Part shown: positions 1-64,000 of the stretch, in pieces
How the letters are laid out: each line of letters begins with the position of its first letter
How positions within the stretch are numbered: the stretch's first letter is position 1
NCBI GenBank assembly: GCA_031763025.1
Contig: JASSKH010000005.1
Coordinates: 8,429,514-8,493,513, forward strand
Reading direction: 5' to 3'
Length of the DNA stretch: 64,000 nt
Source: Macrocystis pyrifera
Lineage: Eukaryota; Sar; Phaeophyceae; Laminariales; Laminariaceae
The notes under the pieces: generated by a model
What the model was told of the DNA's origin: nothing
Databases searched by the model: none
What the model saw: only the letters and a program-made list of their open reading frames with translations
Program-made: the position numbers and the translations under genes

Positions 1-232
1 TCCATTCGGGGTGTCTGCAGAGGAGCAGGGGCCAACTGCGAGAACTTTGTAGGGGCCCGTCCAGTTTAGGGAGAGTTTGGCCTTGAGGACCTTGGCGTCC
101 GTGTCTGGTTTCGCGCCCTGGCGGATGGTGGCCGCCGAATTGTACACCCACACCCAACCACCAACGTCAAATTTGGGGACCGGACGCAGAGCGTCGGAGA
201 GGGCGGAGTTGCGGCGGTTCACGCGAGCGAGT
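1..232 (-). pseudogene. Ty3/gypsy integrase C-terminal fragment (runs off window)
   Basis: Read on the minus strand from about 232 down to 1, one frame stays open for roughly 75 codons. It contains GGWVWVYN, then AKVLKAKLSLNWTGPYKVL and PCSSADTP. The WTGPYKVL block is the GPY/F module found at the C-terminus of gypsy-type integrases, which insert retrotransposon cDNA into the chromosome. The frame begins directly after an LTR and its primer-binding site on the same strand, where gag would be expected. The copy is therefore rearranged: gag, protease, reverse transcriptase and the integrase core are missing between LTR and fragment. It continues beyond the left edge of the window. Family assignment is confident; whether the missing portion lies outside the window cannot be seen. 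Confidence 0.8.
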
Positions 233-250
233 CCTAAGCCGACGACGCCA
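233..250 (-). other. Primer-binding site, tRNA-Ser type
   Basis: Minus-strand TGGCGTCGTCGGC followed by TTAGG, two bases after the LTR end. The first 13 bases match the primer-binding site of the other LTR elements in this window; the last bases differ. The complement of the full consensus resembles the T-arm and acceptor 3' end of eukaryotic tRNA-Ser plus CCA. Confidence 0.7.
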
Positions 251-252
251 CT

Positions 253-530
253 TGTTAAGATCCCGTGTTGCGGGACACTTTGTATCCCTGGACAGGTCTG
301 CCTTTTAAGTCGGTAAACATTGTACTCACATGTGTTGTTTGCTTAGCTATAGAAGAAGAGCAGTTATATTCCTTCCGTGCACGCGGAGACTGAGACCAAG
401 CTCGTGCTCCTCTGGAAAACCCCTGGTTTTCCATCTAAGATACGCCTTCCAAGTACTACAAATACGTTCCCCGTGACTAAACCCAGGTAGTTACCGGGCT
501 TTCAATCTCATACAAGACCATATCTTAACA
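253..530 (-). mobile_element. LTR, family B
   Basis: A 278-bp long terminal repeat on the minus strand. It starts TGTTA and ends TAACA. It shares blocks with copies at 20706, 21449, 23600, 25360, 50840 and 52640: a 'gtaattacctgggttcagg' type block, 'cgtatcttagatggaaaac', and 'caaacaacacatgtgag' near the end. Because a primer-binding site follows it, this is a 5' LTR. Confidence 0.85.
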
Positions 531-1107
531 CCTGGCCCAGCCCGTGATATATTCGAATCACGGGCCGAAGCCTCACCCAGCCTGCGAGATGCCAATTTCA
601 CCGACCGTCGGCCAAGCTCGGTTCGCGAGACTCCATCTCGCAGGCCGTCTGTCCGGCCTGGCCTGTGACATCCTCAGGTCATTTTCGCGTTTGTCTTCCA
701 GCAGTGGCTCCTCCTCCTCGAATTTTGGAGGCCACAACCTCCTCGTTAGCCCGCGCCCGGCGGCGTCTTTGAGTAGCCGCCCGTTGTCCACAAGCGGCGT
801 ACGAAGCAGAGTCTGCCATGCCCCTATACCGACCTTCGGATACCGTTGGTGCGCGTGGGTTGCGCAGTGCCTTGATCGGGCATATTTTGAGACACGACAA
901 AAGTCACGAATTGTGATTTTGTTTTTTTTATTGAAAAGTTAAAAAAAATTAACGTCATGAATCGTGATTTAAAATCACGATTCACGACAAAAATCTCACG
1001 AATCGTGTTTTTTTTTGTTCGTTAGGAGTGGCCCTTAACGTAAGGATTATTACCCTGTGGGTTGGGGGTAATCAATCGATATTTTACCCCTATAGCTCAG
1101 TGAGTAA
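531..1107. other. No gene recognised
   Basis: Overlapping open frames at 544-942 look like shadows with no recognisable domain or conserved composition. A short palindrome lies at 954-988. Confidence 0.5.
954..988. repeat. Near-perfect 35-bp palindrome
   Basis: The two halves of this stretch are reverse complements apart from one mismatch, centred on TTTAAA. Related 'cacgaatcgtg' pieces flank it at about 895-920 and 996-1010. It could form a hairpin; function unknown. Confidence 0.7.
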
Positions 1108-1369
1108 TGTTATGGTATCCACTCTCCCCTGTTGTGGCGTTATGGTTTGTAGCAATCGTCCCCTCATCATACATGGCAGGCGTTGTCGCCTGTTTTTCTG
1201 ATGACCGCCTCGCCCCTTCGTTCAGAAGACATCTGGCGAGGCAAACAGCAACTAATACAAAAGCTTATACCATCGTCAAGCACCTCGTGTGAGTGACCAA
1301 AACAGAGCCAAAGGCATCAACCTGCTAGCAGTAGTCGGTCCCTAGGTCCATACTGCCTTACACTTAACA
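1108..1369 (+). repeat. 5' LTR of family-D TRIM
   Basis: 262 bp with TGTTA...TAACA ends. It aligns along its length with 1756-2032 and with minus-strand copies at 4033-4272 and 53393-53658. Confidence 0.85.
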
Positions 1370-1370
1370 C

Positions 1371-1388
1371 TGGCGTCGTCGGCAGAAC
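1371..1388 (+). other. Primer-binding site, tRNA-Ser type
   Basis: TGGCGTCGTCGGCAGAAC one base downstream of the 5' LTR. Its complement ends in CCA and resembles the 3' end of tRNA-Ser. Confidence 0.75.
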
Positions 1389-1755
1389 GCGTTTGGTACC
1401 TGTTCGAGGTCTGTTTTTTTTTTTCGCCGACAATCTGGCTGTTCGCTCTCGTGCTCTGTTTTTTCGGCTTCTTGGTGTTTATTTGATGTCTTCTCCTTTT
1501 GGTGATTGCGTCGAGTTTAAGCCCTCGATTTAGCTTCCGGGTAGTTCTAGCTTATTTTGCCTGCTTCCGCGTATCCGTACTTTCGGAGTTGTTGTTGTCT
1601 GACTCGCGATGTCCACGTGTAACCGGCTACCGCCTTACAGGTTAGAGGTGTGGGAGTGGGGGGAAGTGCCGCATCTTCGATCCATTCTCCGAATTCTGCA
1701 GATTGTTTTTGTTCTTACCATGAATCTGCGTATACGGCTCTTCAGGGTGGGCTAG

Positions 1756-2032
1756 TGTTATGGTATCCCCTCTCCCCTGTTGCGGCGTCATATCCCCTCT
1801 TCCCTGTTGTGGCGTTATGGATTGTAGCAATCGTCCCCTCATCATACATGGCAGGCGTTGTCGTCTGCTTTTCTGATGAGCGCCTCGCCCCTTTGTTCAG
1901 AAGACATCTGGCGAGGCAAACAGCAACTAATACATGAGCTTATACCATCGTCAAGCGCCTCAGAACAGAGCCAAAGGCATCAACCTGCTAGCAGTAGTCG
2001 GTCCCTAGGTCCATGCTGCCGTACACTTAACA
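1756..2032 (+). repeat. 3' LTR of family-D TRIM
   Basis: 277 bp. Relative to the 5' copy it has an extra 'cctctcccctgttg' block near the start and lacks about 12 bp around 1960. The two LTRs have therefore diverged since insertion. Confidence 0.85.
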
Positions 2033-2097
2033 GTAACGCCTTCAAAGCACATCGACCCCCATCACCAGTTCGTTTCAGACGCCGGACAGATCACGAC

Positions 2098-2147
2098 CTA
2101 CTACTTACTGCTGCTGTAGACCATCTACTACTACTACTGCTGCTGTA
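2098..2147. repeat. CTG/CTA-rich triplet microsatellite
   Basis: Imperfect run of ctactgctgctg and ctactactactg triplets. Interspersed short runs of the same motif recur throughout the window. Confidence 0.6.
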
Positions 2148-2642
2148 GGTCCTACACATACAACCTGTTAAAAGACGTGCTGTCCAGGAAGGATCCGTGT
2201 ACTGAATGGAGTACAACAGCAGTACCGATCTAATGCAGGAAGCATGTTCTATATCATCATAAATCATCATGCAGAGTATTCGTAGTGTACGGGTCCCACA
2301 CCCGGCAAAAAACAGATAGATCAAGAACGAGTGAATGAGTCTATCTTCCATGAAAGATCTGTACGAGGATCACATCCAACACGCGGACATCGTTGATCTG
2401 TTCGATCTGTTACCTGTTCGTACATACACCTACCCCAGAGGTAACACAAGAACAAAAGAGAAAACGGAGCCGTACTCGGCACCACATGTCGAAACTGGAA
2501 GCATAGTACGCACTACAGTAGTACCTGGTATTTTTTATAGCGGTTTGGGGTTTGACGCGTTCTACGATAGAGAGGTACGTAGGTAGCCCATTTCCGCCAC
2601 GTTTTCTGAATGACGGGGTTCTTTAACCCGAAATCGTCGGAA

Positions 2643-2993
2643 TGTATTATAAGGCTTAGATTGGGTAGGCGATCGGTTAACCTTTTACCAGTAGCCCAAC
2701 GGACGAAGACCTTAACAAAATTGCATCATCGGCAGGACATGGGTCGTTGGTCGTGAGTTTGAATCTGACGTCCACCACGATAAACGTTTCTTAAAAAGAA
2801 AGTAACTTTCCTCATGTCAAGAATCTGAAAAAAATACTTCTGGACCCCCAAAAATTGGAACCGCGTGTTGGTGGCACGTCGACCCGTTCGTGTATGCGGT
2901 CTGTTCCAGGTGGGAAAGTGTTGTAAGGCTTAGATTGGGTAGTCCATCGGTTAACCTTTTACCAGTAGCCCAACAGAGACTAAGACCTTAAAA
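2643..2993 (+). mobile_element. Very small LTR element (SMART-like), family S
   Basis: About 351 bp in all. Two direct 75-bp repeats lie at 2643-2717 and 2919-2993, about 88% alike by eye, both with GGTTAACCTTTTACCAGTAG and ending in GACCTTAA. The first is followed by TTGCATCATCGGCAGGACAT, a mutated copy of the tRNA-Ser primer-binding site. The second is preceded by the purine-rich CAGGTGGGAAAG. The roughly 200-bp interior has no coding capacity. A clear target-site duplication is not visible here, but a better-preserved copy at 20136-20490 has one. Confidence 0.75.
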
Positions 2994-4032
2994 GTTGCCA
3001 ATCTTGTTCAGAAAAATGACGTTTTTGTATACTTGGGACATGGGATTATTATTATTATGCTTGCCATCCGACAATACTGAATGTGCAGCATGAGCTTCAA
3101 CGTTGATCACTCAAAACATTCCTGAAAGAAGAAAACGACGGAAATAAAGGAAACCTATATTGTTAAGTGTAAGGGGCCATATTAACGGGGAACGCTAAAT
3201 TTCGTTTTTGGAAATAAAATTTCAATTTCAATGAATTTTAATTTGATTTCGAAAAAAAAAAACGTGTTTGTATCCTATCGGGAAACGGCGCATTCATTGT
3301 CAAACGAAAAGGATTTCGAAACAAGCTGGAATAACGCGGCGCGTCACACAGCGCCCAGCCGACAAACAGCGACGAGCGTAGACGAGAGCGAAGGTTTGCG
3401 TTGTCGCGTACGCGTCGCCGCCAGCCTTTTTTTTTTATGGTGGCGCAGGATAGGAAGCTATCACTCTCAGAGTGTCTTGGGTGGGCGGAGGGAGCCCTCA
3501 AGCGCCACGTGCGGAACAGCAACGGTGGTGCAGCTATCGAGGTCTCGAGTTTGTCCTCTGTTCTTTTGCTTGTTTGCTCGGTTTTCGTGATGGTTGGCCG
3601 GTCCAGCAGGCCGAAAAAATTGGCTTGCGGCCGCCATGACTTCTTTTGAGGCGCCACCGCCGGGGTACGATATGCTATGGTCTGTGGCCGTGGGCGCGGC
3701 TATTTCTCCGGTCGCCTGTCGTTGAGATTCGCGTTTTATCGCCTCGACCGTGGTCACCGAAGTGGCCAAGAATCACCCCAGACTCCACCGGGGGTGTTGA
3801 CCCACCATGAACATGCTACATCAAGACTGATCAACTCCCAAAGTCGAAATTGAAAATAAAAAATCACACGACCAAAGTCCCAAAAGACTTTGCACTCAAA
3901 TTATTATTTTTTTATTTGCCCCTTCGAATCCTGCCTGCTGATTCACTCTTCGACCAATCAGATGCAAATTAAATTACAAAAACAAAATCAAATCAAATCG
4001 AAAGAACCAAAAGTCCTCGATAAGATGGGCCA
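2994..4032. other. No gene recognised
   Basis: Overlapping open frames on both strands at 3231-3769 show no recognisable domain, splice context or family resemblance. The flanks are A/T-rich. I see no supportable gene. Confidence 0.4.
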
Positions 4033-4272
4033 TAAGGTAGTATGTACCTAGGGACCGACTACTGCTAACAGGTCGATGCCTCTGGCTCTGCTTTGGTCAC
4101 TCACACGAGGTGCTTGACGATGTTATAAGCTCTTATATTAGTTGCTGTTTGCCTCGCCAGATGTCTTCTGAACGAAGGGGCGAGACGCTCATCAGGAAAG
4201 CAGGCGATAACGTCTGCCAGGTATAATGAGGGGACGATTGCTACAAACCATAATGCCGAGGGGACCATAACA
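4033..4272 (-). mobile_element. LTR, family D (3' LTR of a partial element)
   Basis: Minus-strand copy of the 1108-1369 LTR, starting TGTTATGG at 4272. Upstream on the same strand, 4273-4470 matches the internal 3' end and polypurine context of the element at 1108-2032. A short LTR-start fragment lies at about 4436-4471. The left end is degraded. Confidence 0.75.
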
Positions 4273-4470
4273 CTAGCCCACCCTGAAGGGCCGCATATGC
4301 AGATTCATAAAAAACCCAGGCACGAACCTAAACGACCCGGAGAATTCGGAGAATGGATCGAAGATGCGGCACTTCACGACCCACTCCCACACCTCGAACT
4401 TGCAAGGCTGTAGCCGATTACACATGGACACTGCGACCATAATGCCGCAACAGGGGAGAGGGGATACCAT
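4273..4470 (-). repeat. Internal 3' end of family-D element with polypurine context
   Basis: Matches 1610-1755: same 'gaggtgtgggagtggg', 'tgccgcatcttcgatcc' and CAGGGTGGGCTAG blocks immediately before the LTR. Confidence 0.7.
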
Positions 4471-4652
4471 AATATACGCACAAGGTCTACTAGTAGCTAC
4501 CTTCTATGTCCACTTCCCGCTATGCTTTATCTACTATACTCCATTGTTGTCCTTGCTCCCTCCTCCGTCTCAAAATGTGCTGTTTACATCCTATTCTTAT
4601 GTCCTAAGCCGCCTCCAAGCTCCATCTCCAGGCCATCGGTGTGGGTCTGTCA

Positions 4653-4676
4653 CCCCCCCCCCCCCCCCCCCCCCCC
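4653..4676 (+). repeat. Poly-C tract, 24 bp
   Basis: Uninterrupted C run. Length may be unreliable in an assembly. Confidence 0.9.
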
Positions 4677-4988
4677 GCTGCTCCTTCTCGCTTCTTGGAG
4701 GTCCCTCAGTTGGAGTTTGAAGCGCGACACCCTCCTCGAAAGGGCGACCTGTGTAGTCACCGAGACGTTTCGAAGCAAGTGATCCTTCACCACCCCTTTC
4801 CTTCCCATCGATTATTCATCTGGATGCACTTTGATTTTTGCTGAAATCAATTTTCGGGTGAGGTATGGAGCGAGGAGCCTCGGAAAAAGTAGGGTGAGCC
4901 TCCATCGTAGAGCGCCTCGTTTTTGTCAGAAATGAAACCGAAAACCATGTTTTTTTTTTCAGTCTTGTTTCTACTTGATTTCAATAAC

Positions 4989-5165
4989 TCCCCCCCCCCC
5001 GACCTCACGGCGCTTCGCGCTTGGTGCAAGCAATGTCTGCCTGGTCGTTGAAAACCCGACATGCTCCGTCCCGGCATTGTAGGGATGCGAGGGTCTATGG
5101 TCATACGACTACGGCCATGCATGAGATCGAGTACATCTCTCCTATCGAGTACACCCCCCCCGTCA
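4989..5165 (+). repeat. Unit A interspersed repeat, 5'-truncated
   Basis: After a short C run the sequence enters unit A at 'gacctcacggcgcttcgcgc'. It passes through 'tggtcgttgaaaacccgac' and 'gcgagggtctatggtcatac' and ends GAGTAC followed by seven or more C. The same core recurs more than ten times in the window. Confidence 0.85.
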
Positions 5166-6159
5166 GGGACTAACAAAAAGAGTTGGGGTGCTTTTTTTGT
5201 TTTCGTGCACCCTTGCCTATACGTACCTGTAGTACGTAAACTGCTTGCGGTTCCTCATCTCCGCAGTATAGGCTAGATTTACGTCAATGGCTAGCCTAGG
5301 CTGAGCGCAAGGCACGCCTTACTGACTGGACTCCACGGCTACCAGGTACTTATTAGCCATAAATGATTGGTAGTTGGTAGTTGGTAGTTGGGTGTGGCGA
5401 AGCAAGTCAACCAGCCTGTTTTTTTGCTGTTGGTACTTTTTACAGCCAACATAAATAACGATTACTATACCGGTACAAAAATCACAATCCGAGCCACAAA
5501 TGCGCCAACCAGGTCTGATACAAACAAGCAGAACCCGCGCGCATTACCGCACGCAACAGACAGCTGTAACAAGTACGGACGGAACTATAAGGAGCATTCA
5601 TACGTAATGATGAAGACCCAACGGTGCACATATTTCCGCCGAGAGTGGTAGACAGCTACTGTAAATAGCTTACGAACAATAGTCGGCGGCATACAGAAAC
5701 ACGCTCGATAAGGTTGAAAGCTAAACCTGGTACCAGGTATCGAAGTATGTACATTATGCATGCCTCCGCCAAAAGAAACCCTCCGGGCCGTGTTATGGCA
5801 GGTGCTAGGGGTATTGCACTTTTTTGGGGGGGGCGTTGGTGCAGGAGTGGTAGGAGCTGGTGTTGACCTTGTGGATACCAATGCGGTCGTAGACGATTTT
5901 CGCAAGCTTGGAGGTGAAGTGTAGTCCGTTGACGGAGAGGAGTGTAACCGGGCACCCCTAGAGAAGGGTGTACTCGTTCAGGAAGATGTCAGCGGTGCCA
6001 GCGGCCGTATATTGCGCCGTTGAAACGGCAAACATATCGGCGCGGCGGGAGGAGCGGTTTTGGTCTCCCTTTCAGTGTTTGTTCTCGGTGAACACCATCC
6101 CTTCATAGTGTTTGGGCCTTACTGCAAGGTGTGGGGGAATCTATAGCCTCACTTGTTTT
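5166..6159. other. No gene recognised
   Basis: Only short open frames without recognisable domains. TACCAGGTA motifs occur at 5340 and 5731. Confidence 0.4.
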
Positions 6160-6763
6160 GTTTCGAATAGCCGCATTTTCGACAGTCTTTTCCTGGTCCT
6201 TTGGGATGAGCTTTGTCATCACCCTTCGACCATATTGTGGTCTGCATATACGACTATTCAGGGTGGGCTAATGTGATATGAGTGAAGTAATCATGGGGTG
6301 TAGATATAGATACTACAGTCTGCAGTTTTGTGGCCTCAGAACTACGGGAATAATCCAAAGAATAGATTAACCCGGCGGATATTCCGTCAGTGGAAAGTAA
6401 CGTTATTTTAAGAGTGTTCTCGATGGCGATTTAGCCCTTGGACGAGAGTAATATTCCTTAACCGAGATAGGACCGTAAAATGAGAAGTTCTTATATTAGC
6501 AGAAGAACGATCGGTGGCCATAGAAAAGTTCTATAGGAGTACATCAGATATGAAGAATTTGGGAGAGCTTGTGGCGTGGGGTGGGACGAGTATATCTGGG
6601 TGTCGAGTCCCTCCCCCCCCTACCTCTCACTTCTTCGCCAGAGCACCTCCTTATCTCTCTCCATCAATAAAGAAGATGAAAATCAGAAGAAGCGAAGCAC
6701 TGCTTCCCAGCTGCCAGATACACCTGCGTCCCGTACCCTTACCCTACCTCGGCCATCTTCACA
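6160..6763 (+). mobile_element. Family G 3' LTR with internal 3' end
   Basis: 6160-6271 is an internal 3' end finishing in CAGGGTGGGCTAA. It is followed by an LTR of about 492 bp starting TGTGATATGAG. The LTR matches the minus-strand copy at 13652-14152: shared 'gtggcgtggggtgggacgag' and 'gaagcgaagcactgcttcc'. Similarity fades around 6763, so the right end is approximate. Confidence 0.75.
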
Positions 6764-7539
6764 CTCAACATACTCTTCACCGATGGGGCTCCCCAACTCT
6801 CAAACTACCCAATACATTATGATCCGAATGTTGATCCTCTTGGGACTACTGTACTTCAGAGGCGGAAAAAAAAAGAAGAAAAAGTTACGGTTTACAGCAA
6901 CGGCCGCTGAGTGATTGCGGGGTGATATCTACAATGAACGACGTTGGTGTCCGAGTTTTGAATGCGAGGAATCGTACAGGTACGGCATGGGGGGGCGACA
7001 CGATCCTATACCCGTACTGCTGCTGGGTGTTTGGTGCTCTCGCGGACGGTTGATTTCACGCCGACGTTAGTTATCATTGTTCTGGTCGTTGTTTTCGGAG
7101 TCCCCGCAAGGGGTATAAAGTTCAAGCTAAAAGCGTGTTGCGTATAGACCAGTGACTCCTCTGACGGCAAGGGGTGGTGGCTTGAGTTTTTGTCTGAGCT
7201 CCTCACATGATGAGTTCAATTCAACCATCTCACCCGAAACACGACTTCGAAGAACGTTTTGGTCGCCGCGCGAGCCGCGACCAGCATTTGTATGCGTTAC
7301 TGCTGTACGTAGTCCCAACACGTTTTTTTTTTTAAACCCGAACCTTTTCAACATACGACTATCCGGTACAGCAGTAGTAGTACAGTAGTAGTAGTTGCTT
7401 ACTTTGAAGAGCCCAACCGTTCAGAAAATAGAACCCGAAAGTGACACTTCCTACCGCAGCATTGCCTCACCTAGGCCCTGGGATTGCGCTACGTACGTCC
7501 ATTTTTGTTTCGAAGCCGGTTGCTGGGTGACGCCAGCAG

Positions 7540-7602
7540 GGCGAGGCAAGGGTGAGGCAAGCACGAGGCAAGTAGGGACAGGCAAGGGGTGAGGCAAGGA
7601 TG
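7540..7602. repeat. GAGGCAAG minisatellite
   Basis: Five or six degenerate units of about 11 bp built on gaggcaag. Confidence 0.6.
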
Positions 7603-8189
7603 AAGTGTAGAGCCCCTCAAACAAGGAGAGCCTCGAAAATGCAACTTTTGGTTGGTGCTACAACATACCCCTACCGCAGCATCAGCACGCATCGCCCCCC
7701 CATGGACTGTCGCCGGGCACACGCTTTCTTCGTGCGTGCCACCGAGAACGCTTGAGGCGGCCATCCGACATTTCGCCATTTTTGTTCGCGACGGCGGCAT
7801 TTGCGAATGTGCGTGTGCGCCTGGACACCGGCGAGGGCTCGGACATTCCATGTACCAGGGTATGTATGTAAAATAACATGTTCGACGTGGAGCAGAAGGT
7901 CTACACACCACAATGTCTCAAAATATAACCATCACTCTGATTAAATATTAGTACACACAGGTACTTTAGCGACAAAATGGTTTACGGCAAGGGTGTTTTA
8001 CGGCATGGGTGTCTACCTTACTGCCTGCGTCACAGCCGCTTTCGACGTTTTTTTTAGTTGGTTTGATTATTTTACTGTGGCTGATGCTCGTAGAGTAGTG
8101 ATCGAGAACTGCTTGATTCAGTCAGCGAGGGTGCAGAAGTCATGATGAACATGGCGCAACTCCAAAATAACAGAAGAAGGAGAACCGGG

Positions 8190-8226
8190 GGGCGGGGGGT
8201 ACTCGATATCATGCATGGCCGTAGTC
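8190..8226 (-). repeat. Unit A terminal fragment
   Basis: Poly-G, then GTACTCGATATCATGCATGG and ccgtagtcg: the 3' end of unit A in reverse orientation, with the C tail read as G. Confidence 0.7.
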
Positions 8227-8582
8227 GGGGAGAGGGGGGGGGTAGCGCGACCAAAGGCAAGGAAGGGTCGGGCAAGATGAAGAGGAGGAGGAGGAGCGGG
8301 GGGAGGAAGAAAGCCGCAGACGCTTTTAGGGGGGGGGGGGGTGTTGTACGCTCATGACACAGGTATATATAGATATAGAACAGGTACATATATGAGTATA
8401 TATACACTGACGCAGGGGTAGACACCACAATTTTTCTGAGGTTCCTCACTTACTGATAGTAGACGAGCTCTCTACCTCGCCCCAGAAAAAAACTCACGAG
8501 AAACAGACGAACGATGGACAATCCCGAGACTTACATAGACGCACAACGATTTTCTTTTTTCAACATATCAACGCTTTTAGAG

Positions 8583-8661
8583 CTGCAGTCCCGACTTTGG
8601 GGGCAAACCACTCAAGTCCAGTACGTAAATAGTTTTTCCCCCGAAACGGGCCTGCAGCCCT
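8583..8661. repeat. PstI-hairpin repeat, copy 1
   Basis: Short imperfect palindrome. The left arm is CTGCAGTCCCGACTTTGGGG and the right arm is its approximate complement ending in CCTGCAGCCC. Related copies lie at 37175, 39191, 39506 and 40523. Confidence 0.65.
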
Positions 8662-9016
8662 GGAAGGGTTTGTGGGGTTCCAACGATGCTGGATGCACTC
8701 CCTCAGTATATAGGAGCCCCCCGGTGAGTCGTCATAAATGTTTTGGCCGAGCAAGCACTACCTCTGCGTATCGTACAGCGTGTCTACCGCTACGCGCGGT
8801 CGTCAGGGAGCCTACGGGAGATGTGGACGATGACTCAAGTACATGGAATCAGCAAAATACGCTTCTTTTAGTATCTCTTGACACCCGTGCGCGGCGTCCG
8901 CGATTTACGGTATCTCCTGACTCCCGTGAGCGGCTTCCGGGATTTACGGTCTAGGAGGGCAAGACGGAGATGAAGTATGTGCTTGCGGATGTAAGGCACC
9001 GGCGGAGGAGGGTGGA

Positions 9017-10160
9017 GGGAGGTGTACTCAAAATAATGCATGGCCGTAGTCGTATGACCATAGACCCTCGCATCCCTACAATGCCGGGACGGAGCATGTC
9101 GGGTTTTCACCGACCAGGCAGACATTGCTTGCACCAAGAGAGCACGGCGTTGTGAGATGTCCGACGAGTCGCATCAAGGGTGAGCTGCATCCTACTAACA
9201 ACCGCTTGTGAGGCGGACTTGCATATGGATGACGGCGCCAATAAGTTCATTTAATTTCATGCGCGGCCTTTTCCAGAGACAGCAATGGGGGTATTATGTA
9301 AAATGCCTCTTGGGTGCTTTACCATAAACACTACCAGTTCGTGATACGATTATTCCCCTTGTGCGGAGTAAAGGTTCTCCACCCCCCGCACAAACGATGA
9401 AACTCGACAACCAGCTCAATATTATGCATGGCCGTAGTCGTATGACCATAAACCGTCGCACCCCTACAATGCCGGGACGGAGTACGTTGGCTTTTCTCCG
9501 ACCACGCAGACATTGTTTGCACCAAGCGCGAAGCGCCGTAGAGTGTTGGGCGAGTCGCATGAAGGGTGAACTACATCCTACTAACAACCGCTTGTGAGGC
9601 GGACTTGCATATGGATGACAGCGCCAATAAGTTCATTTAATTTCATGCGTGGCCATTTCCAGAGACAGCAATGGGGGTATTATGTAAAATGCCTCTTGGG
9701 TGCTTTACCATAAACACTACCAGTTCGTGATACGATAATTCCCCTTGTGCGGAGTAAAGGTTCTCTACCCCGTACAAACGATGAAACTCGACAACCAGCT
9801 CAATATTATGCATGGCCGTAGTCGTATGACCACAAACCTTCGCACCCCTACAATGCCGGGACGGAGCACGTTGGGTTTTCTCCGACCACGCAGACATTGT
9901 TTACACCAAGCGCGAAGCGCCGTGGGGTGTTGGGCGAATCGCATGAAGGGTGAACTGCATCCTACGAAGAACCGCTTTTTCTTTGCCTGTGGATTACAGC
10001 GTCAATTAATTGATTTACTTTCTGGTGTGGCCGCTTCCAGAGACAGCAATGGGATTACTATGTAAAATGCCTCGTGGGTGCCTTACCATATACACACTAC
10101 GTACATGATGCGACCATCCCCCTTGTGCGGAGGTAAGGTTCTCCCTGTACAGAAGTGATC
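9017..10160 (-). repeat. Tandem array of three unit A repeats (about 385-bp period)
   Basis: The landmark 'gcatggccgtagtcg' occurs at about 9039, 9426 and 9810, giving spacings of 387 and 384 bp. Each unit runs on through 'atgccgggacgg', 'gcagacattg', 'cgcttgtgaggcgg' and 'agagacagcaatggg' to a 'gtgatacgat' segment. The third is diverged past 9970. Unlike the dispersed copies, these lack long poly-C/G separators. The array probably grew by unequal exchange rather than independent insertion. Confidence 0.85.
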
Positions 10161-10580
10161 CAACTCGACCGCCAGCCGTGATGACCGCCAACAAGCGGTA
10201 CCCTGAGTGCCTAGCTAACGCAGTGTGAGGGGTGTTTTATGGCGTCCCCGCCGACCGACGCCAACCCAAACCATATATATACCAGATATCAGGTATAAAA
10301 ATATCGGGGGGGGCATTCACACCTGACTGTTTCGTGAATCGGCGTGATTTGCAAAACACACGGTAGCAGTTGTGTACTTGGACGGGCCGGACCTGTCAGC
10401 GGGAACGGCGACCTGCCTGTGGTCATGATCATATTTCCCGGCGGTAAAGCTTGGAGATAGTAACTGTATGACGGCTCTTGCATGCGGCTTATCAACCCCT
10501 TAAGGAACTACACCGACGTTTTTGGAGGACAAACAAGTTTGGAATCAGTGGAAGACACATTTTTTCGGTGGTACTATACC

Positions 10581-10834
10581 CAGGGCTGGGCACTGGCTGA
10601 CTCAGTCAGTAGCGAATATACTGCTGTCAAAATCAATCAGTACACTGGGTTGCAGCAGTATACTGTCTCCTCTCTCTTCTCCCTCCTCCCGAAACGCGAT
10701 TGGTAGGTTTCCGTACTATAACATCACGTGTTTTCTTGGGCGTACGCATCATAAAAACTGTTGACGGAATATACTGGCCAGATCAATCAGTAGATTGCTA
10801 CGGCCAGTGCATACTGTGCCGGTACCCAGCCCTA
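10581..10834. mobile_element. hAT-like MITE with 8-bp target-site duplication
   Basis: A 254-bp element with terminal inverted repeats CAGGGCTGGGCAC and GTACCCAGCCCTA. ACTATACC lies immediately before (10573-10580) and immediately after (10835-10842), a perfect 8-bp duplication as expected for hAT transposition. No transposase is encoded. The interior contains imperfect inverted copies of 'cagtatactg' and 'cagtagatt' type motifs. A diverged copy lies at 59599-59855. Confidence 0.9.
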
Positions 10835-11729
10835 ACTATACCGAGACACGTGGTAGCACGCAAGGTAACACACACGCCTCTCGGACGATTTTTTTCAGTC
10901 TCATTTTCTCCGTAATGGAGAGAGAGAGAGAGAGTGCAAACGCCGAGCGATAGATACGGCAGCGTGTATAGAAAGGTCTCGACGGGATATTTCCAAAGCC
11001 ATCACCAGGTTCGCTGTGTGTCCCCTTGCCCCCCCTTGGTTAGGACATAATATTGGCTCTGAAAATCGTCACGGGGTGTGTGTTATCTTGCCTGTTGTAC
11101 GACACCACTACTTCGTAAGGGTTAACCCCTTTTCACCAATGCACCGACGTTATGAGAAAAAAACGCGAGGGGAATTTCGAGTAGGATCACTGTTGGGGTT
11201 GGAAGAGGGCTAAGGGGTGGATGCTTAAGAAACGACTGAGTGGAAGGGCTACTGTACGGGAGTGTGACGTGGGATCTGAGGGATCAAGACCGACCCCGGA
11301 CGAGCTATACGGGACGTACGGCCGCTCCCAGCTATCTTCGATGCATTTCACTGGTTTGGGCGTTCAAGAAGCTGAAACAAGCCCATTGCTGTCGTCCCCG
11401 GTGGCCAACCAAGAACCTGAAACAAAGCCCATTGGTATCGCTCCCCCCGGCTCGGTCAATTTGCGGGTGCTAGGTCGAGTCCGCGTAGGGCAGTCTGCCG
11501 TCGCGACCATCGTGTGCAGACCAAGAAATCGTACATCATCATCGCGTCTAGTAGTCCTCTCTCATAAATCCTTGACGTCGTTCATCCACATAGTGTCTCT
11601 GCGTCGTGCATTGACTGGCGGGGGAAGACGAGGATGACGAGGAGGAGGAAAAAAAGAGACGACCACACGCACCCCAGCACCGTGATGTCGTACGTCGACA
11701 CAGTCGTCAGGGCAGGCCCTTAGGGCATA

Positions 11730-11960
11730 TAGAGGCGACGGTGCGCAGACGCAGGTATCATTGTTCGAGCGATGAACACACACACCTTGACGTCGTACAC
11801 CGGCACGCTTGCGCAAGACTTGGTAAACCTGGGAACATTAGGGCGACGGTGCGCAAGCGGCGGGGATTTTTGTTCCAGCGGTGACTACGCGCACCTTGCT
11901 TGGTGTCCCTCGACGACACGCTCGCCAAGAGAAGCCCTGGGGAGCAAGCACTGTAGCAAT
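11730..11960. repeat. Diverged tandem duplication, about 119-bp period
   Basis: 'gcgacggtgcgca' occurs at about 11733 and 11851, each followed by similar 'attgttcgagcg' / 'tttgttccagcg' and 'cacgct' stretches. Confidence 0.5.
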
Positions 11961-12239
11961 GGTGCATAGACGGAGAGGGTTTTATATATTTGCGGACTGC
12001 GCTGAACTCACGAGAGGGGGGCTCTTGGGCGTACCAACGAGGGTGCTGGTGGTGTTCGAAGACCTACTTTAAGTCGAGGGCAGAGGCTGCACCACCACCT
12101 GGTGAGGATAGCAGAAGGGAACGCCAAGAGAGCGACCGGCAGAAGGGTCTCGAAAAGAAGTTTGGCATGAAGGTCGAAGGAATTTGGTGCAAAGGAGGAC
12201 TTAAGGTCTGATCAGGAAGATTTAGAGATGGCACAGACA

Positions 12240-12530
12240 GGTCGAGGATACGCGGAGCGGAGCAGAGCGAAAGTTTAGTGCGAGCGGGCGTGCGATACAC
12301 CTGCTACAAACACAGCAAACCGCGACACAGATATAGGCCAGCATACAGACAGATCGATAGATAGATTGCGCAGGCAGGCCGAGAACGGAGTGGAGGAAAA
12401 TATCTTCACGCACATTTCTATGCGGAGATGGCATGGCACGGAGCGGAGTAGAGCAGGAGTCAAATGTGCGAGCGGACGTGCGACACACCTACTACGCACA
12501 TAGCGAGACCGCAACACCGGCCAGCCGTCG
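12240..12530. repeat. Spaced direct repeat of about 90 bp
   Basis: A segment beginning 'cggagcggag' and running through 'gtgcgagcggrcgtgcga' to 'ggccag' occurs at about 12250-12340 and again at about 12437-12525. Confidence 0.6.
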
Positions 12531-12569
12531 ACACCAATCAATGAGCGGGCAGGGGTTGTGTGTGTGGGG

Positions 12570-12770
12570 GGGGTCGTACTCACGCCATTCATGGCCGTAG
12601 TCGTACGACCAATGCCGGGACGGAGCACGCCAGGTTTTCACCGACCAGGCAGACATCGGTTGCACCAAGCACAAGGTGTTCGATGAGTCGCATAAAGGGC
12701 GCGCTGCATCCTACTTAATATCAAATAACGAAGCATCCACTCGTGAGGCGGATTTCGGGAAAGGGTGTGG
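12570..12770 (-). repeat. Unit A repeat, diverged
   Basis: Poly-G and GTACTC lead into 'catggccgtagtcgtacgacc', then 'atgccgggacggagcacg' and 'ctcgtgaggcggat'. About 20 bp of the usual core is missing after the 'cgtacgacc' block. Confidence 0.8.
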
Positions 12771-13631
12771 GGGGGATAAAAAGTACGCCGCCGTCTCATC
12801 ATGGTGGCTCCCACCCCCAAAAGAGGCTGAATCGAATCTTGGTCTGGCCATCATCCTCGTCATGGCGTGTGCTTCGCCAGGCGAATACTTTGTTGGATTT
12901 ATAGCTGTCGTAGCTTCCACATAATTTTGCAGCTAACATAGGTATAACATAGGTAAAATTTCTTCGTTTCTCGAACGTTGTATCTGTTTTACCTACCGCC
13001 CCCACATGTTTTGCGCTCAGGAAGGCTTCGCCTGCCACCCTTCTCCAGGTGGAAACAATATTCTAGGCGCATACTTTGTGTGTCTCTTGTTTGATTTTTT
13101 GCGAGTCTCGGTTCATTTATATAACTCCTCTCTTGAATTGATTTGCAATTGTCCCTTTATTTTCTCTCTGTTTTTCGTCTGTGTGTGCGATTTCTCAACC
13201 GCTTTCATTGGCGGCAAAAATTTCATTCATTTTGTCTCTCTTCTTGGTGTATTACACCCTTCCCTTCACGGGTGTTTCAAGCTGCGTCTTACGACTTGTG
13301 AAGGCGAACAAAGAGTACACGACGCAGCAGTGTTTTGACGAACAAAATGAACAAACAAATGTAATCAACAACAGCGACGACAGCGACCAAACGCAGTGTG
13401 CCAAAGAGTCATTAATAGTAGCACACCACCGCACACCACATGGTACGTACCCGTAATATAATTGCTCAGGAAATGACTATTCTGTACCGGTACTGCTGCT
13501 GCATGTATTCACACCCAGAGGCTGTAAGGAGCGTTGTCTGTCTTTTGGTGGGGAGGGCGGAGATTTTTTATTGTTTTGGTGTGTACTCTTTTTTGTAGCA
13601 ACAATGTTATGCGACCACTTCGTAGGTATGT

Positions 13632-13649
13632 GTCCTGCCGACGACGCCA
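13632..13649 (-). other. Primer-binding site, tRNA-Ser type
   Basis: Perfect TGGCGTCGTCGGCAGGAC on the minus strand, two bases after the end of the family-G LTR. Confidence 0.8.
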
Positions 13650-13651
13650 GA

Positions 13652-14152
13652 TGTGATGCGGAGCCCGCTCTAGGGTAGTGGTAAGGGTAGTGGCAAGGGA
13701 CGCAGGTTGTTCTGGCAGCTGGAAAGCAGTGCTTCGCTTCTTCTGATTTAGATCTTTATATTGATGGCGAGAGCTGGGGAGGTGCTCTGGTAGAGAAGTG
13801 AGAGGTAGGGGGGCGGGACTCGACGCCCAGATATACTCGTCCCACCCCACGCCACAAGCTCTCCTAAATTCCTCTTATCTGATGTACGCCTACAGAACTT
13901 TCCCATGGCTACCAATCGTTCTTCTGCTAATATAAGAATATCTCACTTCGTGGTCCTATCTGCGCTAAGGAACATTACTCTCGTCTAAGGGGTTTTCTGC
14001 CCTAGGGAACATTCCTAAGAGAACGTTACTCTCAACTAACGGAATTTCCGCCGGGTTAATCCATTCTTTGGATTATTCTCGTATTCGTGAGACTACAAGA
14101 CTGTAACGTATTATCTATATCTATAGCCCATGAATACTCTACTCATATCACA
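13652..14152 (-). mobile_element. 5' LTR, family G
   Basis: A 501-bp LTR on the minus strand with ends TGTGAT and ATCACA, followed on that strand by a perfect primer-binding site. It is homologous to the plus-strand LTR at 6272-6763. Confidence 0.8.
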
Positions 14153-14279
14153 TATGAACTGTATAGTCTGTACCTGGTACTGCCGGTATCAACCCGTCTG
14201 TTGTCTTCGGCCGTCCGATGGTGACCAACAAGCAATTCTGTGTTTGATGCCAGGTGCCAGGTATCATTGCCAAGTACTA

Positions 14280-14385
14280 CTACGGGGGACCATAGTAAAT
14301 AGGACCAAATATTGTTAGTAAAAATAGCGAAATATATGGGTTACTGTATGTACCGTAGATCCTATTTAATATGGTCCCCCCGTAA
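14280..14385. mobile_element. Mariner-type MITE, copy 1
   Basis: A 106-bp palindromic element. The left arm CTACGGGGGACCATAGTAAA pairs with the right arm ending in GGTCCCCCCGTAA. TA lies on both sides (14278-14279 and 14386-14387). Other copies are at 38432, 39976 and 59452. No coding capacity. Confidence 0.8.
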
Positions 14386-14872
14386 TAATAGGTACCGGTA
14401 TCAAGCAGTACGCGCCAGGTAAAATAAATACCAGGTACCTGGTACGTGGTACGTGGTCATGTATTCTACCTGATATTAATATTAATAGTATGTAGCTGGT
14501 ATGTAATTACTACTGTAGGATTGCTTGCAAAACTAAGCCACAAGCGTTCCGGGCTACTCGTATTGTTCTTGTTGTTATTGTTCTCACATTAACTCAACCC
14601 CTTACATTATTTAGCTATTCAAAGTGATCACAAGACAGGCTCCAATATTTCTGAAGTGGAATGTTCTACAACCTGGCGGCAGATACAAGGCCAGGGCCAG
14701 GAGATATCACATACGACAGACTGTTGACCAACGGCGAGGTACCGGTGGTTGGATGAGGGAGAGAGGTGGATGTCGTGTGAGCTGGTGTTGTAGCAACAAG
14801 AAAAACAACGTGAGCTGTCATATTAGCTATATAAACGATACATTATCGTAATATAAATGCCCCCCCTGCAAT

Positions 14873-16870
14873 ACCGTGATGGGTCTGTTGTATGACTGGA
14901 TATGGAAAAACGAGTACGCACCTACTAATAGCAGGTGGAGAAAAGGAGCAGTGGTAGCAAACTCATTCAAGAAAGGAGATAAGGCTGACCCGGGGAACTA
15001 TAGAGAGATATCGCTACTAAGCACAGTAGGCAAAATATTTTACAAGATTTTGAACGATAGAATGGAAGCGATCATGTAGAAGGAAGACAAATTGAGCGAA
15101 GGACAAGTAGGGTTTAGGTCAAACCGTGGCTGCGTAGACCATGTGTAGACCTCAGGTGAGATGATCCAAGGTCGGGAAGACGCGGGACTAATGACGTACT
15201 GTTTCTTTCTAGATGTAGAAGGCCTATGACACAGTATGGAGAAATGGATTATGGAAAAAACTGTGGGAAGTAGGAATCAGAGGAAAGATGTGGAGAATGA
15301 TGAAAAAGATGACGGAACGTGCGAGAAGTGCCGTGATGCTGGACGGGGAAATATCGAAGTATGTTGATATTTTACAAGGGGTTGCACAGGGATGTACGGT
15401 GTCACCTAACATATTCAAGATATGTATTAACGACCTGATAGTAGCAGTCGAGGCAGCAAGGCAGGTGGTCACGGTAGGGGAAGATACGGTGTCGGGATTG
15501 ACGTTTGCGGATGACTTCGTGGGGATACCAGAAACACCCGAAGGATTGCAGAAACAAATAGAGATGGCGCTAGAATACACCAGGAAATGGGGGGTGACTG
15601 CGAACGTCAAGAAATGCGAAGTAATTGTTTGCAACGAAGATAAGGTGAACCCGGTAAATTTCAGTTGCTTGGCAGTAGGGAGAATACAAATTGCCGATCG
15701 TAGACCAGTATACGTACCTTGGCGTAGAGATATCAAAAGCCTGCTCTTAGGATACACATATGGCAAAAGTATTAAGGGTAAATAACACGTAGGCAAGATG
15801 GATGCGATCCTAACAGACTCGCACCTTGACACTAGGATTAAGCAATGTATCCTGATGAATGTGCTTGTACCACAGCTAGAATATGCAAGAGGAGTATGGG
15901 GAGGGAACGCAAAATTCGTAAAACAGTTGGAAACAGTACAGATGACAGCAGCTAAAACAATCCTGAGATGCTCAAGTACAACTATTAATAGTAATACAGT
16001 ACTAAGAGCAGAACTGGGAATGCACCCACTCAAGACAAATAGAGACACGAGGAAGTTGAAAAGGCTATATAAAGTAAAGAACATGCCAAAAAAGAGGTTG
16101 CCAGCCATAGTTGATAGAGCTGTATGGGAGAAAGTAACGAAAGGGTGAGCTGGAATAAGGTGGGATGGCGTAGTTGAGAAACTTTGGAAGGATATAGGGG
16201 GAAACCAAGAAGAGGTGATGTCCGCCGGGACGCTTGGGAAGTACAAGGCAGAAGTAAAACAAAAGTATAGAAATAAGGGAAAGGCTAGCGCTAAGAAACA
16301 AGGTGGAATCAGAAAAATCCTTATAGATATAAGGGGGAACGAGCGAACGAATAGGTGTGAAAACGTGTTTGTACCGCCCAATGACTCCGCGAAAACGCTG
16401 AAACTGTCATTTCGTGTAGGTGACCTAGACCTGCCAGAAAGAAGAAAGAGATCCACCAATAGCCGGGAAGAGGAGGAAGTAGATGCACAGATGTGCCGGT
16501 GTGGCAAAGAAATAGAGTAGGACTCACATAGTAAGAGAGTGTAAAATGTACAAGGAAGAACGGGATGTGTTAGAAGAGGAGATGAGGGAAATAGACGAAT
16601 TTGACATGGAGGAGTTTGATACACTAGATAGCAGCGAGAAAACGATCGCTATCCTAGAAGATTGATGGCGGCCACAGGAGGCCAAACAGGAAGGGGATAA
16701 GATTACCAAAAAGTTTCTATGTAATATATGGAAACAACGTAATGATCGCCCATTGTTGGAGGTGTCTCTATTAGGAGTAGGAACGGTGCTCCGTCTCGAA
16801 AGGGATGCGTGGTCAATGGTCAAACGACTAAGGCAAGCAACAAATGATTACGCCACCCCCCCCACCCCCC
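14873..16870 (+). pseudogene. LINE (non-LTR retrotransposon) reverse transcriptase and 3' end, broken
   Basis: The conceptual translation crosses several frames. Recognisable blocks in order: a KKGD...DPGNYR segment with SLLSTVGKIF (about 14960-15040), GFR..RGC (15111-15135), FFLDV leading into AYDTVW (about 15205-15238), QGCTVSPNIF (15387-15416), FADDF (15504-15518) and a downstream thumb-like region. The two aspartates of the FADD box are the usual catalytic pair. Toward the end a CRCG...H...C...YKEER region resembles the zinc-knuckle-like tail of such elements. In-frame stops occur near 15077, 15147 and 16518, with frame changes around 15225, 15700 and 15790. It ends 'atgattacg' plus an interrupted poly-C. 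No endonuclease domain is visible upstream, so the copy is 5'-truncated. Confidence 0.9.
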
Positions 16871-16871
16871 T

Positions 16872-17238
16872 CCAAGGGAATTGATCGTATCACGTAGTGT
16901 TCAAGGTAAGGCACCCAAGAGGCAGTTACATAGTGCTCCCATTGCTGTCTCTGGAAGTGGCTACACCGGAAATTAAACTAACCCATTGAAGCCGTCATCT
17001 ATATGCAAGTCCGCCTCACAAGCGGTTCTTAGTAGGATGCAGCTCACCCGTCATGCGACTCGCCGTTCACCTCACAGCGCTTCGCGCTTGGTGCAAGCAA
17101 TGTCTGCCTGGTCGGTGAGAACCCGACATGCCCCGTCCCGGCATTGTAGGGATGCGAGGGTCTATGGTCATACGACTACGACCATGCATGAGATCGAGTA
17201 CATCTCTCCTATCGAGTACACCCCCCCCCCCCCCCCCC
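16872..17238 (+). repeat. Unit A repeat, nearly full length
   Basis: Starts 'tccaagggaattgatcgt' right after the LINE C tail. It continues 'atcacgtagtgt', 'ctgtctctggaagtgg', 'cctcacaagcggttc', 'gcgcttggtgcaagcaatg' and 'tggtcatacgactacg', and ends CGAGTACA followed by 18 C. Confidence 0.85.
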
Positions 17239-17299
17239 TCTCTCCCCGTCCGATCAGGGAGAGTCACTTTTTCTTGTTGGTTTCCCTCCCCCGTCATAT

Positions 17300-17451
17300 C
17301 TCAGAAAAGCGTTTCTATGTAATACATGAGAACAATGTAATGAGCGCCCAATTGTTGGAGGTGTCTCTATCAAGAGTAGGAACGGTGCTCCGTCTAGAAA
17401 GGGATGAGTGGTTGATGGTCAAATGGCTGAGATAAGCAACAAATAAGTACG

Positions 17452-17500
<49 letters not shown>
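17300..17500 (+). mobile_element. LINE 3'-end fragment with 49-bp poly-C tail
   Basis: Homologous to 16705-16870: shared 'gcccaattgttggaggtgtc', 'ggtgctccgtctagaaaggg' and a final AATAAGTACG leading into an uninterrupted C run at 17452-17500. It is a severely 5'-truncated copy. Confidence 0.85.
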
Positions 17501-17501
<1 letters not shown>

Positions 17502-17860
17502 ATGATCGTATCACGTAGTGTGTATATGTTGAGGCAACCACGAGGCAGTTACATAGTAAACCTACTGCTGTCTCTGGAAGTGGCCACACCAGAAACTAAG
17601 TCAATTCATTGATACTGCTGTCATCCATAGGCAAGAAAATCCGCCTCTAAGGCGGTTCTTAGTAGGATGCAGCTCACCCTTCATGCGACTCGCCCAACGC
17701 ATCACGGCGCTTCGAGCTCGGTGCAAGCAATGTCTGCCTGGTCGGTGAAAACCCGACGTGCTTCGTCCCGGCATTGTAGGGATGCGAGGGTCTATGGTCA
17801 TACGACTGCAGCCATGCATGACAATGAGTACGCCCCTCTCCTCCCCCCCCCCCCCCCCCC
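17501..17860 (+). repeat. Unit A repeat
   Basis: Begins GATGATCGTATCACGTAGTG immediately after the 49-bp poly-C and ends AATGAGTACG followed by a C-rich tail at 17831-17860. Confidence 0.85.
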
Positions 17861-18030
17861 TGCTCCCTCTCCTGAACATCTTCGTCCACTATTTTTTTAG
17901 TGTGGGTGATTTTGGGTGGATTTTCTCCCCAGATGATAGATTTATACAAGACATTCTCGCGGCGGGTGATACGCTTCACACTCCACCGAAAGGATCACAA
18001 AGAGGCCAGAAGAAACAGGAGGCGGGTGTC

Positions 18031-19828
18031 TGTGACAGATACATGCCGATGGTACCACTTATTAATAGCTCTAAAATGCTGGAATACTTAGCCGTATGGG
18101 AAAGAACCGCGGTCGATAGTATGCATATGTAGGTGTTACTCATATGATAGTTGGTAGAATTCTTTCTGCCTTACGGAAGCAGAGCATATCCTCTCGCTTG
18201 GATCTCCTTATCTCTGGGGCGTCTCGGAGACAAAAGCAACCAGGAAAAAAACTTCACCAATGAGAAGCGTGCCCTTTTCAAACACCGACAACCCCTGTGC
18301 CCCTATACCAGTCATATCACACCTGACGTCGTCGAGGACACAGAGTCATCGCGGCTGGCGTCGCAGTACAAAGGGAAGGGGCGGGAGACACCGGACAAGC
18401 CGTGTCTGGAGTCGATGACGAATAGCTATGGGACAGGAACCACCTCTCCATCGCCCATTCAGCTGAAGATTTAGTAAATGTTCGGCCATAATCCGAATTT
18501 GCGCAGGCCCCTCTTGCAGACGGGCAACCAACGTCCTGGCCGAAGCCAGCCCATATGGCCTTATCTGGGGCGCAGGTTTCGGGGCCAAAGACCCACGGGC
18601 CTATCAACCTTCTTCGCCCTGGAAGGGATGCAACCTTTACGGCGGGTGTTGACGACAGCCCGCTAGAATCTCACCCCCCCCCCCTATACTTTATACCTGG
18701 TATAGATAAGTTGGGTTGGCGTCGATTGGCGACGACGCTGTAAAAAAACGCCTCTCACTACGCAAACTAGACAGCCAGGGTACCGTTTTTTGTTGTTGTG
18801 TTTTTGGCGGTAACCACGGCTGGCGGCCAAGTTAGACCATTTTTGTGCGGAGAGAATCTTCCCTACGCCCAACGAGGACGATCATATCACGTAGTGTGTA
18901 TATGTTGAGGCAACCACGAGGCAGTTACATAGTGTCCCCATTGCTGTCTCTGGAAATGGCCACACCAGAAATTAAACCAATTCATTGATGCTGTCATCCA
19001 TATGCAAGCAAATCCGCCTCTAAAGCGGTTCTTAGTAGGATGCAGCTCACCCTTCATGAGACTCGCCCAACACCTCACGGCGCTTCGCTCTTGGTGCAAG
19101 CAATGTCTGCCTGGTCGGTGAAAACCCGACGTGCTCCGTCCCGGTACTGAAGGGATGCGAGGGTCTATGGTCATACGGCTACGGCCATGCATGATAATGA
19201 GTACACCCCCCCCTCCCACCCCCACCCTCCCTTCCAGGTCCACCGAGCCAACGGCCACTGCCCCATCTCCGTCCGGGTCTCCCCCACCGACAACGAACGG
19301 TATTCGCGAGACAATTGACACCGTCCGGCAGCAACTGCCGAGTTGTCCGCTTGCCCGCCACTTGCCCTCCCAGATTATAGTTGTTCTCCCAGCATCGAAG
19401 CCTCATCACGATGTGTGGGGTAAATTTATAGATTTCTTTGATTCGAATAGCCGCACCTTCTTTTCTCCTTTCCGATTATTGGGGCGATGATATGTGGCCA
19501 TCATCATTTGAGCGTCGTGTGATCTGCGTCTACGACTATTCAGGGTGGGCTAGTGTGATGATATTACGTAACTAAAAAACGACGGAATACGTACTCGCAT
19601 GGGAGTGGAACATTCTCCGTAGGTCGTACTTAAATGTAGGCGTTGTTCATATAATAATTGGGGGAGTGCTTTCTGCGTGCTTTCTGCCTTGTGGAAGCAG
19701 AGCCCATCCTTTCACTTGAATCTCGAGTATGTACCCTCTCGAGTCTCTTGGAGACAAACAACAAGAAATCCTTACCAAGAAGCGTGCCCCTTCCCAGCAC
19801 CGACTTCCCTTATACCAGCCCTATCACA
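18031..19828 (+). mobile_element. Family H LTR element with nested unit A
   Basis: The putative 5' LTR (about 18031-18321, ending ATCACA) is followed by a degraded primer-binding site TGACGTCGTCGAGGAC at 18324. The 3' LTR (19554-19828) starts TGTGATG and ends CTATCACA. Its CAGGGTGGGCTAG context lies at 19541-19553. The LTRs share 'ctttctgcctt...gaagcagagc' and 'agaagcgtgcccttt'. The interior carries no recognisable protein, and a unit A copy sits at 18876-19212. The left LTR boundary is uncertain, and no target-site duplication was found. Confidence 0.65.
18876..19212 (+). repeat. Unit A repeat nested in family H element
   Basis: From 'gatcatatcacgtagtgtg' to AATGAGTACA plus poly-C. It has all the usual internal landmarks and is not preceded by a LINE fragment. 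Confidence 0.85.
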
Positions 19829-19862
19829 CCCATATCCATTGATGGCATGGTGATAGAGCCTT

Positions 19863-20131
19863 GACGCGGCCTACAGTGAGTAGCTTTTATAGGTTTTGAG
19901 CCCAAACAAAAGTAAGAGTGTGTCAATACATTAGCAAGAGAAGAGTGCGGAGAAAAGGCAACAGACCAGGACGAATGAATACGTACTGAATGGGGTCACC
20001 ACGAGGTCTTGTCCAATCTATCAATAGGTTCACCGGTTCGGTTATCTGGGTTTTTTTTTTTTGTTCTTGCTGTATGTATGTGATCGACGTCAAAGCTTGC
20101 AATGACAACACATACATTAACGCTTGTTATG
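19863..20131. other. No gene recognised
   Basis: A/T-rich spacer with no domain-bearing frame. Confidence 0.4.
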
Positions 20132-20135
20132 GGAA

Positions 20136-20490
20136 TGTCAAGGTCTTAGTGTGCTCAGCTACAGGTAAAATATTAACCAATCGCCTACCGAATCTAAGTA
20201 TTACAGCACTCTCCCCTTCAGAACAGTGGGTCCTTGGACTTCGTGTGGGGCAGTATGTTCCTAGTTCGATGTTCTTAACGATCTCTGGGGACCCAGGAAG
20301 AATCTTTAATCAGATTTTTGATATGAGAAAATTCCCTTTTCTGTAAAAAGCGTTTGCAAGGCGGGCGTGAGATTCGAACTGACGACCAACGACCCATGTC
20401 CTGCCGACGACGCCATGTATTAAGGTCTTAGTCCGCTGGGCTACTGGTGAAGGGTTAACCAATCGCCTACCCAATATAATCCTTATAACA
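20136..20490 (-). mobile_element. Intact very small LTR element (SMART-like), family S
   Basis: 355 bp on the minus strand. The 5' LTR is 20416-20490 (75 bp, TGTTATAAGG...AATACA). A perfect TGGCGTCGTCGGCAGGAC primer-binding site abuts it at 20398-20415. The interior is about 210 bp and non-coding. Purine-rich GAAGGGGAGAG precedes the 3' LTR at 20136-20205 (70 bp). GGAA flanks both sides (20132-20135 and 20491-20494), a 4-bp target-site duplication. The LTR contains TAGCCCAGCGG and the interior GTTCGAATC, which resemble tRNA A and B boxes. Total size is close to the SMART elements reported from grasses. Confidence 0.85.
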
Positions 20491-20705
20491 GGAACAGTAT
20501 CCCGGCTTACTTACCGTTTTTTTCTTAATTGGACCACAGCGCAGCAGTTGGTAGCTCATACAGGGTACAGGGCCCGTGGATTCGAAGTTTTCTACAACGC
20601 GGGACGCAAGATTGCGCTTGAAGGGTCAAATACTATGATCTGAAATTTCTACACCTCGGACAGGTCATGATCTACTATAGATCATCTACCTATGTAGTCC
20701 CTCAA

Positions 20706-20987
20706 TGTTATGGTACTGTTTTGAATGGGGCCGAAAGGTAGGTAATTACGTGAGTTCAGGTATTGGGATCGTATTTGTCGTATTGGGGAGGCGTATTTTA
20801 GATGGAAAACCAGGAGTTTTCCAGCGAGGCACGAGTCTTGCTCTCAGTCTCTCGTCGTGCTCGAAAGGAATAAAGCTGCTCTTCTTTTATCTTTAAGCAT
20901 TCAACACAACATGTGAGTACCAACGAGTATCTGCTCAATGGGCAAACCTAGCAAGTTATACAAAGTGTCCCGACCTTGAACATAACA
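20706..20987 (+). mobile_element. LTR, family B
   Basis: 282 bp from TGTTATGGTACTG to ATAACA, followed by a mutated primer-binding site TGGGCGTCTTCGG. This is a 5' LTR whose element is not continuous downstream. Confidence 0.8.
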
Positions 20988-21448
20988 GTGGGCGTCTTCG
21001 GACGATTTCTTCCTGTCCCTTTTGGCTAGACCTTCCTTGCTTTCTTCTTTTTTTTGGCGTCCCTTGTCGGCTTCGTAAGGCTTAATTTTATGGCAGCCGA
21101 AACCGGAAAACAGAACTGACATGCACTTCTGTTTTTCGTATAGCCCAGGTTCGTATGTCGAGATTCGTCTTTTCCTATCTTACGGTGTTTCGTGTACGAG
21201 TAAGTATGCCGGGGTTTCGTTTGAGTTGGGAGGAGGTTGAAGGGAGGAGTTAACGCAATAATATTTTAATTCGGCGGAGACACAGCAGTACACGGCACCC
21301 ACGCATCCTGTTTGGTACCCGCTGGATAACATGGGACTTGCGTTTGCAGACTCGAGCTTCCTGGACTGGGTTGGCTTCCTTCGGTGAAGGATCATCAAGC
21401 TTGGTAGTCTGCTGCAGCATCAAGGAGCAGTGCGTTGACATTGCTGAA
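20988..21448. other. Between two LTRs; no gene recognised
   Basis: Noncoding 461 bp between two same-strand family-B LTRs. No CAGRGTGGGCTAG context precedes the second LTR, so the pair is not obviously one element. Confidence 0.4.
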
Positions 21449-21727
21449 TGTCTTATGGTAATGCTTTGAATGAGGCTGAAAGCCTGGTAATTACCTGGGT
21501 TCAGGCACTGGGATCGTATTTTTAGTTCTTGAGAGGCGTATCTTAGATGGAAACGTGATTTTTTCCAGGGAGGCACGAGCTTGGCTCCCAGTCTTCGCGT
21601 GTACGGAAGGAATAAAGCGGCGCTTCTTCTATCTCTAAGCAAACGACACATGTGAGTACCAACGAGTACCGGCTAAATAGGCAAACCTGTACGGGGATAA
21701 AAAGTGTCCCGATCTCTGATCTTCACA
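21449..21727 (+). repeat. 5' LTR, family B
   Basis: 279 bp, TGTCTTATGG to TTCACA, with the family-B internal landmarks. Confidence 0.8.
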
Positions 21728-21837
21728 AGTGGCGTCGACGGCTCAAGCTTTTTTCGACTTTTCGCGTTGGCACGCGTTTGGTCACTCTTTGTTTTACGCT
21801 TGTTTTCCTAGGGTAAGTTTGCTGCGCACACTGCACG

Positions 21838-22316
21838 ATGGCGACTCATGAGGTAGGAGGGTCTGCTTCCCCTCCCGGTGGTCGAACCACTGAGGCCCAG
21901 GGCCCCTCAATGCCCCACCGCCCAAGGCTCGTCGATGGGAATCGAGCGCCTTGTACAACAGACCAACACGAGGGTGGTCTCGGAGGACGCAGTACGCTCC
22001 ACCTACCGCGCCCGGGGATCCACCTCCCGCGCCAGGGAAGTTCTGTGGGCTGCCCGGGCGAACAGCACCGCGTCGTGTTGCCGAGGCAGGAGTCTCAGCT
22101 GAGAGTCTTCTCCTCGCCGCGACCGCGACGTCGACCGCTTTAGTCCCCACTCCAGCCCCCGGACCTGGTATCTCAGACCAGCACCTCTCCAGCGCGATCG
22201 CGGTCGACGCCCGGACCCGAGGGCCCGAGGACACAGACTTCTTGCAGGAGAGTGTCGCCTGCATGGCGGCCGGGACGAGCAAGTTCCTCCCTTCTGCGGC
22301 GGCGACGGCGATGGAA
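21838..22316 (+). pseudogene. Gag-like N-terminal remnant
   Basis: An ATG at 21838 opens MATHEVGGSASP. Homologous starts lie at 53051 (METQEVGRSASP) and, with the ATG lost, at about 51227. The reading then shifts frame to GIERLVQQTNTRVVSEDAVR and again to a third frame ending MAAGTSKFLPS. The region is G/C-rich with no zinc knuckle. Its position right after an LTR and primer-binding site is where a gag ORF starts. Disrupted by at least two frame changes. Confidence 0.65.
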
Positions 22317-22517
22317 AAGAGGGGTTGAAACGTCGTCCTGCGTGACGTGGTACGGCGGGGATTTCTTGGAGAAGTTGTTGAGCACGTGTTGCGTTAACCC
22401 TGGCGGAAAGCACTTCGGCATGTCGCCACGGTCGTGGGGGTTGACACAGGACTTGCAGCGTTGAATTGATACGCACCGACGAGCATCAGCGCGCGGCATA
22501 TCGGAAGGAACCATCAC
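22317..22517 (-). pseudogene. Gypsy integrase tail / chromodomain-proximal fragment, inverted
   Basis: The minus-strand frame starts at the edge of the fragment and reads CKSCVNPHDRGDMPKCFPPG, then HVLNNFSKKSPPYHVTQDDV. I recognise this as the stretch after the GPY/F module in stramenopile gypsy integrases, leading toward a chromodomain. It is fused at about 22317 to opposite-strand gag-like sequence, so it was inserted or inverted within the element. Confidence 0.7.
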
Positions 22518-22519
22518 CG

Positions 22520-22790
22520 CGATGACGTTCTTTTACAACCAAAATCGTGATTCACAGTGGAGCTGGCGTCCTCGCCCCTTTTGGTTGTGTGGCGCTTTTA
22601 GACGCTGGCTCCCCACAGACTTTCACTCGACGAGACGTTTTGGATCGCATGCTCTCGGTGGGGGGGGGTTATTCATCACGTGCGAGCAAAAATGCGCTCC
22701 TCGTTCTTGGGGGCGGTTTGGCGAATCGGCCCCTCTGAAAACTTCGACAAGTGTACGCCTGAGCGTTTATCTTTTTTCGGCTGCACTCGA
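22520..22790 (+). pseudogene. Retroviral-type aspartic protease remnant
   Basis: One frame reads APFGCVALLDAGSPQTF followed by RRDVLDRMLS. This matches the active-site region of retrotransposon proteases, with DAG in place of the usual DTG or DSG. At the nine-G run (22660-22668) the frame changes and continues in another frame as CAPRSWGRFGESAPL. Both the changed active-site residue and the frameshift argue against activity. Confidence 0.7.
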
Positions 22791-23245
22791 TATTTTTTTC
22801 TTGCCGTTTTCCTAGTCTTGGGGGCTGTTTTTCTACTTCTTGACGTTTTGCGAGTTTTCGAGTCGGGGGTTGTCTGCTCGGTATGTTCTTGGTATGTTTT
22901 TCTTGGGTTGGGTTGGGGAGGGCTTTGGCGTATTTTGTCCTGCGTACCCCCCGCTCAGTGTCGGGGCTGGTCTGGGTAATCGAGCCACTCATTTGTGGTA
23001 CAGGACACGTTGCCAGCTCGATATTTTTTTCTTGTCGTTTTCCTGGTCTTGGGGGCTGTTTTTCTGTTTCTTGACGTTTTGCGAGTTTCCGGATCGGGGG
23101 TTGTCTGCTCGGTATGTTCCTGGTATGTTTTTTCTTGGGTTGGGTTGGGGAGGGCTTTGGCGTATTTTGTCCTGCCTACCGCCCCGCTCAGTGTCGGGGC
23201 TGGTCTGGGTAATCGCGCCACTCATCTGTGGCACAGGACACGTTT
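22786..23245 (+). repeat. 231-bp direct tandem duplication
   Basis: Two near-identical copies start 'ctcgatattttttt' at 22786 and 23017 and end after 'acaggacacgtt'. Only scattered differences are visible, so the duplication is recent. Confidence 0.85.
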
Positions 23246-23329
23246 TCAGAGTTGGAGGCTGGGCTTAGGTGGTTCTTGGCGTATTCCGTCTTTTTTTTTC
23301 TTCTTCTCGTTTTTGGTACGCACTTCTCG

Positions 23330-23599
23330 CTTTTCAGTAGACACTATCTCGCCCTTCCCCCGTTGCGGGTGGCATGGCGATGACTTTCGTTGACGATTTC
23401 TTCCAGTTCCTTACGGTTTTGGCCTTCCTTTCTCTCTTTTTTACGTACCTTGCCGGCTTCGTTGCCTCGCCGTTCAGAGGTGTGGCAGTGGGTTTTGAGG
23501 AGCCGCATCTTCGACTCATGTTCTATTGATAGTTCGTGGAATCGGGGTTTCCATGAATTCCCCATAATTCTGCGTATACGGCTCACCAGAGTGGGCTAG
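23330..23599 (+). repeat. Internal 3' end of family-B element with polypurine context
   Basis: Aligns with 55600-55878 along its length and with 24880-25020 in part. Ends CAGAGTGGGCTAG directly before the LTR. Confidence 0.75.
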
Positions 23600-23882
23600 C
23601 GTTATGGTACTGGTTTGAATTAGGTTGAAAGCACGGCAAAAAAATTACCCGGTTCCAGGCACTGGGGTCGTATTTGTAGTGCTTGGGAGGCGTATCTTAG
23701 ATGGAAAACCAGGGTTTCTCCAGCGAGGCACGATCTTGGCTCCCAGTCAACGCGTACACGAAAATAATAAAGTTGCTCTTCTTCTATCTCTAAACAAACA
23801 ACACACGTGAGTACCAACGAGTACCGGCTAAATAGGCAAACTTGTCCAGGTATGAAAAGTGTCTCGATCTCTGATACTAACA
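23600..23882 (+). repeat. 3' LTR, family B
   Basis: 283 bp ending ACTAACA. No primer-binding site follows, which fits a 3' LTR. Confidence 0.8.
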
Positions 23883-23948
23883 AAATCTCAAGAACACAAC
23901 GATAACCGCCAAGAGCATGCGGTGTAGTCGATCGTTCGCCATCACAGG

Positions 23949-24545
23949 AGCTTGGAGTCTGTGGTCAGGGGACATCCGGGGGACATCCCCGGGTTTCCTA
24001 TAGAAGATATGGATCTTGGGGTATAACGGATGTTGCGTCCTTGCTGCTGACGAACATTGCCCGCAGCAATTACTCCGTTTATTTTTATTTTTTTTCTCGG
24101 TAATCATTCGCATCTCTTACTTCGCGTTGAACAGGGTGGCTGACTTACTCGTACAGCGATATGCTGGCCTCGAGCTGAGCTTGGTCATCCGAGGCGTACC
24201 AGCATATTTACGAGGCCAGCAGGTACGCCTCGCATGACCAAGCTCAGCTCGAGGCAAGCATATAGCTGTACCTGGTACGATAAATTATGGTACGCCTCGG
24301 ATGACCAAGCTCAGCTCGAGGCCAGCATATAGCTGTCGCACTCGAGTAAGTCAGCCACCCTGGCCAACGCGAAGCAAGAGATGTGAATTATTACCGAGAA
24401 AAAAAGAGTTGTAAACAGAGGAACTGGTGCGGGCAATGTTCCCCAGCAACAAGGACGCAACATCCGTTGTACCCCAAGATCCATATCTCTATAGGAAACC
24501 CGGGGATGCCCCCCGACGTCCCCTGACGACCACAAGTCTCTAGCT
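23949..24545. repeat. Long inverted repeat, about 250-bp arms
   Basis: The left arm (23949-24200) is closely reverse-complementary to the right arm (24289-24545). Both carry 'cccgggtttcctatag', 'atatggatcttggggta', 'aacggatgttgcgtccttg', 'cagggtggctgacttactcg' and 'gaggcgtacc' in the same order. The 88-bp loop holds a third, partial copy of the inner segment (about 24222-24270). A transcript could fold into a very long hairpin. No coding capacity and no obvious target-site duplication. Confidence 0.9.
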
Positions 24546-24879
24546 ACGGCTATATGCCGGGATAGCGTGTCAGAGATACCTCGAGAGTACAACAGTAGCA
24601 GCGATGATATGTACAAGTATTAGGCCCGCTACGTTATGCCTCCTGTGTGGGGTTCAAAACCAGTTTCGGTCAGCTCGGGGACCGTACAAAACTGGTGTCT
24701 GGTTTCGTCTGGCCAGGCCATTTCTGATTGAAATACAGAAATTGTTTTAGATATTTCTATTTTTGGTCCATCGATGAGATTCGATAAATCGGATCTGGTA
24801 CGAAATTATTCCTGGATCTCTCTACAAACCCTGTTCTGTTTTTCGGTTTGTGCTCCGATAAGAGTCAGCCTAATCTTGA

Positions 24880-25020
24880 CGTTCAGAGGTGTGGGAGAGG
24901 GTTTTGAGGAGCCGCATCTTCCACTCACAATGTTCTATATAGCTCGTGGAATCGGGGTTTCCATGATTTTCCCATATTTATGCATATATATATATACCGC
25001 TCATCAGAGGAGGGGTGGAC
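24880..25020 (+). repeat. Partial internal 3' end of family-B element
   Basis: Shares 'gttcagaggtgtgggag', 'gaggagccgcatcttc' and 'tcgtggaatcggggtttcc' with 23480-23590, then diverges after 'ctcatcagag'. Confidence 0.7.
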
Positions 25021-25085
25021 ATACCTTGACAGTAGATATTTATGGGGGTTTGGTGTTGGACGCCTGAAGCCGACCCTCCGACCCG

Positions 25086-25116
25086 AACCCTAACCCTAAC
25101 CCTAACCCGAACCCTA
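25086..25116. repeat. Interstitial telomere-like repeat
   Basis: Three to four CCCTAA-type units (complement TTAGGG) with degenerate CCCGAA units at each side. A related ggttagggttaatgg stretch occurs at about 62955. Confidence 0.8.
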
Positions 25117-25359
25117 TGCCAGTGGTCAGTGCTGGGATGCTGTGCTTGTTAAGACTCTAGGTTGGCTCGGCCGGCGTAGATGCTGAGCTTGGGAAGACTC
25201 TAGGTTGACTCGGGATGACTCGGGATGCTGTGGCTGGGAAATACTCGAAAGTTGATTAAGCCGCGTAAAACATACCACTAGCCAATCAGAGTGCCTAATT
25301 AGCTACCCCAGGAAGATCTACTATCAAGGTTTGTCCACTACTGCATCAGAGTGGGCCAG

Positions 25360-25638
25360 TGTTATGGTACAATATTGCTTTGAATGAGGCCGAAAGGCCC
25401 ACAATTACCAAGTTCAGGTATTGGGATAGTATTTTTAGTAGTACTTGGGAGACGTATCTTAGATGGAACACCAGGGGTTTTCCAGGGAGGCACGAGCCTT
25501 TTGCTCTGCCTCTCATCGTGCTCGAAAACAAGAAAACTGATCTTCTTCTATCGTCAAGCGAACAACGTGAGTACCAACGAGCATACCTGCTCAATAGGCA
25601 AACCTAGCAAGGGATACGATGTGTCCTGACCTTGACAA
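25360..25638 (+). repeat. LTR, family B (3' LTR)
   Basis: Starts TGTTATGGTAC after CATCAGAGTGGGCCAG and ends near CTTGACAAC, with no primer-binding site after it. Confidence 0.75.
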
Positions 25639-26940
25639 CCGTTGCGAGAAGTTGTACAGGATGCATGTACTATCTGTCTGCATACCGCGAGAGCGTGAGT
25701 TAGCTACATTCGATGAAAATCGACGAGCAGTGGGAATGCTGAGCCCTATGCGCGATAAAAAATAAAGGCACGTACCGGGGGGGAGAAGGGAAGACACCTG
25801 TGACCACGGCTTGTCCAGAAGGTCGTCGAGGGTAACACCTCTTAAGAATTAGGCTGGAAAGTGAAAGTGATGAGTAAATACCGTAGCAGGTAGTCAAGAT
25901 CAAAGGCGGGAAACATGCGCCAGATGCGGATAACACGAGTCCCACCGGCAACAATATGGCTGAAGGATACAAGATTAGGATTTTGTCTGCCTTTCAAAGG
26001 TCTACGGTAGATCAAGTGGGAATCGATTATCTGTCTGAGTTGTGGAAGATTTGCCCCAAACGGGAGGAGGGCATTCTCGTCAATAATAATTTGGCAAGTC
26101 CATCATCCTCGGGCTCTTTTGGCATTATCTGCTTGGCACCGTCGTCGTCGAAACTTCGAATCCAAAAGGCTGTGCGAAATATGACGGAAAGTTTCATTCC
26201 GACATGCCCGAGCCGCGTGATGCAAGTATACAACAGCATACGGCCAGGCGCCGAAATGGTTACGCAAAGATTGCGTGCGAGTAAAGTTATTGTGGCGGGT
26301 GATACGACGACTCGTTCCTACTATCAATATTAATAACTACTGTTGTAGTACAAACAAGCAGGAGGACAAGAAATATCAACTCATCATTTTGTAGGCACCT
26401 GGGACCTGGTACAACAGCAGCAAGCAGCGGTATGTGTGTGTTCTTCACGTTACTACAGCTGTGCGGCACCAGCACCGCAGCAGCAGCAGCAGCAGCAGCA
26501 GCAGTCCTTTCTGCCATCATCTATGGTACACATCCAGCACGTCCAGTGCCCGTTCTGTGCCGATTCGGTACGATTTTTATCAGGTCAAAGTTGTCGTTGA
26601 TCTATTACATACGGAAAATCTTCGTGACTTCATGTACGAACAAAATCCCCCAAAAAATCTACGCGAATTTGGAATGCGAAACAAAAAAAATACCCGCTGA
26701 TGCGCGCGGTGATGAGATATGGCAATTCATATTAATAATATCGTCACATAAGTTATCGCATATATATGTGGACAACGTGAACGGCAACTTTAATTATTTA
26801 CCTGATCTTAATCACGCTATTATTTAATTACTTGCTGATTTGCTGTCAGGTATCCGTACATGATATTATTTTTCTGATATTTAATTATTATTTATTATAT
26901 CAGAAAATCAATCAACATATAACAACCCACAGCGAGCGCC
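25639..26940. other. No gene recognised; CAG microsatellite at 26478
   Basis: A 125-codon open frame at 25956-26333 (plus) has ordinary amino-acid composition but no domain I recognise and no clear splice context. I do not call it. The rest is A/T-rich. Confidence 0.35.
26478..26504 (+). repeat. (CAG)9 microsatellite
   Basis: Nine perfect CAG triplets. Confidence 0.9.
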
Positions 26941-27385
26941 AGAATCATGTGTAAAATATGTAGATGCCCCAAAAAAACGGACGTTTTCTTGGAGATTCTT
27001 TGGATTGTTGTGTATATTCTGATTAAGACGTACGTGCCCTGCAGGGATGTTGCTGCTGTTTTTAATACAAAATCCCCTTACGTTCTTGTTCTCTTGCTTT
27101 CACTTCAGAAATTGTCCCGGGAAACTGACCTAATACTGCAAGCACGTGCTGCGAACCACGCTCAACGAGTGGAGACTGGGAGGGCGGGGCACGGTTGTTC
27201 AGTAGATCCCACCCCCTATACTGCACTTTGCTTTGGGCTCCACACAGACCGGCAGAGATCTCTGGCTGGACTCGGGCGCAGGCGAATATCGAAGGAGATT
27301 ATTATTGTTCGTCCCCTACTTGCAGGAAGAGAGGGACGAGAGAGAGAGCAAGAGAGGTCACTCGATTGCACACGCCAGTTGGAAG

Positions 27386-27508
27386 ATGAAGCTGGCTTTG
27401 CTATTTGCCGCCATCGCGGCGATGAACGCTGCGCCGTCTTGTGCTCAAGAGGAGGATTGCTGCTCTACGGATGCCGACTGTATTGACCTCCAGGGCCCAG
27501 AAGAAGTT
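27386..27508 (+). CDS. Exon 1 of a cysteine-rich secreted protein
   Basis: The ATG at 27386 opens a 41-codon exon. MKLALLFAAIAAMNAAPSCA is a typical signal peptide with likely cleavage before QEED, so the product should enter the secretory pathway. The mature start carries EEDCCSTDADC, three cysteines. The exon ends in phase 0 at a strong GTGAGT donor (27509). Exons at 30854, 39876 and 40237 follow on the same strand with compatible phases. I do not recognise the family. An upstream GA-rich leader (27330-27360) may be 5' untranslated sequence. The later ATG-less extension of this frame beyond the donor (to 27547) is taken to be intron. Confidence 0.6.
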
Positions 27509-27582
27509 GTGAGTACTCGTACACGGAGGAAGCATGCGTTGGTTTAGCAAAAAATCGTGCCAAAAGCTAGAAGACAGCGGCC

Positions 27583-27618
<36 letters not shown>

Positions 27619-30600
27619 AGCGCACAGCGGGACAGCAGCAGCACGCACACCCTACGCAGTAATCGTCTACAGAGTAGGTCACAGATGGCGTCATGCCGAA
27701 CTCGAAACAAAACCTGCGATCCAAACGAGAGAAGAGTTGTTTGTCACTGCTACTGCTGCTGTTGCGGAACGCGTGGAGGGTGGGTTGGGACATCTACTGC
27801 TGTAGGTGTACGGTACGTCACGTAGGTAAAGATGGCGGCAACCACAAAGCTATTAATATTATAAAGTTTACTCTCGACCCTCTACTGCTGTCGTTCGATC
27901 GTATTCCTCCACGCATCATTGAAACATAGACTGAAAACAAGAGAAGGAGCTTTCTTTTTTTTCTTTTTTTTTCGTGTCGTTCCCCGAAACAAAGTCATTC
28001 ATATCCTAGGCTGCTAGGGTCGAAGGACTTGCGAGAAAGCAGGGCGATCACGTTGGGAGCAACATCCCGTTTGTAGGAGCGTTTCCCCTCGCGTCTCACG
28101 GGTGACAGGTACCCGTTTTGCCTCAAGCCCTTCTGCAAGTCTTTGCTCTAAAGCTGCGATGGATGGAGGGCTTGCGAGGAGCACTAAGTATATTCAAGCT
28201 AAATACTTACGTACAAGCTAACTACTCCCACTTTGGATGGGAATATAATCCCCGTGTGGTTTTTGATGTCAATATAAAACGATTCTTATATTTCCGTCCA
28301 AATTGAATTTTGCTTTACCGCTGCTGTGTTTTTTTTCAAGTTTCCCGCCGGTCCTCCTTTTTGAGGTGCAATTCCATTTTTTTTTTTAGGCGACGTTCCG
28401 ACGAATTGATTGAGCAAAATACGACAGAGGTCGTGCCCATTACCGCCGATTTAACCGGTAGCAGTTGAGTCTTGGGTACAGAGTTTTTTTATACATATCG
28501 TGGCGGTATATTAATATCAATACTTCGTGTTATGGTCATACGTACTGCTCCAGTTCCTTGCCTTGCCTCTCTTCTTGACTATACTACACGTATGCTACCT
28601 CGACGGTTGTAGTAGTATTAATACAGCAGTAGTGTTGTGTGGTTTTTTATATACACGAGCATCAACAGAAACATGGGAATACGTACTGCTGCGGCTTCGG
28701 CGGTGTGCCGTGCCCATCCACCCGCCCAGAGCACGACGCTTTTGAATAACGTTTTCTGCTGCTGATGGTATGGTGGTCGGTCTGCTGCTGTTTTATACCA
28801 GTACCTGCTACCTGGTACATCAGATATGAGAACAGGGACAACGGTCAGTCTTGTTGCCTTCTGGCGAACCATTTCTTGCGTTCTGTTCAGGTACTGGTGT
28901 GTATTCTATGGGTTGATGGACCATAAAATACAATACCGGCCCAAGGTCGCTTCAACCACTAACTTTGAATGTTGCTCCCTACTTCGCATCATCGTACTTT
29001 GGATCATCATGTTTTTAGCACCAGGTAGTTTTTGTTCCCCAGGAGTTTCGCGCGGTAGCAGCGGCCGCCTTGACCATCGGCATGCCTAATCCGTGAGCGA
29101 TCGGTGACGTTGCTTCCCCTTGCTTTCCTTTTGGCTCGAGGTTTCGCAATGCCCAAATATACGCACTTCTTTTACATGAATTATTTTGTGAGACAACTAT
29201 CAATATGAATATTAATATTCATATCACCAGGTATATGAACACAACAACGTATTCGTCATTAATAAAACCAACGTATGTGTAATTCTATCAAGAGCTTGTG
29301 TCGCCCTCCAGACCCTTTCGACCTCTGACTCACTCGAAGATACGTATCGCCTACTTTTTTGTTACCATACAGTATTCGTTTTTTTTTTCTTCACTTCGCT
29401 TCATCTTATACTATTATTAATACTCGTACGAGTACTCCTGTCTGTACTTCCTTACCTGCTGCACGTCACGAGATATCATAGCGAGATAACTCTCTGCTGG
29501 AAAATTGTGAGCCGGCAGGGATTCGTGCGTATATATTAATAGTATGCAGGCTCTATACAGAGAGCATCTCGTATTTTGGCTCACAGGCTCGCGGCTTGTT
29601 GTGATTGTCAACGTTCAGTATAGGCTCTGAAAGTTGATTATATAGGATTTGGTGTTTCTTTCCTCTCTTGAGCACAAACATTCATCAATATTTCTTCCCC
29701 AAACTCGTAACACAGGTCGCTTACTGCATATCATGCGATCATATACCTGGTGGATTGCAGGCCTCGTATCATCGCGTGCTTCCTCGCAAAGGCGGTGTCG
29801 AGACTCGATGCCAAAGCGCGTTCTGCAGGCTTCGACTCGCACACTCGCACTGAACTGCGTCATGGGATCTCATCCATCGCCGCATCATAATTCCATCCAT
29901 GATTTTAGTTGTTCAGATGTAGATAAGTGATATGTACGAAGAAGATACGAGTCGACCTTGGCCGTACGAATGTGAAGAACACACGAACACACACGATAGC
30001 GACGTAAATCTACGATCTAAGATACTCGTACGAGTGGAGGGTCTATTGGTACGTGATACCAGGTACTTTTCATCCATTAATACCAGACTGGTTCAATCGT
30101 CGATGTTGTTATTTTTGTAGATGTTCCTGCTATGCTCCTCGCAGCCATAATATGTTGTTGATAATAGTCTCGCTCGTCTTCTTTTTGTATTGATTTTCCT
30201 TGGACGGATGGATTTACCGGCATTTACATTATTGTATTTAATATCAGCACTGAGTACCCGTTGCATCCAGCACCACCGAGCAGCGACAGGGTCGACGGCA
30301 GTCCATGGACTATCGGTCTATCATGATACTTGTATCTATTCTTCTTCGCAGAGTCATTTCGTAAGAACCAAGTACACCACGCCATTATTAATGGTGGTTC
30401 GGGCATACTATGAACATTCCAACTTTTCCTGATACGATATATGGTTGTGTTGTTCATTCACTTGGTCTATATATATACGGTACTTTTTTTTTTGTACATT
30501 CTCGTTTGCGATTGTTTATACGCCATATCACGACCTATTATTGAAGTTATGTTACACTTTCAAGACTTTCGAGAGGTGCACAGCAGTTTTTCAGAGCGCA

Positions 30601-30853
30601 CTAATCCGATTGGCTTTTTTTTTTGTACAACACGACAGACATTCTTTCAGCCGTAATTTTCCTTGATATTTCATGTACGAAGTGACACCAACCGTGGGCT
30701 GTGGCTGTGGGCCGTGTACGACTCCGTCCTGAATTCACCCTGAACGCTGAAAAGGCGAACGACGAACCAAAAAGTGTAACCTCCCGTTTTGCCTCTTGTC
30801 TTTCCTGCTCTTCGTTTCGTTTCCGCTTTGCCCCCTACCTATCTTCACGTCAG
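27509..30853 (+). other. Proposed intron 1
   Basis: GTGAGT at the 5' end and a long pyrimidine tract plus CAG at the 3' end. It contains an (AGC)n run at 27583-27616 and A/T-rich sequence with TACCAGGTA motifs. No exon-like frame with good splice sites was seen inside. Confidence 0.5.
27583..27616 (+). repeat. (CAG)n microsatellite in intron 1
   Basis: About eleven CAG triplets. Confidence 0.9.
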
Positions 30854-30908
30854 GAATACAATGAGCGTTTCGGGAAGACTCTCGTTTGCGACATGAATTG
30901 CCCAGGAT
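30854..30908 (+). CDS. Exon 2 of the cysteine-rich secreted protein (candidate)
   Basis: A 55-bp exon preceded by an excellent 3' splice context: about 45 bp of pyrimidine-rich sequence ending cacgtCAG. It ends at GTGAGT (30909). Entering in phase 0 from exon 1 it reads EYNERFGKTLVCDMNCPG plus one base, leaving phase 1. The two cysteines continue the pattern of exon 1. Exon size is very small, so transcript evidence is needed. Confidence 0.45.
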
Positions 30909-31011
30909 GTGAGTACCGCCGTATTTTTTGTGTTTCGTACATTTTTTTTATAATTTTTGAAATACGTCAGCTGTGAGTTCGACTGATTAAATAGTTGTTA
31001 CTCAACTTTGC

Positions 31012-34000
31012 AGGCTGCGTACGTAGTACGCCTCGTCTATATTCCATTTTTACCGAATTTTACAAGTATTGTGATAAAACATTTGTAAAATTTACAGCAG
31101 TGCCAAGATATTTCTTCGCTGTGCTCGTGTTCGTGAAACGTTTATGCTATTGCTCAAGAATTCTGGATGGTTTCTCATGTATATGAACTTGAATATCTAT
31201 CAGTTTGCAGAGTTTGGTACCGAAAACCTTTTTGGGTCCGGTCGGTTGTCTGGTAACCGACCGACCGTTCTCTTTGGTTTTCGTTTATTTGAAGAAAATA
31301 ACCGAACAAGATACCGAGAATATTCGGGTCGGTTAATCGGTCGGTTATTTCACATAAATTGTATTTTTTTGCGTCTCATTCGCACGAAAAAAATGTACTT
31401 TTCGAGTGCTTGTCGGAGTCGGTGTATCGGCCCGTGACCATACAACCGTATTCCAGGCTTTGCCAGAGATTTGCTAGATATTGTCTTTGGTCTTCCGTTG
31501 CAGAGAATATAGGGGTTTCCTAACATATACAGAGGCGTTATATGGGGTAGGGGATAGGGCGTGCATTAACCGACTGAAAAAAAACAATCCGGTTGTGCCC
31601 GGTCGGCTATCCTTCATCAACCGAAAAATCGGATTTGAAATGTCCGGTATCCGTTACTGAACACCAGATCTCGGTTCCAGGTTAAATTACCGAAGATCGA
31701 TCTCGGTGCTCAACCTTGCCGGTGCAAATATGGCAAGCAAAAGTATGTACAAGGTCTAGAGAACCGCCAAGGTCTAAAACCGCCGCCAGGCGCTCCGTTA
31801 CATATCCCAATCACTCCCCATGGAAACCTCTTCCATTCAAAGTTTAGTCAATCAGGCTAACAAAGCCCCGCCGCAGTGCTATCTTGCTCTCACGACTCCA
31901 ACAACAATAATGCCGACGTGTTGCAACCTGGAACGTGGGGAAGTGTGGTGAGCTTCCGCCGGAGGATCGAAAAAAAAAAAAGAAGTTGCAACCTAATCCC
32001 CCCTCCCCTCTCTTGAGCGACAGGGCGAGCGAGTGGGAAAGTCGATCAATCCTCTAATGGGCATGCTGTCTCTACTGCGATACTACTATAATCGCTCTTA
32101 TCTCTCGAGTACCAAATGATGAAAACGTCTGAGACGAGCACATCAGCTCTCACGTGACACTGCACATGTGCCCTCCAGCACTTGCGATCTTAGCTCCTCC
32201 TGTCACGTTCCCCTCCACCAATCGCGTTCCTAAACGCCTCCACACACACTGCATTCCGACGGAAAGTTATTTTTCTGCTCTTGTATGTAGTTAAGAAGTG
32301 GAAACGTGGAAATGACGGAAATAAGTGAACCACTGCGATATTTGTTTGAGCTGATGACTGCTGTTATTTTTTACGCTGGATTTTTTCTCGGTAGTTTGGC
32401 CCCTCTTGAGCTACTCGCACGAGAGCTTTACAAGCAGTACTAAAAACATGGACCGGTACTTTCAGCCTGTTTCAGGGGCTGTATAGGTATACACAAAGTT
32501 TTAGGCGCGTGCCACCATACGAGAGGTACGAGCACTTTTCGGCTAGCAATTTTTCCAAATGACGGGGCTCTTTAATCCAAAATCGTCGGAATCATGCCAT
32601 TCTTCTTCTTGCAATACGAGTTTTTGAACAGCTACAGCAGGCCATGGTCTTGTTCATCGGGGCTGCACTTCCTTTTTCTCCTAATGACTTGGTAATAGTG
32701 CAGAGGTCCTCACGCGAGGAACCTCAGAAAAAATATGGTGCACCTTTCTGCCTTTAAGCATATTTGTCACGAGTGTTACAGGAAGCAAAACGCCTCCATT
32801 ATTGCAGAGTCATGTGCATATTATGCGTTTGTACTGCTGTAGATAACTCTGAAAACCTAACAACAGCGTAGAAGATTGAACGGAGGAAATCTGGGGTTTG
32901 TGGCTGGGGTTTGTGGAGATGTATTGAATCGTTGGCATGCTTGGACAAAGGGGATGGGCAAGAGGTGCATAGAGTTGATGACGGGTGCAGCTGGTTGAAC
33001 TGGGAAGACAGGCTGGGAAGGGTTGACACAAGTAGTGAGGAAGAAGACCATCTACCGTAGTACTCTACTCGTGGGTGGTACGAGCAGGGGGGGTTTGATA
33101 TCCTTTTGAAGGTCGGCGAGTTGAAAGAAGAATCTCACACGACCCCGTAAAACGCTCGGTCGAATTATCACACCAAGCTTGCAAAAGATGAGTTACGAGG
33201 AATTTTTCGATCTCATCTCACGGATTCGTTTTTCTATCACACCGTTTTTCTTCACAGATGGTCGTACTATATCTTTCAGGCTTCAGGCTCGGGTCGGTGA
33301 CGTTTTCCCTCGAACATCACACGTATATACTGCTGTAGTCGCGGTCAGTGGCCTGGCTCTGGTACGTAGACACTCGAAAACCTAGCAGTCGTAAACACTC
33401 ACACTAAGGTTCCGATACGTAGACACTCCAAAACCTGTTAATGGCAGTCGTAAACACTCACAATAAGGTTTCAATTATTGCGTTGGCCATTCTGTAGGCT
33501 ACCAACACGATGAGTATGTTTGGTACGACGAACAAAGTAGAAATAATGCCTGTCCTTCACTCGCCCGGGGACAAGTTCCGGCGCCGTCCACACAGCAGCA
33601 GCCCGTTCAGACGTCGTACAAACTCTAGGAGAGATGTTCCTTCCCTCCTGGAAGTTGCAACCGTACGCAAACATTTACCATACACAATGTACGTGGCTTT
33701 CACGCCAGCCAGGACTTGAAGTACAGACAACAGTATATTGAGTAGTTGTGTTTTGTTTTCTCATGAAATCCTTCTTTCTCGTACTGCTGTACGTACGAGT
33801 ACCCGTCGACATCCCGCGACTCTTCAATCCTACGTAGAGAGAAACAAGCTGCGTGGTCAATCGAAACTACAACACACGATAAAATAATTGAAAATTAAGG
33901 CTGTGGCCAAAATCAGGTACACCTGATCAATTCATTTGGATCAAAATCAGGCATATACTAAAAACAAGTAAGAAAGTGCTCCTCTTGTGGCCTCCCAACA

Positions 34001-34115
34001 TCTGAATTGATTTGTTCCCTTCGGGGTGTAGGCACCACGGGCTCCACCTGGACCTGCAGGGAGTTTCAGACTTCGTTTATTTCGCCATGACGGGAGCGCC
34101 TAGACTATTTATTCT

Positions 34116-34118
<3 letters not shown>
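31012..34118. other. Noncoding stretch, nothing recognised
   Basis: A/T-rich, with several stop-dense frames. 'gaccggtcggttatc'-like short repeats (about 31233-31350 and 31590-31660) suggest a degraded element. 32555-32594 resembles the sequence flanking the small LTR element at 2643. Confidence 0.35.
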
Positions 34119-34119
<1 letters not shown>

Positions 34120-34146
<27 letters not shown>

Positions 34147-34413
34147 GTTGCCTTGAAGCTGTCACCCATATGCAAGTCCGCCTCACAAGCGGTTCTTAGT
34201 AGGATGCAGCTCACCCTTCATGCGACTCGCCGGACACCTCACGGCGCTTCGCGCTTGGTGCAACCAATGTCTGCCTGGTCGGTGAAAACCCGACATGCTC
34301 CGTCCCGGAATTGTAGGGATGCGAAGGTCTATGGTGTTTTAGACTACGGCCATGCATGAGATCGAGTACATCTCTCCTATCGAATTCACCCCCCCCCCCC
34401 CCCCCCCCCCCCC
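34120..34413 (+). repeat. Unit A repeat flanked on both sides by poly-C
   Basis: A 27-bp C run (34120-34146), then 5'-truncated unit A from 'gttgccttgaagctgtc' to GAATTCA, then a 25-bp C run (34389-34413). Its core matches the other copies with minor changes (one short block near 34335 altered). Confidence 0.85.
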
Positions 34414-35812
34414 GTTGACAGCTTTGAAGCTTCTCGACCATTCTCGCGGGACCGCCTGCTGGCGCCACGAAATTGTCTTGCCGTACCAAACCCGAGATCA
34501 CCTCGACGAGGGATGATGGTGCAGACGATTTGCGGTGTGTGTTTCCGTGTGTATGACTCCTGTGACCATCGTAGAACATGGTAGAAAATAAGAGAGCACA
34601 TTCACATCACAACACAGAACAACTGACTGAACAAGCGCATGGTCCCCACACCCAAAGAAAAAAAAGTGAGGTCAGTGTACGTATGTATGTACGTATACAA
34701 TTGACAGTATACAAGAATTAACCGAGGGACCGCAGACGCATACGCGGAGAAAAAACAGCAGTGTACGTGTGCCCTCTGTGATTGGTTTAAAGTTGGCCAA
34801 AATCATTTGAAAGCTATAATAGACAGAGCAGAGAGAAGCACGAAGTCAGGTATACCTTAGCCGTTTCAAGCCAAAATCAAGTTCGATATCAGCCTGGCCA
34901 ATAGCAGGGCTCCTGGCGTGTGTTTTGTACTTGTTTTTAGTATGTAACTGATTTTGGCCGAAAAATGGCCGGGTATTCCTGATTATGGCTATCCCAAAAA
35001 ATCCCCGAAAAATTACTCAACAATAAGCACAACGTTACGACGGGTAGAGAGAACAAACAGAAACTTTACTCTCTGGACCTTTTTGCTGTGAAGTTTTCAA
35101 TAAGCTTTAGGTGTACATATGTACCTGGCTGGTATGCGCTACGAACGTACGTGAAGATTGAAAAAAGCGTTGGTAAAGTTTTCGAATATCGAGAGGGGAT
35201 AAATAGGGCGAAGCGTGAAGAGACGCTGCTGCTGCTGCTGCTGGTGCACTACCGCTGCTACCGCTGCTACTCATGTAGACCAACCCGCGCTCAGCCACAG
35301 CAACATTTTTTTTTATGCCATGCGCGATGCGCCACTTCTTTGCCTTGTATGTTTGTTTTATGTACTGCGAACACCAGGTACAGCGGCAAGACTTGGGGAT
35401 TGAATGGTGGCGCTTGCTGCGGTGACTTGAGAAATATGTCATATTAATATCAACAGTAAACGTAGAGATGTGCAGAGTGGTGTGCAGGCAGAACTTACTT
35501 GATGAAATTCCTACCCGAAGCTTCAATTCTTTCACTGTCAGCTGCGCCTATCATATTAGTAGCAGTACCCCGTACTTTGACAAAAGTTAATACAGGCAGT
35601 CAGTAGCGGTTGATTTGGTAACCTTTTTTTATTTTATATTGTTTTTCATACGTATATTGTCCTCCCGTTTTTTTTTTTTTTCCTCTGCTGATTCGACATG
35701 CATGCACTGCTGCTGCGTGACCTTTTATTTTTTTAAACTTTCGACGTGTCTATACGTCGAAAACTAATTACATGATATACTGTAATATGTATGCGTAGTT
35801 ACCAGGTATGAT

Positions 35813-35844
<32 letters not shown>

Positions 35845-37170
35845 TACGTGCGCGGCGGCACTGAACAAATCACGACAGATGCTTGAGGACCCCTGAGTTA
35901 CCGGCTCGAAGTTTGAGTTTCAGTTCCTGTTATTTCTCGATTTTCGAGTCCCAATTTTAATTTTTCAGTGTTCCTGCCTCATGCTTTCGTTCGTGCAGGC
36001 AGCACTCTGATGTTCTGGTGCAGCAATCCGATGTAACCAGCACCTGGTACTGGTACTGGTGCGATACACGATAGTGCCACCATATTATGTACCTGGTGCT
36101 ATGTCACGAGCCATCTGGTATACCAACTCACCAGCAGTGTTGACCAGTACACAGGTCTTTCGTACGACTATATTAATTCGTTTGATTTTGTTTGCTTTAC
36201 CTGTTTCGTGCGGTGGTGGGTGGCGAAGAATCTCGGTGTTTCTTCCTTGTTTTGTGACCCCCCTGACTGGCGTGCTTTTGCTCCAAATTTGTTTTATCAA
36301 TGTGCAGCAAGGTCACGAGAAAACGGAGATAATCAACATATCACAACTCACGATACAGCATTCCTTGCTTGTTGTGCCCTTCAACATTAAACTACCCGTC
36401 GACATCCAGCACACCCAGTGTTCGTTCGATCACTCACTTTAGTGTCCGTGCTGATCGTCATCCCTAAACATATATCATACACTTGCACAAGCTCTGGAAC
36501 TGCTGTGGTCACAAAACTACAACTTGAAAACAGAGATAATTATATAATTATTGTAGAATAATAATGTGGTACGACGTAAGCTGGAGAATAGGCAATGCAA
36601 TGTCGTGTCATGGCATCATACTGGATTCTGACAAGCACAGCGTATGCACACAAAGTCAGTACATGTAACCCCCAGATGCACAAGCACACGAAATATGCAT
36701 TGAAAGCGAGAAACACGAAAGACAAGGAACTTCTGTCCTTGTGAAACTCTTTCCTTTGGTCGCAAAAAATGTCAACCTTGATTGGCGTCCCGTTCGCCTG
36801 GTTCTTTTGTCGGATCATCCGCCAGAAGGAGGGCATTCTTTTCTCTTTTCTTTTCTTTTTCTTTTTGTCCTTCCATTCGTTTTATTTTTTGTTTCATTCG
36901 ATATTTCCCTCTTCTTTCTGTATACTCTATAGATTGCGCACGTCGTGCCTGTCGTGTCCGGCAAGATGACGTGGCCTTGCATCCTCCACTCCTCCACTCC
37001 GCTTATCATGTATTGCGTAACAGCAGTAAAACAATCTATTAATAGTATCTCCGTGTCGTAATTTTGTGACGACAGAGCTCGTTTCTCTATTTTTACGGTT
37101 GGGAGAATCGGCACGGACACTCGTCTGGTTGTGCTGGATGTGTCGAGGTAGAGAAAGAACGGTTCAACCC
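34414..37170. other. Noncoding stretch, microsatellites and T runs only
   Basis: CTG run at 35223-35243 and a 27-bp T run at 35817-35843. Segments around 33900-34000 and 34790-34990 share 'ggccaaaatcagg'-type pieces in both orientations. No supportable gene. Confidence 0.4.
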
Positions 37171-37174
37171 TTCA

Positions 37175-37244
37175 GACTGCAGTCCCATTCTGGAAACAAA
37201 CCAGTCATATTCTAAGTAGTTTGTCCACAAAACGGGACTGCAGT
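37175..37244. repeat. PstI-hairpin repeat, copy 2
   Basis: Starts ACTGCAGTCCCATTCTGG and ends with the near-complement AACGGGACTGCAGT; about 70 bp. Confidence 0.75.
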
Positions 37245-37297
37245 ACCAAAAAGGTTGATGTGAAGAACACACACACACACACACTTCTGCTATCGTC

Positions 37298-37579
37298 ATG
37301 GGACCACGTGTATCTTTTCTGGGTGTGCGTGCTCGTTCTGTCTTCACCCAAGATCAGTTGTTCATACCTCCTACCGGTTCTATGGCGTATCACGGTGGAA
37401 ACCTTCTTTTTTACAACCCTGTGGACTCTGGGGGGGATTCTGGAGATTCTGGAAAGAAGGCCTTTCGTTTCCGCATGAAACGACAGCGAGGCCCTGGCGC
37501 AGCGTCTCTCGTGGCAAAGCAACCCTCAGCTCGGTGTAAATCACGTCAAACCCCGTCCGTCACTGCAGCTCTCTCATAG
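37298..37579 (+). CDS. Unassigned 93-codon ORF (low confidence)
   Basis: An ATG at 37298 opens a frame reading MGPRVSFLGVRARS, later GGNLLFYNPVDSGGDSGDSG, then a basic C-terminus with FRFRMKRQR. Composition is protein-like and no transposon family is recognised. The last codons lie in a 143-bp tandem duplication. It sits inside the proposed intron 2 of the secreted-protein gene. It may be chance, an exon of a nested gene, or a relic. Confidence 0.2.
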   Translation: MGPRVSFLGVRARSVFTQDQLFIPPTGSMAYHGGNLLFYNPVDSGGDSGDSGKKAFRFRMKRQRGPGAASLVAKQPSARCKSRQTPSVTAALS

Positions 37580-37823
37580 CACCACAAAACCGGCAACTAT
37601 TAATATCAACAAAACCCAGGAATCCTACGAAACCTTTTGGCGACTTTCAAGCCTCACTCCAAACTGAAACGCAATGCCTGAAATCACGTCAAACCCCGTC
37701 CGTCACTGCAGCTCTCTCATAGCACCACAAAACCGGCAACTATTAATATCAACAAAACCCAGGAATCCTACGAAACCTTTTGGCGACTTTCAAGCCTCAC
37801 TCCAAACTGAAACGCAATGCCTG
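37538..37823 (+). repeat. 143-bp exact-looking tandem duplication
   Basis: 'aaatcacgtcaaaccccgtc' begins at 37538 and again at 37681. The two copies appear identical over the unit by eye, so the event is very recent or is an assembly artefact. Confidence 0.9.
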
Positions 37824-38431
37824 AAATCTGGAGGTGATTTGAATCACCTTCGGCGAAGGGCAAGTAACTGCTGTGTGTGTTTTAGATGAATCGGCTCGCT
37901 TGAATTTCAAGCGACATCGAAAGAAGAGCGACGCAAGCCCAACCACCCCCCAGCATGCCCGGGCTTGGGACTGGTGCCTTGTGAGGGGGCAACGTAGCCG
38001 CTGAACGACGCTGTGAATTATCGGCAAAATAATCAGAATCGTCTTTATTTTGCGATTCACATTCGTATCGATTGATTATTTTTCCGAATCGGAATACTCG
38101 CAGTCGGCTGCGGTTCGCAGCCTTAATGGTATTTTGGTACGGTGTTTGGTATGATTATCCGTCGGATTTTTTTCGTGAGCTTTGGTAAGAAGAGAAACAC
38201 CCCCAAAAACAATACCTGGTAGTGCTAAAAAATCGACCGTGTTTTCATAGGTTGTCATTAATAGTTTTCCGCCGGAGTCATTTTTTCCGGTTGAAACTCC
38301 CAAGTGTAGGCCAAGGTTTGGCATCTGGATTAAGGGTTATTATACTCTGTAAAGCACTGCGCCGCATGCATTAAGAATTTGGAACTAGAGAATTTCAGGC
38401 TGACTTTTTCAAAAATACGAATTTACAGCTA

Positions 38432-38544
38432 CTACAGGGGGCCATATTTTAACTAGGACCTGCGGTACACAAAAAACCTAAATGTTTCGCTATTTTACTA
38501 ACAATATTTGGTCCTATTTTTTTTTTACTATAGGTCCCCCGTAA
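38432..38544. mobile_element. Mariner-type MITE, copy 2
   Basis: Palindromic arms CTACAGGGGGCC and GGTCCCCCGTAA with interior 'aggacct' and 'aacaatatttggtcc'. The left TA is present; the right flank is changed. Confidence 0.7.
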
Positions 38545-38769
38545 GATTATATCAAGAAGCACTTATGCTCAGCGAGGGACGCCAGTCTAAATCTCACCTG
38601 GTGTATGAGACCAGGTAGCCTGTGGTCAACGTTGGCATCCCAACAAGCCTCGACCGAACCTTAGCCAAGGTAGGAGTTTCTTAGCTGCTGTCGCCTATAT
38701 ACTCTGTATAGGGGTCTAGGGAATTTTTCGGCATCTGTTCTGACGTCCGTCCGAAGACGCTGATCTCTC

Positions 38770-38784
38770 GAAACAAAAGCTGCC

Positions 38785-38817
<33 letters not shown>

Positions 38818-39085
38818 CAAGCTGCAATACCGTACGAATTACACGCAAGATAGATACCACGTACCAATGTAAACACACCCCCTGTTCTGAATTCCCGAGT
38901 CAATTTTTCCAGGGGCTCGGGGAAATTTTCGGCTCTCACAAAACAAAAGCTGCCGTTTTTTTTTTTTTTTCAAGTTGCAATATCGTACGAATTACACGCA
39001 AGTATCGTACGAATTATACGCAAGATAACACGTACCAACGTAAAACACACCCCCTCTTCCGAATTCCCGAGTCATTTTTTTCTCC
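38770..39085 (+). repeat. Direct repeat of about 171 bp with internal T run
   Basis: 'aaacaaaagctgccg' at 38770 and 38941, each followed by a T run (32 and 16 bp), 'cgtacgaattacacgcaag', and 'gaattcccgagtca'. The second copy has an extra internal duplication of the 'cgtacgaatta' segment. Confidence 0.8.
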
Positions 39086-39190
39086 AGAACAAGGTGGTGT
39101 GGGCACACCCAAAAAAAAAAAAAAAAAAACCCGAAAATGGTGCTGTTGGTCGAGATCGTTCGGAACTTTTGCCCAGTCGAGATGTTTTTA

Positions 39191-39266
39191 GGACTGCAGT
39201 CCCGTCTTTGGGGACAGACTACTTGAAATATGAGTGGTTTGTCCCCCAAACAAGACTGCGATTCTA
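39191..39266. repeat. PstI-hairpin repeat, copy 3
   Basis: GGACTGCAGTCCCGTCTTTG at the left and CCCCCAAACAAGACTGC at the right. Confidence 0.7.
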
Positions 39267-39505
39267 AAGGGGTTAATGAACACATCGTTCGGTGTTTTTT
39301 TTTTCACACTTTCCGTTGCCGAGAATTTCAGCTGGGGGAATTTCGATATCTTGTTTTTTTTCAGACGGCCCTTGCAGGGCAAAAACCGCGGTCTCGCTAT
39401 GGGCTAAATTGGGACGTGGAGGTGTGTGTGGTGAGCTTGAGCTTTTTTTTTACCAATCCGCCGGAGGATGAAAGGGAAAAAAAAAAAAAAAAAAAAAGTC
39501 CTCCC

Positions 39506-39580
39506 ATTTTTGCCCGTTTTGAGGACTAACTACGTGTTTTTTTTTGTGGTTTATCCCCAAAACGGGAACGGAGTCCTTGA
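39506..39580. repeat. PstI-hairpin repeat, copy 4
   Basis: GCCCGTTTTGAGGACTAAC at the left pairs approximately with TTATCCCCAAAACGGG at the right; the outer PstI-like ends are degraded. Confidence 0.55.
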
Positions 39581-39720
39581 TAGTTTATTCGAGACACGCA
39601 TCCAGCCCAACGAAGGAGCACCCAGTCGTCGAGATTTACACCCGCGTCTTCACGAGTGACGCAGTAACAATAGCGCTACGTATGCGCCCTTCGCTAGAAT
39701 AGTAGCCGCCGCTCACCATG

Positions 39721-39741
39721 CCCCCCCCCCCCCCCCCCCCC
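39721..39741 (+). repeat. Poly-C tract, 21 bp
   Basis: Uninterrupted run in proposed intron 2. Confidence 0.9.
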
Positions 39742-39875
39742 GCTGCCTCGGATTGCCCCGTTTTTCTTGCTATCCGCTCTGTTTTGCCCCTGCTGCTCCT
39801 GCTGCTGCTGTGCCACGGTGACGTACGTATACACATACATATATATTTATGCACCGCATCGTGCCGTTTTCGCAG

Positions 39876-39948
39876 TGCTCAACTGCAACATGTTCGGACT
39901 GTGCCAGTTTTGCCGAGGTTGCTTCGAGACCTGCGAGGGGGCCATGAA
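39876..39948 (+). CDS. Exon 3 of the cysteine-rich secreted protein (candidate)
   Basis: A 73-bp exon between a pyrimidine-rich ccgttttcgCAG acceptor and a GTGAGT donor (39949). It enters in phase 1, exactly what exon 2 leaves, and reads LNCNMFGLCQFCRGCFETCE then GAM, leaving phase 2. Five cysteines in 23 residues, in a C-x5-C-x2-C-x2-C-x3-C arrangement, suggest a disulfide-rich module. A mariner MITE begins only 27 bp after the exon. Confidence 0.5.
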
Positions 39949-39975
39949 GTGAGTGAACAACATCAACAAGTATTA

Positions 39976-40078
39976 TTACGGAGACAATAGAAAATAGGAC
40001 CTAATATGTTCAGCGAAAATAGGTAAATATATAGGTTTTTGTGTTTACCCTAGGTCCTCTTTACTATGGTCCCCGGTA
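39976..40078. mobile_element. Mariner-type MITE, copy 3 (intronic)
   Basis: The left arm TTACGGAGACAATAGAAAAT follows a TA. The right arm 'ggtccccggta' is degraded. It sits just inside the donor side of proposed intron 3. Confidence 0.7.
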
Positions 40079-40236
40079 CTCTTTATTATACTCAAGCGAC
40101 CATTTTCGTTGTGTGTACGCACGTGCCCGAGTTGTTCGGAGTAAATCGGGTGTGGTATTCGTCCCGGGGGTTACACCGCGGTACCAACACCCCTCGTGAG
40201 GGCTGGTAACGGCCCCTTCGCACCAAAAGATGTCAG

Positions 40237-40387
40237 GAGACATGTCAAGGAAGGCAAAACGTGCGCTGTCAAGGGTTGCAGGGCCGAGTGTTCCACACTA
40301 AAACCTAGTAGTTTGGTGTCGGTCAAGGCATGTCAACAAGGCGAAGTTTGCCTGTCGGTCAATTGGGTGAAAATTCTTGTCTCCTGA
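40237..40387 (+). CDS. Exon 4 of the cysteine-rich secreted protein (candidate; 3' end uncertain)
   Basis: Acceptor 'gatgtCAG' at 40236. Entering in phase 2 from exon 3 it reads KRHVKEGKTCAVKGCRAEC, then KACQQGEVCLSVNW, with five cysteines, to a TGA at 40385-40387. If this were the last exon, the protein would be about 133 residues. To reach exon 5 at 43704, which enters in phase 2, an internal donor must be used. Only weak GT sites are available (for example GTGCGC at 40263), so the join is unresolved. Confidence 0.4.
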
Positions 40388-40522
40388 GACATGCTTGCTA
40401 TCACAAACTGCTGTTCCTAGTAGTGGTGGGCAGAAATTTTGAGGTCCCTTGCTTACCGTTTTCGCTTATTAAAGAGGCATACTCGCTGCTGTAACCTCGA
40501 TGTTTTTTACCTTGTCGCGGGT

Positions 40523-40595
40523 AGGACCGCAGCCCCGTTTTGAGGACAAGCCAGTGTGAATTTGAGCGGAGGGCTACCACAAGGGGACTGTAGCT
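40523..40595. repeat. PstI-hairpin repeat, copy 5
   Basis: GGACCGCAGCCCCGTTTTG at the left and AAGGGGACTGTAGC at the right. Confidence 0.55.
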
Positions 40596-42482
40596 TTTGC
40601 CCTATGATAGAAGGTATAACTGCTGCTGTAGTCTCAACCTTAGCCCAATCAACCAATGTACCAGGGGTTGGTCATGTCCCTCTCGTGAACCGCAGGCAGG
40701 AGATTTCAGGGAAATGAGCTTTATACCAGGTATTGTGGAGACATCATTACATGATGCCTGCTGGGACTTGCATGTATTTTTGTGCCAGCAGCTGCAGTAT
40801 ATGTGCGTCCGCCATGAATACGAATATTAATAGTAGTAGTAGTGGTGTCAAACAAGTGGTAAAACTCTTATCAATGGTTCTGCTGTGCTCTCGCGAGGGA
40901 AGCGTTTGCTCGCCCGAACCACGAGCATGGACCGTTCAACCCCTGTATCATCCTGCCGGCGTTGTACTCGCGTTATGTAGATGAAGTGTGCCTCCGTCAC
41001 GCCTCGTTTTTGTTTTCGTCCATGCACCGGCATAGTACTCTTCCTCGCCAGGTACCAGGTATGATGACGTTACCCGGTGCCTGGTACCGCTTTCTTGCTG
41101 GTGGCGTCGTATTCGTATAAAAATAAATAAATAAATACCGCAGACGACGGCGTGTACGCGTCAGCGTTAAGCGTGGTCCCCCGAATGGCCCGTGTTTTTT
41201 AATACTCGTGGCCCATTCTGCTACCGTAATGTAATTACAGGGTACCAGGTGGCACTTTCTTGCTGGTATATTCGTATCTCGGGCTGTGCATATAGCGTCG
41301 TATTCATAGAGGAGTAGATACCGCAGCACACCGAAAATAGGGCCGGAGTTGCCGCGTCTCGACCCACCAGTTGCAGGTCGCCACCCGCCCCTATCCCATC
41401 AACCCATCAAATACAAGGAAGATGTTTTGCATCGATCCATCATATGCGAGATACATGGGACACAAAAGATAGGCACGCATCGTTCCCGGTCCATAGGCAC
41501 GCATCAATCAATCCGGGAACGTACATCAATCCATCAAAGACAACTGGAGATATCAACATTGGCATACATAAATCCCGGTACAAGTTATATAGGCACACGA
41601 CTTCGTTGGAACACATTAACGCAGGAGATGGGCACATACCTGGTGCTCTTTTGCCAACTCACAGGAGATAGGCTTTATGCACAAAATGAGAAGATAGGCC
41701 AAGCACGTCTCTTTTGGACTCTTCGGCGCCCTTGTATCATACCGGTACGTCAAAAATGGCCGAAAACTGAACTCCTGAGCTCTGAGCCCCCCCCCCCCCA
41801 CCCCTGAGACCCCTTAGGCCCACACGTCTCGGTGCGAATCCATCCCTTCCTGTGTACAATTACCACGATATGCGGGCGGAAACGTAAGGACCGTTTGGCC
41901 TTCATGAATTTACCACAACGGCTCTTACATTATCATCCAGAGTGGTGTCAAATAGAGGAGATCGCGGTTTGACCCCCTTGACGGACCGGACCGCCCCTGA
42001 CCGCCCCCTACTCGAAAAGCCTCCTGCAGTATGTTACGGCCAAAAAACAGGGAGGCGTGCTGTAATATAAATACGGCTAAACTAAGTACGAACATCAAAG
42101 GTTGGCCAATCGTGCGAACGTCGCCCGCGAACATGAACCGTATGACCTTGAAAGGCATCGAGTTTAGTCAGGAGATGGAACACTTTCATCCCCGTCCTAA
42201 ATGTAGGCAAATATTGGGTAATTTTGTGAGCGGGCTACTTACGTATCCCTCCTCCTGCTGCTGCTGAGACGCTTGAGACTGCAGGCGCTGCTGCTTGGCT
42301 TTACAGCGAGCGCAGCCCAAACAAATATTGAGGGGTTTCCACAATATGTGGAGGCTTTGTCCTCCAGGGTCGAATGAAGCGCGTACATTTTTTTTTTTGG
42401 TTTTGGCGGACGTCTTGTCAATGGGCAAACGCGAACGAACGTGTAACGCGTGTATCGTAACACGCATCCCTGAAGAAAAGAA

Positions 42483-43050
42483 AAAGAGGCCTTGACGAGC
42501 CTCAAATTTGACCCCGATGTGGACCGACGGCCTAGGACCGCTTCCCCCGTGGGCAGTACCATGTTTATAGGCCAAAAGAGTAGAGCTGTGAGTCGGCACG
42601 ACTTGAGCCACAAACTAGTTTTTAGTCGGAATGCGTAACAGCTGGTATTAAATAGTCGTTTCCCAGAAGTGCCGACTATCCGACTCACTGGTTTCCACAC
42701 CTGTGTGAAGGGTTGTTGAAAGTGGGATACTGTACGTATACCTGGTGTATTATTTGTTCTGACGGGACCCCCCTCGGCTGGGAAGGGCTGTGATCTGGCT
42801 CGCTTTGCTCGCCGAATCGGCCGGCGAAGCCAGGTTTCGCCAGCCGGCTTGCCACCTGAACTGAGATAGTTGACTAACAGCATCTACCGATTAGTTGCAT
42901 TAGTCGTGGGATCCTGCCGACTCACAGTTCTACGAAAGAGGCCTTGAAGCGCCCTGAATTTGACCCCTTGTCTGACCGCCTACGACGGCTCCCCTTAACC
43001 TGAAGTACCAACTGTAGGTTCGTAGTAAATTTATAGACCAGAAAAGGGCC
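42483..43050 (+). repeat. Spaced direct repeat pair
   Basis: 42483-42590 and 42938-43050 share 'aaagaggccttga', 'atttgacccc', a 'gaccg' run, 'cagtacca' or 'aagtacca', and 'ttataggcca' or 'ttatagacca'. Confidence 0.55.
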
Positions 43051-43325
43051 TTGGCCCTTAAGACGGGTTTCGCACGCTATCCATCTCTGGCTGTACGCGC
43101 ATCCTGTTGGAGTCCTCCCAACCGTCCAAAATCCATTGGAAGATTATGGAGACGTACCCGGCACACATTGCCGGGTACGCTGGTATGGCTCTGGGACCCC
43201 CCCACCCGTTACTCTAGCTTTTGCCCAGAAATATGGCGTATGTACCCTATCAATATGATGGGCACAAAACGTGAGATCGTGTGTATCTATACCCTCTATT
43301 ACCTACGGTACCTCTAGGTATTCCC

Positions 43326-43408
43326 CCCCGGTCTCGGCATTGTAGAGATGCGAGGGTCTATGGTCATACGACTACGGCCGTGCATGACACGAGTACACCC
43401 CCTCCCCC
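43326..43408 (+). repeat. Unit A 3' fragment
   Basis: Starts after a C run at 'ggtctcggcattgtagagatg' and ends ACGAGTACA plus C-rich sequence. Confidence 0.8.
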
Positions 43409-43703
43409 TTCATCTAAAGACAAAATGTGCTATAAAATAAAGTTGCAAGTGCGAAATAAACCTTGGCACAAAACGTTGAGACGACATACCTTTACACCCC
43501 CATATTTGTGCCGAAGAGGTGCCTTGAAAATGTGAAGCGTGTACGAAATTCTACTGTTAGCGCAAGACGTGAGGGTAGTGTGTTTCTGCCCCAGCCCCTC
43601 CCCTTCCAACGTGGGTGGATGTACAAGGTCTCGGTGCTAAACGCGAGACAATCAATGTACCTACCCCCCTTACCAATAGCTCCCCCCCTCCCCCTTAATG
43701 CAG

Positions 43704-44675
43704 GTACATGGATGAAAACTCGTTGGGCGAAGAAGTGATCAGCTTCTGCGACTACGTTGAATTTACGTCGATGTCCGAGTGCTACGAATTTTCCGTCTCG
43801 GGCTCGGGTATGTCCACGTCGAGCGGGAGCGGCAGCGGCAGCGGCAGCGGCAGCGGCAGCGGCAGCGGCAGCGGGAGCGGGAGCGGGAGCGGCAGCGGTC
43901 GGGGCGGCGGGAGTGGTTTCGGCAGCGGCAGCGGTACCGGGACCGGTCGGGGCGGCGGGAGTGGTTTCGGCAGCGGCAGCGGCTCCGCTAGTGGCGACGG
44001 TAACGGCGGCAGTGGAAGCGGCAGCGGCTTTGGAAGCGGCACCGGTGTTGGCAATGGGGGCAGTGGGCAGGGGAGTGGTTTTGGAAGCGGGACCGGCTAT
44101 GGAAGCGGCAGCAACAGCAAGGGAGTGGCTTCGGTAGTGGTAGCGGTAGCGGTTTTGGCGATGGAGAGGGAAGCGGCAGCGGCAGCGGCAGCGGCAGCGG
44201 CAGCGGCAGCGGCAGCGGCAGCGGCAGCGGCAGTGGTAGCGGCAGCGGTAGCGGTAGCGGTAGCGGCAGCGGTAGCGGTAGCGGCAGCGGCAGCAGCAGT
44301 AGCGAGGGCAGCAGCGGGTCGGCTAGCGGCCAGGGCGACGCAAGCGTTTCTCTCGACAGCTCGGGCGGCAGCGCCAGCGGCAGCGGCAGCGCGGGGAGGG
44401 TGGCGGACATCCCCGGCTGCACCTGCGGCGACGCGGACCCTGCCGAGGCGGACGTGGATTTCTTGTGCAACAACGGCAAGTCGATGTACTGCGACCTCGA
44501 GTGCGTGCCCGGGAGCGACCCCTCCACGTATTTGTTTCCCGGCATGGGCGGGCTTTGGTGCCAGCCGAACGGGTGGGAAGGGTGCAGGTTGTGCAAGTTC
44601 GACTGCGAGGACTACCCCTCGGACGCGGTGTGCGTGCCCTGCCCCCCGGGCCTAAAGGATTGGTGCGAGGCTTGA
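43704..44675 (+). CDS. Exon 5: acidic segment, Gly-Ser repeat tract and 12-cysteine C-terminal domain
   Basis: A strong 3' splice site (pyrimidine tract, aatgCAG) precedes YMDENSLGEEVISFCDYVEF. A Gly-Ser tract follows (about 43796-44390), mostly GS dipeptides with FGSGSG and GGSG variants. The end is a cysteine-rich domain beginning GCTCGDADPAEADVDFLC and finishing CPPGLKDWCEA, then TGA at 44673-44675; twelve cysteines lie in about 90 residues. The reading frame changes once, at about 44119-44121. Upstream the first frame gives GSGSNSK and then turns Ala/Val-rich; downstream the next frame resumes GSGFGSGSG to the stop. One base appears missing, either real or a sequencing error in a repetitive stretch. 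With the signal peptide in exon 1, a secreted or wall protein is plausible. Family unknown. Confidence 0.6.
43820..44330 (+). repeat. GGCAGC-type hexanucleotide repeat encoding Gly-Ser
   Basis: Imperfect GGCAGC/GGTAGC/GGGAGC repeats, with two copies of a 'ggtcggggcggcgggagtgg' unit at about 43898 and 43946. Prone to length change. Confidence 0.9.
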
Positions 44676-45563
44676 AAGGGCGGAGCACGAGGCGCTCTGT
44701 TTGTTGGTTGACGATTTGTTGCGTAGGCATTCATTCTGTGAAGGAAAAAAATGGTAGAACTGATGGGCCAGTTCATGATGTTCCCGATGTGGGAAAGGTA
44801 GTGAGGAAGGGATGAGGGATCGCGAAGTCGCCTTTGGCCAGCGATGAAAAAAAAAAGAGTTCGAGCTATAGAGCGAGCGAGTGCAAACATCGGTATATTT
44901 AGAGAATTCGTCGGCCTTTTTCCCGTCATTTTTGTAGCGTGTTGGCTGCCACAAAGAGAAGAGCCCGTTCGAGCCCTCTTCTCTTTGCGTGATGAGTGAA
45001 TCCATCTTTTTTGCATTTTGCAAGGAGGAAATCAGCAGGAGGGAAGCGCCTGGCTGAAACATGATTGTTGTTGCTGTGCCCGGGCTTTTGTGTATGCGGG
45101 AGACATCGATGAGAGGCTCCTGGCTCTAGGTTTTCGTTTGTTAGAGAGGAGGGTGGTCCGGCGTAGCCTTGAGCTGCCGCGGAGGGGGGGGGGGAGGGGG
45201 CGGGGTATGCTTTTTCGCGAAAGTTGACAGCGCCATCAACGACCTTGGACCCCGTTGTTCGGCACGTGTTGTACCATAGACGGTACACGCGCGCAGTTCT
45301 GGTACGGTGCTGTGTACTAACCCCCCTGTTTCCATGTTTTTGGTCTGGACGTGCCCCACCCCGTCCTTCCTTTTTCTTTTTTGTATGGTACCGGTTTTAC
45401 CAACCTATCATACACCGACGGATCTTTTTCAGTGAAAATCGACATTTGCTGTTTTGATGATGATGCGATTTGTGTTTGTTTTTTTTTCGTTCATGCATCA
45501 TCGCCGTCGGGGGGGAACATATGATTACATCGGCGTTTTGACGAACGCATCGATCTATCTACA
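44676..45563. other. 3' flank of exon 5; nothing recognised
   Basis: Probably includes 3' untranslated sequence. A short inverted repeat flanks 44951-44989 ('aaagagaagagcccg' and 'cgagccctcttctcttt'), which could form a hairpin. Confidence 0.4.
44951..44988. repeat. Short inverted repeat
   Basis: CAAAGAGAAGAG and CTCTTCTCTTTG are perfect complements separated by about 13 bp. It lies about 275 bp after the exon 5 stop; it could be a 3' untranslated hairpin. Confidence 0.6.
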
Positions 45564-45590
45564 CCCCCCCCCCCCCCCCCCCCCCCCCCC
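45564..45590 (+). repeat. Poly-C tract, 27 bp
   Basis: Uninterrupted C run. Confidence 0.9.
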
Positions 45591-45824
45591 TCCAGACCGG
45601 CAGACCATGCAGTTTTCCGCTTGAGAAGGGGGCGCGTGCGAAGATTTGAAGATCCGCGCGACTATAGATAGCTCAGGATATAACGACGGAAGGGCGTGTC
45701 TGTCTCCCTATTGAGAAGTACTACGTAAAGTTGAGCTGTTTCTTTAATTTTGGCGGTATTTCACCACATCGACCGCCCTTGTTTTTCGTGTGTTGTGGGC
45801 GGAGGGAGCATTTCTGTTAGTTGG

Positions 45825-45825
<1 letters not shown>

Positions 45826-45899
<74 letters not shown>
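45826..45899 (+). repeat. Poly-C tract, 74 bp
   Basis: The longest homopolymer in the window. Neither flank is unit A or LINE, so its origin is not explained by those repeats. Confidence 0.9.
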
Positions 45900-46598
45900 T
45901 TCCTAGACGGGAGTTGCAGAAATGGAAGGCGTTCCTTTTCCGTCCTCGATATTTTTAGAGGGAAACCTCGGGTGACAGGACCTGCGTCGGGCGCGGGCAG
46001 GCAGGAAATACATTACCGCCTTCTCGTCAAGTCTCTCTTCACGTCGGTGCTGATTTGATCGACTGGTCGATGGATCAAATTGATTGATCGTTTGTATGCC
46101 TTTTTGTCGAAAAAATGGATACTCGATCAACGGGGGGCGGGATGGACGGTTGCGAAGCCCGTGCGTGTTTTCTATTTCTTTCTTTTTTTCTTTTTCTTTT
46201 TCTCTTTTTTTCTTTCTCTCTTTTCTTTTTCTTTTCCTTTTTTTTCTGCTCGGTGTGCGTGCGTGTGTTGTGTATTTATTATGGTTGTTTTTTATATTTG
46301 GCGCTTGCTTTGCGTGGGTGCCGACGCGATTTTTTTTTTTTATATTCTTTGCTGTGCTGGAGCTAAAATAAGCTGAAGCTATCCTTTTTGTTGTTGCCAT
46401 TTCGGCTTTAGGGGGGCGTGGGTTCCGTCCGCGAAAAGCGTGGGGGGAGGGAGGGGAAGGAGGGAGGGAAGGAGGGGGGTGGGGAGGGGAGCGACTTCTT
46501 TGGGGGCAGGTGGCTGGCGCGCTTCTCCTGCTCATGTATCCGGACATGAGGGTCGTTGTCGATCTTGGGGGGTCAAGGGAAGATTCCTTGACTGGGGG

Positions 46599-46832
46599 GG
46601 CAGTACGCGAGTGCTACTGTGCTGGGACAGTTCGCGAGTACTGCTTTGCTGGGACAGTACGCGGGTGCTGCTGTGCTTGGACAGTACGCGGGTGCTACTG
46701 TGCTGGGACAGTACACGAGCACTGCTGTGCTGGGTACAGGACGCGAATGCTGCTGTGCTGGGACAGTACGCGGCAGACAGTACGCGAGTACTGCTGTGCT
46801 GCGGGACAGACAGTACGCGAGTACTGTACTGC
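46599..46832 (+). repeat. 27-bp minisatellite
   Basis: Seven to eight units of GGGACAGTACGCGAGTACTG plus ctgtgct. Because the unit is a multiple of three, frames through it encode nine-residue repeats (GTVREYCCA-like). No evidence that it is expressed. Confidence 0.85.
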
Positions 46833-46902
46833 TGGTAGTTTTGTTTTGTGTTTGATGAATGACCACGGACGGGACAGCGGTATCCGTAACGCGAGTACAC
46901 GA

Positions 46903-46929
46903 CTGCTGCTGCTGCTGCTGCTGCTGCTG
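46903..46929 (+). repeat. (CTG)9 microsatellite
   Basis: Nine perfect CTG triplets. Confidence 0.9.
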
Positions 46930-48490
46930 TGCTCGTAAGTTTGTTTTGTGCTTGATTGCCATCTCCAACTTTTTTTTCTTTTTTTTTTATGCCTGACTTC
47001 TGGTACTATAAGTACTGCTTATTCTTCGTGTGTAGTAGGTGGAGTAGTGGGTGCCAGACCAGGCCGGCGGCAGTAGTTGTTCTAGCAGCAGGAGGAGTTT
47101 CGATTGATTGGACGCTTGACCGTCGGGTATGAACGAACAATCGCGGTTGGCCGAAGAGACGTAATCGAGTCGCCAAGTTTGTCTTTCTGCTACGGTTTTT
47201 GCCGCTGTATAGGATCGCTCGAGCCAGAGGAGGCTGCCATGTTTTTTTTAATTCTTGCATGATGCGGTCTGTCCTTCGTTCGCTGTCGAATGTGTGTTGT
47301 TGCAGTTTCCAGCCATCGCGCGTCCCAGACAGAGCGTCTTCTCTCTTTTTGCACGATGTACGATGTATGTTTTATCTACCTCGTAGTTTATCTTGGTATT
47401 CAATGCGTAATAGGCGAGGGCGGGCGGGTGGGCGGGTTTGGTTGTCACGCAGCGGTGACGGATTGGATGGAGCAGCCAAACTTCTGAGTGAATGGATATA
47501 GCCGTTGAGCTCGATAAGAGCGTTCTGCGTGCGGGTATTAGTAGTAAGAAGTGGTGAATCTGTTAGTCATCATTGTGGATGGCTAGTCGAGTGACCTTAA
47601 GTACGTAGATTGTGTGTTTATTTTTTTTTTGCGTTGAGCATATGTGAGGATGCAGACAGCTCTCTCTCTCTCGCGGATGTTGCGCCTGATTTTTGCCTGT
47701 CTGCCTGTCTGCCGCGAATGTTCCGTTGTTTTTTTTATTCTTCTTGACGATGAGCGTGTAGGTTATAACCGTAGCAAGCGTGTTGTCGCGTTTGTTACAA
47801 CGCACTGAATGCGCGTTTTTTCGGTGTCTCGATCTTCATGAGCGAGTATAGTATTATACCTGCTACGTACATAGATACACTCGTTTCAATTCAAGCCACA
47901 CACTTTGCGTTCTTTCTGTCTGGCCTGTCTGGTATCGGTAGTGTTCAGATCAGCGAGCGTTACTACAGGCCGGAGGTGTGCCGCGCATGACACGGGAGGT
48001 TATGTTGGTGATAATATACCAGTAAATAATAACAAAAGTAAGTGCGCGAGAGGGCACATATATACACGACGAGGTGCCACCATGTGTTGCACGATGATTG
48101 ACGCTGTAAATACCATCGGAAGAAGACGGTGACAGATAACAGCAGAGCAAGCAGCGGGTCGCTTAACCGGTCTCAACCCCCCCAAGCTCATCGGATAAAG
48201 TGCCAGCCAGAGACACTACGCTATGTAAGTTTGTTTCTGTTTGGTGTTTGTGTTTTTGAGTGCTTTTCAGGACAGCGTGTTACTTATATAGCAGGTAAAA
48301 GTTCACTACTACACCAACAGTAGCGATTTTTTTTGTACAACTTGAATTCAAGTTCGCACCATTCCGCTCTGTTGGCAGCACAACGACAGCAGTAGAGTCA
48401 CTAAGCACAAAAGTATATCTACTATATACGCGTAGAGTGGCCAGGGACGTGGAGAGCTACTAACTGCTTGTACTATACATACACTCTGTC
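46930..48490. other. No gene recognised
   Basis: A possible isolated exon ends at a GTAAGT donor at 48225, after codons reading RASSGSLNRSQPPQAHRIKC. Its acceptor is unclear and I do not call it. Confidence 0.35.
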
Positions 48491-48617
48491 ACCACTACTA
48501 CTACTACTACCACTACTACTAATACTACCACTTCCACTACTAATACAACTACTACAACTCTACTACTACTACTCTACTGCTACCACTACTACTACTATTA
48601 TACTACCACTACTACCA

Positions 48618-48685
<68 letters not shown>

Positions 48686-48773
48686 GCTACTACTACTACT
48701 ACTACTACTACTGCTACTACTGCCACTACTACTGTTGATACTACTACCACCACTACTACTACTCAATGCGTAC
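48491..48773 (+). repeat. (ACT)n microsatellite, about 280 bp
   Basis: Long imperfect ACT/CTA run. Open frames on both strands (poly-Leu and poly-Ser) are a consequence of the repeat. Confidence 0.95.
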
Positions 48774-49179
48774 GGCATCAGGAAGATATTCAAGTATTTA
48801 CTGCGTGGAAGAACGAGTTCGCTACCTGTACGCATCATCTACTGTATATTTCGTTGTTTCACAGGATTTCTGTTTTTTTTTTCCGTTGGCAACAAGCACC
48901 ACAACGTATGAATATCTAGTGCAGCAGTACTATCCTTCTATGTACTCCAACCATCATCATGACAGGCATTATTTTATCGTCTCTGCCCTTGCGAAAGAAA
49001 ATGCCGAAAATGCCAATTTCTTCGTATATTCACCCTCCACCCCTCGTCTGTCTCGGTAGAGAAAGAGAAAGACATTTCGTGCCCGCAGTTCCCTGATCGG
49101 CCATTTTTTTAGGTTTTGGAATTATTTATTTTTGGAAATACTTTTCGACATTTCGATGCAGCTTTTGCACCTGGGCGGT

Positions 49180-49960
49180 TTTGTCGTCGCGAGCGCTGAC
49201 ATTATGCCATAGATCGAACGACGGATCCGACTCGCAAGGGCATGCTACAATCGATTCTAATGGAGCTATGCGATATGGTGCCCCGTCCAATCTAACGGTG
49301 CGTAAGCTAAAGACCGAGGGGATGGAGACCCCTGCCGTACGAGTGTGTGACGTGGATTCTTGGCCAAGAGCACTTCGCTGAGCTCCGAACGGCACACCAT
49401 AAGCTCCTGCTACGGATCATTGGCTCCAGCGCCGACCACGCACCGACCACCTCATGTCGTACGCCGAGGCCCCCAAGAATGCACAGTGCTAGAGCGTTGA
49501 GACGACCATCCGCAAACGACACCTCTTTCGCGGCGACCGTACAGTGGACGACCAATGAATAGCTGATCCGTCGGGTGGTGTTTGGGACGATCACTCATGG
49601 GGAGAACCTGGGACCTGGCCGACCATGAAAAAAAAAACTGGGCCCAATGTCTAGCAGACGACCTCAGGGTTTTTCAAGCCACCGAGGACTCCACGAAAAG
49701 CTTTCTTTTGCTGTTAGGGGCAGATACGATGTTATGGCCGAGGGCGGCTAAGAAGAGGGGGAAGTGGCATCGGGGGGGTCGTCGAAGCGGCGGACTGTTT
49801 CATGGCGAGGTGGCGGAGAGGAGCTGGCTACGCCACGCGGCTGAGGACGCCAAGTGCGGCGACATGGGGGGGGGGCAGCCGTACTGACGCAGCTGTCGAT
49901 GAATGCAAAAACGAAATGGTAAATCGGATAGCAATGTATCGGTTCGACCAGCCCTTGAAT
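49180..49960 (+). pseudogene. Retroelement (LINE-like) C-terminal remnant
   Basis: Fragments in changing frames read APSNLTVRKLKTEG, then EHFAELRTAHHKLLLRIIG, then KKNWAQCLADDLRVFQATED and WPRAAKKRGKWHRG. I recognise this series as the C-terminal part downstream of the reverse transcriptase in retroelement proteins common in stramenopile genomes. Stops and frame changes occur near 49380, 49560 and 49780. No reverse transcriptase core is visible upstream. Confidence 0.6.
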
Positions 49961-50159
49961 TCTAGTAGGTTTTGCCGTTTCTTATTGAGTTGTTCAATGG
50001 GGGGGGGCGACAGCGACAGTACTGACACTTGACGTTGACGAGAGTAGGAAGGAGATTGCAGAGGGTGTGGCAAGGTTCCCGAATCGGTTTTTGTAGTAGC
50101 ATTTTCTCCTTTATCTCTTCTTTTTTTCTTGTTCTCTGCCTTGTTTATCTCCTTCTTCT

Positions 50160-50182
50160 CCCCCCCCCCCCCCCCCCCCCCC
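50160..50182 (+). repeat. Poly-C tract, 23 bp
   Basis: Uninterrupted C run. Confidence 0.9.
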
Positions 50183-50204
50183 TGCTGTGATCGCTTTCTC
50201 TACC

Positions 50205-50640
50205 GAAGGCAGCCGAACTGTCGTGGTATTGTCTTTTCGAGTGTATTGGTCTGCTGTTTTCAAGCTACCGCGACCGATTTCGTTCGCTTTCTATAGCGGC
50301 GGCAGGCGAACTATCGTGGTATTTTACATTCGGGATATGGGCTTCGGTTATTCACTCTACCACTGCCGGTTCCGGTCGCCTCTTCAATCGAAGGCCGCCG
50401 AACTGTCGTGGTATCATCCCTTCGGGATTGTCTGCTAGTCTATCTTCAACTTGAACCTACCACCGCAAAATTGTGCTATCGTTGGTGATTCCACTTTCTA
50501 GGTTCTGTTCAACATACCACCTCAAAACCGTGGTATTGTACTTCTGGAAGCCTTCGCGTTCTTTCGTCAGCTTTCCACCACCGTTTCCACCGGCCTGCAA
50601 GGTCGTGAAGGCCGCCGAACCGTGGCGCTACAGTATTTCA
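50205..50640 (+). repeat. Degenerate repeats of a 'gccgaactgtcgtgg' motif
   Basis: The motif appears about 50211, 50307, 50397 and 50617, with 'tatt' or 'tatc' after most, roughly every 95 bp for the first three. Confidence 0.5.
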
Positions 50641-50839
50641 ACCATGGCTTTGGCCTACTTCTTTTTCTGTTTTTTCAGCTTTCTTATCTCGCGTATCTGT
50701 TGGGCAGGTGCTTTTTGCGTCCTACTTCGTTTTCAAACGTACGAGACTTGCTTTAGATTCCCTGCTTCTGTCGCAGTTTTCCAGGCGTTTCTTTTGGCCC
50801 CCTTTCAATGGCATACTGGTTTTTGCCGTGACTAGCCTT

Positions 50840-51116
50840 TGTTATGGTACTGCTTTGAAGTTGGCTGAAACCCGGTTACTTCCTGGGTTCAGGTATTGGG
50901 ATCGTATTTGTAGTACTTGGGGGGGTATCTTAGATGGAAAACCAGGGTTTTTTTCAAGCGAGGCACAAGCCTTGCCCTCAATCTCCACGTGCACGAAAGG
51001 AATAAAGCTGCTTTTCTTCTATTTGTAAGCAAACAGCACACGTGAGTCCCAGCGAGTATCGGTTTAATAGGCAAACCTGTCCAGAAATACGATGTGCGCC
51101 GACCTTGATCTTCACA
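50840..51116 (+). mobile_element. 5' LTR, family B
   Basis: 277 bp, TGTTATGGTACTG to TTCACA, followed by TGACGTCATCGGTAAGAC, a mutated primer-binding site at 51119. Confidence 0.8.
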
Positions 51117-51225
51117 AGTGACGTCATCGGTAAGACCTTTTTGCTTTTTTTGTTGGTACGCATTGTTTTCACTCATTCTTGGCCGTTTGCTTTTCTGGGG
51201 TAAGTTTGCTCCGCACACTGCACGA

Positions 51226-52330
51226 TTGAGACTCAAGAGGTGGGAGGGCCTGCTTCTCCTCACGGTGTCCGAGCCTCTAAGGCCCAGGACCCCTCGGTGG
51301 CCCATCGCCCAAGGCTACACCGCCAATGTTAAACGGGCGTACAAACACGTCGGTCTCAAAGGCATCTCTCGTATTTCTGTCCTCCCTTTTCCCTCTTCGA
51401 TCAACCCCTCCGACGCCGCGCAACAACTCACTCGTTCGGTCAAGGCCTCCGCGCCTGATATTCTCATGAGGTACAATAATTATAGCCATGAAGGCCATAG
51501 TTCTACCACTTGGATCCCCAGTTGGGAGTACCCCCTCCAGAAAGTCTTCGCGAGTGCCATCACGCCTGACAAACCCACGACCGCGCCCTCACTACCTTGA
51601 TGGGTTAATTTTTGGGGCAGGTGTCGCGCGCCCTCGCAGACGGAGTCACGAGACCGGAGGCGTTCACGCTCCTCCTGAGGTTTCTGAGCAACCACTGCGA
51701 CCGCACCGACACGGAGAACAGCTACTCCAAGTTGCATAATTTTGGCGTGTCTAACGGGACCTCCTTTTGCGATTTTTAGACTGGAATTTCGAGAGGTGCT
51801 GTCGGCAGCGACGGGGACTGAGCGTGCTTTGGCGCCGGTAGTGGAGGTTGTTTCGGAGGTGGTTCGGATGGCGCTTCACGAGCAGTACCCCCACGCTGTC
51901 CCCGGGGGTTTTGGCCACGGTATCGACGCCGTTCGGCACTTTACCCGCCATGTGGTTTGGTTTTGAGACTCTAGCGAATAACAAGGCACCTGCCATCAAC
52001 GGCGAAGAATACGTTCCCTCCCCTGCTTCTTCGACGGGTGCGCGGTAATCCGCCCCGTCGGGGCCTCGGCCCGCCAGTAATGGTCGCGCCCAGGGCCGGA
52101 GGCCTTCCCAGTCGCCTTCATGGCAGACGAGATCGCGCAGTAATCTGCTTGTGATGAACGTCAACAAATCCATCCCTGACTGCCTCGACCCGTGGCTTGA
52201 CACGTCTTCCAACTGTTGGCCCCTAGACGAACATCACTACGCTGAAGTTCACGCTATCTGCATGTCCATCCGGACCGATGACCCTCCCCTCTGGAGCGAC
52301 CTCTCTCTCTCATCTGACTTGAGGAGCAAT
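51226..52330 (+). pseudogene. Gag-like remnant of family-B element
   Basis: The start matches 21838 and 53051, but the ATG is lost (cgATTGAGAC). Later frames read NVKRAYKHVGLKGISRISV, RFLSNHCDRTDTENSYSKL, FCDFRLEFREVLSAATGTE and VRMALHEQYPHAVPG. This gag-like, partly helical sequence lies downstream of an LTR and primer-binding site. Multiple frame changes make it non-functional. No zinc knuckle or polymerase follows. Confidence 0.55.
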
Positions 52331-52639
52331 AATAAAAAGATCGTGATCCACAAGCAGCGTGCCCTACCCAGCATCGACATCCCTGTGTCTCTTACCAGCT
52401 TATATATCTGCAGCTTCTTCACACACCCCTGTCCTTATGCCGGTATCTTCCTCTCCTTGGAGTTGCCTCGTCCGTGCGCCAGTTTTCTCTTCCTCTTGAG
52501 CACGTATGCTTTTTTTTTTTTTCCACGTAGCAGCACCTCTTTCTGATCTCCTTGCATCATTCGTGTTCTGTTTAATATCACAATTATTGTTGATTCGTTG
52601 TTTGTGTGTTCTATTCCTTTCCGGTCTGGCTTGTGCTTT

Positions 52640-52934
52640 TGTTGTGGTAATGATTTGAATTAGGCTGAAAGGTCTGTAATTACCTGGGTTCAGGTATTGG
52701 GATCGCATTTGTAGTACTTGGGAAGCGTAAATTAGATGGAAAACTAGAGGTTTTCCCAGCGAGGCACAAGCCTTGCTCTCATTCTCTTGCTCTCAGTCTC
52801 TCATCGAGTACGAAAGGCTTAAAGCTGCCCTTCTTTTATCTCTAAGTAAACAACACACGTGAGTCCCAACGAGTACTCGCTCAATAGGCAAACCAAGCAA
52901 GGGATACAAAGTGTCCCGACCTTGTATTTTAACA
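52640..52934 (+). mobile_element. 5' LTR, family B
   Basis: 295 bp, TGTTGTGGTAATG to TTTAACA, followed by GGGCGTCGTCGGCAGGAC. A short 'ttgctctcagtctct' duplication enlarges it. Confidence 0.8.
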
Positions 52935-53050
52935 AAGGGCGTCGTCGGCAGGACTCTCCACTTGTTGGTACGCGTGGTGTTCACTCATTTTTCGCCGTGC
53001 TTTTGTCGAGTAAGTTTCGTGCTCGCCATCTCCTCCGCACACGACGCACG

Positions 53051-53128
53051 ATGGAGACTCAAGAGGTGGGACGGTCTGCTTCCCCTCGCGGTGGCCACGC
53101 CACTGGGGCCCAGGGCCCCGACGACGCC
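53051..53128 (+). pseudogene. Gag-like start, truncated
   Basis: ATG opening METQEVGRSASPRGGHATG. Cut after about 26 codons by the small LTR sequence that begins near 53129. Confidence 0.6.
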
Positions 53129-53391
53129 ATAGTCCGCTGGGCTACAGGTAAAAGGTTAACCGATCGCCTACCCAATCTCAGCCGTATAACACTCTCCCCC
53201 CCTGGAACGGACCGGATATACGGGTCGACGTGTCACCAACACGCGGTTCCAATTTTTGGGGATCCAGAAATATTTTTTTCCAGATTTTTGACACGAGGAA
53301 ATTCACTTTTCTTTAAAAAGCCATTATTTCATGGTGGACTTGAAAATCGAACACGACCAAAGACCTACAGTATGTCCTGCCGACGACGCCA
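53129..53391 (-). mobile_element. Truncated family S element joined to a family D LTR
   Basis: The family-S 3' LTR (53129-53191, rc start TGTTATACGG) is preceded on the minus strand by poly-purine GGGGGGGAGAG. The interior extends right to a perfect primer-binding site at 53374-53391. Where the family-S 5' LTR should follow, a family-D LTR is found instead. Confidence 0.7.
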
Positions 53392-53392
53392 G

Positions 53393-53658
53393 TGTTAAGT
53401 GTAAGGCAGTATGAACCTAGGAACCGACTACTGCTAGCAGGTTGATGCCTTTGGCTCTGTTCTGGTCACTCACACGAGGTGCTTGATGATGTTATAAGCT
53501 CCGGTATTATTCGTTGTTGTTTGCCTCGCCAGATGTCTTCTGAACGAAGGGGAGAGGCGGTCATCAGAAAAGCAGGTGATAACGCCTGCCAGGTATGATG
53601 AGGGAACGATTGCTACAAGCTATAACGCCGCAACAGGGGAGAGGGGAATACCGTAGCA
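53393..53658 (-). mobile_element. 5' LTR, family D
   Basis: 266 bp on the minus strand, TGCTACGGTATTCCCC to CTTAACA, with the same one-base spacing to the primer-binding site as at 1369-1371. Confidence 0.8.
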
Positions 53659-54010
53659 CCACCGCCAAAGACTCATCGATATGGATTGAGCGCCTTGTAC
53701 TGCAGACTGCAACAAGTGGAGCAAGAGAGTCGCGGCAGGATCCCCAAGACGAAGCCCGAGCACCGTCAAGAAGACGAGCCTCGTTTATGACACCTACCGT
53801 GCCTCCTCGCTCGGGTGAGAGAGTTCTGCCGTCCAAGACAACTAGGCGTGCCCGCTCCGCTGAGCGCGTGGCTAGCCAGGCCGTGGGTCTTGCAGCTTTT
53901 GTTCTGGGCCCAAGTCACCTGCCGCCAACTGGGCGACCCCGCTTCGCTGAGCGCGTAGCCAACTAGGCCGTGAATCTTGCAGCTTTTGCTCTGGATCCGA
54001 ACCCTCTGCC
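53659..54010 (+). pseudogene. Gag-like fragment
   Basis: Begins with a segment (about 53660-53710) similar to 21910-21960: SIWIERLVLQT versus MGIERLVQQT. A 'ccgcttcgctgagcgcgtggc' block then occurs twice, at about 53853 and 53940. Stops interrupt most frames. Confidence 0.45.
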
Positions 54011-54079
54011 TTCCAGCCTTTAGATCACGTCGGACAAGACTTGAAGCAGCGCTCTCCATGCTACCCAGCTGCACTCGGG

Positions 54080-54625
54080 CTAGGTGCGCTCTTTGCCATC
54101 GGGTCTACCTGGTTCTGGGCAAGACGAGGGACTGTTTGAGACTGATGTTCTGCCTCGTGTTCCATATTCCACTAGCAGACCCTACTCGTACTCGTATGAT
54201 GACCGCAAGCAAAATTCCGTTCGTGATTTGTTTCCCACGCCTCGTCCACAAGATAATACACTGGATTTCAGTATTGAGCCTGCCTTCCTTGCTGCTGTAG
54301 CCACCACAACGAAGATTCTGCCTGGAATTTCAGTGCTGATGCGAAATTTAATACTGCTGTTAGAGGAGCGATGCTTCCACTAGGCCTTTCGGTACCGGGG
54401 ACGTGGAAAAACCAACCACACTTGCTGTTAGTACATGTACGGACAGTGGAGACCGGTCAGACGACCGCCCTCACACCACGCTGCTTGCCTTTGGTCGATG
54501 CTCGCTCTCCCAGCGCTCGTAGCGCTCGCCGCATGGTACGCCATACTTCGTCCACCGTTGTACAAGTTGCTGCTGTTCTCACCGCTACTCCTGCGTTTGG
54601 TGACCCCGAGGCCCAATAGATACCG
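54080..54625 (+). pseudogene. Possible retroelement coding remnant
   Basis: One frame reads VRDLFPTPRPQDNTLDFSIE then FLAAVATTTKILPGI. A shift near 54340 is followed by SADAKFNTAVRGAMLPLGLS. It lies between gag-like segments and looks like coding sequence that decayed. Family not identified. Confidence 0.3.
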
Positions 54626-54774
54626 CCCCCCCCCCCCTGCCCCGACGTTTTTTTCACCCGTTCCCGACCCAGCATGTCAAGGTAAGAAGCTTCTAGCCCC
54701 GCCCGATTGACCAGCGAGTTGAGGATAGCAGGACGTCACGCTCTGCCGCGCACACTTGCTCTCAGTCAGGAGCG

Positions 54775-55552
54775 TTGACGCTCCCCCTTCCCACCCCCGC
54801 AACCCCGGAGGATGTCGTGGACCACGAGCTCCCCAACTCCGAGGACGCTAGGCTGGCGGCCGCGGAACCGGGGCTACAACCTCCTGCTCCCCAGGTCTCG
54901 TCGGACAGTTTTCGACATGCGGCCCTTATGCTCCCGGGAGCTTGAAATTCCCTCCCCACGCGGATCAGGAAGATCATCCTCAAATACTGGCCGGCTATCT
55001 CCGAGCACGTCGAGATCTCCACGGAGTACTCGGCGCTTGACCGAGTCGAGATGGTTGCGGCCGAGCGGGCCGTGGAGGAGGCCGAAACCTTCGGGGTTGC
55101 CTCGGCGAAGATCATGCGAAGCCGGGCGATCGCACTCAAAGAGGCACGGGATTGGCATCAGCTGCCATTGACGCCTCCCAGGAAGCCACGCTCTCCACCT
55201 CCCGCGCCAAGGGAGTCCTGAAGGTTTTCCGAGCGGCGACCACCAACCGGAGCCACCGGCCCGCCGAGGTCGGAGCTCGGGGATCTACCCCTCGTTCCGG
55301 CCGCGCCCACGGCGGGCCTACTGGCCACTCCAACCGTCCCCCTCTCGGCCCTTGGACCCCGCGCAGGCCACCCCCGCTTCCGATGTGCTTCTGCTCGCGT
55401 GGGCCTGGCGAGCACAGAGCCCACTCCGCTGCGCGCCGTGGTCCTGAAAAGGCGAGCCTTCCAGCCATCATATCCTGCTCCGCGCAGGAACTACAGGACA
55501 CGTCGTCCTACCGACTCCCCCCCCCGCTCGGGAACCGGGGGCGATCTGGGTA
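54775..55552 (+). pseudogene. Gag-like helical remnant
   Basis: One frame reads EDVVDHELPNSEDARLAAAE, then after a stop a charged helical stretch including AISEHVEISTEYSALDRVEM and AAERAVEEAETFGVASAKI. Another shift leads to DASQEATLSTSRAKGVLKVF. G/C-rich and adjacent to family-B internal sequence (55600). No polymerase motif. Confidence 0.4.
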
Positions 55553-55599
55553 AAAATTGACTACGCATACTGGAGCACAAGACCGTCTCGCTTTCTGTG

Positions 55600-56030
55600 C
55601 TGATCTTTCGCTTTTCCGTAGACACTTGCTCGCCCCACCCCCCTTGCGGATGGTATGGCGATGGCTTCCGTTGACGATTTATTCCTGTCCCTTACGGCTT
55701 GGCCTTCCTTTCTCCTTTTTTTGGGTACCTTGCCGGCTTCGTAACCTTGCCGTTCAGAGGTATGGGAGTGGGTTTTGAGGAGCCACATCTTCGACTACAT
55801 AAATGTTATAGCTCGTGGAATCGGGGTTTCCACGAATTTCCCATAATTCTGCATATGCGGCTCATCAGAGTGGGCTAGTGTTATGGTACGGATTTGAATG
55901 AGGCTGAAATGCCGTTAACTACCTGGGGTTCAGGTATTGGGATCGTATTTGTAGTACTTGGGAGGCGTATCTTTAGATGGAAAACCAGGGGTTTTTTCCG
56001 GCACAAGTCTTGCTCTCAATCTCTCATCGC
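55600..56030 (+). mobile_element. Family-B internal 3' end plus truncated 3' LTR
   Basis: 55600-55878 aligns with 23330-23599 and ends CAGAGTGGGCTAG. The LTR starts TGTTATGGTACGG at 55879 and is lost after about 150 bp. Confidence 0.8.
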
Positions 56031-57160
56031 CTATGTTGCATTGCCCACAAAAAAAAACTCATTTTGGCGAATTGTACAATAAAAAAAAATGCCTGGAAGC
56101 ACCTCTACTTCCGTTTTTTTTTTTTTTCGTCACCGATATTTGGTTATTCTGCTCTAACTAGCTCAAAACTTTTCCATTGATCCAATATTTGGCAAGTCAG
56201 ACATGGGCTCCTTGGTGCACTCCCGTGACGGTGGCAAAGCGGCAGCAGTTCCCGTGCCCTGCTTCCAGTCGGACCTCGTCGCTAAAGTTTGAAAATGGGC
56301 AAAAAATATGGTTCCAGGCGTTTGAATTTGATTTCCTTGTACTGGAGTCAAGTAGTAAGTATATTTTTTGTTGCTGTAGAAAAATATGCTCGTATCATAC
56401 TCGTACGTACGTACCAGTTTCCTTTGCAATTTTTTAGTAACGGTTTTTAAAATATGATACTGGGGTAAACAAGCCCGGCAGCGCAGAAGCCTAGAACATG
56501 CTCCGTCGCTCTGCCGCTGCTCTTCCCAAGGATACAGTAGCTGCTGCATTAGCAAAAGGCCAGCACGTACCACGTGTCTGCATATGCATCGGGACAGAAA
56601 GCGGAGTTCTTTAGCGTGTTTCAACTGTCGGCACAACAAGCGAGAGCAGGATGACCGTTTTGTGCATGTTTTTGGTGATTTTTTAGGCATCATTCTCAGG
56701 TCGACCGTGGCAGCTGGAGGTTCGATCCCTAATTTCGCAAGGCGGAAATGACATGACTGGCTGTATGTGAGCACGCACACGGGAATCTGGTCAATTTCGT
56801 CAAGGTTTTCGAGTCGGATCTCGGCCGTGAAAATGGTCCAATCGGGTGGAGCAATTGCCTCGACCGAAGCTGCCGTTTGCTTGAAGCTGCGATGAACCGA
56901 ATTTATCTAAGCCTAGGACGGCCAAGCGCCAACCAGCCACTCAACAGGCTCTATCATGACTTGATTGAGTTCCTCTGAGCGTCCTGTGCCATTTGGGGCC
57001 TTCAGTGGGCAGCACGGTGACCGTGAAGAGTGCTGAGTGCCTCAAAAGACCCTCTGTGGGGCTGATCTCTGCCAAACCCCGGTGTCAATAATATTCGCAT
57101 TTTTTGATTGCACCTAAAAAAACCATTTTGTGGGAAATGCAACACAGACAGGCAGGTGCG
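56031..57160. other. No gene recognised
   Basis: A 205-codon minus-strand frame (56163-56780) has no recognisable domain and no supporting splice context. Not called. Confidence 0.35.
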
Positions 57161-57283
57161 TCACGAAAGGAATTTTAGCGTTGCTCTTCCTCTGTCTCTG
57201 AGGAAATAACGCACGTGAGTCCCAGCGAGTACTCGCTCAATAGGCAAACCTAACAAGGGATACAAAGTGTCCCGACGTTGAAC
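57161..57283 (+). repeat. LTR family B, 3' half only
   Basis: 'cttcctctgtctctgagg' through 'ctcgctcaataggcaaacc' to 'gtgtcccgacgttgaac' matches the second half of other family-B LTRs. Confidence 0.75.
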
Positions 57284-57624
57284 TTACCATTTTCTTCGTG
57301 CCTCGTACCCGGTACGTTGGCATTTCACTCACTTTGAACTTGCGATTATTTTTGTTTTGGTTTTTCTCTCTCGCAGTCTTTTTCTTTGACCACCTAATAA
57401 AACTAATGAGAATCTCTCTACGAGTAGAATATGGAATCAGGGCGGACACTGGGTGTACCGATGTAGTTGGGTAGAAATAAAATAACGATTTAATGCGACA
57501 CACACTCTCTCGCGTATATTACACCAGTACCAGGTTGAAGACGAGCGCTGCAACTATACTTCTTCTGCTATATACTACTCACTACTACTTTACTAATAAA
57601 CCACCAGGTACCAGTAGGTGCTAC

Positions 57625-59440
<1,816 letters not shown>

Positions 59441-59451
59441 GGCATATAGTA

Positions 59452-59556
59452 TTACGGAGGACCGTAGTAAATAGGACCTACGGGACATACAAAAACCTAT
59501 ATATTTACCTATTTTTACTAACAATATTGGGTCCTATTTACTGTGGCCCCCCGTAA
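59452..59556. mobile_element. Mariner-type MITE, copy 4
   Basis: 105 bp. TTACGGAGGACCGTAGTAAA at the left and TACTGTGGCCCCCCGTAA at the right, with TA on both sides (59450-59451 and 59557-59558). It lies 42 bp upstream of a hAT-like MITE. Confidence 0.85.
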
Positions 59557-59598
59557 TAGTACGAGTTTTTTCTCTGGTATCTGCTCATACAGCGGTCG

Positions 59599-59855
59599 TA
59601 GGGCTGGGCACTGGCTGACTCGCCAAAATCAGTCAGTGTATTGGATTGTAGCAGTATACTGTCTCTCCTCTCTCCTCTCTCCTCCCCAAACGCATTTTCA
59701 GGCAGTAGTGGGTTTCCGTACTTTTAGTTGTAGTTTGGCGTGTCTCTTGGGCGTAATTAACATAAAACTACTGGCGAAGTCACTGAACATACTGGCGAGG
59801 TCAATCAGTAGATTACTACTGCCAGTACATACTGCTGTGTCAGTGTCCAGCCCTA
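59599..59855. mobile_element. hAT-like MITE, copy 2
   Basis: 257 bp. TAGGGCTGGGCACTGGCTGA at the left and GTGTCCAGCCCTA at the right. Interior aligned with 10581-10834 ('cagtatactgtctc', 'gggtttccgtac', 'cagtagatt'). No target-site duplication is evident, so this copy is older or rearranged. Confidence 0.8.
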
Positions 59856-62160
59856 CTGATATCCTATGCCTGGAATACTCGAGGTGTTGACATCATGTGT
59901 AGCCGTGGCACAGCAGCGCGTATACCTGAGGCAATTTCTGTTGGGGAGTTATCTTGAAATTCCTGGAAGTTTCTGCCAAGTACTAACAGCACCAATCAAG
60001 TACGTACCAGTTACGAGTTTTGTAGGGGTCTTGCGGGGATAAACGTCGGTGATTGGCGCCACGATCGCGCCGCCGTCGTCAGACGACGTGAGAGGTGGCG
60101 CGCGCGAGGAAGATGAAGACCTCTGTTGCAGCTCGCAAGCTCAGACAACCGACGCAGCAGAGGGCGGCCCCGACACCAACCATGCTGGTGTGGCGGTGTC
60201 CCCCCTGTAGTGTGTGCGATGTTTTGTGTCTCGGAGTCTACGCCCTGTCTCTGTGACGGGGTAGAAAGTCGGGGCCTGCGCAGTCTGCCGTCCCTTTACG
60301 CGTGTACCCTCATTCGCCCAGAGGCCAGAGACACAGGCTTTTGAGTGCGTGCGCGTAGCCAGACCACATCAACACCTGCACCTGCACCAGACTACAATAC
60401 CAGCGGCTTCAGCTTCGTCTACGTGGATCCGAGTTCTGGCCCTTGCCTGCAGCAGCGGACAAGCCCCGTGCTTGCAGTGGCTAGGACTTCTTTGCCGTCA
60501 AATTCAAATTTCAAAACAGCAGCAGTGCTGCAGCGATATATTTCCATTACCACCCTGTCGGGAAAAGTGTTTCGCAAGAGAGTTTTGATAATCGTGTTAA
60601 TGCCCAAACAGTCGTTCTATTTCCGGACATGGTGGTGGCGGCAGCACCACCACTTTGTCCTAAAATGTACGAAATTGTCGGTACTGATATTAATACCCAA
60701 GCGGTTCTTACATTGTCGGACATGGTGATATCGTTCAAGTGAAAAACTCAAAACCGATTCTAAAACCAATTTGAACGAACCTCTCCCCGAGGAAAACATC
60801 CCGATAAGTTGATGCCTTCGAAAATGTTACCCGGGTATGTGATCGGAGTCCGGGTATGTAGGGACCGTTTGGTTGTTCTTGTTGTCAAGGTATCCTTACA
60901 TTTCCGAACAGAGTGGTGCGTATTTTTTGTACCAGGTATATACATACTGCTGCTGCTGTACAAGCATATCAAACCAAGCAGTACATACATATCATACCAG
61001 GTACAAGGTAAATACTATATAGTGGTATACTATTGAATACCAGGTAGTAGAGAGAGTACATACAGTATATATATCATATATATGTATGTATCATACCAGG
61101 TAGTGCTGCACTAAGCAAGTTTGACTACGTACGGTGGGCGATGGGTCGGCGGTAGACCAGACTTGTCACCCTTGCTAGTGGATGGGCTTCGACACTCGAG
61201 TAGTCGTTACCGGCACAGCTTTATGTTGTATGTATACCACCAGGTGTACAGCAGGCATGGGGGCTGTAGTCCCGCATGAGGCAATCTGTGTCCTCGGTTT
61301 GGGCGTGGGGACATTAATTATCGTGCCCCGGGGGGGGTTGTGCGGCGTTTCAATGCTCTCAGGGGTGAGCGACGAAAATGATCTCAGAGTGACCCCACCC
61401 GCGGGGACTGAATGATCTTGAAGGGTTGCAGTGATCTGGAGGCGGTACGACTCAGGGGATAGGGAATATAACCTACTGCTGTAGTATTTATGTACTTACG
61501 CAGGACTCTTTTCTGAGCCTTGCTTGCGCTTGCCCCGTCGCCGTAGGTGCGAGAGCGCGAGTTTTCGAAATTCGATCAAAATCGACGAGCAGGAGTGGGA
61601 ATTACTGAAACCCTCTTCGCGATAAAACGGAAGGCACGTATGGTACGATATTATATCATGCATGTACCAGGTATGTATTGCGGGAGGGAGTAGAAGGGAC
61701 GGCACCGGTGACCACGAGAGCCTGTCTAGCCGGCCCAGAAGGTCGCTGAACGTAAAACTAACGTATCGTGTGATATCACATCATAACATGTCATATCACA
61801 TTATGTCGTATCATATCCCACGAGTGGACGCTGGAAGTAAAAATGACGATAAAAAAACAAACAGAACAAAACAAAAGTAGTCCCGTCGCAGACAAGCCTA
61901 TATGCTCGTGCAGACAGCATCACTGTTGTAGTACAGCGTCATTACGCAGCTCTTCTCTACATGTACCTCGCAACACGAAATATATATTAAAAAAAATTAC
62001 CCTCCGACAAGCTTTTTTCAAGTTGATTTTCGCGGCAACGACAACGGAGGGAGAGAGAGAGAGAGAATGTTTGCCTTGAACGTTCCCTCGTATTTCCGTC
62101 GGGAGTGGTACTTGGACAGGCACGTGTATGGGGGCCTCGGTAGAGCATTGCACGACCCGT
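59856..62160. other. No gene recognised; TACCAGGTA-rich
   Basis: Noncoding as far as I can see. Five TACCAGGTA motifs lie between 60930 and 61673. A 'tatcacat'-type short tandem region lies at about 61770-61820. Confidence 0.4.
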
Positions 62161-62168
62161 TGTCCTTG

Positions 62169-62232
62169 CCGAACTGCGCAGCTCCAACGGAACTGCGCAG
62201 CTTCAACGGAACTGCGCAGCTTCAACGGAAAA
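62169..62232 (+). repeat. 20-bp tandem repeat, three copies
   Basis: Three adjacent units of AACTGCGCAGCTTCAACGG type. Confidence 0.85.
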
Positions 62233-62264
62233 CTGGTAGAACAAAATTTGCCTTCCGTTCGTTC

Positions 62265-62370
62265 TTCTAGTCAATCAATCAACCAACCAAGCAGCCAGTC
62301 GTGGATCAATCAGTCAGAGTCAATCAAATCAACCAAGCAACCAGTCGATCATCCTATCAACCACAATAAA
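62265..62370 (+). repeat. CAATCAAT-type simple repeat
   Basis: Imperfect tcaatcaaccaa units. A second block lies at 62683-62845. Confidence 0.7.
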
Positions 62371-62514
62371 AAATAAAAAATAACCGTTAAATTGATTATT
62401 CTTTTTTGTTTTGTTTGTTTGTTGGTTGTTGTTTTTTTCTTCGTATCTCCTATCGCACGGCGGCTGTCGCCTATGTGAAGAGGGAGGGGGGAGGGGAAAC
62501 TCTCTCTCTTGGAT

Positions 62515-62531
62515 CCCCCCCCCCCCCCCCC
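62515..62531 (+). repeat. Poly-C tract, 17 bp
   Basis: Uninterrupted C run just upstream of the family-S fragment. Confidence 0.85.
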
Positions 62532-62567
62532 GCCGTCTGCTATCGCGCTCCGGAAATGTATTGCCAC

Positions 62568-62655
62568 AGAAAACCTTGACACATGGCGTCGTCGGCAGGA
62601 CTTGGTTTTTCAAATACTGGTGAGGTCGCTGGTTCGATCTTCACCCTCTCCGTCC
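62568..62655 (+). mobile_element. Family S element fragment with primer-binding site
   Basis: LTR end CCTTGACACA followed by a perfect TGGCGTCGTCGGCAGGAC (62583-62600), then GGTTCGATC as in the family-S interior. Confidence 0.7.
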
Positions 62656-62682
62656 GTCTCTACCGTCCGCATTTAATAAATT

Positions 62683-62845
62683 CATTCAATCAATCACTCA
62701 ATCAATAAAAAAAAAATCAACCCTTCAACCTATCACTCCACCACTGCATCAACTATCGATCAATCGATGGAACAATCGAAATCACTCAATCAACCAGTCA
62801 ACCAATCAATCGATGATGAGTCGATTAATCAGTCGAATTGATATG
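62683..62845 (+). repeat. CAAT/ATCA simple repeat
   Basis: Dense tcaatcaat units with interspersed tcgat. Confidence 0.7.
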
Positions 62846-63212
62846 CCAGCTTCGACGCCGAAATGGTAGGTAGTCCACACTGCAGTAACTCCTCCTTACA
62901 TCTCCACCCCAAGAAAAATTCTAGAAAATTCCAAGGAAAATCCCAGTCGGTCGGGGTTAGGGTTAATGGTTAATGGTAAAGACAACTGTTAGGCTTGTTT
63001 GGAAAGCTGGCCAAGGTTTGGGCTACCCTCGTCGATGCATTGAATCAATCGAAGCCTATAGAGGGATCAGGGCGGTCGTACGTACGCCACGAGCGTCTCC
63101 ACTGAACCGGTAGAACCTGTTGTTTGTGGTTTGAAGGTGCTTGATTTTTTCTTGATTCTGGTGTTAAAAACCGAGACCAGGCCGCCAACTCGCTGCTTTC
63201 ACGATAGAGTAA

Positions 63213-63395
63213 CCCCCCCCCCCCCCCCCCCCCCCGCCCGCGCGCGCCTGTAGCGCTTCGCGCGCTTGGTGCAAGTAATGTCTGTCTGGTCGGTGAAAAC
63301 CCGATGTGCTCTGTCCCGGCGTTGTGGGGACGATGCGAGGGGTCTGTGGTCATACTCCTACGGCCATGCCTGACATGAGGACACCCTCCCCCCCC
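63213..63395 (+). repeat. Unit A repeat, 5'-truncated, poly-C on both sides
   Basis: A 23-bp C run, then 'gcgcttcgcgcgcttggtgc' through 'ggtcggtgaaaacccga' and 'ggtcatactcctacgg' to ATGAGGACACC plus C-rich sequence. Confidence 0.8.
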
Positions 63396-63424
63396 CCCAA
63401 AAAAAAAACGCCTGCCCTCCCATA

Positions 63425-63712
63425 TGGAGAATTTCGAGACAACGTATAGTAGCGCGAGAAAATGGTCGCCATCCTAGGAGGTGGATGGTGGCCACAGGCT
63501 GCGAAGAAAGGAAGGGGGATAAAGATTAACAAAAAAAACTTATTTGTAACATATAGAAGAACGTAACCAGCGCCCAAAAGTTGGAGGCGTTTCTATTAGG
63601 GAGTAGTGGGAAAGGTGCTCCGTCTTGAAAGGGATTTATGCGCGCTCAAATGACTAAGGCAGGCAACAAAGGAGTATGCCCCCGTCCCCCGTCCCCCGTC
63701 CCCTTGCCTGAA
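63425..63712 (+). mobile_element. LINE 3'-end fragment
   Basis: Homologous to about 16605-16860: 'cgagaaaatggtcgcc', 'gatggtggccacaggctg', 'ttggaggcgtttctattagg' and 'ggtgctccgtctt'. It ends AGGAGTATGCCCCC and a C-rich tail. Confidence 0.8.
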
Positions 63713-64000
63713 ACACCACCTACCACCCCTCCCCAAAACGTGTGCCTCTTTTTCAAGGCAACTCAACGGGAGAACGGGTCTCCCCTCCGTCTCATGTAGC
63801 AAACCCGCAGCTTTTGACATCGCTCGGAGAGCACTGTCCACAAGCCCCGCTACGGATGCCCCCTCCGAGGCAGATTGGGACGCCGCCTTCTCCCTGGGTG
63901 GTGGAGGGGTGGGGGGGGGTAGCGCCGACTTCGTTCGTGGCCAGCCCGTGGAATCCGAAGGCGCGGAGGAGCGGGGCGCTAGCGATGAAGGTCGGTGTCG
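63713..64000. other. Open frame at window edge, unassigned
   Basis: A plus-strand frame without stops reads KPAAFDIARRALSTSPATDA then PSEADWDAAFSLGG and continues to the edge. It could be a partial gag-like or host exon. No start or domain is visible. Confidence 0.25.

What the first reader, a model, noticed from the sequence alone, without database searches (positions are those of the whole stretch)
20136..20490. Tiny (about 350 bp) LTR retrotransposons with complete retroviral-style signals
The copy at 20136-20490 has 70-75-bp LTRs, an abutting 18-bp primer-binding site TGGCGTCGTCGGCAGGAC, a purine tract and a perfect GGAA target-site duplication, yet only about 210 bp of noncoding interior. 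A second two-LTR copy lies at 2643-2993 and fragments lie at 53129 and 62568. SMART elements of similar size are known from grasses; I am not aware of this family being described in stramenopile-like genomes.
Basis: partly seen in the sequence, partly recalled or inferred. Interest (0 to 1): 0.75.

Follow-up and report, generated by a model that had tools for sequence, protein, structure and literature searches.

The report
Tiny kelp retrotransposons primed by tRNA-Ser
The 355-letter repeat is a stripped-down retrovirus-like jumping element of giant kelp that starts its copying from a cellular serine tRNA and probably moves with the enzymes of a much larger relative, as hybrid elements and fossil copies of that tRNA in the genome show.

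Summary
Observation confirmed, interpretation largely right. The window belongs to giant kelp, Macrocystis pyrifera (assembly figures match). 20136-20490 is an old copy of a high-copy TRIM (terminal-repeat retrotransposon in miniature): 73-bp LTRs, primer-binding site (PBS), purine tract, 4-bp target duplication. Of 18 free-standing relatives 6 have exact 4-bp duplications; control 0 of 306. The PBS is the exact complement of the CCA-tailed 3' end of host tRNA-Ser(AGA) and is shared by unrelated LTR types. Two findings go further. (1) Chimeras of this TRIM with a long-LTR family join at the PBS; the four whose ends were read lie in 4-bp duplications. One is a broken, roughly 10-kb Ty3/Gypsy-type copy, so that lineage is the likely helper. 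(2) LTR ends, this TRIM's included, are fused to reverse transcripts of mature tRNA-Ser: CCA, G at position 34 (inosine), T at position 58 (m1A) in 13 of 17 sites not chosen on it. A tRNA-like leader hints at Pol III, but T-runs argue against it. It is not a SINE.

The parts
20136..20490 (-). TRIM-A copy (the finding), 355 bp
20418..20490 (-). 5' LTR (element sense), TGTTATAAGG...CCTTAATA, 73 bp
20398..20415 (-). primer-binding site TGGCGTCGTCGGCAGGAC, exact complement of tRNA-Ser(AGA) 3' end plus CCA; 2-base spacer 20416-20417
20371..20379 (-). B-box/T-arm motif GTTCGAATC in the leader
20433..20443 (-). A-box-like motif TAGCCCAGCGG near the 3' end of the 5' LTR
   Evidence: enrichment at such sites
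20209..20219 (-). polypurine tract GAAGGGGAGAG
20136..20208 (-). 3' LTR (element sense)
20132..20135 (.). target-site duplication GGAA, left copy (right copy 20491-20494)
2643..2993 (+). second TRIM-A two-LTR copy, no TSD, PBS 2721-2738 with 3 mismatches
53128..53658 (-). in-window chimera: family-D LTR 53658-53392 / PBS 53391-53374 / TRIM-A interior / TRIM-A LTR cut short / PBS piece
1108..2032 (+). family-D small LTR element, PBS 1371-1388 (1 mismatch), TSD GTAA 1104-1107 and 2033-2036
52655..52954 (+). long-LTR (helper-type) LTR followed by a PBS at 52937 (1 mismatch)
62584..62601 (+). exact PBS of another or far diverged small element, B box GGTTCGATC downstream
13632..13649 (-). exact PBS behind a family-E LTR end

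Best explanation
The element is a TRIM: a non-coding LTR retrotransposon keeping only the cis signals needed for reverse transcription and integration. Its RNA is primed at the PBS by mature tRNA-Ser(IGA), purine tract and LTRs support the two strand transfers, and the cDNA is integrated with a 4-bp target duplication by proteins supplied in trans by a Ty3/Gypsy-type lineage with roughly 280-bp LTRs, the same PBS and similar LTR ends (TGTTA..CTTAACA). Shown: anatomy, TSDs, PBS-tRNA identity, tRNA cDNA fused to this TRIM's LTR, chimeras with the long-LTR family inside 4-bp TSDs. Inferred: co-packaging, switching at the PBS during strand transfer, and supply of RT and integrase by that lineage. 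RNA polymerase II as the source of the genomic RNA is a guess.
For: LTR/PBS/PPT/TSD anatomy; TSD 6 of 18 exact against 0 of 306 mismatched pairings; own LTR pairs closer than re-paired ones (33 pairs, 0.183 against 0.194, permutation p 0.002). PBS-complement 15-mer 1320 times in the genome, reversed control 1; 68 sites read, by LTR end: TRIM-A 14, TRIM-B 4, long-LTR 18, family D 7, E 6, C 5, singletons 14; 59 of 68 have the exact 18-mer. Host tRNA-Ser(AGA) genes L125, L126, L128, L131, L144. tRNA-Ser cDNA with CCA (L145, L148, L155) or GCA (L163) on TRIM-A LTR ends. Chimeras with TSD ATAC (L110), GCAG (L111), TTGG (L113), ATCG (L112/L116). L115 holds RVT_1 (8.7e-10), RT_RNaseH (2.9e-27), NADAR (6.5e-19); L116 the 3' long LTR.
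Against: 12 of 18 free-standing units lack an exact TSD, though 4 of those match at 3 of 4 (control 21 of 306). No transcript, particle or new insertion was seen. The copies listed are old (75-84% identical to the query). The integrase match (PF00665, E 0.001) is below Pfam's curated cut-off, and the helper copy read is broken. The purine tracts of TRIM and long-LTR family differ. In L111 and L113 the long-family interior behind the PBS begins only at position 190 or 103, and the second joins of L110 and L112 lie in altered or shortened PBS copies, so the joins are not all clean. Nothing shows that this exact family, rather than a close relative, moved the TRIM.
Confidence: 0.9

Rival explanations
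1. A tRNA-derived SINE, the 'LTRs' being repeated SINE monomers and the 'PBS' an A box.
For: TGGCGTCGTCGG resembles an A box; a B-box/T-arm GGTCGTGAGTTCGAATCTCAC follows, identical over 21 nt to a host tRNA-Pro(AGG).
Against: TG..CA ends, 4-bp TSDs, purine tract before the 3' LTR, and the 18-mer shared with unrelated LTR families and with the tRNA-Ser 3' end.
Confidence: 0.03
2. A Pol III-driven TRIM (Helenus/TRIMp3 type) whose promoter is split: A box in the LTR, B box just behind the PBS.
For: B box within 70 nt after the PBS: sense 14 of 68, antisense 5, shuffled mean 0.8; A box within 70 nt before it: sense 14 of 68, antisense 2, shuffled mean 1.0; B box on the sense strand in 22 of 34 TRIM-A interiors; TRIM-B copies L045, L048 and L061 show the A box TAGCTCAGTAGG before and GTTCGA behind the PBS.
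Against: T4 or longer in 30 of 34 TRIM-A interiors and T5 or longer in 21 of 34, while T4-T8 runs follow 5 of 5 host tRNA-Ser(AGA) genes: a Pol III transcript should stop inside. No tRNA-model match in the element. B boxes of related families may be inherited, not independent.
Confidence: 0.2
3. The chimeras arose by DNA recombination or nested insertion, not by switching during reverse transcription.
For: LTR-sharing tandem arrays of the TRIM exist (L002, L026, L029), so DNA recombination between copies is plausible; some joins are imperfect.
Against: Joins coincide with PBS sequence, and each of the four composites sits in one 4-bp TSD spanning both parts, in L111 and L113 with different LTR types at the two ends.
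Confidence: 0.15
4. The LTR-fused tRNA sequences are ordinary tRNA genes or pseudogenes next to LTRs.
For: 13 of 32 start at nt 1-6; ARAGORN of them tRNA genes (L134, L142, L143).
Against: CCA at the join in 28 of 32 with an LTR end directly behind it; no LTR-fused site has A at position 34 where 5 of 5 genes do; T at position 58 in 13 of 17 sites not selected on that position, A in 5 of 5 genes.
Confidence: 0.04

Closest known systems
TRIM / SMART (FRetro129 of grasses, PMC3281118, passages; plant and algal TRIMs, PMC4717578, passages)
   Same: Under 1 kb, non-coding, LTR pairs with TG..CA ends, PBS, purine tract, TSDs, tandem LTR-sharing arrays; known from green algae and the red alga Chondrus
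   Different: Brown alga; 4-bp TSD (SMART 5-bp); tRNA-Ser primer; chimeras with a helper-type family joined at the PBS
Helenus / TRIMp3 (PMC10886601, abstract, passages and first part of the Results)
   Same: Tiny LTR element with tRNA-like A/B boxes, PBS and PPT; animal Helenus 4-bp TSD; bivalve Helenus can use tRNA-Ser
   Different: Helenus carries the tRNA-like sequence inside the LTR; here the T-arm/B box lies in the leader behind the PBS and only an A-box-like motif in the LTR
Cassandra TRIM (as described in PMC10886601 and PMC4717578, passages)
   Same: Small LTR element with Pol III-type sequence; tandem arrays
   Different: 5S rRNA in the LTR; no 5S match found here
Gypsy elements with NADAR domains of Ectocarpus (PMC12477816, passages)
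   Same: The helper-type copy has RT and RNase H plus a NADAR match
   Different: Giant kelp; the copy read is broken and carries a captured TRIM unit. The Ectocarpus paper gives LTR element lengths of 3.9-14.5 kb, so no TRIM-sized one

Membership tests
TRIM | paired direct LTRs with TG..CA ends | tested here: met
   57 of 74 LTR instances begin TG
TRIM | PBS complementary to a host tRNA 3' end | tested here: met
   18/18 with tRNA-Ser(AGA) plus CCA
TRIM | polypurine tract before the 3' LTR | tested here: met
TRIM | short TSDs of fixed length | tested here: met
   6 of 18 exact 4-bp, control 0 of 306
TRIM | under 1 kb and no coding capacity | tested here: met
   355 bp; interiors 193-224 bp in 34 units; longest frames 54 and 40 aa inside, plus a 118-aa frame that runs in from the flank
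TRIM | mobilised in trans by an autonomous LTR element | tested here: inconclusive
   indirect evidence from chimeras; no transposition assay
tRNA-derived SINE | tRNA head at the 5' end, 3' tail, LINE-type TSDs | tested here: not met
   LTR ends and 4-bp TSDs
Helenus/TRIMp3 | tRNA-like sequence with A and B boxes inside the LTR | tested here: not met
   B box lies in the leader
Helenus/TRIMp3 | transcription by Pol III | not testable with these tools
   sequence evidence mixed
Retrozyme | hammerhead ribozyme | tested here: not met
   no Rfam hammerhead match in 20050-20560 at E up to 5 or, at gathering scores, in the window and 8 loci
Ty3/Gypsy (helper-type copy L112/L115/L116) | RT, RNase H, integrase in that order | tested here: inconclusive
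   RT and RNase H significant; integrase in place but E 0.001, below the curated cut-off

The most novel reading that the evidence does not exclude
In giant kelp a community of LTR elements that share one tRNA-Ser primer site swaps whole LTRs at that site during reverse transcription, yielding integrated elements with two different LTR types; and this lineage's reverse transcriptase often copies past m1A58 to m2,2G26 or to the end of the primer, so the genome keeps a fossil record of mature tRNA with its modifications (I34 as G, m1A58 as T, CCA).
Probability: 0.75. Interest if true: 0.8.

Novelty: new variant of a known kind. Interest (0 to 1): 0.68.

Why it matters
Which helper moves a TRIM is usually inferred from sequence likeness alone. 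Here hybrid insertions joined at the primer site, each within one target duplication, tie the TRIM to a Ty3/Gypsy-type lineage more directly. The tRNA fossils name the primer from DNA alone and make a question testable in a brown alga: whether m1A58 enforces the plus-strand stop there as it does in HIV-1 (PMC13191261, passages).

Tried and rejected
SINE reading, retrozyme reading and ordinary tRNA genes beside LTRs: rejected as above. My expectation that LTRs within a copy would be much closer than between copies: only slightly so (0.183 against 0.194; by global alignment 0.851 against 0.839 identity, and only 1 of 36 5' LTRs had its own partner as the closest), as expected if most copies are old and arose in one burst. 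Density: 0 profile hits in ten arbitrarily placed 4-kb stretches (40 kb) against 3 interior-bearing copies in the 64-kb window; no genome-wide copy number is claimed beyond the candidate count. Further two-LTR copies outside the 18: L056 has TSD AATA, L044 and L108 have none. Spread outside kelp: LTR-end 17-mer 0 matches in viral contigs and 1 in genome contigs, a Tatlockia MAG (L041), taken as chance and not examined further; a tRNA-Ser 3'-end pattern gave 0 matches in viral contigs. L097/L114 was re-read as a possible chimera and is not one of the four. Papers: 2 papers; 1; 1; 78, 25 listed; a 2-of-6 search, 5801 papers, 5 listed; 2; 5; 6; 5; in these listings and the passages I read I saw no TRIM of a brown alga; TRIMs were classified automatically in the haptophyte Tisochrysis (PMC5963040, passages). 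PMC10161547 and PMC12480563 were seen only as listings. Not searched: subscription literature and Repbase.

Full report
Where it is. The window is G000:C219:8429514-8493513 of a 537,376,219-base, 223-contig assembly; total, contig number and an N50 of 13,669,674 (the length of contig C196) agree with the giant kelp genome paper (PMC10498591, passages).

What is there. The copy at 20136-20490 reads on the minus strand as LTR (20490-20418), two bases, PBS TGGCGTCGTCGGCAGGAC (20415-20398), interior, purine tract (20219-20209), LTR (20208-20136), between GGAA duplications. A genome search listed 51 matches after scoring 40 of 1780 candidates, apart from the query itself 75-84% identical. In the loci the LTR ends are typically TGTTAT..TTAACA, the 5' LTR is followed by two bases and the PBS, the 3' LTR preceded by a tract like GGGGGGGAGAG. 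Some copies form arrays sharing LTRs. Of 36 two-LTR units, 6 have exact 4-bp TSDs (control 14 of 1260); leaving out array members and units with a trailing PBS, 6 of 18 (control 0 of 306), and 4 of 18 match at 3 of 4 (control 21 of 306). The median LTR-LTR distance is 0.20 (Jukes-Cantor, 33 pairs): these copies, found by likeness to an old one, are old.

The primer. The PBS-complement 15-mer occurs 1320 times, reversed control 1. The 68 sites read, classed by the LTR end in front, are: TRIM-A 14, TRIM-B 4, long-LTR 18, D 7, E 6, C 5, singletons 14. Five intact tRNA-Ser(AGA) genes end in GTCCTGCCGACGACG without CCA; with CCA the complement is exact over 18 bases. A second tRNA-Ser-type 3' end..CCGTCGACG, would pair with the PBS variant TGGCGTCGACGG seen in some TRIM copies; where I read it, it was in a repeat (L117-L121) or in LTR-fused or CCA-tailed copies, and no intact gene with it was read. 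Other PBS variants (with TATC, CATC, TGTC in the middle) are unexplained.

Fossils of the primer. Of 48 loci read around tRNA-Ser sequences (L117-L164), 32 are LTR-fused: LTR end, CCA (28 of 32; GCA 2, CAC 1, ATA 1), tRNA; by LTR: long 18, TRIM-B 6, E 4, TRIM-A 4. L153 and L154 look like near-copies of one event. Position 34 is G in 24 of 28 that cover it, but 17 of these were chosen for G; in the set not chosen on it 7 of 11 have G, 3 C (two of these read CGA) and 1 T, none A. The 5 genes have A. Genome-wide, the anticodon-region pattern with any base at 34 occurs 58 times: A 5 (the five genes), G 21, C 28, T 4; the C and T sites were mostly not read. Position 58 (the T-loop A, nt 66 in plain count) is T in 13, G in 2, C in 1, A in 1 of 17 of the set not chosen on it, and A in 5 of 5 genes; the first set had A there by choice of pattern. 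Homology starts at nt 1-6 in 13, 22-29 in 13, 32-49 in 6 of 32 (a stricter alignment moves some starts). I read this as reverse transcription of mature tRNA with inosine 34 and m1A58, halting in part at m2,2G26 (that modification is recalled, not shown). In HIV-1, m1A58 normally sets the plus-strand stop (PMC13191261, passages).

The helper. L049 is an 880-bp element with 278-bp LTRs, the same PBS and TSD TTAT. Its interior matches, at 84%, the 3' part of a roughly 10-kb copy (L112, L115, L116) with RT and RNase H matches, a weak integrase match and a NADAR domain, whose LTRs are 91% identical. Four composites join TRIM-A and this family at the PBS: L110 (long LTR, PBS, TRIM interior, TRIM LTR, an altered PBS, then the end of a long LTR; TSD ATAC); L111 (TRIM LTR, interior, TRIM LTR, PBS, long-family interior from position 190, long LTR; GCAG); L113 (TRIM LTR, PBS, long-family interior from position 103, long LTR; TTGG); and L112/L116 (the roughly 10-kb copy with TRIM interior and LTR behind its PBS, then a shortened PBS; ATCG, the 3' LTR end being mutated and placed by alignment). 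They were picked from the 68 sites because LTR and interior disagreed; a fifth locus re-read, L114, is not such a chimera. Another composite, with a family-D LTR, lies in the window at 53128-53658; its 3' end is lost, so it has no TSD to test.

The tRNA-like leader. TRIM-A copies commonly carry GGTCGTGAGTTCGAATCTCAC behind the PBS, identical to part of a tRNA-Pro(AGG) gene in L010. B-box and A-box motifs are enriched around the PBS, but T-runs in the interior argue against a full-length Pol III transcript. TTCGAA is a palindrome in a hairpin loop, so a role in RNA dimer formation is another possibility (inference only; no fold was computed).

Verdict. A TRIM, not seen for brown algae in my searches, with unusually direct evidence for its primer and good indirect evidence for its helper.

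Noticed in passing
L117-L164: LTR-fused copies of mature tRNA-Ser with CCA, often G34 and T58, in four LTR families: a genomic record of primer copying past m1A58.
   Followed up: partly
L112, L115, L116: Roughly 10-kb broken Ty3/Gypsy-type copy with a NADAR domain that carries a TRIM interior-LTR unit behind its PBS.
   Followed up: partly
window 1108-2032: Family-D small LTR element with TSD GTAA, preceded by a stretch like a TRIM-B LTR.
   Followed up: partly
L045, L048, L061: Sister TRIM-B with A box TAGCTCAGTAGG in the LTR and GTTCGA directly behind the PBS; L045 has TSD CATG.
   Followed up: partly
L065, L092, L093, L096, L107: Family C: LTR end, PBS (exact 18-mer in 3 of 5), then a leader with GTTCGATTC in three of them; distantly like the TRIM-A interior.
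   Followed up: no
L160: A full tRNA-Ser copy lies between an LTR end with TGGC on one side and CCA with an inverted LTR end on the other, as if two LTRs were joined head to head through the primer.
   Followed up: no
L117-L121: A repeated unit holding the tRNA-Ser T-arm and 3' end without CCA, between inverted repeats.
   Followed up: no
TRIM-A copies: PBS variants with TATC, CATC, TGTC or ATC in the middle that neither tRNA-Ser 3' end found here explains.
   Followed up: no
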